NCBI RefSeq assembly: GCF_020991375.1
Contig: NZ_JAJLQZ010000001.1
Span: forward strand, 434,001-498,000
DNA from: Glycomyces amatae
GTDB lineage: Bacteria > Actinomycetota > Actinomycetes > Mycobacteriales > Micromonosporaceae
Reading direction: 5' to 3'
Length of the DNA: 64,000 nt
The notes beneath the pieces were generated by a model. It was not told the origin of the DNA. It made no database searches and saw nothing but the letters and a program-made list of their open reading frames with translations. The translations under genes and the position numbers were made by a program. Shown one piece after another: positions 1 through 64,000 of the stretch (the first letter of the stretch is position 1; every line of letters begins with the position of its first letter).

Positions 1-49
1 CGGTACCGATAAGGGAGGGGGCGTCCGGGGTGGTGGTGCAGGTGTTCAT
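1..49 (-). CDS. 5' end of an unidentified protein (partial)
   Basis: Reading leftwards off the window edge, an ATG at 49 opens a frame MNTCTTTPDAPSLIGT that runs out of the window. A GGAGG ribosome-binding site lies about 9 nt upstream, which supports the start. Only 16 residues are visible, too few to recognise a family. Confidence 0.5.
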   Translation of the reverse strand, partial: MNTCTTTPDAPSLIGT

Positions 50-119
50 CGGGGACTCGCCTCCGTTCCGCTGTGCTCGAATGTGGTGCTGTTGTCGTCG
101 TGCCGTACTTCATCAAGTG

Positions 120-143
120 TGACAGGACGACTCCGGACTGTCA
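120..143. promoter_or_regulatory. Spaced inverted repeat upstream of the left-edge gene
   Basis: TGACAG-N12-CTGTCA lies about 70-95 bp upstream of the gene that leaves the window on the left. The 6-bp arms are perfect. It could be an operator, but 6-bp arms also occur by chance. Confidence 0.25.
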
Positions 144-537
144 TCAGTCGAAGGTATGAAAAACCGCCCGATCACCCCTAACTTTCGTCAGGGTCCCCTA
201 CGGCCCAACGCGAACCAATACCCCCGCTACACCCGGCGCCCCGACCACCCCACACCCGACAGCCGCCACCCCACCCCCGGCACCCGCCCACCCCACCGTC
301 GCCGCCCGCCCTGACCCCGACCCGCCCGCCACCCGCACCCCGAGGACCGATCCCATCCAAAGGGGACCTCCCCGTCGCCGCCCGCCCTGACCGCCACCCA
401 TTTCTCCCTGACGGCCGAACACGTCATCCCGACGAAGCCGGGCCTCTCCACCGCCACGCGGCCCGCCCCCGCTCCCGGTGGCCGCACCCGACCGGTCGAT
501 CCGGTGGCGCGAGGCCTCGTCGCTCAAGAGAGCGCCC
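144..537. other. Gene-less pyrimidine-rich spacer with a 21-bp direct repeat
   Basis: About 390 bp without a convincing gene. The top strand is dominated by C-rich, CCACCCC-like runs. An exact 21-bp direct repeat occurs at 296-316 and 372-392 (core CCGTCGCCGCCCGCCC). The open frames here have poor codon structure. It lies downstream of the Asp23/AmaP operon and may hold its 3' end, though no clear terminator hairpin is seen. Confidence 0.5.
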
Positions 538-1095
538 TCAGTGGACCCGGGGTGTGCGCCTCCTGCTGGGGCGCCGCGGCCCGTCGATGAGGATGCGCAC
601 GGCCACCTCGCCGTCGGGGAAGGCCTCCTCGACCGAGGCGGCGATCTCGTCGGCGGCGCGGCGGAGGGACTCGGCGTCGGCGCGCGGGTCGACGTTCGCG
701 CGCAGCTGCACCAGCTGCCCGCCGTCCACATGCGTCCGGCCGCTCGTGACGTGGTCGACCGGGGCGCTGCGCTCCAGGCTCTCCCGCAGCCGCGGCTCGA
801 GCGAGCGCACGTCCACGTCGACGCGGTCGGCGCCCGCGAGCCGCACCCCGCCCTCGACGGGCCTGGGGACGCGGGCGAGCAGCCACCACACCGCGAGCAC
901 CGCGAGCACGACCGCCGCACCCCCTGCGGCCCAAGAGAACCAGTCGGCGTCGACCACGTCCCGGACCGCCCCGGTGTCGAGCCGGTCGTGCAGGCCGAGC
1001 AGGTCGAAGCGCCACTCGAGCACCGCCGCGCCCGCCGCCAGGAGCAGCAGCCCCAGCAGCGCCGCGCCGACGCGGTCGGCCGCGAAGCCCCTCAT
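538..1095 (-). CDS. Alkaline-shock membrane anchor protein, AmaP-like
   Basis: 185 residues. Two hydrophobic segments (about residues 8-27 and 47-68) flank a short outside loop and are followed by a cytoplasmic domain with the alternating beta/alpha pattern of Asp23-type proteins (VDVDVRSLEPRL..., LVQLRANVDPRADAESL). AmaP anchors Asp23 at the membrane in Gram-positive bacteria, so the likely role is envelope-stress adaptation. It is the last gene of a seven-gene leftward operon. Its ATG overlaps the stop of the preceding gene by 4 bp (ATGA), implying translational coupling. AmaP assignment rests on topology and context. Confidence 0.7.
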   Translation of the reverse strand: MRGFAADRVGAALLGLLLLAAGAAVLEWRFDLLGLHDRLDTGAVRDVVDADWFSWAAGGAAVVLAVLAVWWLLARVPRPVEGGVRLAGADRVDVDVRSLEPRLRESLERSAPVDHVTSGRTHVDGGQLVQLRANVDPRADAESLRRAADEIAASVEEAFPDGEVAVRILIDGPRRPSRRRTPRVH

Positions 1096-1613
1096 CGGCT
1101 CCCCTCCCTCGCCCGCACCGACACCTCCATGTCGGCCAGGCCGGTGAGCCGCCCGCCCACGGCGTCCATGATCGCGGCGACGCTCGCACCGGCGCCCGGC
1201 GCGAGCAGCGCCTCGATCCGCAGGCGACGACGGTGGACGTCGCCCCGGCCGTGCAGGACGCCGGGCGAGCGCTCGGCGGCGTCGGCGGCCATCGCCTCGA
1301 CCGCGCGCGGCGAGACCCACAGGTCGCAGCGGCCCTCGACCGGCAGGTGGCTGCGGCGGGCCGGGACCACGGCGGCGATCAGGAACGCGAGGCCCAGCAG
1401 CGCGGCGGCGACGCCGCCCGCGAGGACCCATGTCGAGGGGCTCGGCTCGTCGAGGGCCGCGACGGCGCCGCGGAGCCAGGACTCCCCGCCCGCCCAGCCG
1501 AGCTCGACGGCGGCGTGCTGGCCTGCGAGCACGGCCAGTCCGGCCAGGAGCACGGCCCCGAGCCGGCCGAACCAGCCCGCGGCGGGGCGGCGTCGGGGGG
1601 CGCGTCGCTTCAT
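1092..1613 (-). CDS. DUF6286-type membrane protein of the Asp23 operon
   Basis: 173 residues. A basic N-terminus (KRRAPRRRP) precedes two membrane segments (about residues 16-34 and 61-83). A C-terminal soluble domain (LWVSPRAVEAMAADAAERSPGV... RLTGLADMEVSVRAREGSR) resembles the conserved part of actinobacterial DUF6286 proteins, which commonly sit beside Asp23 genes. ATG start; 4-bp overlaps with both neighbours. Probably a partner of the Asp23 proteins at the membrane; biochemical function unknown. Confidence 0.7.
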   Translation of the reverse strand: MKRRAPRRRPAAGWFGRLGAVLLAGLAVLAGQHAAVELGWAGGESWLRGAVAALDEPSPSTWVLAGGVAAALLGLAFLIAAVVPARRSHLPVEGRCDLWVSPRAVEAMAADAAERSPGVLHGRGDVHRRRLRIEALLAPGAGASVAAIMDAVGGRLTGLADMEVSVRAREGSR

Positions 1614-1993
1614 CGGACCCTCCGCTCCGGCGCGTCCCGGCCGTCCAGCAGGTGCACGGTCAGGTCGAGGGCCGCCACGTCGAGCCCGGTGATGCGGGCG
1701 GCCTCGGTGCGGACGTGCCGGGCGATGCCGCGCGCGGTCTCGGCGGTGGCCCCGGGCCAGCGCACGCCGACGTCGAGGCGGGCCCAGATCCGGCCGTGCC
1801 TGACGTTGGCTCGGGCGTGCGGGTAGCCGCGGCCCAGCGCCGCGGCGCGGACGGCGGCCCCGGGCGCGCGCCGGGCGGCGCCTTCGAGGACGTGGACGAC
1901 GGCCGCGTCGTGGAGGCGCAGCGTGCCGCGCGCCTCGGGCGGCCGGTCGGTGCCGCCGGGCAGGTCGGCGAGTGCGAATCCCCCGTCAGTCAC
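1610..1993 (-). CDS. Asp23/Gls24 family envelope stress response protein
   Basis: 127 residues, GTG start. The stretch LHDAAVVHVLEGAARRAPGA followed by VRHGRIWARLDVGVRWPGATAETARGIARHVRTEAARITGLDVAALDLTV has the Asp23 fold pattern: short helix, two strands, amphipathic helix, final strand. The N-terminus is somewhat diverged. It overlaps the preceding small membrane gene by 8 bp and the next gene by 4 bp, so these genes are made as one unit. Asp23 proteins coat the inner membrane face and are induced by envelope or alkaline stress in Firmicutes; the actinobacterial role is less clear. Confidence 0.75.
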   Translation of the reverse strand: MTDGGFALADLPGGTDRPPEARGTLRLHDAAVVHVLEGAARRAPGAAVRAAALGRGYPHARANVRHGRIWARLDVGVRWPGATAETARGIARHVRTEAARITGLDVAALDLTVHLLDGRDAPERRVR

Positions 1994-2162
1994 GGCGGCC
2001 TCGGAACCAGTCGACGACGTCGACCTCGCCGCTGAGCTTCCCGGCGACCGCGAGCCCGATCGCGCCGAGGACCACGGCGAGCAGGAACCCGGTGAAGCCG
2101 CCGGTGGTCGCGGCCAGTGCCAGCAGGAGTCCGGCCAGCAGGCCGGCGAAGGTCGTTCTCAT
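1986..2162 (-). CDS. Small DUF2273-like membrane protein
   Basis: 58 residues, ATG start, with two hydrophobic stretches (MRTTFAGLLAGLLLALAA and FLLAVVLGAIGLAVAGKL) and a charged tail ending DVVDWFRGRRD. Its stop lies inside the start of the next Asp23 gene. DUF2273 proteins of this size are standard members of Asp23/AmaP operons, and placement between two Asp23-type genes fits. Function unknown. Confidence 0.75.
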   Translation of the reverse strand: MRTTFAGLLAGLLLALAATTGGFTGFLLAVVLGAIGLAVAGKLSGEVDVVDWFRGRRD

Positions 2163-2467
2163 GTTCGGTCCTCTTTCGGTTCGCCCACGTCCTCGACGGT
2201 CACGGACACGGTCCGGTCCCCGGTCAGCGGGGCCAGGGCCGCCCGGATCGCGTCGGCGACGCGCGGCATGTCGGCGTCCCAGTCGACGGCCACGTGCACG
2301 GCGCAGGCGCCCTCGTCGAGCCGCAGGCCCTTGATGCGGCGCCCGGGCAGGGCGGTGGCGACCTCGTCGAAGGCGCCGCCGTGGAGTCCCGCCACGCCGG
2401 GGACGGCGGTCGCCGCGGCGGCGATCGCGTCGGCGGTGGCGGCGAAGTCGCCGCTGGCGGCCGTCAT
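2159..2467 (-). CDS. Short Asp23-like protein
   Basis: 102 residues. The sequence has the helix-strand-helix-strand layout of a shortened Asp23 domain: AATAVPGVAGLHGGAFDEVAT, then ACAVHVAVDWDADMPRVADAIRAALAP and a final strand VSVTVEDV. It overlaps the genes on either side by 4 bp. It may be a paralogue that dimerises with the longer Asp23 protein. Family membership is inferred from pattern and context. Confidence 0.6.
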   Translation of the reverse strand: MTAASGDFAATADAIAAAATAVPGVAGLHGGAFDEVATALPGRRIKGLRLDEGACAVHVAVDWDADMPRVADAIRAALAPLTGDRTVSVTVEDVGEPKEDRT

Positions 2468-2904
2468 TCCACCCGCGATTCGCCCTCGGCGTCGTCGTCC
2501 GACTCGCCTTCGAGGTGCACGTCGTGGACGACGATGTTGACTTCGGTGACCTCGAGGCCCGTCATGCGCTCGACGGCGGTGACGACGTTGCGGCGCACGC
2601 CGGAGGCGAGGTCGGCGATGGCGATGCCGTAGTCGGCGATGAGGTCGAGGTCGATCGCGGCCTGGCGCTCGCCGACCTCGACGGAGACGCCTTGGCCGTA
2701 GTTGGTGCGGGAGCCGGGGATGCGCTCCTTGATGGCGCCGACGGTGCGGCTGACGCCGCCGCCGAGGTCGTGCACGCCGTCGACGTCGCGGGTCGCTATG
2801 CCCGCTATCTTCGCGACCACCTGGTCGGCGATGGTGGTCCTGCCCTGGTCGCTCACCAGGGCGCTGTCGCCGCCCGGTTTGCCCGCCGCTGCACTGTCGG
2901 TCAT
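2464..2904 (-). CDS. Asp23/Gls24 family envelope stress response protein
   Basis: 146 residues, the clearest Asp23 member here. Residues about 20-130 carry the family signature: TTIADQVVAKIAGIATRDVDGVHDLG, GVSVEVGERQAAIDLDLIADYGIAIADLASGVRRNVVTAVE and GLEVTEVNIVVHDVHL. The acidic C-terminus (EGESDDDAEGE) is typical. A GAGGAGG ribosome-binding site precedes the ATG. It is probably the main scaffold protein of the operon, held at the membrane by AmaP, and acts in cell-envelope stress. Confidence 0.9.
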   Translation of the reverse strand: MTDSAAAGKPGGDSALVSDQGRTTIADQVVAKIAGIATRDVDGVHDLGGGVSRTVGAIKERIPGSRTNYGQGVSVEVGERQAAIDLDLIADYGIAIADLASGVRRNVVTAVERMTGLEVTEVNIVVHDVHLEGESDDDAEGESRVE

Positions 2905-3062
2905 CGCCCGCCTCCTCGGAGTCCTCCGGTTTCGGCCTCCAGGTTCACACAGATGCGAGGCCGATGTCACCGAAAGTGATCGAGAGGTGCCGGGCGGGAC
3001 GGGGATCAGGCGTGCGAAAGCCGCCGTGGCGCTCCTGCGACGCCGCGGCGGCCTTCGGGCCG

Positions 3063-3479
3063 TTAGTGGTGTTTGAGCTGGTGGAGGACGTCGCGGCCGC
3101 GTCCGGGCAGCTCCGAGGCCACCGAGACGATCGAGTCGCGCGCGTCCCCGAGGTGCCCGGCGACCGAGTCCTTCGCGTCGTGGAAGTGGCCGGCGACCAT
3201 CCTCCGGTAGCGGTGCGAGGCCTTGCGCCGGTCGTAGGCGATCTTGAGCCCGACCACCACGGCCGCCGCCACGCCCACGGCGGCCACGGCCAGGACGATG
3301 CCGCGGATGTTGTCCCTCGCGGCGATCTCCTGCTCGTCCTCGACGAGGCCGGGCGGTTCGCGATCGTCGACGCCGCGGACCTCGGCGGCGTCGCGGCCCG
3401 CGATGTCGGACAGGCGCAGCGCGTCGGACTCGAAAGCCGGCTGCGCGCCCTGGTCCGGTGAATCCTTCTGCGATGTCAT
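3063..3479 (-). CDS. Single-pass membrane protein upstream of the Asp23 genes
   Basis: 138 residues. An acidic N-terminal half is followed by one membrane helix (about residues 60-80, IVLAVAAVGVAAAVVVGLKIAY) and a basic, amphipathic tail with HFHDAKDSVAGHLGDARDSIV-type repeats. The ATG at 3479 was chosen because GGGAGA stands upstream; longer readings have no ribosome-binding site. It shares direction with the Asp23 operon and lies 158 bp upstream, so it may be co-regulated. No family recognised. Confidence 0.65.
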   Translation of the reverse strand: MTSQKDSPDQGAQPAFESDALRLSDIAGRDAAEVRGVDDREPPGLVEDEQEIAARDNIRGIVLAVAAVGVAAAVVVGLKIAYDRRKASHRYRRMVAGHFHDAKDSVAGHLGDARDSIVSVASELPGRGRDVLHQLKHH

Positions 3480-3737
3480 GGTCGCATTCTCCCTCGGTCG
3501 GGGCGCCGGTACGGCCGGTTGCCGCATTCGTCCGCGCCTGGCGCGGACGGCTCGCGGTCGCCTCCACCGGGGCGCGCGAGCGGCGTCGGGACGCGAGGAT
3601 GCCCCCGGTGCCGCCCGGGGAAACCTCCGCCGGAGGCGCTGGTGCGGCTGAACCCCCCGAAACATGAACGCTCCGTTGGGAATGTCGCTTTTCGTCCAGA
3701 GCCCCTATCATGGAGTCACCGAGGCGAGGAGGGGCAT

Positions 3738-4010
3738 ATGGGCTTGGCGGACAAGTTCAACGAGTTGAAGGACATGATCACCGGGACGGTGGAGGAGGTC
3801 AAGGGCCAGGCCGGGGAGATGCTCGGGCAGGCCGCGGACTCCTCGGTCGGCGACCAGGTCGGCGAGGCCGCCCAGGGCGCCGAGGACGCCGCGCAGGGGG
3901 CGGGCGAGACCGCGCAGGACGCCGCGCAAGGGGCGACCGGCGCGGCGCAGGACGCCGGTGACCAGGCCGCGCAGTCGGTCGAGGACTTCAGGAACGACCA
4001 CGGCTTCTAG
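3738..4010 (+). CDS. Small Ala/Gln/Gly-rich amphipathic protein (CsbD/LEA-like)
   Basis: 90 residues. The N-terminus MGLADKFNELKDMITGTVEEVKGQ resembles CsbD- and antitoxin-like small actinobacterial proteins. The rest is a low-complexity run of degenerate AAQGAEDAAQGAGETAQDA repeats, probably an extended amphipathic helix or disordered as in LEA proteins. GAGGAGGGG precedes the ATG and a TATCAT -10 box lies at about 3707-3712. It is divergent from the Asp23 operon. A stress-protective role is inferred from composition and position only. Confidence 0.7.
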   Translation: MGLADKFNELKDMITGTVEEVKGQAGEMLGQAADSSVGDQVGEAAQGAEDAAQGAGETAQDAAQGATGAAQDAGDQAAQSVEDFRNDHGF

Positions 4011-4023
4011 CCGAGGGACGCGC

Positions 4024-4057
4024 GTCGGGGCCGGGGGAGTGATCCCCCGGCCCCGAC
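4024..4057. terminator. Perfect 15-bp hairpin between convergent genes
   Basis: Arms GTCGGGGCCGGGGGA (4024-4038) and their exact complement (4043-4057) enclose a GTGA loop. It lies between the small stress protein and the convergent GH87 gene, so it probably terminates both. There is no U-tract, as is usual in actinobacteria. Confidence 0.85.
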
Positions 4058-4072
4058 GTCCTTATAGGACCG

Positions 4073-7000
4073 TCACTCGATGATGAGCTCGAACGTGCTG
4101 GTCGTGTTCTTGACGTCCTGGTGGTTGCCGCTCATCTCCAGGTTGTGGAAGGTCGCCGAGCCGACCGCCGGGCCCTGGCCGGGCTCGGGCATCTCGTTGA
4201 CCCAGATGCCGAAGCCGGACTTGGACTCGAACGCGTCGCCGCTCAACCGCGCCCCGGTGATGCTGACGTCGGTGAACACGGTGTCCGCGACCGGGAACTC
4301 CGGCTGGCCGCCGGTGTACTTGGTCTGGAACATGATCCCCGAGTACGTCGGGTCCACGATGTCCACCTCGGACACCCTGATGCCCTGGTACTCCTTGTCG
4401 GCCGAGAAGATCCAGATCCCCGGGAAGGTCTGCTGGCCCCAGAAGTGGCCGCCCGCCCGCACGACCGAGATGTTCTCGAACCGCGTCGGCGGGTCGGCCT
4501 CGAAGCCGTCCATGGGGATGCCGAAGTCCAGCGAGCTGATCGTGATGCCAGAGTAGACGAGCGTGTCGGCGATGTGGATGTCCCGGAAGGTGTTCCCGAA
4601 CCCGCCGTAGACCGCGAGCCCGGCGGCGCGCCAGGTCAGGATCGACGTCAGGTTCTCGTACACGTTCCCGGTCTGGTCCCCGCCGCCCGCGTCGGTGGCG
4701 GCGAACAGCGCGAAGCTGTCGTCGCCGGAGGCCCGCGACTCGATGTCCCGCAGCAGGTTCCCGGAGCTGCCGTTGGTCATGTTGACCGCGTCGGCGAACA
4801 GGTTCCTGGTGCGGGAGTTCGTGATCTGCGAGTCGGTGATGTTCGAGCCCCAGAACATGCAGACCTGGTGCTCGACCCACGTGTCGTCGATGGTCATGTC
4901 CGAGACGTTCTGCCAGTCGAAGATCTTGCCCGGACCGTCGATGCGGGTGGTGTAGTTCCCGAAGTAGGCGAACCCGGCGAACGTCGAGCCGTTCGCGGTG
5001 GCCTCGGACCTGAACCCGACGTCGGTGTTCTCCTGGTTCTGCGGCGCGTAGAAGCGGGTGTACCACGGCCCGGCGCCGATGACCTCGGTCGCCTTGCCGT
5101 ACACCTGGAACTTCTGCGCGGTCGCGTAGTCGCCCGCGGGGAGGTACACGCCGAGCAGGTCGCCCGAGGTGTCCATCCTGAACCGGTCCAGGGCGTTCTG
5201 CACGTCCTGGTGGGTGAAGCCGTCCGGTTCGAGGTACCGCTCCGGGTCCGGGTTCGCGATCGGCGCGGCCTCTTCGAGGCTGATGAAGTCGATCGCGTAG
5301 TAGGCCGCGGTGTTCGACGAGTCCTTCTGGAGCCGGATGGTGCTCCCGGCCGGGATGGTCTCGTCGAGCAGGACGTTGGCCTCGTCGTAGACGTGCCGCG
5401 CCGGGCCCGCGCTCGGCGTGTTGCCCGGGCTCGCCTCGGCGCCGTAGAGCCACGCGTACTTCGACGTGAGCTCGATCGGTTGCAGCAGTTCGCCGTCGAC
5501 GTACACGTTCAGGGTCGCGTCGATGCCGCCGCCGCCCGGGGCGTCGGGGATGGCGAACCGGGTGACGAGCGTGTTGGTCGGCACGGCGGTGTCGAACTCG
5601 ACGTACTCGCCGGTGGCGTCGAGGACCACGGCCTGGCGCCCGGAGGCCTCCCCGGCGAGGTCGCCGATGGCCCGGTTCGGCTCCAGGACCTTGGCCCCGC
5701 CGCCGGCGTCGCCGTGCTCGGCCTCGTCGATCGTGTACGGCATGGCCGCGCCGCGCCCGATGGACAGCGTCCGGGTGCCGGTGTTGTTGCCCTGCTTGAC
5801 CTCGTGCTCGTTCGCGTCGGGTGCGACCGCGAGGGTGAGCGTGTACTCGCCGTCGGCCGCGGTCCAGGCGCCCAGGTCGATCGGGCCGGTGGCGTCACCG
5901 GCGGCCACGACGCCCTCGTACGCGCCGGTGAAGGTGTGCACGGCCTGGCCGGTGTCGTTGTCGGTCAACGTGGCGGTGACCTCGTGGGCGCCCGCGGCCG
6001 AGTCGACGCTGCCCTGGTTCTCGATCGCGGCCGAGAAGGCGACCTCGTCGCCCGCCGACGGGTTGCTCGGCGACCAGGTGATCGCCGCGGCGACCAGGTC
6101 CGAGGTCGGGATGGCGCTCACGGCGAGCGGGTCCGGGTGGGTGTACTCGTTGTTGGTCTCGTCGCTCTCGGGGACCGCGCCGCTCGGGTCGACCTCGGCG
6201 CCCGCCTCGTGGTCGCCGGCGGTGAGGGAGCCGATCGAACCGGAGACGGCGACCGACTCGCCCGCGGCCAGGCCGCCCACCTCGGCGGCGCCGATGAGCT
6301 CGCCGTCCAGGTAGAGGTCCACGGTGGACGGAGAGGAGGCGACCTCGCCCGCGTTCTCCACGACGGCCGAGAGGTTCACCTCGTCGGTCTCGACCGGGGC
6401 GGCCGGGCTCCACGACATGCCGGTCACGACCAGGTCGGGGGCGGGCGCCGCGGTCCCGAAGACCTGGAGCTCGGCGACCTGGCCGTTCGGCGCGCCGGTG
6501 TTGCCGGTGAACTGGAGCCGCACGTCCGCCGCGGTGGCGGAGACGGGGACGGTCACCGAGTTGCCGCCGGAGGGGTCGAAGTCGTACTCCGCCGCCGCCT
6601 CGATGACGGTGAACTCCTCGCTGCCCGCCTCGCGGCCCAGGACCGCGAACGTCTGCGTCCGCGCCGACCACGCCGTGTTCGGGTTGAGCTTGACGACGAC
6701 GCGCTCGAGCTCGGCGTTCGCCCCCAGGGCCACCGTGAGCGTGCTCGGGTAGGCGCCCGGGGCGCCCTCCCAGTAGGTGGTCGGGTCGCCGTCGGTGGCG
6801 TTCGCCGCCACGTAGTCGTGCACGTGGGACGAGGCGGTGGCGGCCTTGCCGGTGGCCAGCTCGCCGGTCTCCGAGGGCGCCCCGTTCTCGCCGTAGACCT
6901 CCATCTCGGAGACCTGCGCCGCGGGCCAGCCGGTGTTCGCGGTGAAGACCGCGCGCAGGTAGCGGGCGTCGACCGGGTCGAAGGCGACGGTGACGGTGTT

Positions 7001-7396
7001 GCCGCTGGCGGGGTCGAAGGTGTAGCCCTTCGCGTCGGCGACGGTGGTGAAGGAGGCGCCGTCCGAGCTGGCCCGCAGCTCGAGCGTCTGGGTGCGGGCC
7101 TGCCACGCGGTGAGCGCGGGCAGTTCGAGGACGACCTCGCTCACCTCGAGCGAGGCGCCCAGGTCGACCTGGAGCCACTGCGGGAACGCGGTGTTCGCGC
7201 TCTCCCAGTAGGTGCCCTGGTTGCCGTCGTTGGCCTGGTTCGGCGTGTAGTCCTGGACGCTGCTGCTGGCGGTCATGGTCTTCCCGGCCGCCAGGTTCGG
7301 TCCGTCGTTCGCGTGCGCCGGCGTGACCGACACGAGCGCCGCCGTCGCGGCGACGACTGCCGTCGTCAGCGCGAGGGCCATGCGCGAGAGTTTCAT
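4073..7396 (-). CDS. Secreted alpha-1,3-glucanase/mycodextranase, GH87-type
   Basis: 1107 residues. Signal peptide 1-29 ending A-H-A; two F5/8 type C (discoidin-like) domains at about 33-170 and 178-314; two CARDB/Ig-like domains at about 320-430 and 432-548; a CBM35/CBM6-like module at about 553-708 (starts YTIDEAEHGDAGG); a right-handed beta-helix catalytic domain at about 715-1107. Asp869, Asp892 and Asp893 (contexts FADAVN and GDDSF) have the +23/+24 spacing I recall for the catalytic Asp triad of GH87 enzymes. The protein would bind and cut insoluble alpha-1,3-glucan, as in fungal walls. The ATG was chosen for AAGGAG 7 nt upstream and the signal peptide. Promoter and operator lie about 220-275 bp upstream. 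Confidence 0.85.
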   Translation of the reverse strand: MKLSRMALALTTAVVAATAALVSVTPAHANDGPNLAAGKTMTASSSVQDYTPNQANDGNQGTYWESANTAFPQWLQVDLGASLEVSEVVLELPALTAWQARTQTLELRASSDGASFTTVADAKGYTFDPASGNTVTVAFDPVDARYLRAVFTANTGWPAAQVSEMEVYGENGAPSETGELATGKAATASSHVHDYVAANATDGDPTTYWEGAPGAYPSTLTVALGANAELERVVVKLNPNTAWSARTQTFAVLGREAGSEEFTVIEAAAEYDFDPSGGNSVTVPVSATAADVRLQFTGNTGAPNGQVAELQVFGTAAPAPDLVVTGMSWSPAAPVETDEVNLSAVVENAGEVASSPSTVDLYLDGELIGAAEVGGLAAGESVAVSGSIGSLTAGDHEAGAEVDPSGAVPESDETNNEYTHPDPLAVSAIPTSDLVAAAITWSPSNPSAGDEVAFSAAIENQGSVDSAAGAHEVTATLTDNDTGQAVHTFTGAYEGVVAAGDATGPIDLGAWTAADGEYTLTLAVAPDANEHEVKQGNNTGTRTLSIGRGAAMPYTIDEAEHGDAGGGAKVLEPNRAIGDLAGEASGRQAVVLDATGEYVEFDTAVPTNTLVTRFAIPDAPGGGGIDATLNVYVDGELLQPIELTSKYAWLYGAEASPGNTPSAGPARHVYDEANVLLDETIPAGSTIRLQKDSSNTAAYYAIDFISLEEAAPIANPDPERYLEPDGFTHQDVQNALDRFRMDTSGDLLGVYLPAGDYATAQKFQVYGKATEVIGAGPWYTRFYAPQNQENTDVGFRSEATANGSTFAGFAYFGNYTTRIDGPGKIFDWQNVSDMTIDDTWVEHQVCMFWGSNITDSQITNSRTRNLFADAVNMTNGSSGNLLRDIESRASGDDSFALFAATDAGGGDQTGNVYENLTSILTWRAAGLAVYGGFGNTFRDIHIADTLVYSGITISSLDFGIPMDGFEADPPTRFENISVVRAGGHFWGQQTFPGIWIFSADKEYQGIRVSEVDIVDPTYSGIMFQTKYTGGQPEFPVADTVFTDVSITGARLSGDAFESKSGFGIWVNEMPEPGQGPAVGSATFHNLEMSGNHQDVKNTTSTFELIIE

Positions 7397-7614
7397 CTTC
7401 GGCTCCTTGAGTGGGGGACCGCGCGGTGGTCGACTCGTCTTCAGGGCACGCCCGTATGCCAATGCGGCCGGATTCGTCGGCCGATTGCGATGAGGGCGCG
7501 GACCGTCCCGCATGGACCGGCGCGGCTCGTGGCCGACCGCCTCCGGGCATGGTCAATGAAATCGACGAAGGTCGATCGATGTGCGGTTGAAAGGTTGTGA
7601 AAACGCTGGCTGTC

Positions 7615-7636
7615 TTAGGTTTAGCGCTATACCTAA
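7615..7636. promoter_or_regulatory. 22-bp near-perfect palindrome, operator of the GH87 gene
   Basis: Half-sites TTAGGTTTAGC and TTAGGTATAGC (reverse strand) meet at a central CG, with one mismatched pair. Palindromes with a central CG are typical of LacI-family sugar regulators. It overlaps the predicted transcription start of the glucanase gene, where a repressor would block transcription. No LacI gene is present in the window, so the regulator must be encoded elsewhere. Confidence 0.7.
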
Positions 7637-7642
7637 TGCATG

Positions 7643-7672
7643 ATCTTAGTCCGCGGTAATTACACTTGTCAA
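7643..7672 (-). promoter_or_regulatory. Sigma-A-type promoter of the GH87 gene
   Basis: On the minus strand a perfect -35 TTGACA (7667-7672) and a -10 TAAGAT (7643-7648) are separated by 18 bp. Transcription would begin near 7636, inside the palindrome, leaving a leader of about 240 nt before the start codon. I see no other gene in 7397-7865; the leader itself shows no recognised riboswitch. Confidence 0.7.
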
Positions 7673-7865
7673 TACTTTGTCGCTCAGTGCGGTCCGCCGG
7701 ATGCGCTCCGCATTCGATGGGAGCGAACGGCAAAGTCGGGCCGTCCGGCGGAACGGCGAATCCGCGAAGGTGATTGAAAGCGGGTGCCGATCCCGCCACC
7801 TCGGCTTCGGCCCGAGATAAGGTGACCGCGCGGCCGCCGTCGGCCGCAACGGGAAGGCGGGGCGC

Positions 7866-8747
7866 ATGGACACCGAAGCGGACGACCTCGAAGCGGCCGC
7901 CGCCGTGTTCAACGGCGTCCGGCCGCGCCTGTTCGGCATCGCCTACCGGATGCTCGCCAGCGCCGCCGAGGCCGAGGACCTCGTGCAGGAGGTCTGGGTC
8001 CGCTGGCAGGCGGCCGACCGCGCCCGGGTGCGCGACCCCGGCGCGTTCCTGGCCACGATCACGACCCGCCTGTCGATCAACGCCCTCAAGTCGGCCCGGG
8101 TCCGCCGCGAGACCTACATCGGCCCCTGGCTGCCCGAACCGGTCGACACCGCCGCCGACCCCCACCTGGGGGCCGAGCGCGGCGAGGCCCTCGAACTCGC
8201 GGCGCTGCTGCTCATGGAGCGCCTCACCCCGGGCGAGCGGGCCGCGTACGTGCTGCGCGAGGCCTTCGACTACCCGTACGCGCAGATCGCGGGCGTCCTG
8301 GACGCGAGCGAGGCCGCGGTGCGCCAGCTGGTGAGCCGGGCCCGCAAGCACATGGCCGGCGGGCGCCGCTCGCGCCCGGACGCGGCCGGGCAGCGCCGGC
8401 TCCTGACCGCCTTCGTCGCGGCCGCGCGCTCGGGCGACCTGGTCGAGCTCGAGAGGCTCCTGGCCGCCGACGCCACCAGCCTCTCCGACGGCAACGGCGC
8501 GGTGCGCGTCGCCCGCAGTCCGGTGGTGGGCGCCGCGCGGGTCGCGAAGTTCTACGCCGCGATCGCCGACTGGTTCTGGACCGGCGTCGACGTCGAGTGG
8601 GCGACGGCCAACGGCCGGACCGCGGCCGTGCTGCGCCGCGACGGCGCCGTCCACAGCGTCATGACCGTGAGCGCCTCCGACGAGGGCATCGACCAGGTGC
8701 TGTGGCTCGTCGCCCCCGAGAAGACCGCCGCTCTCGCCGCGCGTTGA
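7866..8747 (+). CDS. ECF41-family sigma factor with SnoaL-like C-terminal domain (SigJ-like)
   Basis: 293 residues. Sigma region 2 lies at about 12-80 (FNGVRPRLFGIAYRMLASAAEAEDLVQEVWVRW) and region 4 at about 115-165 (LTPGERAAYVLREAF...IAGVLDASEAAVRQLVSRARKHM). A fused SnoaL_2 domain occupies about 180-293. The linker WLPEP motif (about 88) and the C-terminal DGNG and APEK motifs correspond to the WLPEP, DGGGR and NPDKL signatures of ECF41, in which the extension controls sigma activity in place of an anti-sigma factor. GGAAGG precedes the ATG. The convergent oxidoreductase gene carries a matching ECF41 promoter. Confidence 0.93.
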   Translation: MDTEADDLEAAAAVFNGVRPRLFGIAYRMLASAAEAEDLVQEVWVRWQAADRARVRDPGAFLATITTRLSINALKSARVRRETYIGPWLPEPVDTAADPHLGAERGEALELAALLLMERLTPGERAAYVLREAFDYPYAQIAGVLDASEAAVRQLVSRARKHMAGGRRSRPDAAGQRRLLTAFVAAARSGDLVELERLLAADATSLSDGNGAVRVARSPVVGAARVAKFYAAIADWFWTGVDVEWATANGRTAAVLRRDGAVHSVMTVSASDEGIDQVLWLVAPEKTAALAAR

Positions 8748-8749
8748 AC

Positions 8750-8778
8750 GGGGCCCGCGCAGCACCGGCGCGGGCCCC
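8750..8778. terminator. 11-bp GC hairpin between convergent genes
   Basis: GGGGCCCGCGC and its exact complement enclose a 7-nt loop. It sits just after the sigma-factor stop and just before the end of the convergent oxidoreductase gene. Confidence 0.8.
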
Positions 8779-8784
8779 GGTCCC

Positions 8785-9516
8785 TCAGCGCGCCAGCCAC
8801 TCCCGGTACGTGGTCTTGGCGATCACGGCGTCGTCCCCGGCGATCAGGACGTCGCCCTCGACGGCCGCGAACATGCCCGCGGTGCCGTCGACCACGACCG
8901 GTCGCCGGTCGCCCTTGGCGGCGAGCGTGATCCGCCCCAGCTCGTCGAGGGTGAACACCTCGGGCCCGGCGACGTTCCGCGTCCCCTGGAGCGGCGCGCC
9001 GCCCGCGACCTCGGCCACCGCCTGCGCGATCTCGGCCGAGGCGATCGGCTGCACCTTGGTCGCGGGCAGCCGCACCTCGTGCTCGTCCGAGGTCCACGAC
9101 ATGACCGCGTCGAGAAATTCGAAGAACTGCGTCGAGCGGACGATCGAGTACGGCACCGGCCCGGCCTCGAGCACGTCCTCCTGGAGCGTCTTGGCCCGGT
9201 AGTAGTCCAGGTCCACCCGGTCGACGCCCACGATCGAGAGGATCACCGCGTGGCCGGTCCCGGCGGCCGCCGCGGCCGCGAGCATGTTGTCCATGCTCGT
9301 CTGGAAGAACGCGGGCGAGGCCTCGTCGAACGTGGGCGAGTTGGCGAGGTTGACGACCGTGTCGGCCCCCTCCAGCGCCTCTGCCAGGCCGTCCCCGCTG
9401 ATCAGGTCGAGGCCCGTGGACGGCGAGTGGGGCACCGCCTCGTGCCCGGCGTCGTTCAGCATCCGCACGACCTGCGACCCGATGAGGCCGGTACCGCCGA
9501 TGACAGCGATCTTCAT
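8785..9516 (-). CDS. NAD(P)-binding SDR/NmrA-like protein, ECF41 partner (COE-type)
   Basis: 243 residues. The N-terminal Rossmann motif MKIAVIGGTGLIGSQVVRML binds NAD(P). Downstream are a YYRAKTLQEDVL segment and a C-terminal substrate region, as in atypical short-chain dehydrogenases of the NmrA/HSCARG type. ECF41 sigma factors are typically linked to one gene for a carboxymuconolactone decarboxylase, oxidoreductase or epimerase (COE) and activate it; this is the oxidoreductase/epimerase version. The start has an AGGAGG site. The substrate is unknown. Confidence 0.88.
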   Translation of the reverse strand: MKIAVIGGTGLIGSQVVRMLNDAGHEAVPHSPSTGLDLISGDGLAEALEGADTVVNLANSPTFDEASPAFFQTSMDNMLAAAAAAGTGHAVILSIVGVDRVDLDYYRAKTLQEDVLEAGPVPYSIVRSTQFFEFLDAVMSWTSDEHEVRLPATKVQPIASAEIAQAVAEVAGGAPLQGTRNVAGPEVFTLDELGRITLAAKGDRRPVVVDGTAGMFAAVEGDVLIAGDDAVIAKTTYREWLAR

Positions 9517-9567
9517 GGCAAACCTCCTGTTCCCCGGAGCGGCCGGTGCCGCCCCGTCACCAGTGAA

Positions 9568-9594
9568 GACAAGACGGCCGCCCGTTCTGTGACG
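9568..9594 (-). promoter_or_regulatory. Candidate ECF41-dependent promoter
   Basis: On the minus strand CGTCACA (9588-9594), 16 bp, then TGTC (9568-9571). The described ECF41 consensus, from memory, is TGTCACA-N16-CGTC, so each box differs by one base and the spacing is exact. It lies 52 bp upstream of the oxidoreductase ATG, as expected for the sigma factor's target. Confidence 0.7.
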
Positions 9595-9666
9595 CCGCGC
9601 CGCGGGGCGGACGGGGCAGTGGCAACCGGCACCAGTCCAGGCTGGTGGGCCACAAGGGAACCACTG

Positions 9667-9695
9667 TTGATCCCGAGGTGCGGATATGCCAGGAT
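9667..9695 (+). promoter_or_regulatory. Possible sigma-A promoter of the sulfotransferase gene
   Basis: TTGATC (9667-9672) and CAGGAT (9690-9695) are separated by 17 bp, about 50 bp before the gene start. A small hairpin (CACCAG/CTGGTG at 9630-9647) lies just upstream. The -10 is a moderate match only. Confidence 0.35.
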
Positions 9696-9744
9696 TCGAC
9701 TCGGAGGCCCCCGCTCCGAACCCTCCGAAAGGACAGCGATCCCC

Positions 9745-10947
9745 GTGCGACGCGTATCCCGAATGGTCGGCCCCATCAACTCGCTGATGCAGTCGTCCTC
9801 CGCCCGCCAGCGAAGCGACGTCGACGCCCTCTTCGACAAGACGGTCCGCCAGGCCGAGGCCGCCTCCGGGGGCACCGCCGCCGGCGACGAGGCCTTCCTC
9901 GAGGAGTACCGGTTCCTGATGCGCCAGGTCGCCCGCGTCCAGACCGCCTCGGCCCTCGGCTGGATGGGCATCGTCGGCGACATCCGCGGCCGCCTGACCA
10001 ATCGCTTCCGCGTCCGCCGCCTCATCGCCGAGCACCCCGAGATCCTCGACGAGCCGATCGAGAAGCCCATCCTCGTCACCGGGATGCCGCGCACCGCGAC
10101 CACCCTCGCGCACAAGATCCTCGCCTGGCCCGAGGAGAACCGGGCCCCGCTCATGTGGGAGCTCCAGGCCACCGACCGCGCCGACGTCGACGAGAAGGTG
10201 CGCCGCCACCGGATCAAGGTCGCCACCCGCGCGGCGAACTTCGGGCACGTCTTCTCCCCGGTGCTGCCCCAGATCCACGCGATGGAGCCGCTCTCGCCCG
10301 AGGAGTGCGTGTTCGCGCTGCCCCACGGCCGCAACTGGCTCGTGTGCTTCCGGATGCCCGGGTACCGCGACTGGCTGGACGGGCGCGACTTCCTGCCCGA
10401 CTACGAGTACTACAAGCAGGTCCTCCAGGTGCTCCAGTTCGGGGCGCCGCGCCGCCGCTGGGTCCTGAAGTCCCCGTACCACATCGAGCACCTGGACACG
10501 CTGCTGAAGGTCTTCCCCGACGCGAAGATCATGTGGACGCACCGCGACCCGAACACCGTCATGGGCTCCTGGTGCTCCCTCATGGAGACCGGTGTGGCCC
10601 TGTGCAACCGGACCTACGACCCGCACGTGATCGGCAAGGACTGGCTGGAGATGCTGGCGCGCATGGTGAACACTGGGCGCGACGTGCGCACCAGGCTCCC
10701 GCGCGAGCGCGTCGTGGACGTCTCGTACCACCAGCTCACCGCGAACCCCTACGACGAGCTGCCGGGCATCTTCAAGCGCCTGGACATGGAGTGGACGGCC
10801 CGCGACGAGGGGAACCTGGAGACGGTGCTGGCGCGGCCGGGCATGAAGCGCGGCCACGAGTACAGCCTCGGCCACTACGGGCTCGACCCGGACATGATCG
10901 ACGAGGCCTTCGGCGACTACGCCCGCATGGTGCACTCCATGCGCTGA
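9745..10947 (+). CDS. Sulfotransferase family protein (PAPS-dependent)
   Basis: 400 residues. The 5'-phosphosulfate loop TGMPRTATTLAHKIL (about residue 112) and the 3'-phosphate region VLKSPYHIEHLDTLLKVFP with WTHRDPNTVMGSW are the PAPS-binding signatures of the Sulfotransfer_3 family. It would transfer sulfate from PAPS to a hydroxyl or amine of an unidentified acceptor, probably cytoplasmic, as no signal peptide is seen. Start GTG 9745 was preferred for AAAGGA 11 nt upstream; an in-frame ATG at 9763 is the alternative. Monocistronic. Confidence 0.85.
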   Translation: MRRVSRMVGPINSLMQSSSARQRSDVDALFDKTVRQAEAASGGTAAGDEAFLEEYRFLMRQVARVQTASALGWMGIVGDIRGRLTNRFRVRRLIAEHPEILDEPIEKPILVTGMPRTATTLAHKILAWPEENRAPLMWELQATDRADVDEKVRRHRIKVATRAANFGHVFSPVLPQIHAMEPLSPEECVFALPHGRNWLVCFRMPGYRDWLDGRDFLPDYEYYKQVLQVLQFGAPRRRWVLKSPYHIEHLDTLLKVFPDAKIMWTHRDPNTVMGSWCSLMETGVALCNRTYDPHVIGKDWLEMLARMVNTGRDVRTRLPRERVVDVSYHQLTANPYDELPGIFKRLDMEWTARDEGNLETVLARPGMKRGHEYSLGHYGLDPDMIDEAFGDYARMVHSMR

Positions 10948-10954
10948 CCCGCTT

Positions 10955-10983
10955 CAGGGGACGGTCCGCCGGACCGTCCCCTG
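10955..10983. terminator. 13-bp hairpin after the sulfotransferase gene
   Basis: CAGGGGACGGTCC and its exact complement surround a GCC loop. It lies between the sulfotransferase stop and the convergent SnoaL gene and would serve both. Confidence 0.85.
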
Positions 10984-10990
10984 TGCTCTG

Positions 10991-11356
10991 TCAGGCGCCG
11001 GGCACGCGGTCGAGGAACCCGTGCACCGCGGTGATCCTCCCGTCGGCGCCGAGGTTGACCACGTCGAAGCCCAGGACGGGCGGCTCGGCGCCCTCGGGGC
11101 CGAGGCCCCAGGAGAAGCGGGCCTGGTCGTGGTGGCCGTCGACCTCGCCGACGAGCCGGAAGACCCAGCCGGGGAACTGCTGGTGGGCTCCGGCGATGAA
11201 GGCGTCCACCCCGGCGCGGCCCTCGACGGCCGCCATGGGGTCGACGTAGCTCGCGTCCGGCGCGAAGACGTCGGCGACGAGCCGCTCGCGCCCCGCCGGG
11301 TCGTGCTCGTTGAAGGCGTCGATGTACTTGGCGGCGATGGCGTTGAAGTCGTTCAT
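10991..11356 (-). CDS. SnoaL-like / NTF2-fold protein
   Basis: 121 residues covering one SnoaL-type domain: KYIDAFNEHDPAGRERLVADVFAPDASYVDPMAAVEGRAGVDAFI, then strands around QARFSWGLGPEG and GFDVVNLGADGRITAVHGFLD. This fold serves as ketosteroid isomerase, polyketide cyclase or lipocalin-like binding protein; catalysis cannot be assigned. The gene is divergent from an MmyB-type XRE regulator, with a palindrome between them, so it is probably that regulator's target. Confidence 0.85.
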   Translation of the reverse strand: MNDFNAIAAKYIDAFNEHDPAGRERLVADVFAPDASYVDPMAAVEGRAGVDAFIAGAHQQFPGWVFRLVGEVDGHHDQARFSWGLGPEGAEPPVLGFDVVNLGADGRITAVHGFLDRVPGA

Positions 11357-11432
11357 GGCTCCTGCTTTCCGGTGAGCGTCCCGCCGTCTCGCGGGAACGC
11401 CACCAGTCTGCGTCCCGCGGGGCCGCCCGTCG

Positions 11433-11463
11433 ATTACCTGCGAGGTAATGAAGGTCGTTACCT
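11433..11463. promoter_or_regulatory. Operator with three TTACCT half-sites
   Basis: ATTACCT-GCG-AGGTAAT is a perfect 7-bp-arm palindrome (11433-11449). A third direct half-site TTACCT follows at 11458-11463. It is centred between the SnoaL gene and the XRE regulator and lies just upstream of the regulator's -10 box TAGGCT (11471-11476). It is the likely autoregulatory and target site of the XRE protein. Confidence 0.7.
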
Positions 11464-11482
11464 GCGGCGATAGGCTGTGGGG

Positions 11483-12274
11483 ATGACGATCGACATCGCG
11501 CACACCGCGGCCAGCCCGGGCGAGTTGATCCGGCACTGGCGGACCCTGCGGCACCTGACGCAGCAGGAGCTGGCGGTCGAATGCCGGATCTCGGCCCGGC
11601 ACCTGAGCTTCGTGGAGACCGGGCGGTCGCGGCCGAGCGCCGACATGGTGATCCTGATCTGCGAGCACCTCGACGTGCCGCTGCGGCACCGCAACGACAT
11701 CCTGATGGCCGCGGGCCACGCGCCCGCCTACGGCGAGTCCTCGCTGGAGCAGCCGTCGATGCGGAGCGTCAGCGCGGCGCTGATCCAGATCCTGGACGGC
11801 CACATGCCGTTTCCCGCGGTCGTCGTGGACCGGCACTGGACCATGGTCGACGCCAACGCGGCGGTGGACCTGCTCACGGCCGGCTGCTCGGCGGCGCTGC
11901 TGGAGCCGCCGGTGAACGTGCTGCGGCTGAGCCTGCACCCCGAGGGCATGGCGCCGCGCATCCGCAACCTCCCGCAGTGGCGCGGGCACGTCCTGGCCCG
12001 GCTGGAGCACCAGTGCCGCGCCACCGGGGACCCCGAGCTGGCGCGGCTGCGCGAGGAGCTGCGCGGCCTTCCGGGCGGTACCGCGCCCGGGGCACCGAAC
12101 AGCCTGGTCGTCCCGCTGCGCCTGGCGACCGGGGCCGGGGAGCTGTCGTTCCTCAGCACCACGACGGTGTTCGGCACCCCGATGGACGTCACTGTCGCCG
12201 AGCTGGCGATCGAGTCGTTCTTTCCCGCCGATGAGCGGACCGCCCGGGTCCTGCGCGGCGAGGACGCCGAGTGA
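11483..12274 (+). CDS. XRE-family regulator with MmyB-type ligand-binding domain
   Basis: 263 residues. HTH_3/XRE domain at about 10-70 (IRHWRTLRHLTQQELAVECRISARHLSFVETGRSRPS). The C-terminal MmyB-like domain at about 95-260 has the family pattern PFPAVVVDRHWTMVDANAAVDLL and SFLSTTTVFGTPMDVTVAELAIESFFPADERT. Such proteins often regulate a divergent oxidoreductase or SnoaL gene. The start appears leaderless: TAGGCT stands 6 nt upstream of the ATG and there is no ribosome-binding site. GTG 11477 is a less likely start. Confidence 0.9.
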   Translation: MTIDIAHTAASPGELIRHWRTLRHLTQQELAVECRISARHLSFVETGRSRPSADMVILICEHLDVPLRHRNDILMAAGHAPAYGESSLEQPSMRSVSAALIQILDGHMPFPAVVVDRHWTMVDANAAVDLLTAGCSAALLEPPVNVLRLSLHPEGMAPRIRNLPQWRGHVLARLEHQCRATGDPELARLREELRGLPGGTAPGAPNSLVVPLRLATGAGELSFLSTTTVFGTPMDVTVAELAIESFFPADERTARVLRGEDAE

Positions 12275-12289
12275 GCGCTCCGGCGCGGC

Positions 12290-12973
12290 TCAGCGCTTGA
12301 AGCGGGCCATGGGGTCGACCGCGGGCGGGTAGCGGTGGCGCATGTCGATGCCGGAGCCGTCGGCGAAGGCGATGCGGTGGTAGGTCCCGACGGGCTTCTC
12401 CCTGCGCAGCAGCGCGGTCGTGCGGGTGCGCTCCACTTTGCCCTCGTACGCGTAGCGGTGGGAGGGCAGGGCCACGGGCGTCTCGATCTCGACCGGGCGG
12501 GGGAGGCGGTCGGCCTCGCCGGTCTCGTGGGGGGCCGTCAAGGTGGTCTTGCCCTGCACGGCGACGAACGCCAGCCGCTGGTCGGTGAGGACCCAGACGC
12601 CGGTGCACCGCAACGTGGGGAGCACCGCCTGAGCGGCGGCCGAACCGGCGCCGTCCCCCCACGCGTAGAGGGGGCGGCGCTTGCGGGAGTCCTTGGTGTC
12701 GTCCTCGGCGCCGCCGAGGCCTTCCAAGGCGTACACGAGGATCGGGACGATGAGCACGAACAGCAGCGCCAGGCCGATGTAGCCGAGGACGCGCAGGAAC
12801 CGCTGCCCGGCCGTGCGCGGCGGCGAGAAGCCTCGCAGCCCAGGGGCGGTGCCGGTGTCCTCGACGGGCCGAAAGTCGAGGAGCCGCTCGCCGGGGCGCA
12901 GCCAGCGCTCCCGCAGCAGCGGCTCGACGTCGGTGCGCAGGCTGAAGTACCGGGTCTTCGCGGGCTTCGCCAT
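12290..12973 (-). CDS. Membrane protein of unknown function
   Basis: 227 residues. A conserved-looking N-terminus (TRYFSLRTDVEPLLRERWLRPGERLLDFRPV) is followed by one or two membrane segments (about 59-82, FLRVLGYIGLALLFVLIVPILVYALE) and a soluble, beta-rich domain (GVWVLTDQRLAFVAVQG...) similar in layout to PH-like or GRAM-type membrane domains. No enzyme motif is seen. It is convergent with the XRE gene. The ATG lies 1 nt after the stop of a tiny upstream frame. Confidence 0.7.
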   Translation of the reverse strand: MAKPAKTRYFSLRTDVEPLLRERWLRPGERLLDFRPVEDTGTAPGLRGFSPPRTAGQRFLRVLGYIGLALLFVLIVPILVYALEGLGGAEDDTKDSRKRRPLYAWGDGAGSAAAQAVLPTLRCTGVWVLTDQRLAFVAVQGKTTLTAPHETGEADRLPRPVEIETPVALPSHRYAYEGKVERTRTTALLRREKPVGTYHRIAFADGSGIDMRHRYPPAVDPMARFKR

Positions 12974-12974
12974 G

Positions 12975-13046
12975 TCACGCCCCGGAATCGGCGGGGAGGC
13001 CATCGCGTCCGGTCGCGGTGGCGTCGGAACTGAGGTCGTCGGACAT
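12975..13046 (-). CDS. Possible 23-residue upstream peptide coupled to the membrane-protein gene
   Basis: ATG at 13046 with GGAG 5 nt upstream opens MSDDLSSDATATGRDGLPADSGA, whose TGA ends 1 nt before the ATG of the membrane protein, which lacks a good ribosome-binding site of its own. This arrangement suits translational coupling. Alternatively it is the true N-terminus of the downstream protein separated by a frameshift. Confidence 0.35.
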   Translation of the reverse strand: MSDDLSSDATATGRDGLPADSGA

Positions 13047-13131
13047 GACTGCTCCGGGGGTCGGGGGTGCCGGCATTCCGATGGTATCGAGGGCTGCGGT
13101 GCCGAGCGGTTCAGGATGACGCCGATACGGT

Positions 13132-13752
13132 CTATTTCTTCCCCAGGAGCCGTCTCAGGGCGACCAACTGCGCCTCCGGTAGGGCTTCCAACTCCTTGGG
13201 GCTCAACGTTTCCAGGTGCTCCACCGTCCACTCGTCCATGGCCCACAGCACCGCCTTGCACAGGTGCCGTTGCAGCCCTACCGGCATCTTGTCGCCTATC
13301 GCCCCCGCCTCGCGGCCTACCGCCAACGCCCGGTCTATCCAGCCGTCGATGCCCGCCCTCGCCGCCGCGAGCGGGCTCCCCGGCCCCGCCGGGGCGTCCG
13401 GCAGGTAGAACAGCGCCGCGAACCGTATGAACTCCGGCGCCCCCTCGCCCATGCCCCCCAGCCGCCCGGCCAATGCGCCGATCTCTCCCCAGAAGTCCCC
13501 GGCCAGCGCCTCGGCGTCCGGGACCTCCAGCGCCTCCGCGATCTCCCGGCCCAGATCGGCGACCACCGCGCCGAACAATGCTTCTTTCGAGGCGAAGTAG
13601 TGGTAGAACGAGCTCTTGCTCATCCCCTGCGCCTGAAGCACGCGGTTGAGCGAGGCCCGCTCGTAGCCCGCCTGCGCGAACTCGGCCGCCGCCGTCTCCA
13701 GCAGGGCCCGCCGCCTCTCGGCGGGCAGGACCCCTTTTCCGCGCGTCTCCAT
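13132..13752 (-). CDS. TetR-family transcriptional regulator
   Basis: 206 residues. The N-terminal HTH is clear: LLETAAAEFAQAGYERASLNRVLQAQGMSKSSFYHYFASKEALF (about 18-62). The C-terminal ligand domain is diverged. It is divergent from an FAD monooxygenase gene across an 88-bp gap with two identical-type operators, so it probably represses that gene and itself, with the monooxygenase's substrate or product as likely inducer. Confidence 0.93.
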   Translation of the reverse strand: METRGKGVLPAERRRALLETAAAEFAQAGYERASLNRVLQAQGMSKSSFYHYFASKEALFGAVVADLGREIAEALEVPDAEALAGDFWGEIGALAGRLGGMGEGAPEFIRFAALFYLPDAPAGPGSPLAAARAGIDGWIDRALAVGREAGAIGDKMPVGLQRHLCKAVLWAMDEWTVEHLETLSPKELEALPEAQLVALRRLLGKK

Positions 13753-13771
13753 GCGGCCAGGTTAACACCAG

Positions 13772-13823
13772 TGGACCAGGTGGTCCAAGAATGCTGCTAC
13801 GCTGGATTGGACCGACCGGTCCA
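13772..13823. promoter_or_regulatory. Two tandem TetR operators
   Basis: Perfect 16-bp palindromes TGGACCA-GG-TGGTCCA (13772-13787) and TGGACCG-AC-CGGTCCA (13808-13823), centres 36 bp apart. Both lie in the gap between the TetR gene and the monooxygenase gene and flank the latter's expected promoter. Confidence 0.85.
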
Positions 13824-13840
13824 CTACGTGAGGAGGAACC

Positions 13841-15040
13841 GTGGAGACCACATCGCTGCAAGCGCAGTTGGACGCCGCCCGGAACGACCGGCTGCGCGTC
13901 CTCGTGATCGGCGCCGGCATCGCCGGGCTCACCCTCGCCCAGCTCCTGCGCGGGCGCGGGCTGCACCCCGTCCTGGTCGAGCGCGCCGGGCCCGACGCCC
14001 CCAGCGGCTACATGCTCGCCCTCGTCCCCCTGGTCGACCCCGTCCTGGCCGAGCTCGCCCTCACCAAGACCTACCGCGACCGCAGCGTCCCGATGCGCCG
14101 CTACCGCCTCCGCTCGCGCCACGGCGCCCTCGTCCGCGAGTACGAGATGGGCAAGCTCCTCGACGCCTACGGCGACTACCGCGGCATCAGCCGCGGCGAC
14201 CTCATGGACGTCCTCGCCCAGCCCGGCGGCACCGTCTCCCACGGCGTCACCGTCACCGCCCTCGACCAGCGCCCCGACGGCGTGACCGCCGCTTTCGCCG
14301 GCGCGGACGTCGCCGAGGCCGAGTTCGACGCGGTGATCGCCGCCGACGGCCTCCACTCCGCCACCCGCGGCCTCCTCCTGGAGCCCGAGCAGGTCACCGG
14401 CCACGAGACCGACTGGGGCGGCTGGGTCGTCTGGATGGACGCCGACGAGGACCAGGACCTCGGCGAGGAGCTCTGGGGCACCGGCTGGTTCGTCGGCACC
14501 TACCCCGTGAAGGAGCGCATCGGCGCCATCCTCTGCGCCCCAAGGGCATCGAAGCACGAGGGACTGGGCGCGCTCGTCGCGAGAATCCGCAGTGAGGTCT
14601 CCGGCGCGGGCGACCGCCTCGACCGGGTGCTGGCGCAGGCCGACGACGGCCGCGAGTCCTACTACTGGGCTCTCAACGACTGCCGCAGCGCCGCATGGAC
14701 CTCGGGCCGGATCGCCCTGGTCGGCGACGCCGCCGCCGGATTCCTCCCCACCGCAGGGATCGGCGCGGGCATGGCCATCGAGTCCGCCTGGGTGCTCGCG
14801 CACCACCTCACGGCGAACGAGTACGGCGACGTGGCCGCGGCCCTGCGCGCGTACGAGCAGGCGCAGCGGCCGAGGGTCGAAGCGGCGCAGAAGAACTCGC
14901 GCCAGCTCGCGCCGATGATGTTCAACAGCTCGCCGACGGCCGCCGCCGTGCGCGACGCCGCCGCCCGCTTCGTGCCGCTCGGCGTGGCCCTGCGCCCGAT
15001 CCAGAAGCTCCTCGACACCCGCCCGACCCCGCCCGCCTGA
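13841..15040 (+). CDS. FAD-dependent monooxygenase (PHBH/aromatic hydroxylase fold)
   Basis: 399 residues, GTG start with GAGGAGG upstream. The FAD-binding Rossmann motif VIGAGIAGLTLAQLLRGRG is near residue 22. The DG motif (AADGLHSATRGLL) and the second FAD motif LVGDAAAGFLPTAGIGAGMAIE mark a class A flavin monooxygenase, which uses NAD(P)H and O2 to hydroxylate a small, often aromatic molecule. Under likely TetR control it may detoxify or modify a compound such as an antibiotic. Substrate unknown. Confidence 0.88.
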   Translation: METTSLQAQLDAARNDRLRVLVIGAGIAGLTLAQLLRGRGLHPVLVERAGPDAPSGYMLALVPLVDPVLAELALTKTYRDRSVPMRRYRLRSRHGALVREYEMGKLLDAYGDYRGISRGDLMDVLAQPGGTVSHGVTVTALDQRPDGVTAAFAGADVAEAEFDAVIAADGLHSATRGLLLEPEQVTGHETDWGGWVVWMDADEDQDLGEELWGTGWFVGTYPVKERIGAILCAPRASKHEGLGALVARIRSEVSGAGDRLDRVLAQADDGRESYYWALNDCRSAAWTSGRIALVGDAAAGFLPTAGIGAGMAIESAWVLAHHLTANEYGDVAAALRAYEQAQRPRVEAAQKNSRQLAPMMFNSSPTAAAVRDAAARFVPLGVALRPIQKLLDTRPTPPA

Positions 15041-15056
15041 ACCCCTTGCCGCCCAG

Positions 15057-16133
15057 TCAGTCCCGCAGGAGCGGGAGCAGCCGGTCGCCCTGCCGCCTGA
15101 TCTCCGGCAGGTACGGCGTGTCGGAGAGGACGAAGTGCGTGACGCCCAGCGCCTCATACTTCCGCAGCGACGCCGCGACCTCCTCGGCCGAGCCGACCAG
15201 CCAGGTCGTGCCCGCGCCGCCGCCCCCGAACCTCCCCGGGGCCGTGTACAGGTTGTCGTCCAGCACCTCGCCGCGCTCGGCGAGGTCGAGCAGGCGCCGC
15301 TGGCCGACCGCCTCGGCCCACCGTCCCCGGTGGTCGGGGTCGACCGTGAAGCCGCTCCTGCCCTCCGCCATCGTCGCGACCTTCGCCTCCGCGTCGGCCC
15401 AGGCCTCCTCGGAGGTGTCGCGCACCAGCGTGGTGATGCGCAGCCCGAACTCGAGCGGCGCGTGCTCGCGGCCGAGCCGCTCGCTGAGCTTCTCGAGCCG
15501 CTCGATGCGCTCGCGGACCCCGTCGAGCGGCTCTCCCCAGAACAGCTGCACGTCGGCCTCGGCCGCCGCGACCCGCTCGGCCGCCTCGGAGGCGCCCCCG
15601 AAGTACAGGCGCGGGTGGTGCCGCTCCCCGGCCGCCACGGGCTTGACGCCCAGCGTCGCGTCGGCGACCTGGAAGTGCTCGCCCCGGTACCGCACGTCGT
15701 CCTCGGTCCAGAGCCTGCGGACGATCTGCATGAACTCCCTGGTGCGCCCGTAGCGGTGCGCCTGGTCGCCCTCGCTGTCGCCGTACGCCGCCAGGTCGTC
15801 CTGCCCCGAGACGATGTTGACCAGCACGCGCCCACCGGTGAGGTGGTCGAGCGTCGCGGCGGCGGACGCGAAGTTGGCCGGGCGCCAGTACCCGGGCCGG
15901 ATCGCGATGAGCGGCTTGAACGTGGTGGTCCGGGCCGCGAGCGCGGTGGCGACGGTGAACGTGTCGGGCCGGCCCCAGCCGGTGCCCAGGAGCGCGCCGC
16001 CCCAGCCGTGGTCCTCGAGCGCCTTGGCGTGCTCGGTAAGGGTCTCCAGGCTGTTGTGGCCCTCCGCGGCGTCGTCGCCGCGGTGCCCGGGCCGGGCCTG
16101 GTTGGGGATGTACCAGAGGTGTTCGGCGCTCAT
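15057..16133 (-). CDS. LLM-class FMNH2-dependent monooxygenase, alkanesulfonate-monooxygenase-like
   Basis: 358 residues of the bacterial luciferase-like fold. SsuD-type landmarks: IAIRPGYWRPANFASAAATLDHLTGGRVLVNIVSG, RYGRTREFMQIVRRLW, PRLYFGGASEAAERVAA and FVLSDTPYLPE. SsuD cleaves alkanesulfonates to aldehyde and sulfite using FMNH2 and O2 when sulfate is scarce. A nitroreductase-family flavoprotein and an aldo/keto reductase are encoded divergently and could supply reduced flavin and reduce the aldehyde. An AT-rich patch (about 16160-16195) in the shared gap probably holds both promoters; AAGGAG precedes the ATG. No sulfonate transporter is adjacent. Confidence 0.8.
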   Translation of the reverse strand: MSAEHLWYIPNQARPGHRGDDAAEGHNSLETLTEHAKALEDHGWGGALLGTGWGRPDTFTVATALAARTTTFKPLIAIRPGYWRPANFASAAATLDHLTGGRVLVNIVSGQDDLAAYGDSEGDQAHRYGRTREFMQIVRRLWTEDDVRYRGEHFQVADATLGVKPVAAGERHHPRLYFGGASEAAERVAAAEADVQLFWGEPLDGVRERIERLEKLSERLGREHAPLEFGLRITTLVRDTSEEAWADAEAKVATMAEGRSGFTVDPDHRGRWAEAVGQRRLLDLAERGEVLDDNLYTAPGRFGGGGAGTTWLVGSAEEVAASLRKYEALGVTHFVLSDTPYLPEIRRQGDRLLPLLRD

Positions 16134-16288
16134 CGAGGTCTCCTTGCGGATCGGCGTCCAATACTAGAGTTATCCTATCGATGTAGTGTAGTTTCTTCGA
16201 AGGCCGTTCATCTACCCTTGGCCCCGGACGCTCCCGGGCGGGGCCGGGCACGGCCCCTCGCGAACCACCACCGAAAGGGCCCACTCCC

Positions 16289-17320
16289 ATGGCACACGGC
16301 GCATTCGAGCAGACCTACGCGGCCGCCGAGGACCGGTACGAGCACCTGGCCTACCGGCGCGCCGGCGCCTCCGGCCTCGACCTGCCCCCGCTCTCGCTCG
16401 GCCTCTGGCAGAAGTTCGGCACCGACTACCCGCCCCGCACCCAGCGCGAGATCATCCTCCGCGCCTTCGACCTGGGGATCGCCCACTTCGACAACGCCGA
16501 CCGCTACGGCCCCCCGCACCGCGCCGCGCAGCAGGTCTTCGGCGCCGTCCTCGCGAAGGACCTCGCCCCCTACCGCGACGAGCTCGTCCTCTCCACCAAG
16601 GCGGGCAACCCCATCGGCCCCAGCCCCTACCTCAAGGGCGGCTCCCGCAAGTCGCTGCTCAACTCGCTCGACCACAGCCTGCGCGACCTCCGCACCGACT
16701 ACGTCGACGTCTTCTACCACCACCGCCCCGACCCGACCGTCCCCATCGAGGAGACCGTCGGCGCCCTCGCGAGCGCCGTCCAGCAGGGCAAGGCCCTCTA
16801 CGTCGGCGTCTCCAACTACGACCCCGAGCAGGCCCACGAGGCCGCCGTCCTCCTGCGCGAGGCGGGCGTGCCGCTCCTGGTCCACCAGCCGCGCTACTCG
16901 ATCTTCGACCGCACCCCCGAACGCAGCGGCCTGCTCGACCTCGCCGCCCGGGACGGCTTCGGCCTCGTCGTCTACTCCCCGCTCGCCCAGGGCCTGCTCA
17001 CCGACAAGTACCTGGAGGACATCCCCGCGGGCGCCCGCGCCGAGAACAGCGCGTTCCTCAAGCCCGACCAGATCGACGCGGCCTACCGCGAGCGCGCCGC
17101 CGCCCTCAACGACCTCGCGAAGGACCGCGGCCAGTCGCTCGCCCAGCTCGCCCTCCAGTGGGTCCTGCGCCGCCCCGAGGTCACCTCGGCGCTCATCGGC
17201 GCGAGCTCCACCTGGCAGCTCGACCACAACGCCAAGGCCCTCGACTTCCCGGACCTGACCGACGACGAGCTCGAGCACATCGATGAGCACGGCGTCCACG
17301 GCACCGGCCTCGGGATCTGA
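16289..17320 (+). CDS. Aldo/keto reductase (YghZ/L-glyceraldehyde-3-phosphate reductase type)
   Basis: 343 residues. The AKR tetrad is visible: Asp and Tyr in FDNADRYGPPHRAAQQVFG, Lys in LSTKAGNP and His in VFYHHRPDPT. The C-terminal NADPH-binding motif is SALIGASSTWQLDHN. Its length and the PPLSLGLWQKFG start match the YghZ/MgrA group, which reduces aldehydes including methylglyoxal. AAAGG lies upstream of the ATG. It is followed after 1 nt by a nitroreductase gene, forming an operon divergent from the SsuD-like gene. Confidence 0.9.
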   Translation: MAHGAFEQTYAAAEDRYEHLAYRRAGASGLDLPPLSLGLWQKFGTDYPPRTQREIILRAFDLGIAHFDNADRYGPPHRAAQQVFGAVLAKDLAPYRDELVLSTKAGNPIGPSPYLKGGSRKSLLNSLDHSLRDLRTDYVDVFYHHRPDPTVPIEETVGALASAVQQGKALYVGVSNYDPEQAHEAAVLLREAGVPLLVHQPRYSIFDRTPERSGLLDLAARDGFGLVVYSPLAQGLLTDKYLEDIPAGARAENSAFLKPDQIDAAYRERAAALNDLAKDRGQSLAQLALQWVLRRPEVTSALIGASSTWQLDHNAKALDFPDLTDDELEHIDEHGVHGTGLGI

Positions 17321-17321
17321 C

Positions 17322-18155
17322 ATGGCCGCCGCCGACACCGGCGCCGCGACCGGGCGGCTCGGCGGCGCCGCGGCCCGCTACGGCGACCCCGACGCCGCCC
17401 TCGACGTCGTCAACGACGTGGTCCGGCTCCAACTCGCCCACCGCTCGGTGCGCCGCTTCACCTCCCGGGACGTCGCCGAGGACGAGCTGGCCGCGCTCAT
17501 CGCGGCCGCCCAGTCCGCGCCGACCTCCTCGAACCTCCAGCCCTGGAGCGTCGTCGCGGTCCGCGACCCCGAACGCAAAGCGCGCCTTGCGCATCTGGCC
17601 GCCGACCAGGCGTTCGTGGCGCAGGCGCCGCTGTTCCTGGTCTGGATCGCCGACCTCGGCCGGGCCCGGCGCCTCGCCGAGCGCGCCGGAACCGAGGCGG
17701 CCGCGGCCGACTACCTGGAGACGACGCTCATCGGGTTCATCGACACCGCGCTGGCGGCCCAGAACGCCGTGGTCGCGGCCGAGTCGCTGGGCCTGGGCTC
17801 GGTGTTCGTGGGGGCCGTCCGGAACCGGCCCGAGGAGGTCGCGGCGGAGCTGGGGCTGCCGCCGCACACGGTGGCGGCGTTCGGCCTGGCGGTGGGGGAA
17901 CCGGACCCGGCCGAGCGGGCCGATGTGAAGCCGCGCCTCCCGCAGGCGGCGGTGCTGCACCGGGAGCGGTACGACACGGCGGCCGACGAGCACATCGGCG
18001 TCTACGACGAGCGCCTGGCGGCCTACAACGAGCGGTTCGGCCTGAAGGGGAACTGGAGCAGCCGCGTCCTGGCCCGCCTCAGGGGACCGGAGGCCATGGG
18101 AGGCAGGCACGTGCTGCGGGAGGCCTTGGAGCGCTTCGGCATTCCGTCGCGCTGA
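17322..18155 (+). CDS. Nitroreductase-family NAD(P)H:flavin oxidoreductase (NfrA/FRP-like)
   Basis: 277 residues. The nitroreductase FMN-binding pattern is evident: HRSVRRFTSRDVAEDELAALIAAAQSAPTSSNLQPWSVVAVRD, then VVAAESLGLGSVFVGAVRN and FGLAVGEPDP. Members use FMN and NAD(P)H to reduce nitroarenes, quinones or free flavin. Next to an FMNH2-requiring monooxygenase gene, flavin reductase is a sensible role. ATG 17322, just after the upstream stop, is preferred; an in-frame ATG at 17283 would overlap the aldo/keto reductase. Confidence 0.88.
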   Translation: MAAADTGAATGRLGGAAARYGDPDAALDVVNDVVRLQLAHRSVRRFTSRDVAEDELAALIAAAQSAPTSSNLQPWSVVAVRDPERKARLAHLAADQAFVAQAPLFLVWIADLGRARRLAERAGTEAAAADYLETTLIGFIDTALAAQNAVVAAESLGLGSVFVGAVRNRPEEVAAELGLPPHTVAAFGLAVGEPDPAERADVKPRLPQAAVLHRERYDTAADEHIGVYDERLAAYNERFGLKGNWSSRVLARLRGPEAMGGRHVLREALERFGIPSR

Positions 18156-18210
18156 GGGCGCCCATGGGCACTGCCGGGCACCGGCGGGCGCAGGCGGGAC
18201 GGCCGACCGG

Positions 18211-18303
18211 GTCCTACGCCGATCGGCCGCTCGTCGGTGCACTCCTACGCCGATCGGCCGCTCGTCAGTGCGCTCCCGCGCCGATCGGCCGCCCACCGGT
18301 CCG
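18211..18303. repeat. 31-bp tandem repeat, three copies
   Basis: Units 18211-18241, 18242-18272 and 18273-18303 share CTCCTACGCCGATCGGCCGC followed by a variable TCGTCRGTGCR end. A degraded fourth copy begins at 18304. Each unit contains the palindrome GCCGATCGGC. The array lies in the roughly 300-bp gap (18156-18459) before the DUF981 gene, where I see no other gene. Confidence 0.85.
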
Positions 18304-18459
18304 CTCCTGCGCGGTCGGGCCCCGTGCAGGATCCGCGCCCGTGAGGCCGGCGGACTCCGCGGGACCGGCCCGCCCTCCCGGCGGCGCGGCCGCGGGCCCT
18401 CGCGCGAAGGTTCTCGCGTTTTTCTGCGTAATGGCTGCTCGCGGGCCTACGATCCGGCG

Positions 18460-19179
18460 ATGGACGTCGAAACCGCGGTGGCGCAGGGCCTGAAGATCGA
18501 CTGGGCCCAGATGCCGACCTACAACACGATCATGTCGGTCGCCGCCGGGGCGGGACTGCTGCTCGTCGTCGCGTTCGCCCGCCGGGTCAACGACACTGAC
18601 CGGCCGCTCGGCGCCGAGGGCTGGGCGATGGCCTTCGGCGTCCTGGGCACGATCCTCACCCTCACCGGCCTGCACATGACGCTCACCTGGCCGCTCGCCG
18701 CGGGCGGGTTCCCGTTCGACAACATCATCTTCGGCGAGCCGAGCCTCGCGTTCGGCGTGCTCCTGCTGTTCGCCGCCTTCTACCTCTGGCGCCGCGCCGA
18801 GAGGCTGGAGGAGGCGCCCGACCGCCCCGCCGCGGTGGCGTCCGCGGCGGGGCCGGTGTCCGTCTTCGTCCTCGGCATGGGCCTCGCCGCCATCGCGATC
18901 GCCTTCGCGGGCGTCGGCTACGAGCTGTTCGCCGCGCCGCCCGAGGAGCCCATCTCCGGGGAGTTCGCCGACTACCCGCTGATAGAGGCGATCTTCATCT
19001 CCGGCCTGTACGCGCTGGTCGGCGTCGGCGGCGTGCTCTTCCCGTTCGCGCTCAAGCCCGGCCCGAACGCCGCCCAGAAGGTCATGGCGGTCTGCTGGTT
19101 CCTCGCGGGCCTGGCGTTCCTGCTGTTCGGCGCGATGAACTTCTTCACGCACATCGGCCTCATCGTCAACACGATGTAG
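18460..19179 (+). CDS. DUF981-family integral membrane protein
   Basis: 239 residues with about seven hydrophobic segments (for example AAGAGLLLVVAFA, AMAFGVLGTILTLTGLHMTL, AFGVLLLFAAFYLW, VLGMGLAAIAIAFAGV, FISGLYALVGVGGVLFPFAL and a C-terminal pair). The THIGL and TGLHMTLTWPL motifs fit DUF981, a family of unknown function. The start is leaderless: TACGAT (18448-18453) is 6 nt before the ATG. A tandem repeat array lies upstream. Confidence 0.8.
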   Translation: MDVETAVAQGLKIDWAQMPTYNTIMSVAAGAGLLLVVAFARRVNDTDRPLGAEGWAMAFGVLGTILTLTGLHMTLTWPLAAGGFPFDNIIFGEPSLAFGVLLLFAAFYLWRRAERLEEAPDRPAAVASAAGPVSVFVLGMGLAAIAIAFAGVGYELFAAPPEEPISGEFADYPLIEAIFISGLYALVGVGGVLFPFALKPGPNAAQKVMAVCWFLAGLAFLLFGAMNFFTHIGLIVNTM

Positions 19180-19192
19180 CGCCGCCCTTCGC

Positions 19193-19233
19193 CACCGGTC
19201 CGCCGCGTACGCGCCCGCGTCGCCGGACCGGTG
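19193..19233. terminator. 10-bp stem hairpin after the DUF981 gene
   Basis: CACCGGTCCG (19193-19202) and its exact complement (19224-19233) enclose a 21-nt GC-rich loop that can fold further. Its position 14 nt after the stop suits termination. Confidence 0.65.
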
Positions 19234-19296
19234 CGTTCCCGCGCTTTCCGGCGCCCACCGCCCGATCCTGGCCTTACGATGGTCTCGGAGGCGGGC

Positions 19297-19899
19297 ATGG
19301 GCGAATTGACACCGGGGTTCCGCGGGCACCGGCGCATCGAGAGCGATCGGGTGCCGCCGGGGCAGTATCTGACCGAGGGTTTCCCGGTGTTGAGTGCGGG
19401 GCCGACGCCGGTGGTCGATACCGGTGAGTGGTCGTTCACGGTGGTGAACGAGGTCGGTGAGCGTGTGTCTTGGGATTGGGCGGCGTTCGCGGCGTTGCCG
19501 CATGAGACGCCGACGGTCGATATTCACTGTGTGACGCGCTGGTCGAAGCTGGATACGACGTGGCGGGGCGTCTCGGTCGACACCCTCCTGGCCGACGTGG
19601 CGACGGCCGCGGACTTCGCGGTGGTGCACTCGGTCGACGGGTACACGACCAATGTGCCGTTGCAGGACCTCACCGACGGCCAGGCCTGGGTGGTGACCGG
19701 GTACGAGGGCGCGCCGCTGGTCGCCGAGCACGGCGGTCCGGCGCGGTTCCTGGTGCCGCACTTGTACTTCTGGAAGTCCGCGAAATGGGTCTCCGGTATC
19801 ACCCTGCACGACGAGGACCAGCCGGGGTTTTGGGAGCGGGCCGGCTACCACGACTACGGCGACCCCTGGCTCGAGCAGCGCTACCAGTCGGGGTGGTGA
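19297..19899 (+). CDS. Molybdopterin-dependent oxidoreductase (sulfite-oxidase/YedY fold)
   Basis: 200 residues. TPTVDIHCVTRWSKLDTTWRGV contains Cys78, the expected Mo ligand of the sulfite-oxidase fold. SAKWVSGITLHDEDQPGFWERAGYHDYGDPW is the typical C-terminus of short YedY-like proteins. No Tat signal is seen, so it is probably cytoplasmic. The start has GGAGG 5 nt upstream (ATG 19279 is an alternative). An FAD/NAD reductase gene and a DUF6510 gene follow closely, so the three probably form a small electron-transfer system. Substrate unknown. Confidence 0.85.
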   Translation: MGELTPGFRGHRRIESDRVPPGQYLTEGFPVLSAGPTPVVDTGEWSFTVVNEVGERVSWDWAAFAALPHETPTVDIHCVTRWSKLDTTWRGVSVDTLLADVATAADFAVVHSVDGYTTNVPLQDLTDGQAWVVTGYEGAPLVAEHGGPARFLVPHLYFWKSAKWVSGITLHDEDQPGFWERAGYHDYGDPWLEQRYQSGW

Positions 19900-19901
19900 C
19901 C

Positions 19902-20612
19902 ATGTGGCAGCAGGCGCGCCTGCTCGAACGACGGCTCGAGACCGAGTCGGCGGTGACGTTGGTGTTCGAGCCCGAGGACTGGCCCGGCCACCTCGCCGGG
20001 CAGCACGCCGATATCCGGCTCACCGCTGACGACGGCTACCAGGCCGTGCGCTCCTACTCGCTCGCCGGGCCGGTCGAGGAGGGGCGGGTCGTGTTCACGG
20101 TTCAGCGTGTCCGGGGCGGTGAGGTCTCCACGTACTTGTGTGATGACTTGCCGGTGGGGGCGTATGTGGAGGTGCGGGGCCCGGTGGGGGGCTGGTTCGT
20201 GTGGCGCGGGAGCGATACCCGGCCGGTGATGCTGCTCGCGGGCGGCTCGGGGATCGTCCCGCTCCAGGCCATGGTCCGCCAGCGCCGCGCGCTCGGCTCC
20301 CGGGCCCCGTTCCGGCTCCTGTACTCGGTACGGACCCCTGAAGACGTCATCTACGCGGAGGAGATGATCCGCCCGCCGCGCGGCGACGACGGCGTCGACA
20401 GGGCCCTGCTGTTCACCCGCCGGGCGCTGGTGGGCTCGCGCCGCCCGCCCGAGCGGATCGGCTTCGCGGACGTGACCGCCCACGGCTGGCCCGCCGAGTT
20501 CGAACCCGCCTGCTTCGTCTGCGGCCCCAACGGCTTCGTGGAGGTCGCCGCGAAACTCCTCACCGCCCTCGGTCACGACCCGCATCGGATCAAGACGGAA
20601 CGCTTCGGCTGA
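19902..20612 (+). CDS. Ferredoxin-reductase-type FAD/NAD(P)-binding protein
   Basis: 236 residues. FAD-binding motif AVRSYSLAGP (RxYS) near residue 50, NAD-binding GGSGIVPLQAMVRQR near 113 and a C-terminal FVCGPNGFVEVAAKLL. No 2Fe-2S domain is fused. It begins 2 nt after the molybdoenzyme stop and probably passes electrons between NAD(P)H and the molybdopterin partner, as in other three-gene units of this kind. Confidence 0.88.
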   Translation: MWQQARLLERRLETESAVTLVFEPEDWPGHLAGQHADIRLTADDGYQAVRSYSLAGPVEEGRVVFTVQRVRGGEVSTYLCDDLPVGAYVEVRGPVGGWFVWRGSDTRPVMLLAGGSGIVPLQAMVRQRRALGSRAPFRLLYSVRTPEDVIYAEEMIRPPRGDDGVDRALLFTRRALVGSRRPPERIGFADVTAHGWPAEFEPACFVCGPNGFVEVAAKLLTALGHDPHRIKTERFG

Positions 20613-20621
20613 GGAGGCCCA

Positions 20622-20885
20622 ATGAACGACCACGTCGACGGCAACATGCTCGCCGGAGCCCTGTGGCAGGTCTTCCGGCCCGATATCACCACCGCCGAGG
20701 CCCGCTGCGCGGGCTGCGGCATGACCGGCCCCGTGGCGGGGCTGCACGTGTACACCGCGGCCGCCGGGACGGTGGGGCGGTGCCCGAACTGCCAGCAGGT
20801 GACCTTGCAGATGGTGCAGAGCACGCACGCCATGTGGCTCAGCACCGCGGGCCTCTCCTACCTCCGCTTCCCGAACCAGGGCTGA
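20622..20885 (+). CDS. DUF6510-type small protein with two CxxC pairs
   Basis: 87 residues. CAGC and CPNC pairs about 25 residues apart suggest a zinc ribbon or a redox site. It follows the reductase gene by 9 nt with AGGAGG upstream. DUF6510 proteins accompany the molybdoenzyme/reductase pair in other actinobacteria, to my knowledge. Function unknown; it could help metal or cofactor insertion, or carry electrons. Confidence 0.8.
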   Translation: MNDHVDGNMLAGALWQVFRPDITTAEARCAGCGMTGPVAGLHVYTAAAGTVGRCPNCQQVTLQMVQSTHAMWLSTAGLSYLRFPNQG

Positions 20886-20907
20886 CGGCCCCGGTCGGCG
20901 TCAGCCC
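20879..20907. terminator. 9-bp hairpin overlapping both convergent stop codons
   Basis: GGGCTGACG (20879-20887) and CGTCAGCCC (20899-20907) pair perfectly. The DUF6510 stop and the last codons of the convergent membrane-protein gene lie inside it. Confidence 0.7.
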
Positions 20908-21473
20908 CGGCCGTCGCGTCCCGCTGCGGTCTTCCGGTGCAGGCGCACGGCTGAGACCAGGAAGAACACGCCGCCGACGAACGCGTAGCCGCTCACGCCG
21001 GCCAGGGCCGGGTCGGGCATGCCCGCCTGGAGGATGAAGCCGGTGCCGGCGATCGTGGAGATGCCGCCGCTGAGGATCTGGGGCCACTGGCCGCCGAGTC
21101 GGCGGCGGCGGATCGCGACGACGAGCTGCACGGCGCCGGCGGTGATCGCCCAGGCGCCCCACACCCGCAGCACGGCGGGGGTGCCGGAGGCGGCCGCGAT
21201 CGCGAGGCCGGCGGCGGCGGCCAGGCTCAGGGCCATGTTGGCGTACAGACCGGCGGCGGGCCGGTCGTCCTTGGACGAACGGAGGTCGGCGACGGCCGCC
21301 GCGACGTCGAACAGCGGGTAGACCACGAGCAGCGCGACGCCGATCGGGCCGAGGCCGGCCCCGGTGGCGACGAGCAGGGCCGCCCAGGCGGCGGCGAAGC
21401 CGAACCGGAGGTAGTAGAGGTTGCGCAGTGCCGTCGCGGTGGCGGCGGGCCGGGTGATGGTGTCGCTGGTCAT
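20901..21473 (-). CDS. Multi-pass membrane protein (HdeD/DUF308-like)
   Basis: 190 residues with about six hydrophobic segments. The pattern LRFGFAAAWAALLVATGAGLGPIGVALLVVYPLFDVAAAVADLRSS, then ITAGAVQLVVAIRRRR and GGISTIAGTGFILQAGM recalls HdeD/DUF308-type proteins. It is divergent from a TetR gene with a palindrome in the gap and is probably its target. GGAGAG precedes the ATG. Function unknown. Confidence 0.75.
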   Translation of the reverse strand: MTSDTITRPAATATALRNLYYLRFGFAAAWAALLVATGAGLGPIGVALLVVYPLFDVAAAVADLRSSKDDRPAAGLYANMALSLAAAAGLAIAAASGTPAVLRVWGAWAITAGAVQLVVAIRRRRLGGQWPQILSGGISTIAGTGFILQAGMPDPALAGVSGYAFVGGVFFLVSAVRLHRKTAAGRDGRG

Positions 21474-21500
21474 GGCCTTCTCTCCTGAAGTCGATACGAG

Positions 21501-21522
21501 GTAGAATGACTAGTCACTCTAC
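21501..21522. promoter_or_regulatory. TetR operator between divergent genes
   Basis: GTAGAATGACT and AGTCACTCTAC form a 22-bp palindrome with one mismatched pair, centred on ACTAGT. It lies 28 bp from the membrane-protein start and 56 bp from the TetR start. Confidence 0.75.
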
Positions 21523-21577
21523 TTGAGGAATGATACGCACAGCGCTCGGGAAAGCGCAAGTGCGGGGGAGGGGACGT

Positions 21578-22162
21578 ATGATCGCGACCGTGAGAACCCC
21601 GATGCGCCAGCGCCTGGTCGACGCCGCGACCGAGCTGTTCTACGCCTACGGGCTGCGCGCGGTGAGCGTCGACAAGGTCATCGAGGCCGCCGGTACGACG
21701 AAGGTCACCTTCTACCGGCATTTCAAGAGCAAGGACGACCTCGTCGTGGCGCACCTGGAGCGCAGGGCCGCGATCGAGCGCGAGGGCATCGGCGCCGCGG
21801 TCGCCGCGGCGGGGGGCGAGGCGGACGCCGTCATGCGGCTGATCGCCGAGCAGCTCGGGATCATCGCCTGCGAGCCCGGCTTCCGCGGCTGCCCGTTCAT
21901 CAACGCCGCCGCCGAGTACCCCGACCCGGACAGCCGGGTGCGCCGGGCCGTCGCCGAGCACCGGCAGTGGTGCAAGGCGACGTTCGCGGAACTGGTGGCC
22001 CCCTTCGCACCCGAGCGCGCGAGCGAGGCCGCCGACGACCTGATGCTGCTGCGCGACGGCGCCATGGTCGCCGGCTACCTCGACGAGCCGGACGCGGTCG
22101 CCGCCTCGTTCCTGCGCGGCACCACCGCCGTCATCGAAGGGTTCCGCGAGAACGCGGGCTGA
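21578..22162 (+). CDS. TetR/AcrR-family regulator
   Basis: 194 residues. N-terminal HTH: RQRLVDAATELFYAYGLRAVSVDKVIEAAGTTKVTFYRHFKSKDDLV (about 10-56). GFRGCPFINAAAEYPDP and EHRQWCKATFAELV in the C-terminal domain are typical of the TetR_C_33-like subgroup. GGGGGAGGGG precedes the ATG. It probably represses the divergent membrane protein gene. Confidence 0.92.
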   Translation: MIATVRTPMRQRLVDAATELFYAYGLRAVSVDKVIEAAGTTKVTFYRHFKSKDDLVVAHLERRAAIEREGIGAAVAAAGGEADAVMRLIAEQLGIIACEPGFRGCPFINAAAEYPDPDSRVRRAVAEHRQWCKATFAELVAPFAPERASEAADDLMLLRDGAMVAGYLDEPDAVAASFLRGTTAVIEGFRENAG

Positions 22163-22218
22163 GTCCGGGCACCGCGCAGCGGCGGGTCAGGGGTTCGCGA
22201 ACACCTCGGGCACGGCGC

Positions 22219-22938
22219 CTAGTCGAAGCTGCTCGGGGAGCCGGACTCGTAGACGTCCAGCGGGAGCGTTATGGCCGCGCCGGTCCTCGGGTCGACCGCG
22301 CGGCACTCGATGCCGGTCGCCAGGGTCCGCGCGACCGACGTGCCGCCCCAGGGCCGGTCGGGGCCGATGTCGAGCTTGACGATCTCGTCCATGTCGCAGG
22401 CGACGTACTCGGTGCCGCGCTTGAACCGCAGGACCGCCTCGACCTGGTCGCGCACCACCGGCCCCTCCGCGAGCGCGGTGTTGTAGGAGACGTACCCGTA
22501 GTCGTTCTCGCCGTCGGTGAGCCCGGTGGACTCGAACGACAGGTTCGTGACCTGGTAGTCGTAGGTCTCGCCGAAGTACTCGACGGCGCACACGGCCTCG
22601 GTGTCGTTCCGCGGATCGATCGAGGGGCACGAGGCGCGGGCGTCCGGGTCCACCACGGACCCGAAGTCGGTCACGGCCTCGAGGCCCTCCCAGGCGATCT
22701 TGTCCTCCAGCGGGTCCTCGTCGCCCGGTTCGGGCGGCAGCCCGCCGAGATCGCGCCCGGGGAACTCGGCCGGGACCTCCCCGTGGCGGAACGCGGAGAG
22801 GTCCACTGCGGGCGCGGAGCTCGCCGCGGTGGCCGGCTCCGCGCTCGTGGGCTCCGGTGGCGGCGGCTCCGGGTCCGGGGAGCATCCCGAGAGCGCCGCG
22901 AGCGCGACGACGCCGACCATCCAGTACGCGGTTCGCAT
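22219..22938 (-). CDS. Secreted lipoprotein of unknown function
   Basis: 239 residues. Lipoprotein signal with lipobox LSGC (Cys19), then a Pro/Glu/Ala-rich linker and a soluble domain with several Cys (for example SCPSIDP, VCAVEYF, VACDMDEI, IECRAVD). GGAGGGTGG stands upstream of the ATG. It is the last gene of a leftward group whose upstream member is also a membrane-anchored extracytoplasmic protein. No recognised family. Confidence 0.8.
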   Translation of the reverse strand: MRTAYWMVGVVALAALSGCSPDPEPPPPEPTSAEPATAASSAPAVDLSAFRHGEVPAEFPGRDLGGLPPEPGDEDPLEDKIAWEGLEAVTDFGSVVDPDARASCPSIDPRNDTEAVCAVEYFGETYDYQVTNLSFESTGLTDGENDYGYVSYNTALAEGPVVRDQVEAVLRFKRGTEYVACDMDEIVKLDIGPDRPWGGTSVARTLATGIECRAVDPRTGAAITLPLDVYESGSPSSFD

Positions 22939-23018
22939 GATCCACCCTCCGGTAGGCGCATGGTCACCACCCACTGTAGGAACCCCCTGCCCGCAGGTCG
23001 ACCGCCGTTCGCGGCGGC

Positions 23019-23693
23019 TCAACGCCGGAACGCCTCTTGCACCAGTTCCCCGACCGCGACGGTGAGGTCTTCAACGGACACGGGTCGCGGACCGAACGCG
23101 TCGCTTGAATAATCGCCTCGAGAGGTGGCCGGGCGACTCTCGACCGACAACTCGAGATTGCTGTCGGAAGCCATGCACTCGAAGTAGGGGACTGTCAGCG
23201 ATGCGTGGTCAAGGCAGAGGCCGTGGTCGAATCCATGGAGGGATTCGGCCCCCACAATCCAGTCGCGCTGGTCCTGCGGCTGTTCGAGGAGATGGTCGTA
23301 TCCCAGAGGTTCGGTGTCGTCGAAGACGGTCACGTCCAGTCTGAGCACCTGCCCGGTGACGCCGTCTCCGCCAGGGTCCCAAGACCATTCGCAGGTGTAC
23401 GAACTGAAGGAGTCCTCGAAGTCCTCGATCGCGGGCTGTGGCGCGCCGGCTTCCTCCCAGCCGAGAAGCTCATCCGCCTCGGCCTCGCCGCCGAGGCACG
23501 CTTCGCCCCACGGCTCGGGGGCGGCGAACCGATACTCGAGGTCGGGGCCGGTCAGGTGAGGCAGCGCGACCACCGCTCCGGCGACGAGCAGGAGAAACGC
23601 GCCGGCAACGGCGAAGAACGCGAGGCGCGAGCCACGCTTCGGCTTCCGGAGCCGCAGGCCGGGTTCAGAGGCTGGATTCATGGTGGAAGCCAT
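23019..23693 (-). CDS. Membrane-anchored extracytoplasmic protein of unknown function
   Basis: 224 residues. A basic cytoplasmic head (LRLRKPKRGSR), one membrane helix (about 25-46) and an extracytoplasmic domain with Cys pairs (EACLGGEA, YTCEWSW, LCLDHASLTV, ECMASDS). The layout suggests a bound partner of the neighbouring lipoprotein. The start is uncertain: ATG 23693 overlaps a small upstream frame by 29 nt and ATG 23681 is possible. Codons are less GC-extreme than those of the neighbours. Confidence 0.7.
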   Translation of the reverse strand: MASTMNPASEPGLRLRKPKRGSRLAFFAVAGAFLLLVAGAVVALPHLTGPDLEYRFAAPEPWGEACLGGEAEADELLGWEEAGAPQPAIEDFEDSFSSYTCEWSWDPGGDGVTGQVLRLDVTVFDDTEPLGYDHLLEQPQDQRDWIVGAESLHGFDHGLCLDHASLTVPYFECMASDSNLELSVESRPATSRGDYSSDAFGPRPVSVEDLTVAVGELVQEAFRR

Positions 23694-23745
23694 CGATGTC
23701 CACTTCTTCGCTGCCAGGGGGAGCCGGAATCGTAACCTGGCTCAT
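23665..23745 (-). CDS. Possible 26-residue peptide frame
   Basis: Frame MSQVTIPAPPGSEEVDIDGF followed by HHESSL. Its ATG overlaps the stop of the preceding 38-residue frame (ATGA) and it overlaps the start of the anchored protein gene. The string of overlaps suggests either small coupled peptides or a gene broken by frameshifts. Confidence 0.35.
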   Translation of the reverse strand: MSQVTIPAPPGSEEVDIDGFHHESSL

Positions 23746-23858
23746 CGTCCAGCCCCGCTGTACAGATCGGCCAGGGGCCGCAGGTCCTTCTGCGCCACCT
23801 CGTAGAGCTCGTAAAGGTCGGCGGCGAACTTGCCGCCCTCTCCGGGGGCGTCGGGCAT
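23742..23858 (-). CDS. Possible 38-residue protein, perhaps a truncated N-terminus
   Basis: Frame begins MPDAPGEGGKFAADLYELYE and continues VAQKDLRPLADLYSGAGR. GGAG lies 8-9 nt upstream of the ATG. It is helical and acidic and reads like the N-terminus of a longer ESX/WXG100-associated helical protein cut short by an early stop. That similarity is an impression only. Confidence 0.45.
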   Translation of the reverse strand: MPDAPGEGGKFAADLYELYEVAQKDLRPLADLYSGAGR

Positions 23859-24111
23859 GGCGGGGGCTCCAATGGGTGCTGCGGGGGAGTGTCGTCGTTG
23901 CGACGCTACAAGAGATCACAGCGGTTTTGGCACGCTCGGGGCCCCGCGAGACGCCTGCGGCACGGCGGCGGGACCGGTCGCTGCCATGACCGGCCCCGTC
24001 CTCGATTCGGTTGTGCGGCGTCGATCGGCTCTTGGCGGCTCCGGTCGCGCCTCTCGAGCCGAAGGTGATCCGGTGGGGGGAATACGGTCGTCGCAGCGGG
24101 TCGCCGGGGCC

Positions 24112-25119
24112 TCAGGCCTGCTTCCACAGCGTCTGCGGGTCCACCTCGTGGACCAGCGCCTCGCCGCGGGAGAGGCGCTCGGCCTCCTCGACCATGTAGA
24201 GCCCCATGCGGGACAGCTCGTTGCCGTGCGACCCGGCGACGTGCGGGGTGAGGAAGGCGTTCGGCAGGTCGAACAGGGGCGAGTCGCGGGGGAGCGGCTC
24301 GGGGTGGGTCACGTCGATGACCGCCGAGAGCCGTCCGGTCTCGAGCTCGGCGGTGAGCGCGTCGGTGTCGACCAGGCGCCCGCGGGCGGTGTTGACGACG
24401 ACCGTGCCGTCCTTCATGGCGGCCAGGCGAGCCGCGCCGATGAGGCCGGCGGTCTCGGGCAGGTCGGGGGCGTGGACGCTGACGACGTCGCAGCGGGCCA
24501 CGAGCGAGTCGAGGTCGACCAGCTCCGCGCCGAGCGCGGCCGCCTCCGCGGCCTCCAGGTACGGGTCGGCCAGCAGCACCTCGAAGTCGAAGGGCCGCAG
24601 CAGCTCCAGCACGCGGCGCCCGATCTTGGAGGCGCCCACGATGCCGACGGTTCGGCCGAAGTTGCCGACCTCGGGGTGGATGTGCCCGAGCCGGAACGAC
24701 CGCTCCCGGCGGAAGTCCTCGCGCAGGCCGAAGAGGTTCTTGCCCGCCATGAGGATCGCGGCGAGCGTGTACTCGGCCACCGGGAGCGCGTTCGCGCCCG
24801 AGGACGAGGAGACGGCGACGGGCCGGTCCCAGGCCGCCTCGCCGACGATCGACTTCACCGAGCCGGCCGCGTGCAGCACCGCCCGCAGCTTCGGGGCCTC
24901 GGCGATCACCTCGTCGCGGAGCCTCGGCGCCCCCCAGCCGGTGACGAGCACCTCGGCCTCGGCCAGGACCGGCTGCACGGCCGGGTCGGCGAAGTCCTCG
25001 GCCACCAGGCCGGGGTCGAAGTCGAGCACGGCGAGGAGCCGCCGCAGCAGGGGCTCGGGGAAGAGCTGGGGGAGGAACTCGGGGCTCATGGCGAGCAGTG
25101 CCCTCGGTCGGTCAGCCAC
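24112..25119 (-). CDS. D-2-hydroxyacid dehydrogenase (NAD-dependent)
   Basis: 335 residues, GTG start with AAGGA 7-8 nt upstream. The NAD-binding Rossmann motif is VGIVGASKIGRRVLELL with Asp in LLADPY. Active-site residues: Arg in VNTARGRLVDTDAL, Glu in VIDVTHPEPLP and His in FLTPHVAGSHGNE. The family reduces 2-keto acids or oxidises D-2-hydroxyacids. It is divergent from a secreted polysaccharide lyase gene, so a role in handling sugar-acid breakdown products is plausible. No gene is seen at 23859-24111. Confidence 0.9.
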   Translation of the reverse strand: MADRPRALLAMSPEFLPQLFPEPLLRRLLAVLDFDPGLVAEDFADPAVQPVLAEAEVLVTGWGAPRLRDEVIAEAPKLRAVLHAAGSVKSIVGEAAWDRPVAVSSSSGANALPVAEYTLAAILMAGKNLFGLREDFRRERSFRLGHIHPEVGNFGRTVGIVGASKIGRRVLELLRPFDFEVLLADPYLEAAEAAALGAELVDLDSLVARCDVVSVHAPDLPETAGLIGAARLAAMKDGTVVVNTARGRLVDTDALTAELETGRLSAVIDVTHPEPLPRDSPLFDLPNAFLTPHVAGSHGNELSRMGLYMVEEAERLSRGEALVHEVDPQTLWKQA

Positions 25120-25488
25120 ACGGGGTCCTTCGATCGGCCGGATAGATATCGGTTTCTACGTTAAGATCTCCTGCGCTGATTGTCGAGACCTCGACATCGA
25201 CCAATGCCCGACGAGCGAGGCGCCGCGCTCATGGTCGGCTCGTAACTATGCAGCTAGAAAACCAAATTCACCAAAGGTAACGATTCTGCATCGGCCTCAA
25301 TGATGCACGATCGACCTCGTCAAAGAACAGAGAACGTTATCTATCTGAGCCTTGATTCGGGCTTCGGCAGGCGCTATCGTCCGCATAGACGGATTCCGAT
25401 GTCCAGCTGCTCCGGCACCCGAGACGGCCTCCCCGGCGCCGCCGGTCCGGGGAGCCCCCTGGAAGACCATGCTTTGGAAGGACGTGCG
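25120..25488. promoter_or_regulatory. Divergent regulatory region with palindrome at 25181-25196
   Basis: This 369-bp gap between dehydrogenase and lyase genes is distinctly AT-richer than its surroundings. It holds a perfect palindrome TGTCGAG-AC-CTCGACA (25181-25196), 62 bp upstream of the dehydrogenase start. It is a candidate operator for a GntR- or LacI-type regulator encoded elsewhere. No gene or confident promoter boxes were identified. Confidence 0.5.
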
Positions 25489-28400
25489 ATGACGCAAGTC
25501 GGACAACGAAAACGGTCGCGACTCGTGGCGCTGGCCGCCGCGCTCGCCACCGGACTCGGGGCGGCCGCGCTGCCGCCCCAGGCCGCTGGGGCGGCCGAAT
25601 ACGACGACCTGATCACCGACCACCTCGTGGCGGTCAACGAGACCGTGAGCGACGCCGGGTTCGTCCACCCCGGCGTCGGCCTGACCGCCGAGGACCTGCG
25701 GAGCGCCCAGGAGATGGTCCGCACCGGCCAGGAGCCCTGGGCCTCCTACTTCGCCGCCATGGCCGACACCGCCTTCGCCTCCACCGCGTACCGGGCGTCG
25801 AACTCGAAGTCCGCCGCCGAACCCGACGTGCCCCTCGACCCCACGTTCACCCAGGCGGGGATGCGGAACCGCGAGACCAACGACTCCTTCGGCGCCCTCA
25901 CCCAGTCCCTCATGTGGGTCACCACCGGCGACGAGGTTTACCGGCGCAACGCGATCCAGGCGATCCGCACCTGGTCCAACATGGACCCCGAGCGGTACGC
26001 GTACTTCCCCGACGCGCACATCCACACCGGGCACCCGCTGTACCAGTTCCTCATGGCCGCCGAGATCATCCGCGCCACCGAACCGGTCGACGACGACAGC
26101 CCCGGCGAGCACGGCGGCTACGACGTCGCCTGGTCCGCCGAGGACGACCGGAAGCTCCTCGCGAACTTCGCCGACCCCGTCGTGGAGACCTTCCTGTTCT
26201 CCAACGAGCGCTGGATGAACCAGCACAACTTCGGGCTGTTCGGCCGCATCGCGACCGCGATCTACGCCGACGACGCCGAAGGCTACGCCACCGGCGTCGA
26301 GTGGTTCACCGTCAACTCGGGCGACACCGCCTACGACAACGGCGCGATGGCCCCGCAGATGCCGCTCATCGACGCCGACGACCCCGCGAACCCGTACGGG
26401 CGCGACTTCGTGCAGGTCCGCGAGATGGGCCGCGACCAGGCGCACGGCGAGTGCAACATCGACAACTTCACCGGCCTCGCGAGGATGCTCGAAGTCCAGG
26501 GGACCAAGGTCGACCCGACCGCCGGGACCGTCTCCACCGGCACTGATGCCGTGTCCGCCTACGACTTCCTCGACCAGCGGCTCCTCGACGGCGCGAACGC
26601 CTTCTGGGGCTTCATGATGGGCGCGCCCACCCCGTGGATCGACGAGGAGGGGCAGGGCAACACCATCGCCCAGGCCTACCGCGGGCGGATCTTCAACCCC
26701 GTCAACGAGCTGTACTACGAGTACGCGCTCGAGCGGGGCGTCGACGTCGCGGCCGAGGCGCCGCACGTCGCCGAGCTCGCCTCGCGCATGGACGGCCCCT
26801 ACTACTGGTACGGGACCGGCGTCGCGAACTTCTGGGCCCCGGGGGACAAGAACCCCGAGTACTGGGTCGCGTTCCCGGCCGAACTGGCCGGCACCGCACC
26901 CGAACCGCTGCCCGACACCGCCGCGCTGAGCTTCGCGGACGCGAGCCTCCCACTCGACGATCGCACCGCGATCACCGAGGAGGACGGCGAGACCTTCGCC
27001 CGCGCGAACGTGACCGAGGAGGGCACCACCAGCGTCGTCAGCCGCATGATGTACGGCTCGAACGCGCAGATCGGCCTCCGGTTCCGCAGCGACGGCCCCG
27101 CCGGCCTCGAAGTCCTCTACAAGGAGGAGGCCACCGGCGTCAACCCCGACGAGGCCGAGACCAGGACCCTTGCAGCACTCGAGATCCCGGACACCGGCGG
27201 CGAATGGCGATACCTCGCCTACCCGGCGGGCGGCCAGAACGTCAACTTCTACCGACTCACCGGCGAGGACGGCACCACCGTCGACCTCGACAGCGTGATC
27301 CTCTCGGGCGCCACGGACCTCAGCGTCCCCCGGTTCAACTCCACTGAGGACCATTACTACCTGACCAAAGGCCTCGGCGCCTCGATCGACCTGTCGGCCA
27401 AGGACACCGACGGCACCGTGACCTACAGGGTCGACGGCCTGCCCGAACGCGCGTCCTTCGACACCGCGACCGGCGGGCTCGCCTGGACGCCGAACGGCAG
27501 GGACAAGGGCCGCCACGACGTCCAGATCGTCGCCGACGACGGCACCGCGGTCACCGCTCGCACCGTTCAACTCGTGGTGTCCCCCAACCCGAACCGCACC
27601 GTCGAGACGGTCGTCCGGGACGGCGTCGACCGCCGAGCCGACTACACCGCCGCCACCCGCGACCCGTACGAGGAGGCACTGGAGGAGGCGAGGGACGCCG
27701 CGCGCCACGGCTCCGACGAGGAGTTCGCGGCTGCGCTGGACGCACTCATCGCCGCGATCGACGCCCTCGAACTCCTCGACCCCGAACTGCCGGACGAGTC
27801 GTTCGACTACACGAACGCCGTGGCCCCCTTCGGGATCACCGACAACGCCGTAGTCGCCCTCGCGGACGGCGACAACACCTCCCACACCGGCGACCTGCGC
27901 ACCGGCTCGTTCACGCTCGACTTCGGCACCCGGTACCGGATCACGGCCGACGCCTTCGGGTTCCAGGCCCGGTCCCTGTTCGCGAACCGCTCCGAGGGCA
28001 CGAACGTGTACGGCTCGAACGACGGCATCGCCTGGGACCTGCTGACCGAGCGGGCCACCGCGAACGACCCCGACATGGAGACGATCGAGGTGCTCGCCGA
28101 GCACGACGACGACGCGTACCGGTACCTGAAGGTCCAGCTCGACGAGCCGGGCGTCCCCACCGACCCCGCCTACCCGGGCATCTGGTCGATCGGCGAGTTC
28201 CGGATCTTCGGCGAGCGCAGCGAAGCCCCCGGCGACATCGACTCCGTGTCCGTGTCCTCCCCGGACGCCCTCGCGGGCCGGGTCACCGCGGGCGACACCG
28301 TGACCGTCGACTTCTCCAGCGCCGCACCGATAGGCGACGTGGCCGTCTCGATCGGCGACCAGGCCCTCGAGGCGACCAGCGAGGACGGCCTGGCCTGGAC

Positions 28401-28959
28401 GGCCACCGCCGAACTCGGCGAGCTCACCGGTTCCGGCCCGCTCGACGTGCGGATCGACCACACCACCGAGGACGGCGACCAGGCGACGGTCCACGGCTCG
28501 ACCGACGGCACCGTCCTGTACGGCTCGGACGAGCGCGACCTGATCGACCTCGCCGATGTCCGAGTGGTCGCCTCGGACGGCTCGCCCGACGCGTCGAAGG
28601 CCGCCCACGCGGCGAAGCTGCTCGACGCGGACCCCGCGACGTTCAGCGACGTGCCCGCCGTCGACGGCGAGTTCCACCTGATCTGGGACTTCGGCGAAGG
28701 CGCCGAGGCCACCGTGGACCGGGCGGACTTCCTGGCGCGCCAGGACAACAACGGTCTGGTCCGCATGGACGGCCTGGTCCTCGAAGGCTCGAACGACCTG
28801 TCGACCTGGACCGCGCTGACCGCCCCGACGGTCAAGACCCTCGCCTGGCAGGAGCTCCCGTCGCACGACGAGGGAAGCTACCGCTACGTGCGCGTCGCGA
28901 ACGGCGCGCTGATCGACATAGCGGAACTCCGCCTCTTCGGCGCGGTCGCAGGACTGTAG
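25489..28959 (+). CDS. Secreted multidomain polysaccharide lyase (alginate-lyase family fold)
   Basis: 1156 residues. Signal peptide about 1-35 (KRSRLVALAAALATGLGAAALPP). An (alpha/alpha)-toroid Alginate_lyase-type domain spans about 40-470, with family-like blocks ERWMNQHNFGLFGRIATAIY (about 237-256) and EMGRDQAHGECNIDNF (about 313-328) carrying His, Arg and Asn candidates for beta-elimination. A beta-sandwich module follows at about 480-610, an Ig/cadherin-like domain at about 620-705, a helical linker and at least two F5/8-type C modules to the C-terminus. It probably cleaves a uronic-acid polymer (alginate, glucuronan or similar). GGAAGGA precedes the chosen ATG; longer in-frame readings lack a signal. 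Confidence 0.8.
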   Translation: MTQVGQRKRSRLVALAAALATGLGAAALPPQAAGAAEYDDLITDHLVAVNETVSDAGFVHPGVGLTAEDLRSAQEMVRTGQEPWASYFAAMADTAFASTAYRASNSKSAAEPDVPLDPTFTQAGMRNRETNDSFGALTQSLMWVTTGDEVYRRNAIQAIRTWSNMDPERYAYFPDAHIHTGHPLYQFLMAAEIIRATEPVDDDSPGEHGGYDVAWSAEDDRKLLANFADPVVETFLFSNERWMNQHNFGLFGRIATAIYADDAEGYATGVEWFTVNSGDTAYDNGAMAPQMPLIDADDPANPYGRDFVQVREMGRDQAHGECNIDNFTGLARMLEVQGTKVDPTAGTVSTGTDAVSAYDFLDQRLLDGANAFWGFMMGAPTPWIDEEGQGNTIAQAYRGRIFNPVNELYYEYALERGVDVAAEAPHVAELASRMDGPYYWYGTGVANFWAPGDKNPEYWVAFPAELAGTAPEPLPDTAALSFADASLPLDDRTAITEEDGETFARANVTEEGTTSVVSRMMYGSNAQIGLRFRSDGPAGLEVLYKEEATGVNPDEAETRTLAALEIPDTGGEWRYLAYPAGGQNVNFYRLTGEDGTTVDLDSVILSGATDLSVPRFNSTEDHYYLTKGLGASIDLSAKDTDGTVTYRVDGLPERASFDTATGGLAWTPNGRDKGRHDVQIVADDGTAVTARTVQLVVSPNPNRTVETVVRDGVDRRADYTAATRDPYEEALEEARDAARHGSDEEFAAALDALIAAIDALELLDPELPDESFDYTNAVAPFGITDNAVVALADGDNTSHTGDLRTGSFTLDFGTRYRITADAFGFQARSLFANRSEGTNVYGSNDGIAWDLLTERATANDPDMETIEVLAEHDDDAYRYLKVQLDEPGVPTDPAYPGIWSIGEFRIFGERSEAPGDIDSVSVSSPDALAGRVTAGDTVTVDFSSAAPIGDVAVSIGDQALEATSEDGLAWTATAELGELTGSGPLDVRIDHTTEDGDQATVHGSTDGTVLYGSDERDLIDLADVRVVASDGSPDASKAAHAAKLLDADPATFSDVPAVDGEFHLIWDFGEGAEATVDRADFLARQDNNGLVRMDGLVLEGSNDLSTWTALTAPTVKTLAWQELPSHDEGSYRYVRVANGALIDIAELRLFGAVAGL

Positions 28960-29018
28960 CGATCGATGGCGCAGGGCCCCAGGAGCATCCGCTCCCGGGG
29001 CCCTGCGCCATCGATCGC
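28959..29018. terminator. Very strong terminator, 22-bp perfect stem
   Basis: The arm 28959-28980 (starting GCGATCGATGGCGCAGG) is exactly complementary to 28997-29018. Inside, after one mismatch, GGAGC/GCTCC extends the stem around an ATCC loop. It begins at the last base of the lyase stop codon. Confidence 0.92.
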
Positions 29019-29157
29019 ATCGGTGCGCGGAGTGCATCCGTCCCAGCAGGAACGGGTGAACGCCGCCCATGCGCTCAGCCCCGCAGCCGGCCTCGGGTTC
29101 GACGGCGCCGTTCCCCGAACGACCGACCCGGCCCCGTCACGGCGCTACCCTGACCGG

Positions 29158-29553
29158 ATGGACGCTCCGCGACTCGTACTGACCTCGATCACCGTGACCG
29201 CGCCCGACCCGCGGGCCCTCGCCGACTTCTACGCGCGGCTCCTCGGCTTTCCCGTCACCGTCAGCGAAGGCCCGAAACCGGGTGAGCCCCCGGAGGCGGG
29301 CTGGGCGCAGGTCCGCACCGGCGAGGGCCCGACCCTCGGCTTCGAGTACGAGCGCCACTGGCGCGCCCCGGTCTGGCCCGCCGAACCCGGCGCCCCGCAC
29401 GCCACCCAGCACCTCGACATCCACGTCGACGACCTCGACGCCGCCGTCGAACACGCGCTTGCTCAAGGCGCGCGGCTCGCCGACCACCAGCCGCAGGAGG
29501 ACGTGCGGGTCCTCTTCGACCCGGTCGGCCACCCCTTCTGCCTGTTCCTCTGA
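29158..29553 (+). CDS. VOC-family (glyoxalase/bleomycin-resistance fold) protein
   Basis: 131 residues. One VOC module pair: ITVTAPDPRALADFYARLLGFPV, GEGPTLGFEYERHW, QHLDIHVDDLDAAVEHALAQGARLAD and VLFDPVGHPFCLF. Candidate metal ligands His (QHLDIHV) and Glu (GFEYE) are present. Substrate unknown. The start is leaderless: TACCCT (29146-29151) is 6 nt from the ATG. Confidence 0.9.
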   Translation: MDAPRLVLTSITVTAPDPRALADFYARLLGFPVTVSEGPKPGEPPEAGWAQVRTGEGPTLGFEYERHWRAPVWPAEPGAPHATQHLDIHVDDLDAAVEHALAQGARLADHQPQEDVRVLFDPVGHPFCLFL

Positions 29554-29639
29554 GGCGGCGCGGGAAGGCCGCGAGCCGGCGGCCGCGTCGGCGCGCGCAA
29601 ACGGCGCCCGCGCCCGCCCCGGCGGGCTAGCATCGGCGC

Positions 29640-29705
29640 GTGCAGGCGCGAATCCACTGGGGCCGGTCCGGCCGGACCGCCTCCGGCCCCCCGGGACCGG
29701 CATGA
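29640..29705 (+). CDS. 21-residue leaderless leader peptide coupled to the next gene
   Basis: TAGCAT (29628-29633) stands exactly 6 nt before a GTG at 29640, matching the leaderless promoters elsewhere in the window. The frame VQARIHWGRSGRTASGPPGP-A ends with a TGA inside the ATGA that starts the next gene. A translated leader coupled to a membrane-protein gene is the simplest reading. Confidence 0.5.
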   Translation: MQARIHWGRSGRTASGPPGPA

Positions 29706-30007
29706 CCGCGCGCTCGCTCCTCGCGCTGGCCGCGCTGCTGCTCGCGGTCCTCGCCTACGGCATCGCCGGCGGCGTCGGCACCGGTGCGCCCCCCGGGTAC
29801 GAGGCCGCCGACTGCTTCCACGTCGACGCGGACGGCGCGGTCCGCGACTGCGCCGACGCCGCGGGCCCCGCGGCCCCGACCGCCGCCGTCCAGGCCGCGG
29901 ACTGGACCTGGTGGGGCGCCGCCGCGCCCCCGCTCGCACTCGCCGCCGCGGCCTTCCTTCTCTGGCGGCACCTGCGGCGCCGCCTCCCCAGGAGGCGAAA
30001 GGCCTAG
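29702..30007 (+). CDS. Small two-helix membrane protein
   Basis: 101 residues. Membrane helices at about 4-24 and 71-88 flank an extracytoplasmic loop with two Cys (ADCFHVDADGAVRDCAD) that could form a disulfide. The tail RHLRRRLPRRRK is basic and cytoplasmic. Its ATG overlaps the stop of an upstream leader peptide, and it has no ribosome-binding site of its own. No family recognised. Confidence 0.6.
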   Translation: MTARSLLALAALLLAVLAYGIAGGVGTGAPPGYEAADCFHVDADGAVRDCADAAGPAAPTAAVQAADWTWWGAAAPPLALAAAAFLLWRHLRRRLPRRRKA

Positions 30008-30506
30008 GGGCCGTGCCCCACCGCATCGCCGACTTCGCCGAGATCGCGAACCCCGGTTGCCGGTACCGGCCCTCGCCCCGCTCCGAAGCGACCGGCTCGA
30101 CCGCCGAGAACGCGAAGCGTGCAGTGGTCATGCTCCGGAGCCCGCGGCGTCGGGGCCGCCGAACGGGCTTCCCGCTGCGGCATCCTCCGTCGATTGCTTT
30201 TCCGTGACCTCCATCGCGGCCGCGCCGAACACCCCCGCCGAATGTCGGACCCCGCGGGCATCCTTGAAAACCGGGGGCCCACCCCAGCGCCCCCTGTCCC
30301 GCTTCGCCGTGCCCTCCGCGGCCATCCGCCGCGCCCGGTCCCCGCAGACCAATCGGCCGAGCCGGAGCCGGTCCAGAGCCGGGCTGGAGCCGATCCGGGC
30401 CGAGCCGGTGCTGAGCAGCGTCCGGGGCGGCGAGACCCGCGGCTCCCCGCGTCGGACCGGTCACCGCGGGTTCCGTTGGCGCGCAGAACGTGCCATGATG
30501 GGCTCT
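30008..30506. other. Spacer of about 500 bp before the phosphoesterase gene
   Basis: Apart from a doubtful small minus-strand frame at 30128-30325, nothing supported is seen. CGGCCGAGCC and related short GC-rich motifs recur near 30353-30410. Promoter elements of the phosphoesterase gene should lie at its right end. Confidence 0.4.
30128..30325 (-). CDS. Doubtful 65-residue protein
   Basis: Frame MAAEGTAKRDRGRWGGPPVF and onward, ending FGGPDAAGSGA, with an ATG at 30325 (a TTG at 30352 would extend it). Codon third positions are mostly G or C, and the composition is protein-like. There is no clear ribosome-binding site or family, so it is reported with low confidence. Confidence 0.3.
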   Translation of the reverse strand: MAAEGTAKRDRGRWGGPPVFKDARGVRHSAGVFGAAAMEVTEKQSTEDAAAGSPFGGPDAAGSGA

Positions 30507-32435
30507 ATGTCCCGCCGCCCCAAGGACCTCAGTCCCGCCGAGCTCCGCTTCGTGCCGCAGAAGCCGGTGCGCTGGCTCTCGCCGCGCACCCTCATCGACA
30601 CGAGCATGCGCTTCGGGCTCGCCCGGCTCTTCGGCGGCTACGTCGACAAGCGCGAGATCATCGGCGGCCGCCCCCAGCCGGTCTACGACCACTCCGGTGC
30701 CGAGGAGCTGTGGCTCGACTACGTCGCCGACGTCGGCGACGGCTTCAACGCCACCTACTCCATCGCCTACCTCATGGCCCAGGACCACGTCGAGGCCGGC
30801 GGCGAGCGCCTCCCGCGCGGCTCGGTCCTCATCATGGGCGGCGACCAGGTCTACCCCGCGGGCGACTGGCTCGAGTACGAGCGGCGCCTCAAGGGCCCCT
30901 ACGAGGCAGCCAACCCCGGCCACCCGATCCCCCTCTACGCCATCCCCGGCAACCACGACTGGTTCGACGGCCTCACCGCCTTCACCCGCCAGTTCACCGA
31001 GGGCCGCACCATCGGCGGCTACCGCACCTTCCAGAAGCGCTCCTACTTCGCGCTCTCCCTCCCGCACCGCTGGTGGCTGTTCGCTCTCGACGCCCAGTTC
31101 GACACCCACCTCGACCAGGGCCAGCTCGAGTACTTCCGCAACGCCGCCAAGGACATGCGCCCCGGCGACCAGGTGATCCTCTGCGTCGCGCAGCCCTCCT
31201 GGCTGTGGACCGAGGACGAGCCGCGCTCGTTCGGCCGCATCGACCACTTCATCCGCGACATCGTGGCCGCCCGCGGCGGCCGCGTCCCGCTCATCCTCAC
31301 CGGCGACCGGCACCACTACTCCCACTACGCCGAGGTGGACGGCGTGCGCCACCTCGTCGGCGCGGGCGGCGGTGGCGCCTACCTCTCGCCCACCCACGAC
31401 CTCCCCGAGCAGGTGACGGCCCCGGGCCGCTCCATCCACGAACCCGACGCGCCCGAGCGCGAGTACCGCCTGACGCAGACCTACCCCTCGAAGGCGAAGT
31501 CGCTGTCCTACGCGATCGGGATCTTCGGGCGCCTGCCGTGGCTCAACAAGGGCTTCGTGGCCCTCATGAGCGTCGTCGCCCTCATTGCCACCGTGTCCAT
31601 ACTGGAGGGAACAGGCCCGTTCGTGGCGGTCGCGGCGCTGCTCCTGGGCGCGGGCGTCGCGTTCGCCCACCCCGGCCAGGGCCGGCGCGCCACCCGCCAC
31701 TACGTGCTCGGCGTCCTCCACGGCGCCGCCCAGATCGGCCTCGCATGGGGCGGCGCGCAGCTCATCAAGACCATGGACGACGTGAGCTTCTGGACCTACC
31801 TCGCCTACCTGCCGGTGGCCGGCCTCGTCGGCACCTGGCTCGTCGGCCTCTACCTCGTGGTCGCGAACCGCCTGGGCGTCAACGCGAACGAGCTCTTCGC
31901 GGGCATGTCGGTGATCGACCAGAAGTGCTTCCTGCGCATCCGCGTCGACAAGGACGGCGCCACCGTCTACCCGATCGGCCTCGACCGGGCCGGCCGCCGC
32001 TGGGCCGCCGACCCCGACGGCGGCGAGGGGGCCTCGTGGATCAGACCGGTCGACCCGCTCGAGCCGCGCCTCATCGAGCCCGGCTTCCCCGCCTGCCACC
32101 CGGGCCCGGCCAGCGCCTCCCTGCCGCGCCAGAACCCCGTGCGGCGCCTGATGTCCCAGGCGAGCACCTGGTTCACCGGCCGCTTACCGCGGCCGGGGCT
32201 CCGACGGGGTCTCCATGACCGCGCCCGGCCCGTGCCCGCCCCGCCCCATGAGCCGGTGCAGGGCCGGGCTGAACAGCGCCAGGACCACGGCCGTGAGGAT
32301 CGCGATCCCCGCGAGGATGAAGAAGAACGCCTGCTCGCCGACCCGCGGCACCAGGAACGCGAACGCCTGCCCGCCCAGCGGCGTCCCCACCGCCGGGCCC
32401 AGGAACCACACGCCCATCAACTGTCCCTTCAGTGA
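30507..32435 (+). CDS. Membrane-associated metallophosphoesterase
   Basis: 642 residues. Calcineurin-like motifs: MGGDQVYPAGDW (about 112), PGNHDWFDG (about 148) and TGDRHHYSHY (about 266), which together supply the dimetal ligands. After the catalytic domain come about four membrane helices (about 350-455) and a soluble tail. It may hydrolyse a phosphodiester or nucleotide at the membrane. The start is uncertain (ATGs at 30495, 30498 and 30507; no ribosome-binding site). The frame has no stop until 32435, so it overlaps the convergent transporter gene by 252 bp; the last 80 or so residues are Arg/Pro-rich and look like antisense read-through. Confidence 0.8.
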   Translation: MSRRPKDLSPAELRFVPQKPVRWLSPRTLIDTSMRFGLARLFGGYVDKREIIGGRPQPVYDHSGAEELWLDYVADVGDGFNATYSIAYLMAQDHVEAGGERLPRGSVLIMGGDQVYPAGDWLEYERRLKGPYEAANPGHPIPLYAIPGNHDWFDGLTAFTRQFTEGRTIGGYRTFQKRSYFALSLPHRWWLFALDAQFDTHLDQGQLEYFRNAAKDMRPGDQVILCVAQPSWLWTEDEPRSFGRIDHFIRDIVAARGGRVPLILTGDRHHYSHYAEVDGVRHLVGAGGGGAYLSPTHDLPEQVTAPGRSIHEPDAPEREYRLTQTYPSKAKSLSYAIGIFGRLPWLNKGFVALMSVVALIATVSILEGTGPFVAVAALLLGAGVAFAHPGQGRRATRHYVLGVLHGAAQIGLAWGGAQLIKTMDDVSFWTYLAYLPVAGLVGTWLVGLYLVVANRLGVNANELFAGMSVIDQKCFLRIRVDKDGATVYPIGLDRAGRRWAADPDGGEGASWIRPVDPLEPRLIEPGFPACHPGPASASLPRQNPVRRLMSQASTWFTGRLPRPGLRRGLHDRARPVPAPPHEPVQGRAEQRQDHGREDRDPREDEEERLLADPRHQERERLPAQRRPHRRAQEPHAHQLSLQ

Positions 32436-33719
32436 CGAGGGCGCCAGCTGCGTCGTCACCGACAGGCCCACCGGCGAGACGCACAGCTCGCCCCACGTCA
32501 GCAGCAGGTACACCCCGACCATCCAGCCGAGCGCCACCAGCGCCCCGCCGTCGGCGCGCCCCTGCAACCAGCCCAGGAGCACCCACGACAGGCCGGTCAG
32601 GCCCACGCCGAGCGCGAACTTGTACGCCGTCCCGAACCCCGTCCCGGTCTTGAGCCAGATCGCGCCGAAGATCGGCGAGAACACCAGGATGAAGACCGAG
32701 TTGAAGTTCTGGACGCCGCCCGCGGGCAGGTGGAAGCCCCACGAGTCCAGGTCCACCGAGTTCGACGCGAACGCCGTCAGGATCGACCCCATCTGGAGGT
32801 ACAGCATCCAGAACACGACCGAGGCGATGAACAGCCCCACGTACGCGCGCAGGCCCGCCTTCTCGGCGTCCGTGACGTCCTTGGCCTCCCCGAAGATGTA
32901 GACGAAGTACCAGACGGCGGCCGCGATCGACAGGACCGTCACCACCGTGGGCACCGTCGAGAGCGTGAGCGTCCCGGTGGCCGCCCATACCGCGATCGCC
33001 GCCGCCGCGAGCACCAGCGCGACCACGACGATCCTGACGACCTTGCCGCGCTCGGCGTCCGTGAGCGGGCGCGAGGGCCCGACGCCGGTGTTCGTCAGCC
33101 GCGACCAGCCGCGCACGTACCACAGCAGGCCCAGCGCCATGCCCACCGCGGCGGCGCCGAAGCCCAGGTGCCAGCGGTCCTCCCCGGCCAGGTACGGGGT
33201 GACGAGGATGCCGAGGAACCCGCCGAGGTTGATGCCCATGTAGAACACGGAGAACCCGGAGTCGCGGCGCGCGTCCGAGTCGCCCTCGTAGAGCCGCCCG
33301 ACCATCACGGAGATGTTCGGCTTCAGCAGGCCCGAGCCGAGCACGACCAGGAACAGGCCGAAGAAGACCAGGCCCGCGCCGCTGACCGGGATCGCCATCG
33401 AGATGTGGCCGCACATGATGATCACGCCGCCGACCAGGACCGCGCGCCGGGCGCCGAGGACCCGGTCGGCCAGCCATCCGCCCGGCAGCGACGTCAGGTA
33501 CACCGCGCCGGAGTAGAGCGACGCGATCGGGACGGCGACCGTGTCGTCGAGCCCCAGGCCGTTCTGCAGGACGCCCGCGGTCAGGAAGACCAGCAGGATG
33601 CCTTGCAGGCCATAAAAGCTGAACCGCTCCCACATCTCGGTGCCGAAGAGGACGGCGAGGCCGCGGGGGTGCCCGAAGAAGGTCGGCTCGCGGCCGACGG
33701 GGTACTCGCGGTGGGACAT
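32184..33719 (-). CDS. POT/PTR2-family proton-coupled peptide transporter
   Basis: 511 residues with about 12-14 membrane helices. The family motif ExxERF appears as FGTEMWERFSFYGLQGILLVFL (about residue 30). Other POT blocks: GGWLADRVLGARRAVLVGG, GSGLLKPNISVMVGRLY, RDSGFSVFYMGINLGGFLG and WGELCVSPVGLSVTTQLAP. It imports di- and tripeptides with protons. GGGAG precedes the ATG. Its 3' end is overlapped by the convergent phosphoesterase frame. Confidence 0.95.
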   Translation of the reverse strand: MSHREYPVGREPTFFGHPRGLAVLFGTEMWERFSFYGLQGILLVFLTAGVLQNGLGLDDTVAVPIASLYSGAVYLTSLPGGWLADRVLGARRAVLVGGVIIMCGHISMAIPVSGAGLVFFGLFLVVLGSGLLKPNISVMVGRLYEGDSDARRDSGFSVFYMGINLGGFLGILVTPYLAGEDRWHLGFGAAAVGMALGLLWYVRGWSRLTNTGVGPSRPLTDAERGKVVRIVVVALVLAAAAIAVWAATGTLTLSTVPTVVTVLSIAAAVWYFVYIFGEAKDVTDAEKAGLRAYVGLFIASVVFWMLYLQMGSILTAFASNSVDLDSWGFHLPAGGVQNFNSVFILVFSPIFGAIWLKTGTGFGTAYKFALGVGLTGLSWVLLGWLQGRADGGALVALGWMVGVYLLLTWGELCVSPVGLSVTTQLAPSSLKGQLMGVWFLGPAVGTPLGGQAFAFLVPRVGEQAFFFILAGIAILTAVVLALFSPALHRLMGRGGHGPGAVMETPSEPRPR

Positions 33720-33887
33720 CGGCGCTCCCGGTGGTGCGTGCGGGCCGGCGCGGCGCGCGCCGGTACCTGCCGACGCTAACGCCTCCGGCGCGCCCTGGGA
33801 CGCGAACGGCGCAACGCGTCGTCCCCGAAAGGATGCGCCGAAGCCGTTTGTCTGATATGCACGTTTGATTGGTCTACGATCCCGACC

Positions 33888-34886
33888 ATGAGCGACGATC
33901 CGTACTGGAACACCGGCCCGCCCGGCGGGTCCCCCGGCTGGTCCGGCGAGCCCTCCGGGCGCTTCTCGGGCGGCGACCCCCTCGTGACCGACACCTTCGA
34001 GACCTGGTGGCACGCCTCGCTGGACGTCGTCCAGCGCTCCTGGCGCACCGTCGGCCTCATCCTCCTCGTCGGCGTCGTCCTGCCCCGCTGGGTCGTGGGC
34101 GCCTTCAACGGCAACGTGCGCGCCCCCCAGGCCGACGTGACCGTCACCGACTGGGGCGCATGGGTCCGCGAGTACTCCCCGGGCCTTGCCGTCGGCCTCG
34201 TCGGCGCCGTCCTGAGCCTCGCGGCCCTCTACGTCGCCGGCTCGGCCGCGCTCGCCGCCGTCCGCACCGCCGCCGCCGAGGCCGCCGGCGGCTTCCTCAG
34301 CCTCGGCGAGGCGTTCTCCTTCGGGTTCCGGCGCGGCGGGACGTTCTTCCTGTGGCTCCTGCTCGCCTGGGTCACCATCGGCGCCGGCCTGGTCCTGTGC
34401 GTCCTGCCCGGCCTGTGGGCGGTCTTCGCGCTCAGCCTCATGGCCCCCGCCGCGGTCTTCGAGGCCCGCCGCAGCCCCTACGCCCGCTCGATCCGGCTGA
34501 CGCACGCCGCGTTCGGGCCCGCGCTGGGCCGCATCGTCATCGTGGTCCTCGTCGCGCTCGCCGCGAACCTCGTCATCGGCCTCGTCGGGCTGCTGCTCGC
34601 CGGGATCTGGCACGGGATCTTCGCGCCCTGGCTCGCCACCGTCCTCACCGTGCTCACCGAGGCGGTCATGGCGCTGCTGCTGCTCGCGCCCATGATCTGG
34701 GTCCTCGCCGCCTCGCTGTGCACCTACGCGTGGCTGCGGGGCCGCGCCGAGCCGGTCTCGGCGACCTCCCTCTCCGCAGAGGCCTCCGGCGCCGCGCCGG
34801 AGCGCGCCCCGCAGGGACCGGTGCCCGGCGGCTACACCGGCCCCGGTGAGCCCGGCCACCCCGGCAGCGCGCCGCCCCGCCCGTAG
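33888..34886 (+). CDS. Multi-pass membrane protein of unknown function
   Basis: 332 residues. A Gly/Pro-rich soluble N-terminus (SDDPYWNTGPPGGSPGW) and C-terminus flank about six membrane helices. FETWWHASLDVVQRSWRTVG and SLGEAFSFGFRRGGTFFLWLLLAW resemble actinobacterial glycerophosphoryl-diester-phosphodiesterase membrane-domain-like proteins. It looks leaderless: TACGAT (33875-33880) is 7 nt from the ATG. No catalytic motif. Confidence 0.75.
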   Translation: MSDDPYWNTGPPGGSPGWSGEPSGRFSGGDPLVTDTFETWWHASLDVVQRSWRTVGLILLVGVVLPRWVVGAFNGNVRAPQADVTVTDWGAWVREYSPGLAVGLVGAVLSLAALYVAGSAALAAVRTAAAEAAGGFLSLGEAFSFGFRRGGTFFLWLLLAWVTIGAGLVLCVLPGLWAVFALSLMAPAAVFEARRSPYARSIRLTHAAFGPALGRIVIVVLVALAANLVIGLVGLLLAGIWHGIFAPWLATVLTVLTEAVMALLLLAPMIWVLAASLCTYAWLRGRAEPVSATSLSAEASGAAPERAPQGPVPGGYTGPGEPGHPGSAPPRP

Positions 34887-34898
34887 CGCCGCGGACCG

Positions 34899-34930
34899 GC
34901 GGGGGCCGGGGCGGACGCCCCGGCCCCCGC
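34899..34930. terminator. 14-bp GC-only hairpin
   Basis: GCGGGGGCCGGGGC and its exact complement enclose a GGAC loop 13 bp after the membrane-protein stop. Confidence 0.85.
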
Positions 34931-34959
34931 GCGTGCCACCACCGGTTTCGTGCCCCGGA

Positions 34960-35021
34960 TTGGCACTCTCCAGGCGAGAGTGCTATACCTGATTCTGGCA
35001 CTCGCCACTGGGGAGTGCTAA
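34960..35021 (+). promoter_or_regulatory. Two CIRCE elements and the groEL promoter
   Basis: TTGGCACTC-N9-GAGTGCTAT (34960-34986) and CTGGCACTC-N9-GAGTGCTAA (34995-35021) match the HrcA operator TTAGCACTC-N9-GAGTGCTAA. A -35 TTGGCA (34960-34965) and -10 TATACC (34984-34989), 18 bp apart, are embedded in the first element. HrcA would repress groEL until heat shock. hrcA is not in the window. Confidence 0.93.
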
Positions 35022-36752
<1,731 letters not shown>

Positions 36753-36796
36753 GCAGTCCTTCGGGACCGCGAACTCTGGCCGCACAGAGTACTGCG

Positions 36797-36834
36797 AGGG
36801 AGGACCGCTCACGGTAGAGTGAGTGGTTCTCCCT
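36797..36834 (+). terminator. Terminator of groEL, 16-bp stem with U-rich tail
   Basis: GAGGGAGGACCGCTCAC pairs with GTGAGTGGTTCTCCCT around a GGTAGA loop, with two G-U pairs in the stem. It is followed by TTCTCTGT. An outer ACAGAG/CTCTGT pairing (36784-36789 with 36837-36842) could extend it. Confidence 0.8.
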
Positions 36835-36881
36835 TTCTCTGTACTGGCCTCCAGTGCAGACGGCGTAGTCCGCTGCGCTAG

Positions 36882-36918
36882 CGCGGCATACCGCTCCTTC
36901 CAGGGGCGGTATGCCGCG
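36882..36918. terminator. Second hairpin downstream of groEL, 13-bp stem
   Basis: CGCGGCATACCGC and its complement enclose an 11-nt loop. It lies in a gap of about 460 bp (36753-37210) that otherwise shows no gene. Several smaller inverted repeats between the two hairpins suggest structured RNA. Confidence 0.65.
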
Positions 36919-37210
36919 TCGCACCGCCGTCCGGCCCTCTCCCGGCCGAACGGCAGGCCGCGTCCCCGACCGCCCCCCGGCACCCTTTCGGGTGACGGGT
37001 CCGGCGCCGGGCCCGGTTTTTGTCGGACCCGCGGGCAATGATGGGCACTGCCTTCACCCCTCTCGGGAGGGTGGGGGCTGGGGACGGCCGGTGGCTCCAC
37101 CGGCACCGTCCCCGAGACCGCCGCGCACCACCCCCTGCCGCGAACCACCATGGGCCCCAGCCGCTTCCGAGGCCCTTCACATGCGGTGCCGTGCGGGCTA
37201 CCCTGATCCG

Positions 37211-39130
37211 GTGCCCCCACACGCCCCGCCGCCCGGCGCCGAACGGCCGCGACGCGCCCTCCGCCCGCGCCCCGAACGCCGCCTCCCCGTCCTCGCCTTC
37301 ATGACCGCCGTCCTGGCCGCCCTCGTCGCCTCCTGCTACCTCGGCGGCCTCGCCGTCGAACCGCGCCTCGCCGAGACCCTCCCGCCCGCCGCCGCCGACG
37401 CCGAGCCGCCCCCCTACCGCGAGACCGGCCCCGCCCTCCTCGTCTGCCCCGCCGACGCCGACGCCTTCACCGAACGCAACGAGAACGTCGACTACCTCCA
37501 GCGCCTCGAGAACGAGCGCCTCTACGAGGACTGCGCCGACACCGGCCACCACGACCTCCCCGCCGCCCTCGACGCCGCCGAGCCCGGCGACCGCGTCCTC
37601 CTCCTCCCCGGCCACTACGCCCTCGACCGCACCGCCGTCATCGGCCCCGACCTCACCGGCCTCCAGGTCGAGGGCCTCGGCGACGGCCCCGAGGACGTCA
37701 CCCTCTCCGGCCGCTTCGCCCTCGACACCGTCATGGAGGCCGCCGGAGCGGACGTGCACCTCAGCGGCTTCACCGTGGCCCAGGCCCGCGGCACCGGGCT
37801 GCGCGTGACCGCCGACGGCGCCGCCGTCGACCGCGTCGCGGCCCACCAGATCGGCGGCCTCGGCATCCACGTCGCCGACGCCGCCGGCGTGCTCCTCACC
37901 GGCTGCCGCGCCGACGCCGTCGACACCGCCGGCATCGCCGTGCACCGCTCCGAGGCCGACGTCCAGGGCTGCGAGGTCACCGGCAGCACCGCGGGGATAG
38001 CCGTCTCCGGCCCCGGCACCGCCGCCGACATCACCGGCAACCGCCTCCACGGCAACGCCACCGGCCTCGCGATCCACGACACCGGCAACCGCTCCGACAT
38101 CACCGCCGCCGAGAACCTCGTCTACGACAACAACCGCCGCGACCTGGACGCCGACGCCGCCGCCTGCCGGGCCGACCCCGCTCAGCGCGACTGGGACGGC
38201 GGCCCCCGCTGCCCCGACCCGGCCTACCCCGGCGGGATCGGCCTCCTCCTCGCCGACGCCGACGGCGTCGAGGCCACCGCCAACCGGATCTGGAACCAGC
38301 GGACCGCCGCCGTGGCCGCCTGGGGCACGCCCGGCCCCGACGGCGCGGGCAACCGCAACACCGTCGCCGGCAACGAGTTCGGCGTCCGCGAGGACGGCCA
38401 GCGCCAGCGCAACCGGCTCGACGTGTGGTGGGACGGCAACGGCGCGGGCAACTGCTTCGACGAACCCGGCGCCCACCGCACCGCGCCCTCGGTCGTCCCC
38501 TCCTGCGACGTGCCCGCCACGCGCGCCCTCGGCGACCCCCTCCGCACCCTCAAGGCCTGGCACTGCGGCATCGCCGACGCCGGGGCCGTCCCCGACGGCT
38601 GCGACTGGTTCGGCGCCCGCTTCACCGAGCGCCTCGAGTTCCGCGCCGCCGTCGCCTTCGCCGTCGCGCTCCTGTTCCTCGCGGGCGCCGGGTGGCTCGG
38701 CGCCGCCCGCGCCCCCGACCCGCCCCGCGCGGGCCAGATGACGTTCTCCGCCTTGGCCACCGGCGCCGGGGCGCTCCTGTCGGTCCTCGCCGCCTGGTCC
38801 GGCCGCGCGGACTACGAGGCCCTCGCCGTCGGCCTGTGGGGCCTCGGCTGGATCCTCGCCGGGCGGTCCTGGCGCCGCTGCGGCATCCGCGTCTTCGGGA
38901 CCTTCACCGTCCTCATCGGGCTGCTCGCCCTCCTCGACGCGATCGACCGCGGCGTCAGGACCCTCGTCCTCGCGCCCGTCGCCCCCGCCTGGCTCTGGCT
39001 GGCATTGCTTCCCCTGTGGACGCTGTTCGCGCTCGCCGCCGCGTTCGGCCCCCGCCGGCGCGAGCCGGAACCGGTCCGCGTCGAGCGCACACCGGTCACC
39101 GCCCCGTCGCACGACCGCTTCGACTGGTGA
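37211..39130 (+). CDS. Membrane-anchored right-handed beta-helix (NosD-like) protein
   Basis: 639 residues, GTG start. N-terminal membrane anchor at about 28-52 (LPVLAFMTAVLAALVASCYLGGLAV). An extracytoplasmic parallel beta-helix spans about 115-460, with repeats such as GLRVTADGAAVDRVAAHQIGGLGIHVADAAGVLLTGCRADAVDTAGIAVHRS. Four C-terminal membrane helices follow at about 475-610. Beta-helix proteins of this kind bind or process polysaccharides; no catalytic residues are assigned. The start is leaderless: TACCCT (37199-37204) is 6 nt before GTG. Confidence 0.75.
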   Translation: MPPHAPPPGAERPRRALRPRPERRLPVLAFMTAVLAALVASCYLGGLAVEPRLAETLPPAAADAEPPPYRETGPALLVCPADADAFTERNENVDYLQRLENERLYEDCADTGHHDLPAALDAAEPGDRVLLLPGHYALDRTAVIGPDLTGLQVEGLGDGPEDVTLSGRFALDTVMEAAGADVHLSGFTVAQARGTGLRVTADGAAVDRVAAHQIGGLGIHVADAAGVLLTGCRADAVDTAGIAVHRSEADVQGCEVTGSTAGIAVSGPGTAADITGNRLHGNATGLAIHDTGNRSDITAAENLVYDNNRRDLDADAAACRADPAQRDWDGGPRCPDPAYPGGIGLLLADADGVEATANRIWNQRTAAVAAWGTPGPDGAGNRNTVAGNEFGVREDGQRQRNRLDVWWDGNGAGNCFDEPGAHRTAPSVVPSCDVPATRALGDPLRTLKAWHCGIADAGAVPDGCDWFGARFTERLEFRAAVAFAVALLFLAGAGWLGAARAPDPPRAGQMTFSALATGAGALLSVLAAWSGRADYEALAVGLWGLGWILAGRSWRRCGIRVFGTFTVLIGLLALLDAIDRGVRTLVLAPVAPAWLWLALLPLWTLFALAAAFGPRRREPEPVRVERTPVTAPSHDRFDW

Positions 39131-39154
39131 CGCACGGTCGCGTACTGTTGCGTC

Positions 39155-39358
39155 ATGACTTGGACCTGGAAGCTCGAAGACGCCGACGGCAACGCCCTCG
39201 AAACCCCCGACAGCGACCTGGGCAGCCAGGGCGACGCCGAGTCGTGGCTGGGCGAGCGCTGGCGCGACTTCGCCGACCAGGGCGCCGCCGCCGCCATCCT
39301 CGTCGAGGACGGCCGCACCGTCTACCGCATGGAGCTCTCCCCGGCCGAGGAGTCCTGA
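39155..39358 (+). CDS. Small conserved-type acidic protein
   Basis: 67 residues starting MTWTWKLEDADGNALE, with an alpha/beta pattern (DAESWLGERWRDFADQGAAAAILVEDGRTVYRMEL). Proteins of this size and pattern are common in actinobacteria, function unknown. It is leaderless: TACTGT (39143-39148) is 6 nt before the ATG. Confidence 0.8.
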   Translation: MTWTWKLEDADGNALETPDSDLGSQGDAESWLGERWRDFADQGAAAAILVEDGRTVYRMELSPAEES

Positions 39359-39426
39359 GCGCCGGTAAGTAAGGCCTGGATCACGACCGTCGCCGCCCGC
39401 CGCCGGACCGTAATAGGCTGGGCGGC

Positions 39427-41721
39427 GTGACCGACCCAGGTTCCCTCACGCTGACGGCGACCCGCGCCCGCGCCGGACTCGACGCCCGGCGCGGCATCGT
39501 CCGCCTCCACGCCGAAGCCCTCACCGCCCTCGACCTGCGCCCGGGCGACCCCGTGGCGATCACCGGGCGCCGGACCACCACCGCGATCGCGCTGGCCGCG
39601 GACCGCTACGCCTCCCGCCGCGCCCTCTATGCCGACGACCTGACGCTCGGCAACATCGGCGCCCGGGACGGCGACCCCGTGCGCCTGGGCCCGGCCGACC
39701 TGGCCGCCGCCGACCGCGTGGTCCTGTCCGGCCCGGCCTCGGCGGTCGCCGTCGTCGATCCCGACACGCTGCGCCTGGCCCTGCTGTCCAAGGTCGTCGG
39801 CGAGGGCGACGACGTGTCGCTGCTGCCCATCGAGCTGGGGGACGCCCAGCGCGAGATCGTCGCGGCCACCCGCCGCACCCTCAACAACACCCTCGGCATG
39901 GGCTGGACCACCATGGTGCTCAACGTGGTCGAGTCCGCCCCCGCCCGCGGGGCGATGATCACCGCCGACACGCGCGTGGAGTGGGAGCAGGAGGTCCGCG
40001 CCGCGGTCGGCCCCGGCGATCTCCCGGCGGCCCCCGCCGAGCGGATGCCCCCGTCCTACGGCGGCGCGGCCGCCGCGGCCCGCCCCCGCGCCGAGTCCCG
40101 CGAACCGCTCGCCCCGGCCCGGGCGCCCGAGGCCGTCCCCGGTATCGCCCCCATCCCCTACGAGGAGCTCGCCGGCGCCCGCATCCCCGCCGAGGAGCTG
40201 CGGGAACTGCTCGACCTCGGGTTCAACCACCGCGAGGTCCTGAAAGTGGTCGGCACCGACATGGCCCTCGGCGTCCTGGTCTCGGGCCCCTCGGGCGCGG
40301 GCAAGGCCACGATCGTCCGCTCGGTGGCCGCCGCGGTCGGCGCCGCCGTCAGCGAGGTCTCCGGCTCCGACCTGGCCGCGCTCGAGGCGAATGCGGCCGC
40401 CGACCGGCTCCGCGCCGCCGTCGCGGCCCTCGCCGTCCCCGGCGTGCTCCTCGTCCGCGGCGTCGAGCACCTCGCGCCCGCCGGGAAGCGCACGCCCCTG
40501 GGCACCGTGTTCTCCCGGATGGTTGAAGAAGTACTGGGCGACGAAGGGCTGGGCGAGGCCGGTAAGCACGCGGTCGTGTGCACGGCCGCCCGCGTCGAGG
40601 ACGTCGACGCCGGGCTGCGCTCGCGCCTGGAGCACGAGGTGGTCGTCCCCATGCCCGACGCCGACGCCCGCCGCGACCTCCTCGTCTACTTCACGCGCGG
40701 CATGAAGGTGGCCGAGGACGTGAAGCTCGAGTCGGTGGCCCACCGCGCCCCCGGCTACGTCGCCTCCGACCTGGCCGTCATGGTCCGCGAGGCCGGGGTG
40801 CGGGCCGCCATGCGCGCCAAGGGCGGCGGCGCCACCGCCCTTCAGCGCGACGACTTCGACGGCGCCCTCGAGTCGGTGCGGCCCACCAGCATGGCGGGCG
40901 ACTCGGTCGAGCTCGGCGGGCTCACCCTCGACGACGTCGGCGGCATGGAGGACCTCAAGCAGACCCTCACCGAGACCGTGCTGTGGCCGCTGACCTACCC
41001 GGACGCGTTCACGCGCCTGGGCATCGAGGCGCCGCGCGGCATCCTCCTGTACGGCCCGCCCGGGTGCGGCAAGACCTACATCGTGCGCGCCGTCGCCGGC
41101 GAGGGCCACGCGAACGTCTTGAGCGTCAAGGGCTCCGAACTGCTGAACAAGTGGGTCGGCGAGTCGGAGAAGAACGTCCGGGAGCTGTTCCGCCGGGCCC
41201 GCCAGGCCAGCCCGACGCTCATGTTCTTCGACGAGCTCGACGCGCTCGCCCCGGTCCGCGGGGGCGGCACGGACGGCGGCACCGCCGACCGGGTGGTCGC
41301 CGCGCTGCTGACCGAGCTCGACGGCGCCGAGTCGCTGCGCGACGTCGTGGTCGTAGGGGCGACGAACCGGCCCGACATGATCGACCCGGCCCTGCTGCGC
41401 CCGGGCCGCCTGGAGCGGCTCGTCTACGTGCCGCCGCCGGACGCGCACGGGCGCGCGGACATCCTGCGCGCCAACGCGAAGAACGTGCCGTTCGCCGACG
41501 ACGTCGACCTCGACGCGGTCGCCGACGAGCTGTGGCTGTACTCGGCGGCCGACTGCGCCGCCCTGGTGCGCGAGGCCGCGCTGACGGCGATGCGCGAGTC
41601 CCTCGACGCGAGCGTCGTCACCGCCTCCCATGTGGGCCAGGCGATGGAGCGCGTCCGCCCCAGCCTGGACCCCGAGCAGCTGGAGTACCTCGAGAACTAC
41701 GCCCGCAACCGGGAGGGGTGA
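39427..41721 (+). CDS. CDC48-type AAA ATPase with a degenerate first ATPase domain
   Basis: 764 residues. The N-terminal double-psi barrel-like CDC48_N region is at about 5-90. The D1 domain (about 250-480) has Walker A GPSGAGKA (about 288) with Ala after Lys, and the Walker B Asp-Glu is replaced by Arg-Gly in VLLVRGVEHLAP (about 340). D2 (about 505-755) is intact: GPPGCGKTYIVRA (about 542), FFDELDALAP (about 600) and RPDMIDPALLRPGRLERLV with Arg fingers. It probably forms a hexamer that unfolds or extracts proteins using D2. GTG start, leaderless: TAGGCT (39414-39419) is 7 nt upstream. Confidence 0.92.
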   Translation: MTDPGSLTLTATRARAGLDARRGIVRLHAEALTALDLRPGDPVAITGRRTTTAIALAADRYASRRALYADDLTLGNIGARDGDPVRLGPADLAAADRVVLSGPASAVAVVDPDTLRLALLSKVVGEGDDVSLLPIELGDAQREIVAATRRTLNNTLGMGWTTMVLNVVESAPARGAMITADTRVEWEQEVRAAVGPGDLPAAPAERMPPSYGGAAAAARPRAESREPLAPARAPEAVPGIAPIPYEELAGARIPAEELRELLDLGFNHREVLKVVGTDMALGVLVSGPSGAGKATIVRSVAAAVGAAVSEVSGSDLAALEANAAADRLRAAVAALAVPGVLLVRGVEHLAPAGKRTPLGTVFSRMVEEVLGDEGLGEAGKHAVVCTAARVEDVDAGLRSRLEHEVVVPMPDADARRDLLVYFTRGMKVAEDVKLESVAHRAPGYVASDLAVMVREAGVRAAMRAKGGGATALQRDDFDGALESVRPTSMAGDSVELGGLTLDDVGGMEDLKQTLTETVLWPLTYPDAFTRLGIEAPRGILLYGPPGCGKTYIVRAVAGEGHANVLSVKGSELLNKWVGESEKNVRELFRRARQASPTLMFFDELDALAPVRGGGTDGGTADRVVAALLTELDGAESLRDVVVVGATNRPDMIDPALLRPGRLERLVYVPPPDAHGRADILRANAKNVPFADDVDLDAVADELWLYSAADCAALVREAALTAMRESLDASVVTASHVGQAMERVRPSLDPEQLEYLENYARNREG

Positions 41722-41782
41722 CCGCCCCGGTCCCGCGTGCGAGGCGGGCCCCGTCCGGGAGCCGGGTCGTTACCCTGGACGG

Positions 41783-42613
41783 ATGCCCGACTCCTCGACC
41801 TCCCCTGAGCCCGGCCGGGGCTGGCCGCCTCAGCTGACCGCCTGGGAGCGCGCCACCAACCTGCCGCTGCTCGCCCTCGCGGCCCTCTTCCTCATCGCCT
41901 ACGCGGTCCCGATCCTCTACCCCGGTCTGCCCGGCTGGGTCGGGGCGGCCGCCAACGCCGTCTACGCCCTGGTGTACGGGGTGTACGCGGTGGACTTCGG
42001 TGTCCGGCTCGTGAAGGCGGGCCGCGGGAACCGGATCCGGTTCCTCTGCACGCACCCGGTCGACCTCGTCATGGTGGCGCTCCCGATGCTGCGACCGCTG
42101 CGCATCCTGCGGATCATCCTCCTGCTGTCCGAGGTCTTCCGCCGCCACGCGGAGGTCACCAAACGCCTCCGGGCCGCGTTCTACGTCGTCACCGTGACCT
42201 TCCTGATCCTGCTGATGTCGAGCCTGGCGATCCTGGACGCCGAGCGGTACGCGCGCGACTCGCAGGTGACCGACTTCGGCGACGCCCTGTGGTGGTCGGT
42301 CGTGACCGCCTCCACGGTGGGCTACGGGGACGCGGTCCCGCAGACCGCCGAGGGGAAGGCGATCGCGGCGTTCCTGATGTTCGCGGCGATCGGCCTGGTC
42401 GGCCTGGTGAGCGGTTCGCTCGCCTCGTGGTTCGTCGACCGCGTCTCGGCGGCCGCCGAGACCACCGACCGCGCCGAGGCCGTCGAGCTGAGCATGCGCA
42501 TGGAGCGGCTGGAGCGGCAGGTCGCCGAGATCCACGCGGCCCTCGTCCCGGGCGGGCCGCCCGTCCGCGAATCGCGGGGAGTGCCGGGCCCGCGCGCCGA
42601 GCCCGAGCGTTGA
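41783..42613 (+). CDS. Voltage-gated-type potassium channel
   Basis: 276 residues. Six-helix layout with an S4-like basic helix (PMLRPLRILRIILLLSEVFRR), pore helix WWSVVTASTVGYGD with the K+ selectivity filter (about 178-183) and S6 FLMFAAIGLVGLVSGSLASW. A C-terminal coiled coil (MRMERLERQVAEIHAAL) probably stabilises the tetramer. Leaderless start: TACCCT (41771-41776) is 6 nt before the ATG. Confidence 0.93.
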   Translation: MPDSSTSPEPGRGWPPQLTAWERATNLPLLALAALFLIAYAVPILYPGLPGWVGAAANAVYALVYGVYAVDFGVRLVKAGRGNRIRFLCTHPVDLVMVALPMLRPLRILRIILLLSEVFRRHAEVTKRLRAAFYVVTVTFLILLMSSLAILDAERYARDSQVTDFGDALWWSVVTASTVGYGDAVPQTAEGKAIAAFLMFAAIGLVGLVSGSLASWFVDRVSAAAETTDRAEAVELSMRMERLERQVAEIHAALVPGGPPVRESRGVPGPRAEPER

Positions 42614-42641
42614 CCGGCTCTCGCGGCTCGGCCGCCTCCGG

Positions 42642-43667
42642 TCAGGCGATCGTCTTCTGGAAGACGCGCTCCTGACCGGCGAGGCGGTAGCCGACCGCCT
42701 CGTTGATGCTGATCATGTACTCGTTCGAGACGGCGTTGCCGGTCCACACGTACCGCATCTTCGGCCGCCATTCGCGCACGCGCCGCTGGTTGGCGACCTT
42801 GAGGACCGTGCCGAGCCGGTGGCCGCGGAACCGGGGGTCGACGATGGTGTCGCCCTGGGAGCAGTGGCGCTCCTCGCCGGCCTCGACGACGATCTCGGTG
42901 AACCCGGCGACCTCGCCGCTCTCCTTGTGGCGCACCGCGACCTGGAGGTGCAGTTCGCCCCGCCGGCGGCGCTGGCGCGACCAGTCGAGGAGGCGGCCGC
43001 GGTCGATGTCGGCCTCCTGGAGGTCCCACTCGCCCAGCGGCATGTCGGTGTACATGCGGGAGTGCAGGTAGGCCATGCCGTCGAGGAGCTCCTCGGGCGG
43101 GGCGCCCTCGAAGGGCACGAGCTCGAAGCCCTCGGCCCGCTCCCAGGCCTCGTCCAAGAGCCGGTCGAGCGCGGACTCGTCGACCTGGTCGAGGTCGACC
43201 TTGCGGATCGCGGCGTCCAGGGAGCCCTTGTAGCCCTTGGAGACCAGGAACGACCCGCCGTCGCCGCGCACCAGCGGCGAGGACTCGTGGGGGACCGCCG
43301 TCCAGCAGTGGAGGGTGCTCCTGCCGTCCTCGGCGGCGCGCTCCTCGGCGTGGCGCAGGAGGGCCGAGCCGACGCCGCGGCGGCGCTCGGCGGGGTGCAC
43401 GCCGAGCGTGAAGCCGAGCAGGTGGGTGTTGTCCTGATCGGAGAAGTTGAGGTCGAGGTGGCCGAGGACCTTCCCGTCGCACACGGCCGCCCAGTGTTCG
43501 CGGCGGGTGTCGCCGCCGCCGACGACCAGGCGCATCAGCGGCCAGACGGGGCCCCGGGGCCTGAGCCCGGCGAAGTCGTGGCCGTCGACGGCCTCCTGGA
43601 GGTCGAGCCAGGCCTCGGTGAGTGCGTGATCGGAGGGGGCCACCGGGACGATGTCGAAATGCGTCAT
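42642..43667 (-). CDS. Tandem GNAT-family N-acetyltransferase
   Basis: 341 residues with two GNAT domains. The first (about 1-160) has the acetyl-CoA motif GVHPAERRRGVGSALLRHAEERA. The second (about 185-340) has IVDPRFRGHRLGTVLKVANQRRVREW and ends WTGNAVSNEYMISINEAVGYRLAGQERVFQK. The layout resembles mycothiol-synthase-like and other double-GNAT enzymes, but the substrate is unknown. ATG 43667 was chosen; longer readings upstream have poor coding quality. Confidence 0.88.
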   Translation of the reverse strand: MTHFDIVPVAPSDHALTEAWLDLQEAVDGHDFAGLRPRGPVWPLMRLVVGGGDTRREHWAAVCDGKVLGHLDLNFSDQDNTHLLGFTLGVHPAERRRGVGSALLRHAEERAAEDGRSTLHCWTAVPHESSPLVRGDGGSFLVSKGYKGSLDAAIRKVDLDQVDESALDRLLDEAWERAEGFELVPFEGAPPEELLDGMAYLHSRMYTDMPLGEWDLQEADIDRGRLLDWSRQRRRRGELHLQVAVRHKESGEVAGFTEIVVEAGEERHCSQGDTIVDPRFRGHRLGTVLKVANQRRVREWRPKMRYVWTGNAVSNEYMISINEAVGYRLAGQERVFQKTIA

Positions 43668-43747
43668 GATCCCGAGTCTGTCGGAGCGGCCCGGCGCTGA
43701 CAAGCCCGTTGCGCAAGCGAAAAACCCGCGCCGGGGCACGGGAGTGT

Positions 43748-43776
43748 TTGGGGGAGCGGCATTCAGGGAATACGAT
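43748..43776 (+). promoter_or_regulatory. Orphan promoter-like element
   Basis: TTGGGG (43748-43753), 17 bp, TACGAT (43771-43776). No rightward gene follows; transcription would run through 43783-44043 and into the 3' end of the threonine-synthase-family gene in antisense. A 48-residue frame starts at ATG 43781 (MEHAGRETAVPDTGWRCSTR and onward) but has weak codon bias. Confidence 0.4.
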
Positions 43777-43899
43777 GAGCATGGAGCACGCTGGTCGGGA
43801 GACCGCAGTTCCTGACACCGGCTGGCGCTGCTCGACACGTTCTAGCCCCAGGACTCGCAGTCAACCGGGTGAGTGGCGACAGGACGTCTGCGGCCTCCC

Positions 43900-43991
43900 G
43901 CAAGAAGAATTCTTGCTCATTCAGTGAATACGGTCAAGACCCGAACTTCGCTTCTTTTTGTCGGGTACCCGACACAACCATTCACAATGGT
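43900..43991. other. Cluster of small perfect palindromes
   Basis: GCAAGAA-GAA-TTCTTGC (43900-43916), TGTCGGGTACCCGACA (43959-43974) and ACCATT-CAC-AATGGT (43977-43991) lie within about 90 bp of unusually AT-rich sequence downstream of an orphan promoter. They could be stems of a small RNA or protein-binding sites. No convincing gene lies in 43668-44050. Confidence 0.5.
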
Positions 43992-44007
43992 CACGGTGAG
44001 TGATAAT

Positions 44008-44043
44008 TTCGAGAGTTCGGCAAGCGTTTGACGAACTCTCGAA
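44008..44043 (-). terminator. 12-bp hairpin after the threonine-synthase-family gene
   Basis: TTCGAGAGTTCG and CGAACTCTCGAA pair perfectly around a 12-nt loop, 7 bp downstream of the stop codon of the leftward gene. Confidence 0.8.
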
Positions 44044-44050
44044 CCTCCAC

Positions 44051-45313
44051 TCAGGATTGCAGCAGTCCGGCTTCCTTCGCCGCCTTCAACGACGGCTTCA
44101 CCGTGTGCGTGGGCCCGACCAGCGACGACACCGCGTCCAAAGTCTTCAGACCCTCTCCGGTGTTGTAAATGACGGTTTCCGCCTCCGGGTCGAGCTGCCC
44201 CGACTCCAGGAGCTTACGGAGCGTAGCGACCACGACGCCGCCTGCCGTCTCAGCGAACACACCGGTCGTCGCGGCGAGAAGCTTCACGCCGTCGCGGATC
44301 TCGTCGTCGGAGACCTTCGCCATCCCGCCGCCGGTCGAGCGGCACGCCTCGATCGCGTAGGGCCCGGCCGCCGGGTCCCCGATGTTGAGGCTCTTGGCGA
44401 TCCCGGTGGGCTTCACGGGCGTGATGACGTCGGTCCCGGCGCTGTAGGCGTCGGCGATCGGGCTGCACCCGGCCGACTGCGCGCCGAAGACCCGCACCTT
44501 CCCCGGCTCGGTCAGGCCGATCTGGGCCGACTCCTCGAACGCCTTGTGGATCTTGGTGAGCAGCTCGCCCGAGGCCATCGGGACCACGACCTGCTCGGGC
44601 AGCCGCCAGCCGAGCTGCTCGGCGACCTCGTACCCGAGCGTCTTGGAGCCCTCGGCGTAGTAGGGGCGGATGTTGACGTTCACGAACGCCGTCGACTCGA
44701 ACTCGTCGGTCTCGGTCAGCTCCGAGCACAGGCGGTTGACGTCGTCGTAGGAGCCCTGCACCGCGACCAGCTCGCCGCCGTAGATCGCCGACTGCACGAT
44801 CTTGCCCGGCTCCAGGTCGTGCGGGATGAACACGATCGACGGGATGCCCGCGCGGGCCGCGTGGGCGGCCACCGAGTTCGCCAGGTTCCCCGTCGAGGCG
44901 CACGCGAACCGGTCGAAGCCCAGCTTGACCGCGGCCGACACGGCGGTGGAGACCACCCGGTCCTTGAACGAGTGCGTCGGGTTCGCGCTGTCGTCCTTGA
45001 CCCACAGCTTCCTCATGCCCAGGGCCTTCGCGAGGTGCTTCGCGTCGATGAGCGGGGTCAGGCCCGGATCGAGGCTGACGCGGTCCTCGGGGTGGACGCC
45101 GACCGGCAGCAGCGGCGCGTAGCGCCAGAGGTTCTGCGGGCCGGCCTCGATCCGCTCGCGCGTGACCTTGGCGAGCTCGTCGAGGTCGTAGTCGACCTCC
45201 AGGGGGCCCCAGCACTGCCAGCAGGCGTGCTGGGCGACCAGGTCGTAAGTGGTGTCGCAGTTGCGGCAGACGAGTCCCTTGGCAGGGCTGTCGGCAAAGA
45301 GCGAGTTGGACAT
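44051..45313 (-). CDS. thrC: Threonine-synthase-family PLP enzyme under a SAM riboswitch
   Basis: 420 residues. An N-terminal zinc-ribbon-like segment (VCRNCDTTYD...ACWQCWGPLEVDYD) is followed by the beta-family PLP domain: PLP Lys in NPTHSFKDRVVSTAVS, phosphate-binding ACASTGNLANSVAAHAARAG and YNTGEGLKTLDAV. The classical reaction is O-phosphohomoserine to threonine plus phosphate. The start was set at ATG 45313 for GAGGAG upstream. A SAM-I riboswitch immediately precedes it, which is unusual for threonine synthesis. A sulfur-related role such as homocysteine formation from O-phosphohomoserine is conceivable but unproven. Possibly a second thrC, as no hom or thrB is near. Confidence 0.88.
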   Translation of the reverse strand: MSNSLFADSPAKGLVCRNCDTTYDLVAQHACWQCWGPLEVDYDLDELAKVTRERIEAGPQNLWRYAPLLPVGVHPEDRVSLDPGLTPLIDAKHLAKALGMRKLWVKDDSANPTHSFKDRVVSTAVSAAVKLGFDRFACASTGNLANSVAAHAARAGIPSIVFIPHDLEPGKIVQSAIYGGELVAVQGSYDDVNRLCSELTETDEFESTAFVNVNIRPYYAEGSKTLGYEVAEQLGWRLPEQVVVPMASGELLTKIHKAFEESAQIGLTEPGKVRVFGAQSAGCSPIADAYSAGTDVITPVKPTGIAKSLNIGDPAAGPYAIEACRSTGGGMAKVSDDEIRDGVKLLAATTGVFAETAGGVVVATLRKLLESGQLDPEAETVIYNTGEGLKTLDAVSSLVGPTHTVKPSLKAAKEAGLLQS

Positions 45314-45328
45314 GCGAGAAGGCTCCTC

Positions 45329-45443
45329 CCTCATCTTCCCCGCGAGAGCGGGCCGGAATTGGCACCTGCCGCTCGGCCTCGAAGGCGAGCCGGTGGTTGC
45401 CGCAGCGTCGCAGGGCCGGACCCCTCAGCTGCTCTGGATGAAG
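45329..45443 (-). promoter_or_regulatory. SAM-I (S-box) riboswitch
   Basis: Read on the minus strand, the P1 5' strand CTTCATC pairs with GATGAGG at the 3' end. Between them stand S-box core elements: AGAGCAGCTGAGGGG, the GGCCC segment, GCGGCAACC, then a P3 hairpin (CGGCTCGCCTTCGAGGCCG) and GGTGCCAATTCC with its closing P4 (CCCGC/GCGGG) and GGAAGATGAGG. P1 ends directly at the GAGGAG ribosome-binding site of the downstream gene, so control of translation initiation is more likely than transcription termination. Confidence 0.92.
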
Positions 45444-45587
45444 TACGAGCCGAATGCTACGGGTGTGCCAGGTGCAACCGCAACTGGCGTTCCAGGTTTC
45501 GAGACGGCGCCGGGCTCCGGGACTCCGTGCTCTGCCAGGTCACGCCCGCACCGGGGCGTGAATCGATCGTTGTCTGTCGGTGATCCG

Positions 45588-46451
45588 TCAGCGCGCGGAC
45601 GCCGTCGCCAGCCACACCGCGCGCGCGTCCGCCGTCCCCGCCACGTCGTGCACCCGCACGCCCCACACGCCCGCCTCGAACGCCAGCAGCGAGGTCGCCA
45701 GCGTCGCCGCCTCCCGCTGCCCCACCGGGCGCGGCTTGCCGCTCTCGTCGGCCAGGAGCCTGCCGAGGTACGACTTGCGCGAGGAGCCGAACAGCACCGG
45801 GAAGCCCAGCGCCGTGAACTCCTCCAGGTGCGCCGAGAGCCGCCAGTTGTGCTCGGCCGACTTCGCGAACCCGAGCCCGGGGTCCAGGATCAGCCGCTCG
45901 CGCTCCACCCCGGAGTCCAGCGCGGCCTCGACCCGGTCCTCCAGCTCGGCCTTGACGTCGGCGACCACGTTGTCGTAGTGCGCCAGCCGCTGCATGTCCG
46001 CCGAGTGGTCCCGCCAGTGCATGAGCACCCAGTGCACGCCCGTGTCGGCCACGACCCGCGCCATGTCCGGGTCCGCCAGGCCGCCCGAGACGTCGTTGAC
46101 GACGCTCGCCCCGGCCCCGATCGCCGCGGCCGCGACCGCGGCCCTGGTCGTGTCGATCGAGACGGCGAGTCCGCGTTCGGCCAGCGCGGCCACCACGTCG
46201 ACCACGCGCGCGGTCTCGGTGGCCGCGTCCACCCGCTCGGCCCCCGGCCGGGTCGACTCGCCGCCGACGTCGATCAGGTCCGCGCCCTCGGCGCCCATCT
46301 GCTCGCCGTGCGCCACCGCGTCGTCGAAGTCGAGGTAGCGCCCGCCGTCCGAGAAGGAGTCGGGCGTGACATTGAGGACGCCCATGATCTGCGGCGCTGC
46401 GGGGCCCGGCCCGTCGGGCGGCGCCTGGGCGGAATCTCGCGGCTCGGTCAC
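45588..46451 (-). CDS. folP: Dihydropteroate synthase
   Basis: 287 residues. All signatures are present: IMGVLNVTPDSFSDGGRY, GADLIDVGGESTRPGAERV, SIDTTRAAVAAAAIGAGASVVNDVSGG, LDPGLGFAKSAEHNW and FGSSRKSYLGRL. It condenses 6-hydroxymethyl-dihydropterin diphosphate with p-aminobenzoate in folate synthesis and is the sulfonamide target. Other fol genes are not adjacent. GTG start, leaderless: TAACGT (46459-46464 on +) is 7 nt upstream. Confidence 0.96.
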   Translation of the reverse strand: MTEPRDSAQAPPDGPGPAAPQIMGVLNVTPDSFSDGGRYLDFDDAVAHGEQMGAEGADLIDVGGESTRPGAERVDAATETARVVDVVAALAERGLAVSIDTTRAAVAAAAIGAGASVVNDVSGGLADPDMARVVADTGVHWVLMHWRDHSADMQRLAHYDNVVADVKAELEDRVEAALDSGVERERLILDPGLGFAKSAEHNWRLSAHLEEFTALGFPVLFGSSRKSYLGRLLADESGKPRPVGQREAATLATSLLAFEAGVWGVRVHDVAGTADARAVWLATASAR

Positions 46452-46492
46452 GGGATCGACGTTACCCGCGCCGGGCGCGTGAACGCCTCGCA

Positions 46493-47581
46493 TCAAGCCA
46501 GGTCCGTGAGGTCCAGCACGTGCCACACCAGCAGTTCGTCCGTCCCGGTCGACCACCACAGCCGCCGGTCGTCCGCCCCGGTCCGGCCCGCGGCCGAGGC
46601 CACCAGGTAGTCCGTCCCCGCCTCGAGGTCGAACAGCGTCACGACGGTCCCGTCCCCGGCCGCGGCCGCGCGCTCGGCGAGCGGCTCGAACCGGTCGATG
46701 AGTCCCACATCGGGGGACACGGCCGACGTGAAGCCCTCCGCGACGGTGACCCGGTCCGTCCCGTCCGGACGGACGAGGTCGATCCGCGCTCCGTCCTCGG
46801 CGTTCACGACCAGGCGGCACCACGCCGCCGAGCACAGCGTCAGCTCGTCGGCCCCGGCGAACACCTTGACGCCCGCGCCCGTGTCGGTGCGCACCAGCTG
46901 CGCCCCGCCCAGCGAATCGGAGCCGGCGCTGGCCAGCCACGGCCACGCGGCGGCCTGCCACGCGCCCGCGTGCCCGACGACCTCAACCTCGCCGCCGTCC
47001 ACGCCGATCGACCGGTGCTCGGTGACGAGCGCGTCGCTGCGGGCGGTCGACAGCCAGTGCAGGCCCTCGGCCGCGAACTGGAGGTCGTAGGCGCCGCCGG
47101 AGGCGATGACGTCGCCGGTGTCGGCGGTCAGCAGCGACGCCGCGCCGGGGGCGCCGTCGGGGCCGCGCTCGGCCGTCCACAGCTGCGACACGACCCGGCC
47201 CCGGTCGTCGGGGACCGACGCGATCCAGGCGAAGCGCTCATCGGTGGCGGCGGCCGCGACGACCCCCGGGACCGAGCCCGGCTCGGCCACCGGCGTGACC
47301 GCGGTGCCGCCGTCCTCGTCCTGCGCCACGTACAGCAGGCTCCCGGCCTCGTCGGTGCCGAGCATCGCCGGCGTGTCGCCGTCGAGGCCCAGCAGCGGCG
47401 TCCACGCGCGCCCGCCGACCTGCCCGGGCCAGTCGGCCGGCTCGGCGTCCCAGGTCTCCCACACCGTCGGCGGGGCCTCGGGGGCGGCGGCGGTCTCGGG
47501 CCGCTCGGGGGAGGGCCAGGCGAGCCAGGCGACGGCGAGCACCGCCGTCCCGGCGAGGGTGAGCCGCTGCGCGGTGTCCAT
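46493..47581 (-). CDS. Secreted or anchored beta-propeller-like protein
   Basis: 362 residues. A short N-terminal hydrophobic segment (about 6-24, RLTLAGTAVLAVAWLAWP) acts as signal or anchor, followed by a Pro/Ala linker. Repeated blade-like strands follow (for example GDTPAMLGTDEAGSLLYVAQDE, RFAWIASVPDD, YDLQFAAEGLHWLSTARSD, GGAQLVRTDTGAGVKVFAG). It lies 6 bp downstream of a HAD phosphatase gene and is probably co-transcribed. Function unknown. Confidence 0.75.
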   Translation of the reverse strand: MDTAQRLTLAGTAVLAVAWLAWPSPERPETAAAPEAPPTVWETWDAEPADWPGQVGGRAWTPLLGLDGDTPAMLGTDEAGSLLYVAQDEDGGTAVTPVAEPGSVPGVVAAAATDERFAWIASVPDDRGRVVSQLWTAERGPDGAPGAASLLTADTGDVIASGGAYDLQFAAEGLHWLSTARSDALVTEHRSIGVDGGEVEVVGHAGAWQAAAWPWLASAGSDSLGGAQLVRTDTGAGVKVFAGADELTLCSAAWCRLVVNAEDGARIDLVRPDGTDRVTVAEGFTSAVSPDVGLIDRFEPLAERAAAAGDGTVVTLFDLEAGTDYLVASAAGRTGADDRRLWWSTGTDELLVWHVLDLTDLA

Positions 47582-47587
47582 CCGCCG

Positions 47588-48475
47588 CTAGTCGCGGTCG
47601 CGGGACTTGTACAGGTAGAACAGTCCGGCGCCCACGCCCGCGGCGGCCGCCGTCGGCAGCGCCAGCTTCGCGGCGCGGCGGCCGCGCCGGTAGTCCAGGA
47701 CCGGCCAGCCGTGGTGGCGGGCCTGGCGGGCCAGGCGCGCGTCCGGGTTGACCGCGATGGCGCGGCCGACCTTGCGCAGCATCGGCAGGTCGTTCGCCGA
47801 GTCCGAGTAGGCCGTGCACTGCTCCAGGTCCAGGCCGCGCTCGGCCGCGAGCTGGGCGATGCCGTCGGCCTTCGCGGGGCCGTGCATGAGGTCGCCGACG
47901 AGGCGGCCGGTGTAGCAGCCTTCCTCGATCTCGGCGATGGTGCCGAGCGCGCCGGTCAGGCCCAGGCGCGCGGCGATGACCTCGGCGAGCTCGACGGGGC
48001 TGGCGGTGACGAGCCAGACCTCCTGGTCCGACTCGAGGTGGCGTTCGGCCAGGCGGCGGACGGGCGCGAGGATGCGCGGCGAGATGTCGCGGTCGACGAC
48101 CTCCTCGCACAGGGTGCGCATCTCGTCGACCGGGAACCCGGCGACGAGCTCGAGCGCGGAGGACTTCACCGAGGAGATCTCGCCGTGGCGCTCGCCGCCC
48201 TGGAACTTGAACCGGGCCTGCTTCCAGGCGAAGTTGAGGATGTGGCGGGCGGAGAGCACGCCGTACTTGGCGAGGGCGCGGGCGAGCCAGTACGCGGAGG
48301 CCCCGTGCATGAGGGTGTTGTCGACGTCGAAGAACGCCGCGGAGGGGACGTGGGCGGCGTCGTCGTCGATGCGCGGCTCGACGACGACGGAGTGGGCGCG
48401 GGCGCTGCCGCCGACCCGCACAGCAGCTGAACGGGGCGTGGCGGAGGCGGTGGAGGAAGCCTCGATCTCTGACAC
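47588..48475 (-). CDS. HAD-IB family hydrolase (SerB-like)
   Basis: 295 residues. HAD motif I FFDVDNTLMHG (nucleophile Asp), motif II WLVTASPVELAEVIA, Lys in HGPAKADGIAQLA and motif IV AYSDSANDLPMLRKVG. A C-terminal membrane or amphipathic segment ends GVGAGLFYLYKSRDRD. HAD-IB enzymes dephosphorylate phosphoserine or lysophospholipid-type substrates; this group often lies beside bldN/rsbN in Streptomyces, to my recollection. GTG start, leaderless: TAGGCT (48482-48487) is 6 nt upstream. Confidence 0.9.
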   Translation of the reverse strand: MSEIEASSTASATPRSAAVRVGGSARAHSVVVEPRIDDDAAHVPSAAFFDVDNTLMHGASAYWLARALAKYGVLSARHILNFAWKQARFKFQGGERHGEISSVKSSALELVAGFPVDEMRTLCEEVVDRDISPRILAPVRRLAERHLESDQEVWLVTASPVELAEVIAARLGLTGALGTIAEIEEGCYTGRLVGDLMHGPAKADGIAQLAAERGLDLEQCTAYSDSANDLPMLRKVGRAIAVNPDARLARQARHHGWPVLDYRRGRRAAKLALPTAAAAGVGAGLFYLYKSRDRD

Positions 48476-48612
48476 CCTAAAAGCCTACAAGCCTCAGGCA
48501 GACGGCCTCTAACGCCAGGACGGGAGCTCGGTAAATTTCCAGTGTGGGCCCAGTTACGTCGGATGTGCCGCTCCGGCACCGGAAGTGCGGTTCGGTCCCC
48601 GGACGCGGCGGC

Positions 48613-48642
48613 GGGCCGGGAAGCCGCGGGGCTTCCCGGCCC
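48613..48642 (-). terminator. 13-bp hairpin downstream of rsbN
   Basis: GGGCCGGGAAGCC and its exact complement enclose a GCGG loop in the 296-bp gap (48476-48771) between the anti-sigma gene and the HAD gene. It would end the rsbN transcript. No gene is seen in the gap. Confidence 0.85.
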
Positions 48643-48740
48643 GTGCTCCGCACCGGTCCCGGTCCGGTCGAACCGGAGCCGGGCGCCGGGTCCGACCGGC
48701 GGCCCGGTCGTGGACGGATGCAGCCGTTCACAGGGATTCG

Positions 48741-48774
48741 GTCGTACCGGCGGTTCAGTCGTACCGGCGGTTCA
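48741..48774. repeat. 17-bp tandem duplication at the rsbN stop codon
   Basis: GTCGTACCGGCGGTTCA occurs twice, at 48741-48757 and 48758-48774. The second copy overlaps the stop codon of the anti-sigma gene, so the duplication adds nothing to the protein. Confidence 0.8.
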
Positions 48775-49932
48775 GTCGAACAGGCCCGAGACGATCCCGG
48801 TCAGTTCGCCGAGGACGTCGCCGCCCTCGTCCTCCTCGGCGGTCTCTCCGCCCGTCACCGGGTCGGTGACGGCGTCGGTGAGCGGGTCCGCGGACGGCGG
48901 GTCCGCCTCGTCCGGGGCGCTCGCGGCGTCCTCGCCGCCCGGCTCGGGCGCCGTCTCGCCGCCGCTCTCCGGGCCGCCGTCCTCGGCGTCGTCGGAGGAG
49001 CTGCCCGGCTCGGCCGGGGCCGTCGTGTCGACCGTGTTCTGCGCGCACGCGCCGGGAACCGGTCCCAGCTCGTCGCTCGCGCCGCCCGGGTCGGTGCAGT
49101 CCAGCGCCCCGCGCAGCTCCACCGACCGCGCCGCGGCCGCCTCGAGGACGGCCACCAGCGCCTCACCGGACGCCTGCGCCTCGCCGTCGAGGCCGCTCAC
49201 CAGTTCCTCGAGCACCCACCGGTGCTCGTTGGTGAACAGGTCCACATAGTCCAGCGGGGCCGGGTCCTCGTCCGCGACCGCGAGCTCGCCCAGCAGCTTC
49301 GCGCCGCTGCGCAGCTCCGAGGCGGCGTCGTTCAGCGCGCTGGCGACCGCCTCGTCGTCGCCGCTGACCGCGGCGGCCTCCTCGATGCGGGTGCGCGCGA
49401 ACTCCAGGTACAGCTGCGCCTTGCCGAGGTCGTTGCCCGCCAAGGCGAGCTGCGCCCGCTCGGTGGAGCGCTTGAAGTCGTACAGCGTCTCGCCCGGCAG
49501 CGCGTCGCCCGAGGCCGCGGAGACCCCGGATATGGCGACGGTGCCCGTCAGCAGCGCCGCGACGATCGCGAGGCGCCTGCCGCCGCGGGGGCGGCGCGGG
49601 AACATGTCGTCCAGGACGGGCGCGCGCTTCGGCTCGGGCACCGCGGCGCTGGCCCGGTGCCGGGCGGTCACGCCGATGCCCTCCTCCGCGGCGACGGCCA
49701 TGAGCCGCCTCCGGGTGGCGTCGTGCCATTCGCGCGACGGCCTGCTGGCGGCCGCGAGCTGCTCGCCGAGTCCGCCGAGCCGGTCGGACACCCCGACGAG
49801 TTCGGCGAACGCTTCCGCTGAGCCGCCCGATGCGTCGACGCTGCGGTGCGTGTGAGGGAGGGTGGAACCGCCTGCGTCAAGCAGCCGCGCGAATTCCTCC
49901 GCGCGTCGGCGCTCCATGGGATTGATTGTCAC
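48772..49932 (-). CDS. rsbN: RsbN-type anti-sigma factor (DUF5667)
   Basis: 386 residues. The N-terminal cytoplasmic sigma-binding part (about 1-115) contains RRAEEFARLLDAG. One membrane helix lies at about 122-140 (RRLAIVAALLTGTVAISGVSAASG). The extracytoplasmic DUF5667 domain (about 145-290) starts ALPGETLYDFKRSTERAQLALAGND and ends in a Glu/Ser/Pro-rich tail. RsbN restrains BldN at the membrane in Streptomyces. The gene follows bldN in the same direction and has a BldN-type promoter. GTG 49932 was chosen for AGGGGG 9 nt upstream; GTG 49941 is an alternative. Confidence 0.88.
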   Translation of the reverse strand: MTINPMERRRAEEFARLLDAGGSTLPHTHRSVDASGGSAEAFAELVGVSDRLGGLGEQLAAASRPSREWHDATRRRLMAVAAEEGIGVTARHRASAAVPEPKRAPVLDDMFPRRPRGGRRLAIVAALLTGTVAISGVSAASGDALPGETLYDFKRSTERAQLALAGNDLGKAQLYLEFARTRIEEAAAVSGDDEAVASALNDAASELRSGAKLLGELAVADEDPAPLDYVDLFTNEHRWVLEELVSGLDGEAQASGEALVAVLEAAAARSVELRGALDCTDPGGASDELGPVPGACAQNTVDTTAPAEPGSSSDDAEDGGPESGGETAPEPGGEDAASAPDEADPPSADPLTDAVTDPVTGGETAEEDEGGDVLGELTGIVSGLFD

Positions 49933-49978
49933 CGGGCACACCCCCTCTCACTGCATGGATCCTGCTCCTGTACTGAGA

Positions 49979-50007
49979 ACAACGCACGAGTAGCCCCTGA
50001 GGTTACG
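49979..50007 (-). promoter_or_regulatory. BldN-dependent promoter of rsbN
   Basis: On the minus strand CGTAAC (50002-50007), 17 bp, CGTTGT (49979-49984). The published BldN consensus, from memory, is CGTAAC-N16/17-CGTTGA, so only one base differs. It lies about 47 bp upstream of the rsbN start. The sigma factor would thus activate its own anti-sigma factor. Confidence 0.75.
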
Positions 50008-50144
50008 GTTCGCCGCGAACCTTGCGACGCGGACCACTCGGGCCTCGTCGCGGTGGGGTCTCGCGGCGGTATCGGGCCGGCGGGCGGCCCTGACCTGGCA
50101 GTGCCGATCCTCGGGGAGGACCCCCGGGGGACCGGTGATCGCCG

Positions 50145-50222
50145 CTCGCGGGGCGGGAGCCCCGCGAGGCCGATCCTGGACGGGTTCTTGTCGGATCCCC
50201 GGCGGCGGCCTGTGCCGCCGGG
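50145..50222 (-). terminator. Two hairpins downstream of bldN
   Basis: CCCGGCGGC/GCCGCCGGG (50198-50222, 7-nt loop) and CTCGCGGGGC/GCCCCGCGAG (50145-50168, GGGA loop) are both perfect. They lie 32-110 bp after the bldN stop and separate it from rsbN, which has its own promoter. Confidence 0.75.
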
Positions 50223-50254
50223 AAGGGTCGTAGGGAACAAGGGGGGCAAGGGCC

Positions 50255-51130
50255 TCAGCCTCGGAAGCCCTCCGGCAGCAGCCGGGCGAGGGTGCGCACG
50301 GCGCGGTACTGCAGCGCCTTCACCGCGCCCTCGTTCTTGCCCATGGTGCGGGCCGTCTCGGCGACGGTGAACCCCTGGAGGAACCGCAGGACGATGCACT
50401 CCTGCTGGTCGGGGTTGAGCTTCTTGACCGCGGTGAGGAGGGTGGCGTTGGTGAGCTTCTCCAGCGCGGCGGTCTCGGGAGAGGTGGTCGGGTCGGAGTC
50501 CTGGGCGTCGGCGCCCAGGACGTCGGGCTTGACGATCTCGAGCCGGTAGCGGCCGGACTTGAAGTGGTCCACCACCAGGTTCCGTGCGATCGTCACCAGC
50601 CAGGCGCCGAAGGCCCGGCCCTGCCAGCTGAAGCTGGAGATGCGCCGCAGGGCCCGCAGGAACGTCTCGGACGCGAGGTCCTCGGCGAGCTGGGCGTTGT
50701 TGACCCGGAAGTAGATGTAGCGGTACACCGTCTCCGAGTAGCGGTCGTAGATCTCCCCGAACGCGCCCGGGTCGCCGTCCTGCGCGCGCGCCACCAGGTC
50801 GGCGACCTCGTCGCCGTCGACCTGGTCGCCGCCGGACTGCTCGGGGGCGCCGCGCAGGCCGGCCGCGCCGGCGCCCGCGGCCTCGGGGCCGGGCCGCACC
50901 TGGCGCTGCTCGGCGGTGCCGGTGTCGAGGCTCAGGACCGTCCACACGGCCTGCCTGAGCCGTTCGAAGGTCGGGGTCGGGAGCCGGGAGAGCGCCTCGG
51001 CGAGGGCGCCTCCGGTCGGGAAGGGGGCGAAATCTGACGTGAGCTGTACCGAGTACCGGCCGGCGAGCAGGCTTGGCGACGCTTGCGAGCCGAGAAGCCG
51101 GCCGGTCGAGTTCGGTGCGATACCGGGCAC
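50255..51130 (-). CDS. bldN: BldN-type ECF sigma factor with N-terminal extension
   Basis: 291 residues, GTG start with GAGGAGG 6 nt upstream. Sigma region 2 is at about 125-190 (FGEIYDRYSETVYRYIYFRVNNAQLAEDLASETFLRALRRI) and region 4 at about 225-285 (LLTAVKKLNPDQQECIVLRFLQGFTVAETARTMGKNEGAVKALQYRAVRTLARLL). The roughly 115-residue N-terminal extension recalls the cleaved pro-sequence of Streptomyces BldN, which directs aerial hyphae formation including chaplin genes. Context (rsbN next, rex-hem nearby) supports the name. The product would be held by the RsbN-type protein. Confidence 0.9.
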   Translation of the reverse strand: MPGIAPNSTGRLLGSQASPSLLAGRYSVQLTSDFAPFPTGGALAEALSRLPTPTFERLRQAVWTVLSLDTGTAEQRQVRPGPEAAGAGAAGLRGAPEQSGGDQVDGDEVADLVARAQDGDPGAFGEIYDRYSETVYRYIYFRVNNAQLAEDLASETFLRALRRISSFSWQGRAFGAWLVTIARNLVVDHFKSGRYRLEIVKPDVLGADAQDSDPTTSPETAALEKLTNATLLTAVKKLNPDQQECIVLRFLQGFTVAETARTMGKNEGAVKALQYRAVRTLARLLPEGFRG

Positions 51131-51245
51131 TAGTGGCCTCCTCGTCTGAGGGGTCGGGCCGAGTCATGCGATCGGGTCCCGCAGGGACTGACCCGCCTGA
51201 GTCTAGAAATCAGGACGGCTTCCCTCGCGGATTTGCGATCGGCGT

Positions 51246-51261
51246 GTCGCACTCGGTGACG
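51246..51261. promoter_or_regulatory. Possible BldD-like box upstream of bldN
   Basis: On the minus strand GTCACCGAGTGCGAC fits the BldD consensus NTNACNCWGNGTNAN at all but two fixed positions. BldD represses bldN in Streptomyces, so a site about 120 bp upstream of bldN would make sense. The match is imperfect. Confidence 0.3.
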
Positions 51262-51413
51262 GCTTCGGCCGGATCGATGTCGGCGCTCGCTCGGTGCGCC
51301 GGCGTACCCTTCGTTCCGGGGGCGGAATCCCACCATTACCTCCCCATATATTCGGAGGTCCGCGCTCGCGGACCCGTTCCGAATCAATAGTGATCGAGGA
51401 ATGACGGAGGGTG

Positions 51414-51430
51414 TCGCACAAGTTGTGCGA
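51414..51430. promoter_or_regulatory. 17-bp palindrome upstream of the glutaredoxin-like gene
   Basis: TCGCACAA-G-TTGTGCGA is perfect with 8-bp arms. It lies between the divergent bldN and glutaredoxin-like genes, 26 bp before the latter. It is not a Rex box, whose half-sites are TTGTGA...TCACAA. The binding protein is unknown. Confidence 0.6.
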
Positions 51431-51455
51431 TCTTCCGGTGACGCGAGGGAGCAGG

Positions 51456-51713
51456 GTGAACAGGCTGACGCTGCTGACTACAAAGGAGTGCCACCTCTGC
51501 GAGGCGGCGCGCGCCGACCTCGACCGGGTGGCCCGGGAGACGGGCGCGGCGTGGACGGAGGTCGACGTCGCCGACGACGCCGCGTTGTCGCGCGAATACG
51601 GCGACCGGCTCCCCGTCGTGCTCCTCGACGGCCGCGAGCACGGCTACTGGGACGTGGACGTGCCGCGCCTCAAGCGCGACCTCGCCGCCCCGCATGACCC
51701 CTCGATCAGGTGA
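51456..51713 (+). CDS. Glutaredoxin/DUF836-family small thiol protein
   Basis: 85 residues, GTG start with GAGGGA upstream. A thioredoxin-fold start LTLLTTKECHLCEAARADLDRVA has a CxxC pair, then WTEVDVADDAALSREYGDRLPVVLLDGREHGYWDVD with the expected cis-Pro region. It probably reduces disulfides or mixed thiols. A gene of this kind precedes rex in other actinobacteria. Confidence 0.88.
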   Translation: MNRLTLLTTKECHLCEAARADLDRVARETGAAWTEVDVADDAALSREYGDRLPVVLLDGREHGYWDVDVPRLKRDLAAPHDPSIR

Positions 51714-52041
51714 CCGCTCCTCGCCGAACCGTGCGCCCGGCGCGCCCTGCACGACACGGCGCGCGCGACACGACACGCAGAAAAACCGCGGTTAACGGTC
51801 ATCTTCGTATTTTTAGGGCAAACTCGATCCCGACGGCGGCTCGCCGGGATCACCGGAACATCGGTACAGCTGGGCCCTGCCCAGTGATACGGGGGTGTAC
51901 CGCACCGGCCCCGCGAGCCGCCGAGTCGTCTCCGCCGCCGCCCGGTTAGCGCCGCCTGTGCGAGCCGCTCCGCCGCCCACCTCTTAAGCTGAGTGGCGCG
52001 CCGGTGAACGGCGCGGCATCTGCGGACCTGGAGTTCCACCA
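51714..52041. other. Leader region of rex with inverted repeats
   Basis: This 328-bp gap has an AT-rich patch (51781-51830) that probably holds the rex promoter. Two hairpins follow: CTGGGC-CCT-GCCCAG (51870-51884) and GATCCC...GGGATC with inner GGCG/CGCC (about 51825-51852). I found no match to a TGTGA-N6-TCACA Rex operator, which precedes rex in Streptomyces. Confidence 0.45.
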
Positions 52042-52785
52042 TTGACGACCACCGGTGAAGGCACTGACCGCGAGGTCCCCCCGGGCGCGCCCGCGACGGC
52101 CGCCGACCTGCCGGCGGCCACCGTCCGGCGCCTCCCCGAGTACCTGCGCGCGCTCGGCACCCTCTCCGAGGCCGGGGTCGAGACCGTCTCCTCCGAGACC
52201 CTCGCGGCCGCCACCGGCGTCAACTCCGCGATGCTCCGCAAGGACCTCTCGCAGCTGGGGGCCTCGGGGATGCGCGGCGTCGGCTACAACGTGGCCGCCC
52301 TCGCCGCCTACATCGCCGGTGTGCTGGGACTCACGAAGGACTCCCGCGTCGCCATCATCGGCCTGGGGCACCTGGGACAGGCCCTCGCCCGCTACCCCGG
52401 CTTCTCCGAGCGCGGCTTCGACATCGTTGGCCTCTTCGACGCCGACCCGGGCATCATAGGGAGGGATCTCGACGGCATCCGGGTGCGCGACGTGGCGCTC
52501 CTGGCGCGGGCCGTACGTGACGAAGGCATCAGCATAGGGGTCATCGCCACACCCGGCGCGGCCGCCCAACACGTGGCCGACCTCCTCGTAGATGCTGGTG
52601 TCACAAGCATTCTCAATTTCGCGCCGTGCGTGCTCGCCGTGCCGCAGGGCGTGGCGGTCCGCAAGGTCGACCTGGCCGTCGAGCTGCAGATCCTCTCCTT
52701 CCACGAACACCACAAGACGCTCGGCCGGCCCGACGCCCAGCAAGCGGCGGTCGACCGCGACCACCGCTTGCGGAGACGTAAATGA
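52042..52785 (+). CDS. rex: Redox-sensing transcriptional repressor Rex
   Basis: 247 residues, TTG start with GGAG 8 nt upstream. The N-terminal winged helix is at about 25-85 (LPEYLRALGTLSEAGVETVSSETLAAATGVNSAMLRKDLSQLGASGMRGVGYNV). The NAD(H)-binding Rossmann domain has VAIIGLGHLGQALARYPGF (about 104). It senses the NADH/NAD+ ratio and represses respiratory genes, including rex-hemACD in Streptomyces. Here it lies 27 bp before hemA and is the first gene of a heme operon. Confidence 0.96.
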   Translation: MTTTGEGTDREVPPGAPATAADLPAATVRRLPEYLRALGTLSEAGVETVSSETLAAATGVNSAMLRKDLSQLGASGMRGVGYNVAALAAYIAGVLGLTKDSRVAIIGLGHLGQALARYPGFSERGFDIVGLFDADPGIIGRDLDGIRVRDVALLARAVRDEGISIGVIATPGAAAQHVADLLVDAGVTSILNFAPCVLAVPQGVAVRKVDLAVELQILSFHEHHKTLGRPDAQQAAVDRDHRLRRRK

Positions 52786-52812
52786 ACAAGGCCAAGAGAC
52801 GGGAACGGTGAA

Positions 52813-54249
52813 GTGAACCTCCTGGTAGTCGGCATCTCGCATCGCAGTGCCGCGGTCGAGACCCTGGAACGGCTGGCGGTCGGCCCCGAGGCCGCCGGGC
52901 ACCTCGCCCGCGCCCTGCTGCGCGGCGGCGAGGTCCGCGAGGCGGTGGTGCTCTCGACCTGCAACCGCGTCGAGGTCTACGCCACCGCCGCCACCTTCCA
53001 CGGGGGCCTGGGCGCGATCGTCGACGAGCTCCACCGGGCCTGGGGGCTCACCGACCGCCAGGCCGCGCTCGACTTCGCCTCCTTCGGCTACGTGCGCCAC
53101 GGCGCCGACGCGGTCGCCCACGCCTTCCGCGTCGCCGCCGGGCTCGACTCGATGGTCGCCGGGGAGCCCCAGATCCTGGGCCAGCTGCGCGACGCCTACG
53201 ACCGCGCGCGCGAGGCCGACCAGGTCGGGCGCCACCTGCACGAGCTGTTCCAGCAGGCCCTGCGCGTGGGCAAGCGCGTCCACGCCGAGACCGACGTCGA
53301 CGCCGCCGCGCCCTCGGTCGTCACCGCCGCCCTGGGCCTCGCCGAGCGCGAGCTCGACCGGGCCGGCGTCGCCGGCCTGTCCGGGGCCCGCGCCGCCGTC
53401 GTCGGCGCCGGGGCCATGGGCGGCCTCGCCACCGCGACCCTCGCCCGCGCGGGCGTCACCGCCTTGAAGGTCGCCAACCGCGACCGCGGCAAGGCCGAGC
53501 GCCTCGCCGCCGAGTGGGGCGCCGAGGCCGCCGACTACCACGACCTCGCCTCCCTCGCCGCCGGCGTCGACCTGCTGGTGTGCGCGACCGCCTCGACCGA
53601 GCCGGTCCTGCGCGCCGCCCACCTGGAGGGCCGCACCGGGCCGCTCGTCGTCTGCGACCTCGCGCTGCCCAAGGACGTCGCCGACGACGTCGCGGACCTG
53701 CCCGGGGTCGGCGTCATCGGCATCGCCGAGATCCAGCGCGCCGGGGCCGCCGGGGCCGCCGCCGAGACCCTCGCCGCCGTCGAGGCCCTCCTCGCCGAGG
53801 AGGTCGAGGCCTACAACGAGGCGCTGCGCGCCGACGCCGTCACCCCCACCGTCGCCGCCCTGCGGTCGGCGGCCGCCGACATCGTCGACGCCGAGCTCGC
53901 CCGCGTCGCCCGCCGCGGCGACTTCACCGACGACCAGCGCGCCGAGGTCGCCCGCACCGTCCACCGCGTGGTCCAGCGGCTCCTCCACGAGCCGACGGTC
54001 CGCGTCCGCGAGCTCGCCGGCCAGCCCGGCGCGCCCGACTACGCCCGCGCCCTGCGGGACCTGTTCGCCCTCGACGCCGTGGCCGCGGCCGAGGGCGCTG
54101 ACCTGGCCGAGGCGCTGAAGATCAGTCCCGAGCCGGCCGCCGAGGCCGCGGCCGCCCACCGGCCGGCCGCCGAGGCGTGCCCGCTGGACGCCGACTCCTC
54201 GTCCGCCGCCCCAACGCAGCCGGGAGGGCTGGCGCCCTCTCGGCCCTAA
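52813..54249 (+). CDS. hemA: Glutamyl-tRNA reductase
   Basis: 478 residues, GTG start. Catalytic Cys50 lies in LSTCNRVEVYA, then FRVAAGLDSMVAGEPQILGQ and the NADPH domain (ARAAVVGAGAMGGLATATLARAG) are conserved. It makes glutamate-1-semialdehyde from Glu-tRNA, the first step of the C5 heme pathway. The C-terminal 50 residues are Ala/Pro-rich and longer than usual. It lies in an operon between rex and hemC. Confidence 0.97.
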   Translation: MNLLVVGISHRSAAVETLERLAVGPEAAGHLARALLRGGEVREAVVLSTCNRVEVYATAATFHGGLGAIVDELHRAWGLTDRQAALDFASFGYVRHGADAVAHAFRVAAGLDSMVAGEPQILGQLRDAYDRAREADQVGRHLHELFQQALRVGKRVHAETDVDAAAPSVVTAALGLAERELDRAGVAGLSGARAAVVGAGAMGGLATATLARAGVTALKVANRDRGKAERLAAEWGAEAADYHDLASLAAGVDLLVCATASTEPVLRAAHLEGRTGPLVVCDLALPKDVADDVADLPGVGVIGIAEIQRAGAAGAAAETLAAVEALLAEEVEAYNEALRADAVTPTVAALRSAAADIVDAELARVARRGDFTDDQRAEVARTVHRVVQRLLHEPTVRVRELAGQPGAPDYARALRDLFALDAVAAAEGADLAEALKISPEPAAEAAAAHRPAAEACPLDADSSSAAPTQPGGLAPSRP

Positions 54250-54279
54250 GAAGGCCTGTGCCTTATGAAGGGAACACCT

Positions 54280-55212
54280 GTGATCCGAATCGGGACCAGG
54301 GGATCGAAGCTCGCGCTCGCCCAGAGCGGGATGGTCGCGGACGCGATCACCCGCCTCACGGGGGAGGGGGTCGAGCTCGTAGAGATCAAGACCACAGGGG
54401 ACGGGACGACCGTGCCCGTCGCGGAGCTCGGCGTCGGCGTCTTCGTCAACCAGCTGCGCGACGCCATGGACCGCGAGGAGATCGACCTGGCGGTCCACTC
54501 GTACAAGGACCTGCCGACCGCCCAGCCCGAGCGCTTCGCGATCGGCGTCCCCGCGCGCGAGGACCCGCGCGACGTGCTCGTCGCCTCCGGCGGCCGCACC
54601 CTCGCCGACCTGGGGCCCGGCGCCCGCATCGGCACCGGTTCGCCCCGGCGCATGGCGCAGCTGAACGCCCTGGGGCGCGGCTTCGAGTGCGTGCCGATCC
54701 GCGGCAACGTCGACACCCGCATCGGCCGGGTCGGCAAGGACCTCGACGGGGTGGTCCTCGCCGCGGCCGGGCTCAAGCGGGTCGGCCGGGAGGGTGAAGT
54801 CACTGAGTACCTGGACCCTTTGGTGATGCTTCCCGCTCCCGCACAAGGTGCATTGGCGGTCGAATGCCGCAAAGCCGACATGACATCTGCGCTGATCTCA
54901 AGTAAGCTCAACGACCGGTACTCGCAGGCCGCGGTCGCCGCCGAACGCGCACTTCTGCAACGGCTCGAAGCCGGGTGCAGCGCTCCCGTCGCCGCGCTCG
55001 CCGACATCGCCGAGGGCGCCGAGCCCGGTGAGGTCGACCTGTATCTGCGTGGGGCCGTCGGCGCGGTGGACGGCTCCGTCGTCGAACGGCTCTCCACCAC
55101 CGCCGCCCTTCGCGACGCGGGCGGCGACGAACTGGCCGAGCAGGCCGCCGCCGCGGGCCGGGCGCTCGCCGAGGACCTGCTCGAAGCGGGTGCCGAGCAA
55201 CTATTGAAATAA
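54280..55212 (+). CDS. hemC: Hydroxymethylbilane synthase (porphobilinogen deaminase)
   Basis: 310 residues. IRIGTRGSKLALAQSGMVADAI, VHSYKDLPTAQPERFAIG, GTGSPRRMAQLNALGRGF and ERALLQRLEAGCSAPVAALA, with the Cys that carries the dipyrromethane cofactor. It polymerises four porphobilinogens. GTG 54280 is preferred because AAGGGA lies 6 nt before it; an ATG at 54265 adds five residues. Confidence 0.96.
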   Translation: MIRIGTRGSKLALAQSGMVADAITRLTGEGVELVEIKTTGDGTTVPVAELGVGVFVNQLRDAMDREEIDLAVHSYKDLPTAQPERFAIGVPAREDPRDVLVASGGRTLADLGPGARIGTGSPRRMAQLNALGRGFECVPIRGNVDTRIGRVGKDLDGVVLAAAGLKRVGREGEVTEYLDPLVMLPAPAQGALAVECRKADMTSALISSKLNDRYSQAAVAAERALLQRLEAGCSAPVAALADIAEGAEPGEVDLYLRGAVGAVDGSVVERLSTTAALRDAGGDELAEQAAAAGRALAEDLLEAGAEQLLK

Positions 55213-55246
55213 GCCGCAAGCGCTAGACGACTGCTATGGAGAGAAC

Positions 55247-56827
55247 ATGACCAGTGCCCGTAAGCCGGTGGGCCGCGTGCGTTTCGTCGGGACCGGCCCA
55301 GGCGACCCGGGACTGCTGACCAAGCGCGCCCTCGACGCGATCACCGAGGCCGACCGGATCTACTACGACCGGTCGCTGCCGCAGTCGCTCGTCGAGGCCG
55401 CCAAGGAGCTCGCGGGCGACGAGACCAGGCTCAAGCTGATCGAGTCCTCCCCGAGCGACCAGGGCAAGCTCATGGCCGCCGCCGCCCGCGAGGGCGAGCA
55501 CGTCACGCGCCTCGTCGTCGGCGACGCCTACCCGAACCGCCTGGCCAAGGCCGAGATCAAGGCCGCCTCGGCCGAGCGGGCCCGCTTCGAGGTCATCCCG
55601 GGCATGAGCCACGCGCAGGCCGTCGCGGTCTACGCGGGGATGCCGCCCGGGGAGATCCGCACGGTCATCGACATCGACGACATCGCCGCGGTCGAGCCGC
55701 TCATGATCGCCGACGCGATCAAGCGCGGCTCCCTCACCGTCACCGCGGACGTCTCCGACCTCTCCAGCCTCCGCGACATCCTGCTCGCGGGCGGCGTCTC
55801 CGGCGAGACCGCCGTGGCCGTCACCGGGGACGCGACCGGCGAGACCGAGTACACCACGACCTCCTCGGTGGACACGTTCGTGGAGGCGGCCCTCGGCTAC
55901 GCCGGGCAGGTCGTGCTCACCATCGGCCCCGGCGTCGACGACCGCCACGAGCTGGCCTGGTGGGAGGGGCGCCCGCTGTACGGCTGGAAGGTCCTCATCC
56001 CGCGCACCAAGGAGCAGGCCGGGGTCATGTCCGAGCGGCTGCGGGCCTACGGCGCGATCCCGTGCGAGGTCCCGACCATCGCCGTCGAGCCGCCGCGCAC
56101 GCCCGCCCAGATGGAGCGGGCCATCAAGGGCCTGGTCGACGGCCGCTACGCGTGGATCGTCTTCACCAGCCAGAACTCGGTGAAGGCCATCTGGGAGAAG
56201 TTCAAGGAGCACGGCCTCGACGCCCGCGCCTTCGGCGGCCTGCGCATCGCCTGCATCGGCGAGGCGACCGCGAACGCGGTGCGCGAGTTCGGCATCGAGC
56301 CCGAGCTGCTCCCGACCGGGCAGCAGTCCTCGGAGGGCCTGCTCGAGGTCTTCCCGCCGCACGACCCGATCCTCGACATGGTCGGCCGGGTGCTGCTGCC
56401 GCGCGCCGACATCGCGACCGAGACGCTCGTGCAGGGCCTGACCGAGCGCGGCTGGGAGGTCGACGACGTCACCGCCTACCGCACCGTGCGCGCCTCGCCG
56501 CCGGCCGCCGACATCCGCGACGCGATCAAGTCCGGCGGGTTCGACGCGGTCCTGTTCACCTCGTCCTCGACGGTGCGCAACCTCGTGGGCATCGCCGGGA
56601 AGCCGCACCAGCGCACGGTCGTGGCCTGCATCGGCCCGGCGACCGCCGACACCGCCACCGAGTTCGGGCTGCGCGTGGACGCCAAGCCCGAGAACGCCTC
56701 GGTGCCCGACCTCATCGAGGCCCTCGCCGAGTACGCCACGGAGCTCAAGCAGCGCCTGGCGGAGGGCCCGATCAAGACCCGCCGCGGACAGAAGGTGCAG
56801 GGCCCCACGGCCCTCAGGTTCCGCTAG
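55247..56827 (+). CDS. hemD: Uroporphyrinogen-III synthase with degenerate N-terminal methyltransferase domain
   Basis: 526 residues. The N-terminal part (about 10-245) keeps the CobA start [22 protein letters not shown] and [18 protein letters not shown]. The SAM-pocket GGDPFxFGRGGEE block is replaced by [15 protein letters not shown], and the GKRxG block is lost, so methylation is doubtful. The C-terminal part (about 255-500) is a complete Hem[52 protein letters not shown] and [14 protein letters not shown]. It cyclises hydroxymethylbilane to uroporphyrinogen III. GGAGAG precedes the ATG. Confidence 0.93.
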
Positions 56828-56865
56828 AGACCGGAAGTCCCCGCTTTTTACCAGAGGAGGCCGCA

Positions 56866-57852
56866 GTGCCGAACAGCTCCGATTTCCCGGTGATCCGACC
56901 TCGGAGGCTGCGCCGCACTGCGGCCCTTCGCCGTCTCGTGGCCGAGACCCGCGTCCACCCCGCCGACCTGGTGCTGCCGCTCTTCGTCAAGGAGGGCCTG
57001 CACGAGCCGGTGGAGATCGGTTCGATGCCGGGGGTCTACCAGCACACCGTCGACTCGGCGCGCAAGCTCGCGGTCGAGGCGGCGCGCGCGGGCATCGGCG
57101 GGCTCATGCCGTTCGGCGTCCCGGAGGCGCGCGACGCGGTCGGGTCGGCCGCGACGGACCCCGAGGGCATCCTCAACCGCACCACGCGGGCGATCCGCGA
57201 GGAGATCGGCGACGACCTCGTGGTGATCCCGGACCTGTGCCTGGACGAGTTCACCGACCACGGCCACTGCGGCGTCCTGCGCGAGGACGGCACTGTGGAC
57301 AACGACGCGACCCTGGCGCGCTACGCCGAGATGGGCCTGGCCCTCGCCGAGTCGGGCGCGGACCTGCTGGGCGCCTCGGGCATGATGGACGGCCAGATCG
57401 GTTACGTCCGAACGGCTCTCGACGAGGCCGGGCACACCGACACGGGCCTGCTCGCCTACGCCGCGAAGTACGCGAGCGCGTTCTACGGCCCGTTCCGCGA
57501 GGCGGTGGACTCCCAGCTCAAGGGGGACCGGCGCACCTACCAGCAGGACGCGCCGAACGCGACCGAGGCGCTGCTGGAGATCGACCTCGACATCGAGCAG
57601 GGCGCCGACATCGTGATGGTGAAGCCCGCGCTGCCGTACCTGGACATCGTGCGGGCGGCGGCCGAGCGCAGCCCCGTCCCCGTTGCGGCCTACCACATCT
57701 CAGGCGAGTACGCGCAGCTCATGGCGGCGGCCGAGAAGGGCTGGATCGACAGGGAAGCGGCGATCCTGGAGTCCCTCACCAGCATCAAAAGGGCAGGTGC
57801 AGGAATCATCGCCACATACACGGCCCTGGACGCGGCGGCCCTCCTCCGTTGA
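56866..57852 (+). CDS. hemB: Delta-aminolevulinic acid dehydratase (porphobilinogen synthase)
   Basis: 328 residues, GTG start with AGAGGAGG upstream. Schiff-base lysines lie in [17 protein letters not shown] and [12 protein letters not shown]. The metal loop [16 protein letters not shown] has Cys125 and Cys135, but the middle ligand of the E. coli zinc triad is Asp127, an intermediate between Zn- and Mg-type enzymes. It condenses two 5-aminolevulinates to porphobilinogen. It ends the heme operon. Confidence 0.97.
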
Positions 57853-57860
57853 ATGAAACC

Positions 57861-57885
57861 ATTACGCATTCAGCGCTGCTATAAT
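57861..57885 (+). promoter_or_regulatory. Promoter and likely autoregulatory site of the VapBC-type module
   Basis: A perfect -10 TATAAT (57880-57885) stands 7 nt before the antitoxin start. Upstream are the palindrome CAGCGCTG (57871-57878) and a GCATT...AATGC inverted repeat flanking the -10. No clear -35 is seen. Antitoxin or complex binding here would repress the operon. Confidence 0.6.
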
Positions 57886-57891
57886 GCAAGC

Positions 57892-58131
57892 ATGAGCGAA
57901 GTCAGTATGACGATCAGGCATGTTCCCGAAGAGTGGCGTGCCGAACTCGCAGCGCGGGCGGCTCGCGAACGCCAGTCGTTGCAGGAGTTCATGCTTGGCC
58001 AGATCGAAGGCATCGTTGCGCACCCGCCTCTCGATCTGGTCGTCGAACGTGCTCGCGAGCGTGTTCGCGCTTCGAACTCGAGTGTGACCATTGAAGACAT
58101 CCTCGAGTCCCGGGACGCGGACCGCCGATGA
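57892..58131 (+). CDS. vapB: FitA/VapB-like ribbon-helix-helix antitoxin
   Basis: 79 residues. The N-terminus SMTIRHVPEEWRAELAARAARERQSLQEFMLGQI fits a ribbon-helix-helix DNA-binding fold. The C-terminal half (LVVERARERVRASNSSVTIEDILE) would wrap the toxin. Its TGA overlaps the toxin's ATG (ATGA), the usual toxin-antitoxin coupling. Base composition is lower in GC than the flanking hem genes, a sign of recent acquisition. Confidence 0.9.
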   Translation: MSEVSMTIRHVPEEWRAELAARAARERQSLQEFMLGQIEGIVAHPPLDLVVERARERVRASNSSVTIEDILESRDADRR

Positions 58132-58541
58132 CCGACGGCGAGAATCTGGTCGTCGACGCATCTGCCATCGCGGCACTGCTCATCGCCGGGGGTGAGCGCG
58201 GGGAATGGGTCGCCAAGCAGGTTTTGGGGAAGCGCCTGTTCGCCCCTGAGATGCTGTACTACGAGACGGCCAACATTCTCCGCCGCGAGTCGCGGAAGGG
58301 AACGATCGACGAGACCACCGCCAGCGTCGGATATCGCGATCTGCTCGCCATGAAGATCTACTGCGAGCCGTTCTCCGTGCTCGCCAACCGCGTGTGGGAG
58401 TTGCGCGGTAGCGTGACCGCCTACGACGCCTCCTATATCGCGGTCGCTGAATGGCGACAAGCGCCGCTGCTGACCGCCGATCTCAGGTTGACTCGTAGCA
58501 ATGGGCCGCGGTGCCGATTCCTCACGCCTCCTGGTCCGTGA
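58128..58541 (+). CDS. vapC: PIN-domain toxin, VapC family
   Basis: 137 residues. The four PIN acidic residues are visible: Asp10 (LVVDASAIAALL), Glu46 (YYETANILRR), Asp100 (AYDASYIAVAE) and Asp118 (TADLRL). VapC toxins are Mg-dependent RNases, often cutting tRNA. Its 3' end overlaps the convergent antitoxin-like gene by 20 bp. Confidence 0.92.
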   Translation: MTDGENLVVDASAIAALLIAGGERGEWVAKQVLGKRLFAPEMLYYETANILRRESRKGTIDETTASVGYRDLLAMKIYCEPFSVLANRVWELRGSVTAYDASYIAVAEWRQAPLLTADLRLTRSNGPRCRFLTPPGP

Positions 58542-58914
58542 CGCGGTACTGCTCGGCCCCGCGCGCCACGACGGCCTCCTCAAGCGCTCGGTTGATCGCC
58601 TCGGTCCGGGAGTCGACGTCCAGCACCTTCATGGCGTATCGCAGCAGGCCGTCGTCGACCGACTTGTTGAGGTCCACCATCCGGTCGAAATCGAGTAGGC
58701 CTTCGTCTGCCATTCGCCGCAGTCTTGCCAAGGCAGCCTTCGCTCGTTCAGCGCCGTGAGGTGTTCGCGCAGCTTGTTCACGGACCATAGTGCGGGCTTC
58801 CCGCTCCAGCAGTTCGCGGAGATACTCCTCCAGGGGCTGGCTGCGTGCGGAGGCCCGGTCGCGCAGGAGGGCAAGCGTCGCTTCGGAAACGCCGATGATT
58901 TCGAGGTCTGGCAT
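58522..58914 (-). CDS. Fusion of two antitoxin-type DNA-binding domains, no adjacent toxin
   Basis: 130 residues. Residues about 1-40 (LEIIGVSEATLALLRDRASARSQPLEEYLRELLERE) match a FitA-like ribbon-helix-helix. Residues about 80-125 (LNKSVDDGLLRYAMKVLDVDSRTEAINRALEEAVVARG) match a second, VapB-type antitoxin N-terminus. Normally each would be a separate protein paired with its own PIN toxin. None lies next to it except the convergent vapC, which already has a partner. It may neutralise or regulate a toxin in trans. The start ATG 58914 has only a weak GTAGGT upstream. Confidence 0.75.
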   Translation of the reverse strand: MPDLEIIGVSEATLALLRDRASARSQPLEEYLRELLEREARTMVREQAARTPHGAERAKAALARLRRMADEGLLDFDRMVDLNKSVDDGLLRYAMKVLDVDSRTEAINRALEEAVVARGAEQYRVTDQEA

Positions 58915-58949
58915 ACCTACATTTTCGAGGGCGCGGCGGCCGGATTCCG

Positions 58950-59576
58950 TCAGGAACTCGCGTCGGTGGCCGTGGCGAGGTAGGCGCGGAGCGCCGCTTT
59001 CGTCTCGGTGACCACGGCCGGGAGCTCGGTTTCGCTTGCGGCCATGATCATCGGGAGCAGGCCCCTGAACAGGTGGACCGCCACTTCGGCGGTGCGCGTC
59101 CGCTTTTCGGGCGGCAGGTCGGGGGCCCTGCGCTCCAGGATCTTGTCGAGCTGCTCGAACATCACCTTCTGCGCGGGCCGCTTCGCGCTCGCCAGCTCCT
59201 TCGACAGGTGCGGGTCCGACAGCAGCGCGTAGAAGCCCGGGTTCGCCCGGTCGAAGGCCACCACCGGGTCGATGATCCGGTCGAGCATCGCCTCCATCGG
59301 CAGCTCGGCCACCGCCAGGTCGAACGCCTCCCCGTGCGCCGCCCGCAGCCTTTCCAGGTACCGCGCCGTCAGCGCCTCGGCGATCTGCTCCTTGTTCCTG
59401 AAGAACTGGTACAGCGTCCCCGGCGACGCCCCGGCGGCCGCCGCTATCGCGTTCGTGCTCGCCTTCGCGTACCCCTGCTCCGCGAAGACCGCCGCCGCCG
59501 CGTCCAGCAGTTCGGCCATGCGCTTCTCGCCGCGGGCCTGGCGTCTGCGCACCGGTTTCGCCGTGTCGTCGGTCAC
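58950..59576 (-). CDS. TetR/AcrR-family regulator of the MMPL exporter
   Basis: 208 residues. HTH: MAELLDAAAAVFAEQGYAKASTNAIAAAAGASPGTLYQFFRNKEQIAEAL (about 22-72). The C-terminal ligand domain has ANPGFYALLSDPHLSKELAS. GTG 59576 was chosen for GAAGGG upstream. It is divergent from an MMPL transporter gene with two operators in the 95-bp gap, the standard arrangement of a drug- or lipid-responsive repressor. Confidence 0.93.
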   Translation of the reverse strand: MTDDTAKPVRRRQARGEKRMAELLDAAAAVFAEQGYAKASTNAIAAAAGASPGTLYQFFRNKEQIAEALTARYLERLRAAHGEAFDLAVAELPMEAMLDRIIDPVVAFDRANPGFYALLSDPHLSKELASAKRPAQKVMFEQLDKILERRAPDLPPEKRTRTAEVAVHLFRGLLPMIMAASETELPAVVTETKAALRAYLATATDASS

Positions 59577-59597
59577 TGGGCACCCTTCGGTCTTGTG

Positions 59598-59645
59598 AAT
59601 ACGAGCAATCACTCGTATTTTTATTTACGAGCGCTCACTCGTATT
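59598..59645. promoter_or_regulatory. Two TetR operators of the tetR-MMPL pair
   Basis: AATACGAG-N6-CTCGTATT (59598-59619) and TTTACGAG-N6-CTCGTATT (59624-59645), centres 26 bp apart. They share NNTACGAG half-sites and occupy most of the gap between the divergent genes. Confidence 0.88.
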
Positions 59646-59671
59646 CCAGTCTACGCCGGTCGGGAGACCCC

Positions 59672-61855
59672 ATGACCTCCACCGCTCCTCCGCTCGCCCC
59701 GCCCGAGGGGGCCATGCTCCGCCTCGGCCGCTTCACCCACCGCCGCAGGCGCCCGGTGCTCCTGGCCTCGCTGCTCATCCTCGTCGCCGCCGCCCTCATC
59801 GGCTCGGGCACCATGAACGCCCTCGTCCTCTCCCGCTACGAGGCCCCCGGATCGGAGTCGATCGTCACCGGCGACGAGCTCGAGGAGCGCTTCGACATCG
59901 GCTCGGCGAACTTCCTGCTGCTGGTCACCGCCGCCGACGGCGACGTCGACTCCGCCGCCAGCGCCGCCGCCGGGGCCGCCCTCGCCGCCGAACTCGCCGC
60001 CCACGACCAGGTCGGCCGCGTCGACGCCTACTGGGACACCGCCTCGCCCTCGCTCCGCAGCGAGGACGGCTCCCAGGCGCTCGTCACCGCCCACGTCCCC
60101 GGCGACGTCACCTTCGTGCGCGAAGCGGTCCTGCCCGAACTGAAAGCGGCCTTCACCCGCGACGGCGGCGCGGTCGCCGTCGCCGTCGGCGGCTCCGACG
60201 AGCTGTTCCGCGAGGTCGCCCAGATCGCCCGCGAGGACTTCCTGCTCGCCGAGCTCATCGTCATCCCCGGCCTCCTGATCCTCCTCGTCGTCCTCTACCG
60301 GCGCCCCGCCGCCGCGTTCCTCACCGTCGGCACCGGCCTGTTCGCGCTCGCGGTCTCCTTGGCCGCCATGCGGTTCGTCGCCGCCGCGACCGAGGTCTCC
60401 ACGTTCGCCGCGAACCTCATCCTGGTGATGAGCATGGGCCTGGCCGTGGACTACTGCCTGTTCATCGTCAACCGCTTCCGCGAGGAGTCCGCCCTGCACG
60501 ACCGCGCCGAGGCGGTCGCGCGCACCGTCGCCAGCGCCGGGCGCACCGTCGTCTTCAGCGCCGTCACCGTCGCCGCGAGCCTGTCGGTGCTGCTGCTCAT
60601 GCCGTTCCCGTTCCTGCGCTCCTTCGGGTACGCCGGGATCGTCGTCCCCCTCGCGGCCGTCCTCGGCGCGGTCGTGGTCCTCCCCGCGGCCCTCGCCGTC
60701 TGGGGGCGCAAGGTGGAACTCCGCCGCCCCGCGCGGCCGCTGGAGCGGGGCCGCTGGTTCCGCCTGGCGACCGCGGTCATGCGCCGCCCGGTCCTGTGGG
60801 GCACCGCCGCGCTCCTGCTGGTCCTGACGCTGGCCTCGCCGCTCACCGGCGTCCGCTTCGGCGTGCCCGACGAGCGCTCCCTCCCCGAGGACGCCGAGAG
60901 CCGGATCGTCACCGACCAGGTCACCGCCGGCTTCGCCGACGAGGCGACCGACGCGATGCTGGTGCTCGTCGACGGCGCCGACGAGGCCGGGCTCGCCGCC
61001 TACGCCGCCGACCTGTCGCTGGTGGACGGCATCGCGCAGGTCGACTCCGCCGCGGGGCGGTTCGTCGACGGCGCCGCCGTCGCCCCCGGCGACGCCGGGC
61101 GCTTCGCCTGGGACGGCGAGGGCACGTGGCTCTCGGCGGTCCCCACCGTCGACGCCATGCGCGGCGACCCCTACGCCCTCGTCGGCGAGGTCCGCGCCGT
61201 CGAGGCGCCGTTCGCCGTCTCGGTCTCGGGCTACCCCGCCGACCTCGCCGACTTCCGCGAGGCGCTGCTCGACCGGCTCCCGCTGATCCTCGGCCTGATC
61301 GTCCTGGTCACCTTCGTGATCCTGTTCCTCATGACCGGCAGCGTCGTCGCCCCCGTCAAGGCCACCCTCCTCAACGCACTGTCCCTGTCGGCCATGTTCG
61401 GCGCCCTCGTCTGGATCTTCCAGGACGGGAACCTCTCGGGCCTGATCGGCTTCACGCCCCAGGGCTCGTTCGAGCTCAGCGTCCCCATCCTCATGTTCTG
61501 CGTCGCCTACGGCCTGTCGATGGACTACGAGATCTTCATGCTCGCCCGCATCAAGGAGGAGTACGACCGCACCGGCGACCGGTTCGGCTCGATCGCGGTC
61601 GGCCTCCAGCGGTCGGCCCCGCTCGTGACGGCCGCGGCCCTGGTCCTGGCGTTCACCTTCGCGGTCTACGCCACCGGCGACGTGGTGCTGCTCCAGATGC
61701 TCGGCATCGGCATGGCCCTCGCGGTCGCCGTGGACGCCACCGTGATCCGCGGGGTCCTGCTGCCGTCGCTGATGCGCCTCACGGGCCGCGTCAACTGGTG
61801 GGCCCCGGCGCCGCTGCGCCGCCTGCACGAGCGCATCGGCCTGCGCGAGAGCTGA
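59672..61855 (+). CDS. MMPL-family RND transporter
   Basis: 727 residues with about 12 membrane helices in two similar halves, each with a soluble extracytoplasmic loop. Asp-Tyr pairs of the proton relay appear in GLAVDYCLFIVNRFREE and GLSMDYEIFMLARIKEEYDRTGD. MMPL proteins export lipids, siderophores or drugs. GGGAG precedes the ATG. Regulation by the divergent TetR is likely. The substrate is not inferable. Confidence 0.93.
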   Translation: MTSTAPPLAPPEGAMLRLGRFTHRRRRPVLLASLLILVAAALIGSGTMNALVLSRYEAPGSESIVTGDELEERFDIGSANFLLLVTAADGDVDSAASAAAGAALAAELAAHDQVGRVDAYWDTASPSLRSEDGSQALVTAHVPGDVTFVREAVLPELKAAFTRDGGAVAVAVGGSDELFREVAQIAREDFLLAELIVIPGLLILLVVLYRRPAAAFLTVGTGLFALAVSLAAMRFVAAATEVSTFAANLILVMSMGLAVDYCLFIVNRFREESALHDRAEAVARTVASAGRTVVFSAVTVAASLSVLLLMPFPFLRSFGYAGIVVPLAAVLGAVVVLPAALAVWGRKVELRRPARPLERGRWFRLATAVMRRPVLWGTAALLLVLTLASPLTGVRFGVPDERSLPEDAESRIVTDQVTAGFADEATDAMLVLVDGADEAGLAAYAADLSLVDGIAQVDSAAGRFVDGAAVAPGDAGRFAWDGEGTWLSAVPTVDAMRGDPYALVGEVRAVEAPFAVSVSGYPADLADFREALLDRLPLILGLIVLVTFVILFLMTGSVVAPVKATLLNALSLSAMFGALVWIFQDGNLSGLIGFTPQGSFELSVPILMFCVAYGLSMDYEIFMLARIKEEYDRTGDRFGSIAVGLQRSAPLVTAAALVLAFTFAVYATGDVVLLQMLGIGMALAVAVDATVIRGVLLPSLMRLTGRVNWWAPAPLRRLHERIGLRES

Positions 61856-61900
61856 CGCCCCGGTCCCGCAAGGGATCCGCCCGGCGCCGCAGGAGAGTCC

Positions 61901-62956
<1,056 letters not shown>

Positions 62957-63003
62957 ACCGAAAAGCCTAAGCTTTACGCAGGCTACGAGGAACGGCGGTC
63001 ACC

Positions 63004-63747
63004 ATGGCTAAGCTGCGCATCACCGACTACCTCACGGAACTGAAGACCGAGGCCGCCGGGCTGCGCTCCGTCTGCGGGCCCGACGTGCTCGACCGCGTCG
63101 CCCCCTCCCGGCCGGACACCACCGTGGCCGGCCTCCTCCTCGAACTCGCCCGCCTCTACCGCTGGTCGGTCGACGCCCTCTCCACCCCGCCCACCGAGGA
63201 CGACCTGCCCGAACCCGCCCCCCTCGACGCCCGCGGCCCGGCCGTGCTCGACGCCTACGACCAGGCCCTCGCCGCCGTGCTCGACGCCGTCGAGGCCCGC
63301 GGCCCCGAGGCCCCCGCCTGGACCTGGGCGCCCGTGGAGTGGCGCGCCGAGTTCTGGCACCGCCGCGTCGCGGTCGCCACGGGACTGGCCCGCTGGGACG
63401 CCCAGATGGCCGTCGGCGCGACCGCGCCCGTCCCCGCCGCCCTGGCCGCCGAGGCCATCGCCGAGGTCTTCGAGGCGTTCATCCCCGCCGGCGCCCGCCG
63501 CGGCGCCCACCCCGAGGCGACCGGGCTCGTGCAGCTGTTCGCCCAGGACGCCGACGCGACCTGGTTCGTGCGGCTGCGCGAGGGCCGCGTCGCCCTGCTC
63601 GACCAGCCCGACGCGCGCACCGAACTCCAGGCCCGCGCCGCGGGCTCGGCCTCCGACATCGCGCTGGCCCTGTGGGGGCGGCTGCCGTTCGGGATCTGCG
63701 ACGTCGTCGGCGACGAGTCGCTCCTCCAGGCGCTGCGCGTGGTGTAG
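63004..63747 (+). CDS. Mycothiol-dependent maleylpyruvate-isomerase-fold protein lacking metal ligands
   Basis: 247 residues. DinB/MDMPI fold: LLLELARLYRWSVDALS, then PAWTWAPVEWRAEFWHRRVAVATGLARWDAQMAVG and a C-terminal domain ending SASDIALALWGRLPF. In active members the helix reads roughly RxAHExxVHRxDA; here the corresponding His-Glu-His positions are Val, Ala and Ala (RVAVATGLARWDA), so metal binding and isomerase activity are doubtful. GAGGA lies upstream of the ATG. Confidence 0.82.
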   Translation: MAKLRITDYLTELKTEAAGLRSVCGPDVLDRVAPSRPDTTVAGLLLELARLYRWSVDALSTPPTEDDLPEPAPLDARGPAVLDAYDQALAAVLDAVEARGPEAPAWTWAPVEWRAEFWHRRVAVATGLARWDAQMAVGATAPVPAALAAEAIAEVFEAFIPAGARRGAHPEATGLVQLFAQDADATWFVRLREGRVALLDQPDARTELQARAAGSASDIALALWGRLPFGICDVVGDESLLQALRVV

Positions 63748-63810
63748 GCGCGAACGGGATAACGTTTCGGTAAACGGCGCGCGGAAACCGGACAAACGTT
63801 CGGCCCCCGC

Positions 63811-63840
63811 TTGGCAAAGGTATTCCTACGGCGCTAGGCT
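63811..63840 (+). promoter_or_regulatory. Sigma-A-type promoter of the right-edge gene
   Basis: TTGGCA (63811-63816) and TAGGCT (63835-63840), spacer 18 bp. It gives a leader of about 140 nt that starts with a hairpin GAGTCGCGG-TTCACA-CTGCGGCTC (63849-63872). No other gene is seen in 63748-63985. Confidence 0.65.
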
Positions 63841-63985
63841 CGCCTCACGAGTCGCGGTTCACACTGCGGCTCGCATCGCAGCGCAGGGCCGCGCACCTCC
63901 GGTTCCGGTCCCGACCTGCGGTGACAACCGCCTTTTACCACGGATCGTCTGGCACGTGCCTGCCAGTGAAAGGGACCACAACATC

Positions 63986-64000
63986 ATGGCGACAGTGACC
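63986..64000 (+). CDS. Start of a gene leaving the window
   Basis: ATG at 63986 with AAAGGGA about 11 nt upstream gives MATVT before the edge. This N-terminus is common among UgpC/MsmK-type sugar ABC ATPases of actinobacteria, but five residues cannot establish identity. Confidence 0.5.

Follow-up and report, generated by a model that had tools for sequence, protein, structure and literature searches.

The window analyzed here is a 64,000-nucleotide stretch of the Glycomyces amatae genome in which a threonine-synthase-like gene, which we call thrC2, stands directly behind a leader of the SAM riboswitch kind. The question that this locus raises is why a riboswitch normally found on methionine or SAM genes should control such an enzyme. 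An earlier note on the sequence offered two answers: either O-phosphohomoserine flux is balanced against SAM, or the paralogue yields a sulfur compound, for example homocysteine. After analyzing the leader, the protein and the gene neighborhoods of relatives, we found strong indirect support for the second answer. We consider it probable, with real room left for the alternatives weighed below, that ThrC2 is a methionine-branch, sulfur-carrier-dependent homocysteine synthase under SAM-I translational OFF control.

Sequence and covariation identify the leader RNA as a SAM-I riboswitch (Table 1). An Rfam scan matched RF00162 over all 108 model positions with 73.0 bits (E 3.5e-15, gathering threshold 44.4), and the search found only one SAM-I both in the window and in the whole Glycomyces genome. 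SAM-IV belongs to the same Rfam clan as SAM-I; a SAM-IV identity was dropped, as RF00162 was the best match of the clan. The three S-box core motifs that the earlier note quoted are present in the leader, the two P1 strands pair, and the 3′ strand ends at 45329 and runs straight into the GAGGAG that begins at 45328, as that note had described. Covariation was counted in 24 ThrC2-linked aptamers, with the Rfam alignment of the window's aptamer as the reference structure. In these aptamers 89.7% of the structure cells were paired and 15 of the 32 pairs had changed on both sides; neither value was reached in any of the shuffles (0/500), and shifting the partners by 1-3 columns as a control made the pairing fall to 39-44%. 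P1, P2, P3 and P4 and the conserved core are kept by compensatory change. Because the covariation exceeds the shuffles and the pairing collapses on shifted partners, the leader is not a chance fold, the refutation that had been suggested for it; the recurrence of the same element in 28/28 loci speaks to the same effect.

Table 1. Features of the thrC2 locus, in positions of the window
Feature	Positions	Strand	Basis
ThrC2, PLP enzyme with threonine-synthase fold and N-terminal four-cysteine motif, 420 aa	44051..45313	minus	TIGR00260, tree, AlphaFold
SAM-I (S-box) riboswitch aptamer	45328..45444	minus	RF00162 73.0 bits, model 1-108; covariation in 24 ThrC2-linked sequences
P1 5′ strand CUUCAUC	45437..45443	minus	Rfam alignment, pair counts
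P1 3′ strand GAUGAGG, directly adjoining the ribosome-binding site	45329..45335	minus	Rfam alignment, sequence
Shine-Dalgarno GAGGAG, presumed translational expression platform	45323..45328	minus	sequence
Putative -10-like hexamer TAGCAT, shortly before the aptamer	45454..45459	minus	leader sequences

The binding of SAM, the OFF direction and the translational mechanism are what we infer from this leader. The ThrC2 ATG at 45313 lies downstream of GAGGAG, and 20 of 21 Glycomyces leaders retain GGGAGGAGCCTTCTC at the Shine-Dalgarno, the exception being that of locus L020. A TARCAT hexamer precedes the aptamer in all of the leaders that reach that far (20 of the 21 from Glycomyces). A consensus scan of the leader found no promoter and no terminator-like site, and the lack of a terminator-like site makes control at translation likely. 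Folding energy gave no signal for the leader (z 0.58), and ligand-free folding of 22 leaders yielded mean P1 probabilities from 0.00 to 0.98. When SAM is plentiful, the aptamer would bind it and P1 would close against the Shine-Dalgarno, which would lower ThrC2 translation; when SAM falls, ThrC2 would be made. The Glycomyces element thus resembles SAM-I in its full set of model positions, core motifs, P1 to P4 helices and covarying pairs, but it precedes a threonine-synthase-like paralogue rather than a named methionine gene, and its P1 abuts the ribosome-binding site with no terminator found.

The association of SAM-I with thrC2 extends well beyond Glycomyces. SAM-I lay upstream of ThrC2 in all 28 actinobacterial loci that were scanned whole, which form part of 56 named loci; another 19 Glycomyces loci were inspected by eye only. 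Two loci of the Frankia group (L053 and L055) barely passed the threshold, with 44.7 bits. Among 62 ThrC2 genomes with a listed SAM-I position, the element was directly upstream of ThrC2 in 56 and elsewhere in 6, and it also preceded ThrC2 in the Chloroflexota locus L066 and in a genome of the window's own family (G204). A further Rfam scan of 20 loci found no known RNA family in 18 of them, 17 picked for genomes without SAM-I, plus locus L072. The other targets of SAM-I indicate the branch of metabolism concerned. The best 30 SAM-I loci of the phylum (L077-L106), whose targets were read by sequence, comprised 19 with ThrC2 (including the fragment L094, and L077, L097 and L098 assigned from the positions of their ThrC2 matches), nine with metK, one with metX and one with a homocysteine S-methyltransferase/methylenetetrahydrofolate reductase (MTHFR). 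NCBIfam scans of five SAM-I target proteins (L078, L085, L105, L123 and L082) put each of them above a cut-off: metK with 579 and 565 bits, methyltransferase with 506.5 and 661.6, and MetX with 462.8. A metH identity considered for one target was rejected, as NCBIfam identified it as the homocysteine S-methyltransferase/methylenetetrahydrofolate reductase; one further SAM-I locus (L130) had no gene call. All SAM-I targets seen other than ThrC2 were methionine or SAM genes.

A source of sulfur is suggested by the genes that accompany thrC2 in relatives. We built a profile from seven CysO/MoaD-like carrier proteins, including the carrier of locus L139. In 28 of the best 30 loci of the phylum this profile detected a carrier, at 0-169 bases downstream of ThrC2; 10 of the 30 loci come from one Streptomyces-like genus, and the two without a carrier are those of the window's genome and of another genome from its family. 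Among the 56 named loci, 12 had a carrier within 1.1 kb of ThrC2, and several others end at a contig edge. Four of the neighboring carriers were scanned, and Pfam labeled them as the ThiS family. The carrier C-termini (n=40) ended exactly in GG in 29 cases and one to six residues past GG in 10, and one was cut off. Some neighborhoods also contain relay genes. ThrC2, carrier, a ThiF E1 and a cysteine-desulfurase-like Aminotran_5 protein occur together in Planctomycetota (L070), and also in Bacteroidales (L068), where further genes lie between them. The Chloroflexota locus L066 combines ThrC2, a NIL domain, a carrier, cysteine-synthase-like PALP genes, a fusion of ThiS with ThiF and a second carrier; an Omnitrophota locus (L067) combines a PAPS reductase, a PALP gene, ThrC2, a carrier and a NIL domain. 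Four loci of Acidimicrobiales (L060, L062, L063 and L064) hold SAM-I, ThrC2 and a carrier together.

The carrier profile search found no carrier adjacent to ThrC2 in the loci of Glycomyces, Frankia, Jatrophihabitans and Micromonosporaceae, and none at L071, L072 and L075 (Acidobacteria, Chloroflexi and Acidobacteriota). The lack of an adjoining carrier gene in Glycomyces counts against the carrier-dependent reading. It would agree with another one, in which ThrC2 of Glycomyces and similar lineages makes homocysteine from O-phosphohomoserine and free sulfide, the aid of the carrier having been lost or replaced there. However, the window's genome does contain the components of a carrier system, scattered over several contigs: a JAB-CysO-CysM-like cluster (contig C13), a MoeZ-like E1 of 390 aa (709.7 bits, cut-off 647; contig C16) and a second MoaD-like protein, MoaD2 (contig C68). 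The genome's CysO and MoaD2 have median identities of 43% versus 42% to the ThrC2-linked carriers. Given these proteins, and the carrier downstream in nearly all of the best phylum loci, we regard the use of free sulfide as unlikely.

ThrC2 itself belongs to the threonine synthase family, as the earlier note had held. It passes the TIGR00260 equivalog with 252.3 bits (cut-off 167.1), it has the fold of threonine synthases (PDB 1uim, 2d1f, 2zsj, 6cgq and 1e5x), and the PLP lysine is present in 96/96 ThrC2 proteins. The AlphaFold model has a pLDDT of 91.1, and its first PDB matches are threonine synthases; the structure matches also include PDB 2c2b, whose title names an S-adenosyl ligand. The protein shares up to 96% identity with those of named Glycomyces species. 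Its closest model is PRK08197, for which it falls below the cut-off (294.4 bits against 303); of three other ThrC2 proteins, that of L066 passes with 318.3 bits and those of L070 (288.5) and L115 (259.4) fail. ThrC2 differs from threonine synthases in forming a separate clade, in four replaced residues, in an extra N-terminal four-cysteine motif and in coexisting with an ordinary ThrC. Three of the N-terminal cysteines occur in 96/96 proteins and the fourth in 94/96. In a tree of 77 rows, made after 19 near-identical Glycomyces rows had been dropped, ThrC2 formed a single clade (SH-aLRT 100), separate both from the six ordinary threonine synthases and from a third group; the tree was made by a quick method without bootstrap, and its long-branch warnings concerned mainly rows other than ThrC2.

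The four replaced residues correspond to T88, S155, R160 and N188 of the Thermus enzyme, which we take to be the holders of the substrate phosphate; all six ordinary threonine synthases in the comparison share them. The 96 ThrC2 proteins, a set that left out loci with <1,100 bases of ThrC2, have L, N, Y and S at these positions in 96-100%, and R216, K254, K307 and C283 are new in ThrC2 and nearly invariant (94-100%). The leaving-group pocket of ThrC2 therefore looks rebuilt, with new basic residues, which would suit a changed nucleophile or substrate and speaks against an ordinary threonine-forming role. Since the replaced residues include the presumed phosphate binders, O-phosphohomoserine may not be the substrate of ThrC2.

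These residues bear directly on the first answer offered for the locus, in which ThrC2 would be a genuine second threonine synthase that SAM lowers, balancing O-phosphohomoserine between threonine and methionine. The TIGR00260 score, the fold and the PLP lysine all agree with such an enzyme. Sequence divergence alone proves little, which also counts against the homocysteine reading: as far as the available part of the source goes, a separate, divergent branch of ThrC in cyanobacteria has kept the ability to form threonine (PMC12172450). However, an ordinary hom-thrC-thrB set lies on another contig (C12) of this 6.17-Mb genome of 68 contigs, with hom at 528.4 bits (cut-off 205), ThrC at 312.3 bits on TIGR00260 (cut-off 167.1) and thrB at 234.9 bits (cut-off 168.25). 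The search for a second thrC that the earlier note had proposed thus found one, and ThrC2, one of eight PALP proteins in the genome, is a paralogue of the cell's ordinary threonine synthase; the possibility that it is the sole threonine synthase was rejected for the same reason. Moreover, flux balance fits poorly with the switch, since a SAM OFF switch would curb threonine formation at the very time when SAM abounds. The threonine synthase of plants responds in the opposite direction, being activated by SAM. With the replaced residues and the sulfur-carrier and sulfur-relay neighbors in relatives also standing against it, we hold a second threonine synthase to be quite unlikely.

The carriers next to ThrC2 are of the CysO type, so ThrC2 might instead be a carrier-dependent synthase of the cysteine type, comparable to CysM or cysteate synthase, with O-phosphoserine or some other compound as its substrate. 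ThrC2 scores weakly on the cysteate synthase model TIGR03844 (48.4 bits, cut-off 324.9). However, the window's genome already contains a CysM-like protein that has a CysO-like carrier of its own, cysteine-synthase-like genes adjoin ThrC2 in L066 and L067, and SAM-I points to methionine, not cysteine. This reading appears improbable to us.

The methionine genes of Glycomyces leave a place for a homocysteine-forming enzyme. Of the metB/metY/metX route that the earlier note wished to see checked, only the MetB part was found. MetX was not found in the genome, the best TIGR01392 match being a 34.5-bit piece (the matches listed for other drawn genomes mostly reach 370-480 bits), and MetA was not found either. 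Four strong PF01053 proteins were scanned, two weak matches standing outside these scans; none of the four exceeded an O-acyl-homoserine sulfhydrylase cut-off (TIGR01326, TIGR01325) and none passed a cystathionine beta-lyase model. One of them is a cystathionine gamma-synthase of the MetB type (665.1 bits, cut-off 513). MetH is present, with 1015 bits on TIGR02082 for an 805-residue piece (cut-off 1010.85). The methionine pathway thus appears to have a hole that ThrC2 could fill. The cystathionine gamma-synthase counts against this reading, as it could be the real route if it accepted O-phosphohomoserine as in plants. The passing score of the MetB-type enzyme speaks for a reading in which MetB makes methionine from O-phosphohomoserine and cysteine in this manner while ThrC2 does something else under SAM control. 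However, a cystathionine beta-synthase passes its cut-off too (643.1 bits, cut-off 510.25), which suggests reverse transsulfuration, and no cystathionine beta-lyase model was passed by the four strong PF01053 proteins. We hold this reading to be very improbable.

The distribution of ThrC2 in Actinobacteria was compared with that of the acyltransferases in one draw of 396 genomes, in which ThrC2 (best E < 1e-70) was found in 139, SAM-I in 199, MetX in 150 and MetA in 52; one genome (G315) with a contig bearing only a piece of ThrC2 (4.3e-57) is outside the 139. SAM-I occurred in 110/139 ThrC2 genomes versus 89/257 others. MetX or MetA was present in 42/139 genomes with ThrC2 versus 158/257 without it (Fisher p 2.8e-9, kinship ignored), and neither was present in 97/139 versus 99/257, kinship again ignored. 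The 42 ThrC2 genomes that do have MetX or MetA count against the homocysteine reading, as do the 99 genomes that lack ThrC2 and both acyltransferases. A further ThrC-like match at 1e-20 was found in 134/139 ThrC2 genomes, although it is not always an ordinary ThrC: two of the three ThrC-like matches of G127 are pieces of ThrC2, and the second match of G275 is a group B protein. In the window's order, family f2 had MetX in 14/14 genomes and ThrC2 in 0/14; both drawn genomes of the window's own family had ThrC2 and lacked MetX. The Streptomyces-like genus g8 had ThrC2 in 11/11 genomes and MetX in 4/11, with seven lacking MetX. Beyond Actinomycetota, ThrC2 occurs in Chloroflexota, Omnitrophota, Planctomycetota, Bacteroidota and Acidobacteriota.

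Overall, four observations support the homocysteine reading: the carrier neighbors, the methionine and SAM targets of SAM-I, the missing acyltransferases and the replaced residues. We infer the activity, substrate and product of ThrC2 from these and provide a putative mechanism. A CysO/MoaD-type carrier would be adenylated and thiocarboxylated by the MoeZ-like E1. The carrier thiocarboxylate would then give its sulfur to C4 of a PLP-bound activated homoserine, generating homocysteine, which MetH would convert to methionine. The activated homoserine is probably O-phosphohomoserine, because thrB was found and no acetyl- or succinyl-homoserine gene was found in the genome. In its full form, the proposal is a new homocysteine route by a PLP enzyme of fold type II that descends from threonine synthase, in which sulfur from the thiocarboxylate of a ubiquitin-like carrier replaces the phosphate of O-phosphohomoserine, and which is controlled by SAM-I and widespread in Actinomycetota, including Streptomyces-like genomes and Acidimicrobiales, with ThrC2 also in five other phyla. 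We advance this fuller version tentatively, at just under an even chance.

Two known systems resemble the proposed one. Krishnamoorthy and Begley reportedly described in 2011 a protein-thiocarboxylate-dependent methionine biosynthesis in Wolinella succinogenes, in which a MetY-type enzyme uses the carrier. The Glycomyces genome likewise encodes a carrier of the ThiS/MoaD type, an E1-type activating enzyme and a JAB protein; the Wolinella enzyme is reportedly of the MetY type and fold I, whereas a fold II enzyme of the threonine synthase type is proposed here. SAM-I and carrier-dependent methionine synthesis with a MetY-type enzyme, the latter from Wolinella, are known already. Mycobacterial cysteine synthesis by CysO and CysM shares the CysO-like carrier, the fold II PLP enzyme and the phosphorylated amino-acid substrate, according to the part of the source available (PMC12910592). 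However, ThrC2 would substitute at C4 rather than C3 and yield homocysteine rather than cysteine.

In the open-access literature, most subscription journals lying outside the search, we found no paper proposing that a paralogue of threonine synthase makes homocysteine with the help of a sulfur carrier, and none, within the same bounds, that names SAM-I on such a paralogue. Several sources, each available in part, touch on the subject. Iyer et al. (2006; PMC1779556) list ThiS/MoaD gene neighborhoods, and in the accessible text the only mention of threonine refers to a residue. Seliverstov et al. (2005; PMC1262725), in the portion available, give methionine and threonine operons of Actinobacteria without a conserved upstream RNA structure. 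As far as their accessible parts go, pairs of SAM riboswitches are described on hom in Bacillota (PMC12452182), and a cysH-thrC fusion is described in three Thermoplasmata assemblies (PMC11237513).

To our knowledge, some prototrophic bacteria are without every known homoserine-activating enzyme for methionine. Price et al. (2018; PMC5764234), in the part of the paper available, place Acidimicrobium among the organisms without any known homocysteine route and cite the carrier-dependent methionine synthesis of Wolinella. If ThrC2 makes homocysteine, it would close this gap in the methionine route, for example in Acidimicrobiales and Streptomyces-like genomes. A sulfur-carrier pathway would then be added to primary metabolism, and a large family would prove to be wrongly annotated as threonine synthase.

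In the Streptomyces-like stretches (L115-L121), the SAM-I riboswitch is followed by ThrC2, the threonine-synthase-like paralogue, then by the sulfur-carrier gene, a cold-shock-like protein and a groEL-like protein (the last two named by eye), and this order was constant in all seven. In the organism's own genome, on contig C68, a gene of 382 residues, whose product has the appearance of a repeat or propeller protein, shares its final base with the start of a MoaD-like gene.

Two Frankia-group loci carry a SAM-I match of only 62 bases upstream of ThrC2, and the aptamer is therefore shortened over much of its length. Among the loci picked because the SAM-I search found none in their genomes (L165-L176, L149, L153 and L155-L157), no known RNA family was found upstream of ThrC2. 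Since the carrier gene is kept in the five of them that belong to f17, another regulator may be in use at such loci. In nine of the phylum's 30 best SAM-I loci, metK is the gene behind the riboswitch (L078, L081, L085, L087, L089, L093, L099, L100 and L102; two of the nine proteins were checked with NCBIfam). The window contains a further RNA element, an msiK RNA, with an ATG directly 3′ of it (63986) at the window's end.

Coordinates of RNA elements and neighbouring genes
Feature	Stretch	Position	Strand	Match
msiK RNA	window	63923-63981	+	RF01747, 59.2 bits
SAM-I upstream of ThrC2, Frankia group	L053	5692-5753		44.7 bits
SAM-I upstream of ThrC2, Frankia group	L055	5693-5754		44.7 bits
Small NIL-domain protein beside or near ThrC2	L066	7261-7503		
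Small NIL-domain protein beside or near ThrC2	L067	8069-8311		
Small NIL-domain protein beside or near ThrC2	L072	2019-2261		
Small NIL-domain protein beside or near ThrC2	L064	10848-11096		
MoaD-like gene and 382-residue gene, own genome	L111	7469-8895		

Actinomycetota also contain ThrC-like proteins that form a third clade, named group B (L178-L186); it shares 32-37% identity with ThrC2 and likewise lacks the residues equivalent to Thermus R160 and N188.

In Chloroflexota, Omnitrophota and one Acidimicrobiaceae locus, ThrC2 is adjoined or neighboured by small NIL-domain proteins. The DUF39 homocysteine route likewise includes NIL/ferredoxin proteins (PMC5764234), and the presence of NIL proteins in both hints at a common sulfur-handling part. 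Three Thermoplasmata assemblies are reported to carry cysH fused to thrC, which ties a threonine-synthase-type enzyme to sulfate assimilation (PMC11237513).
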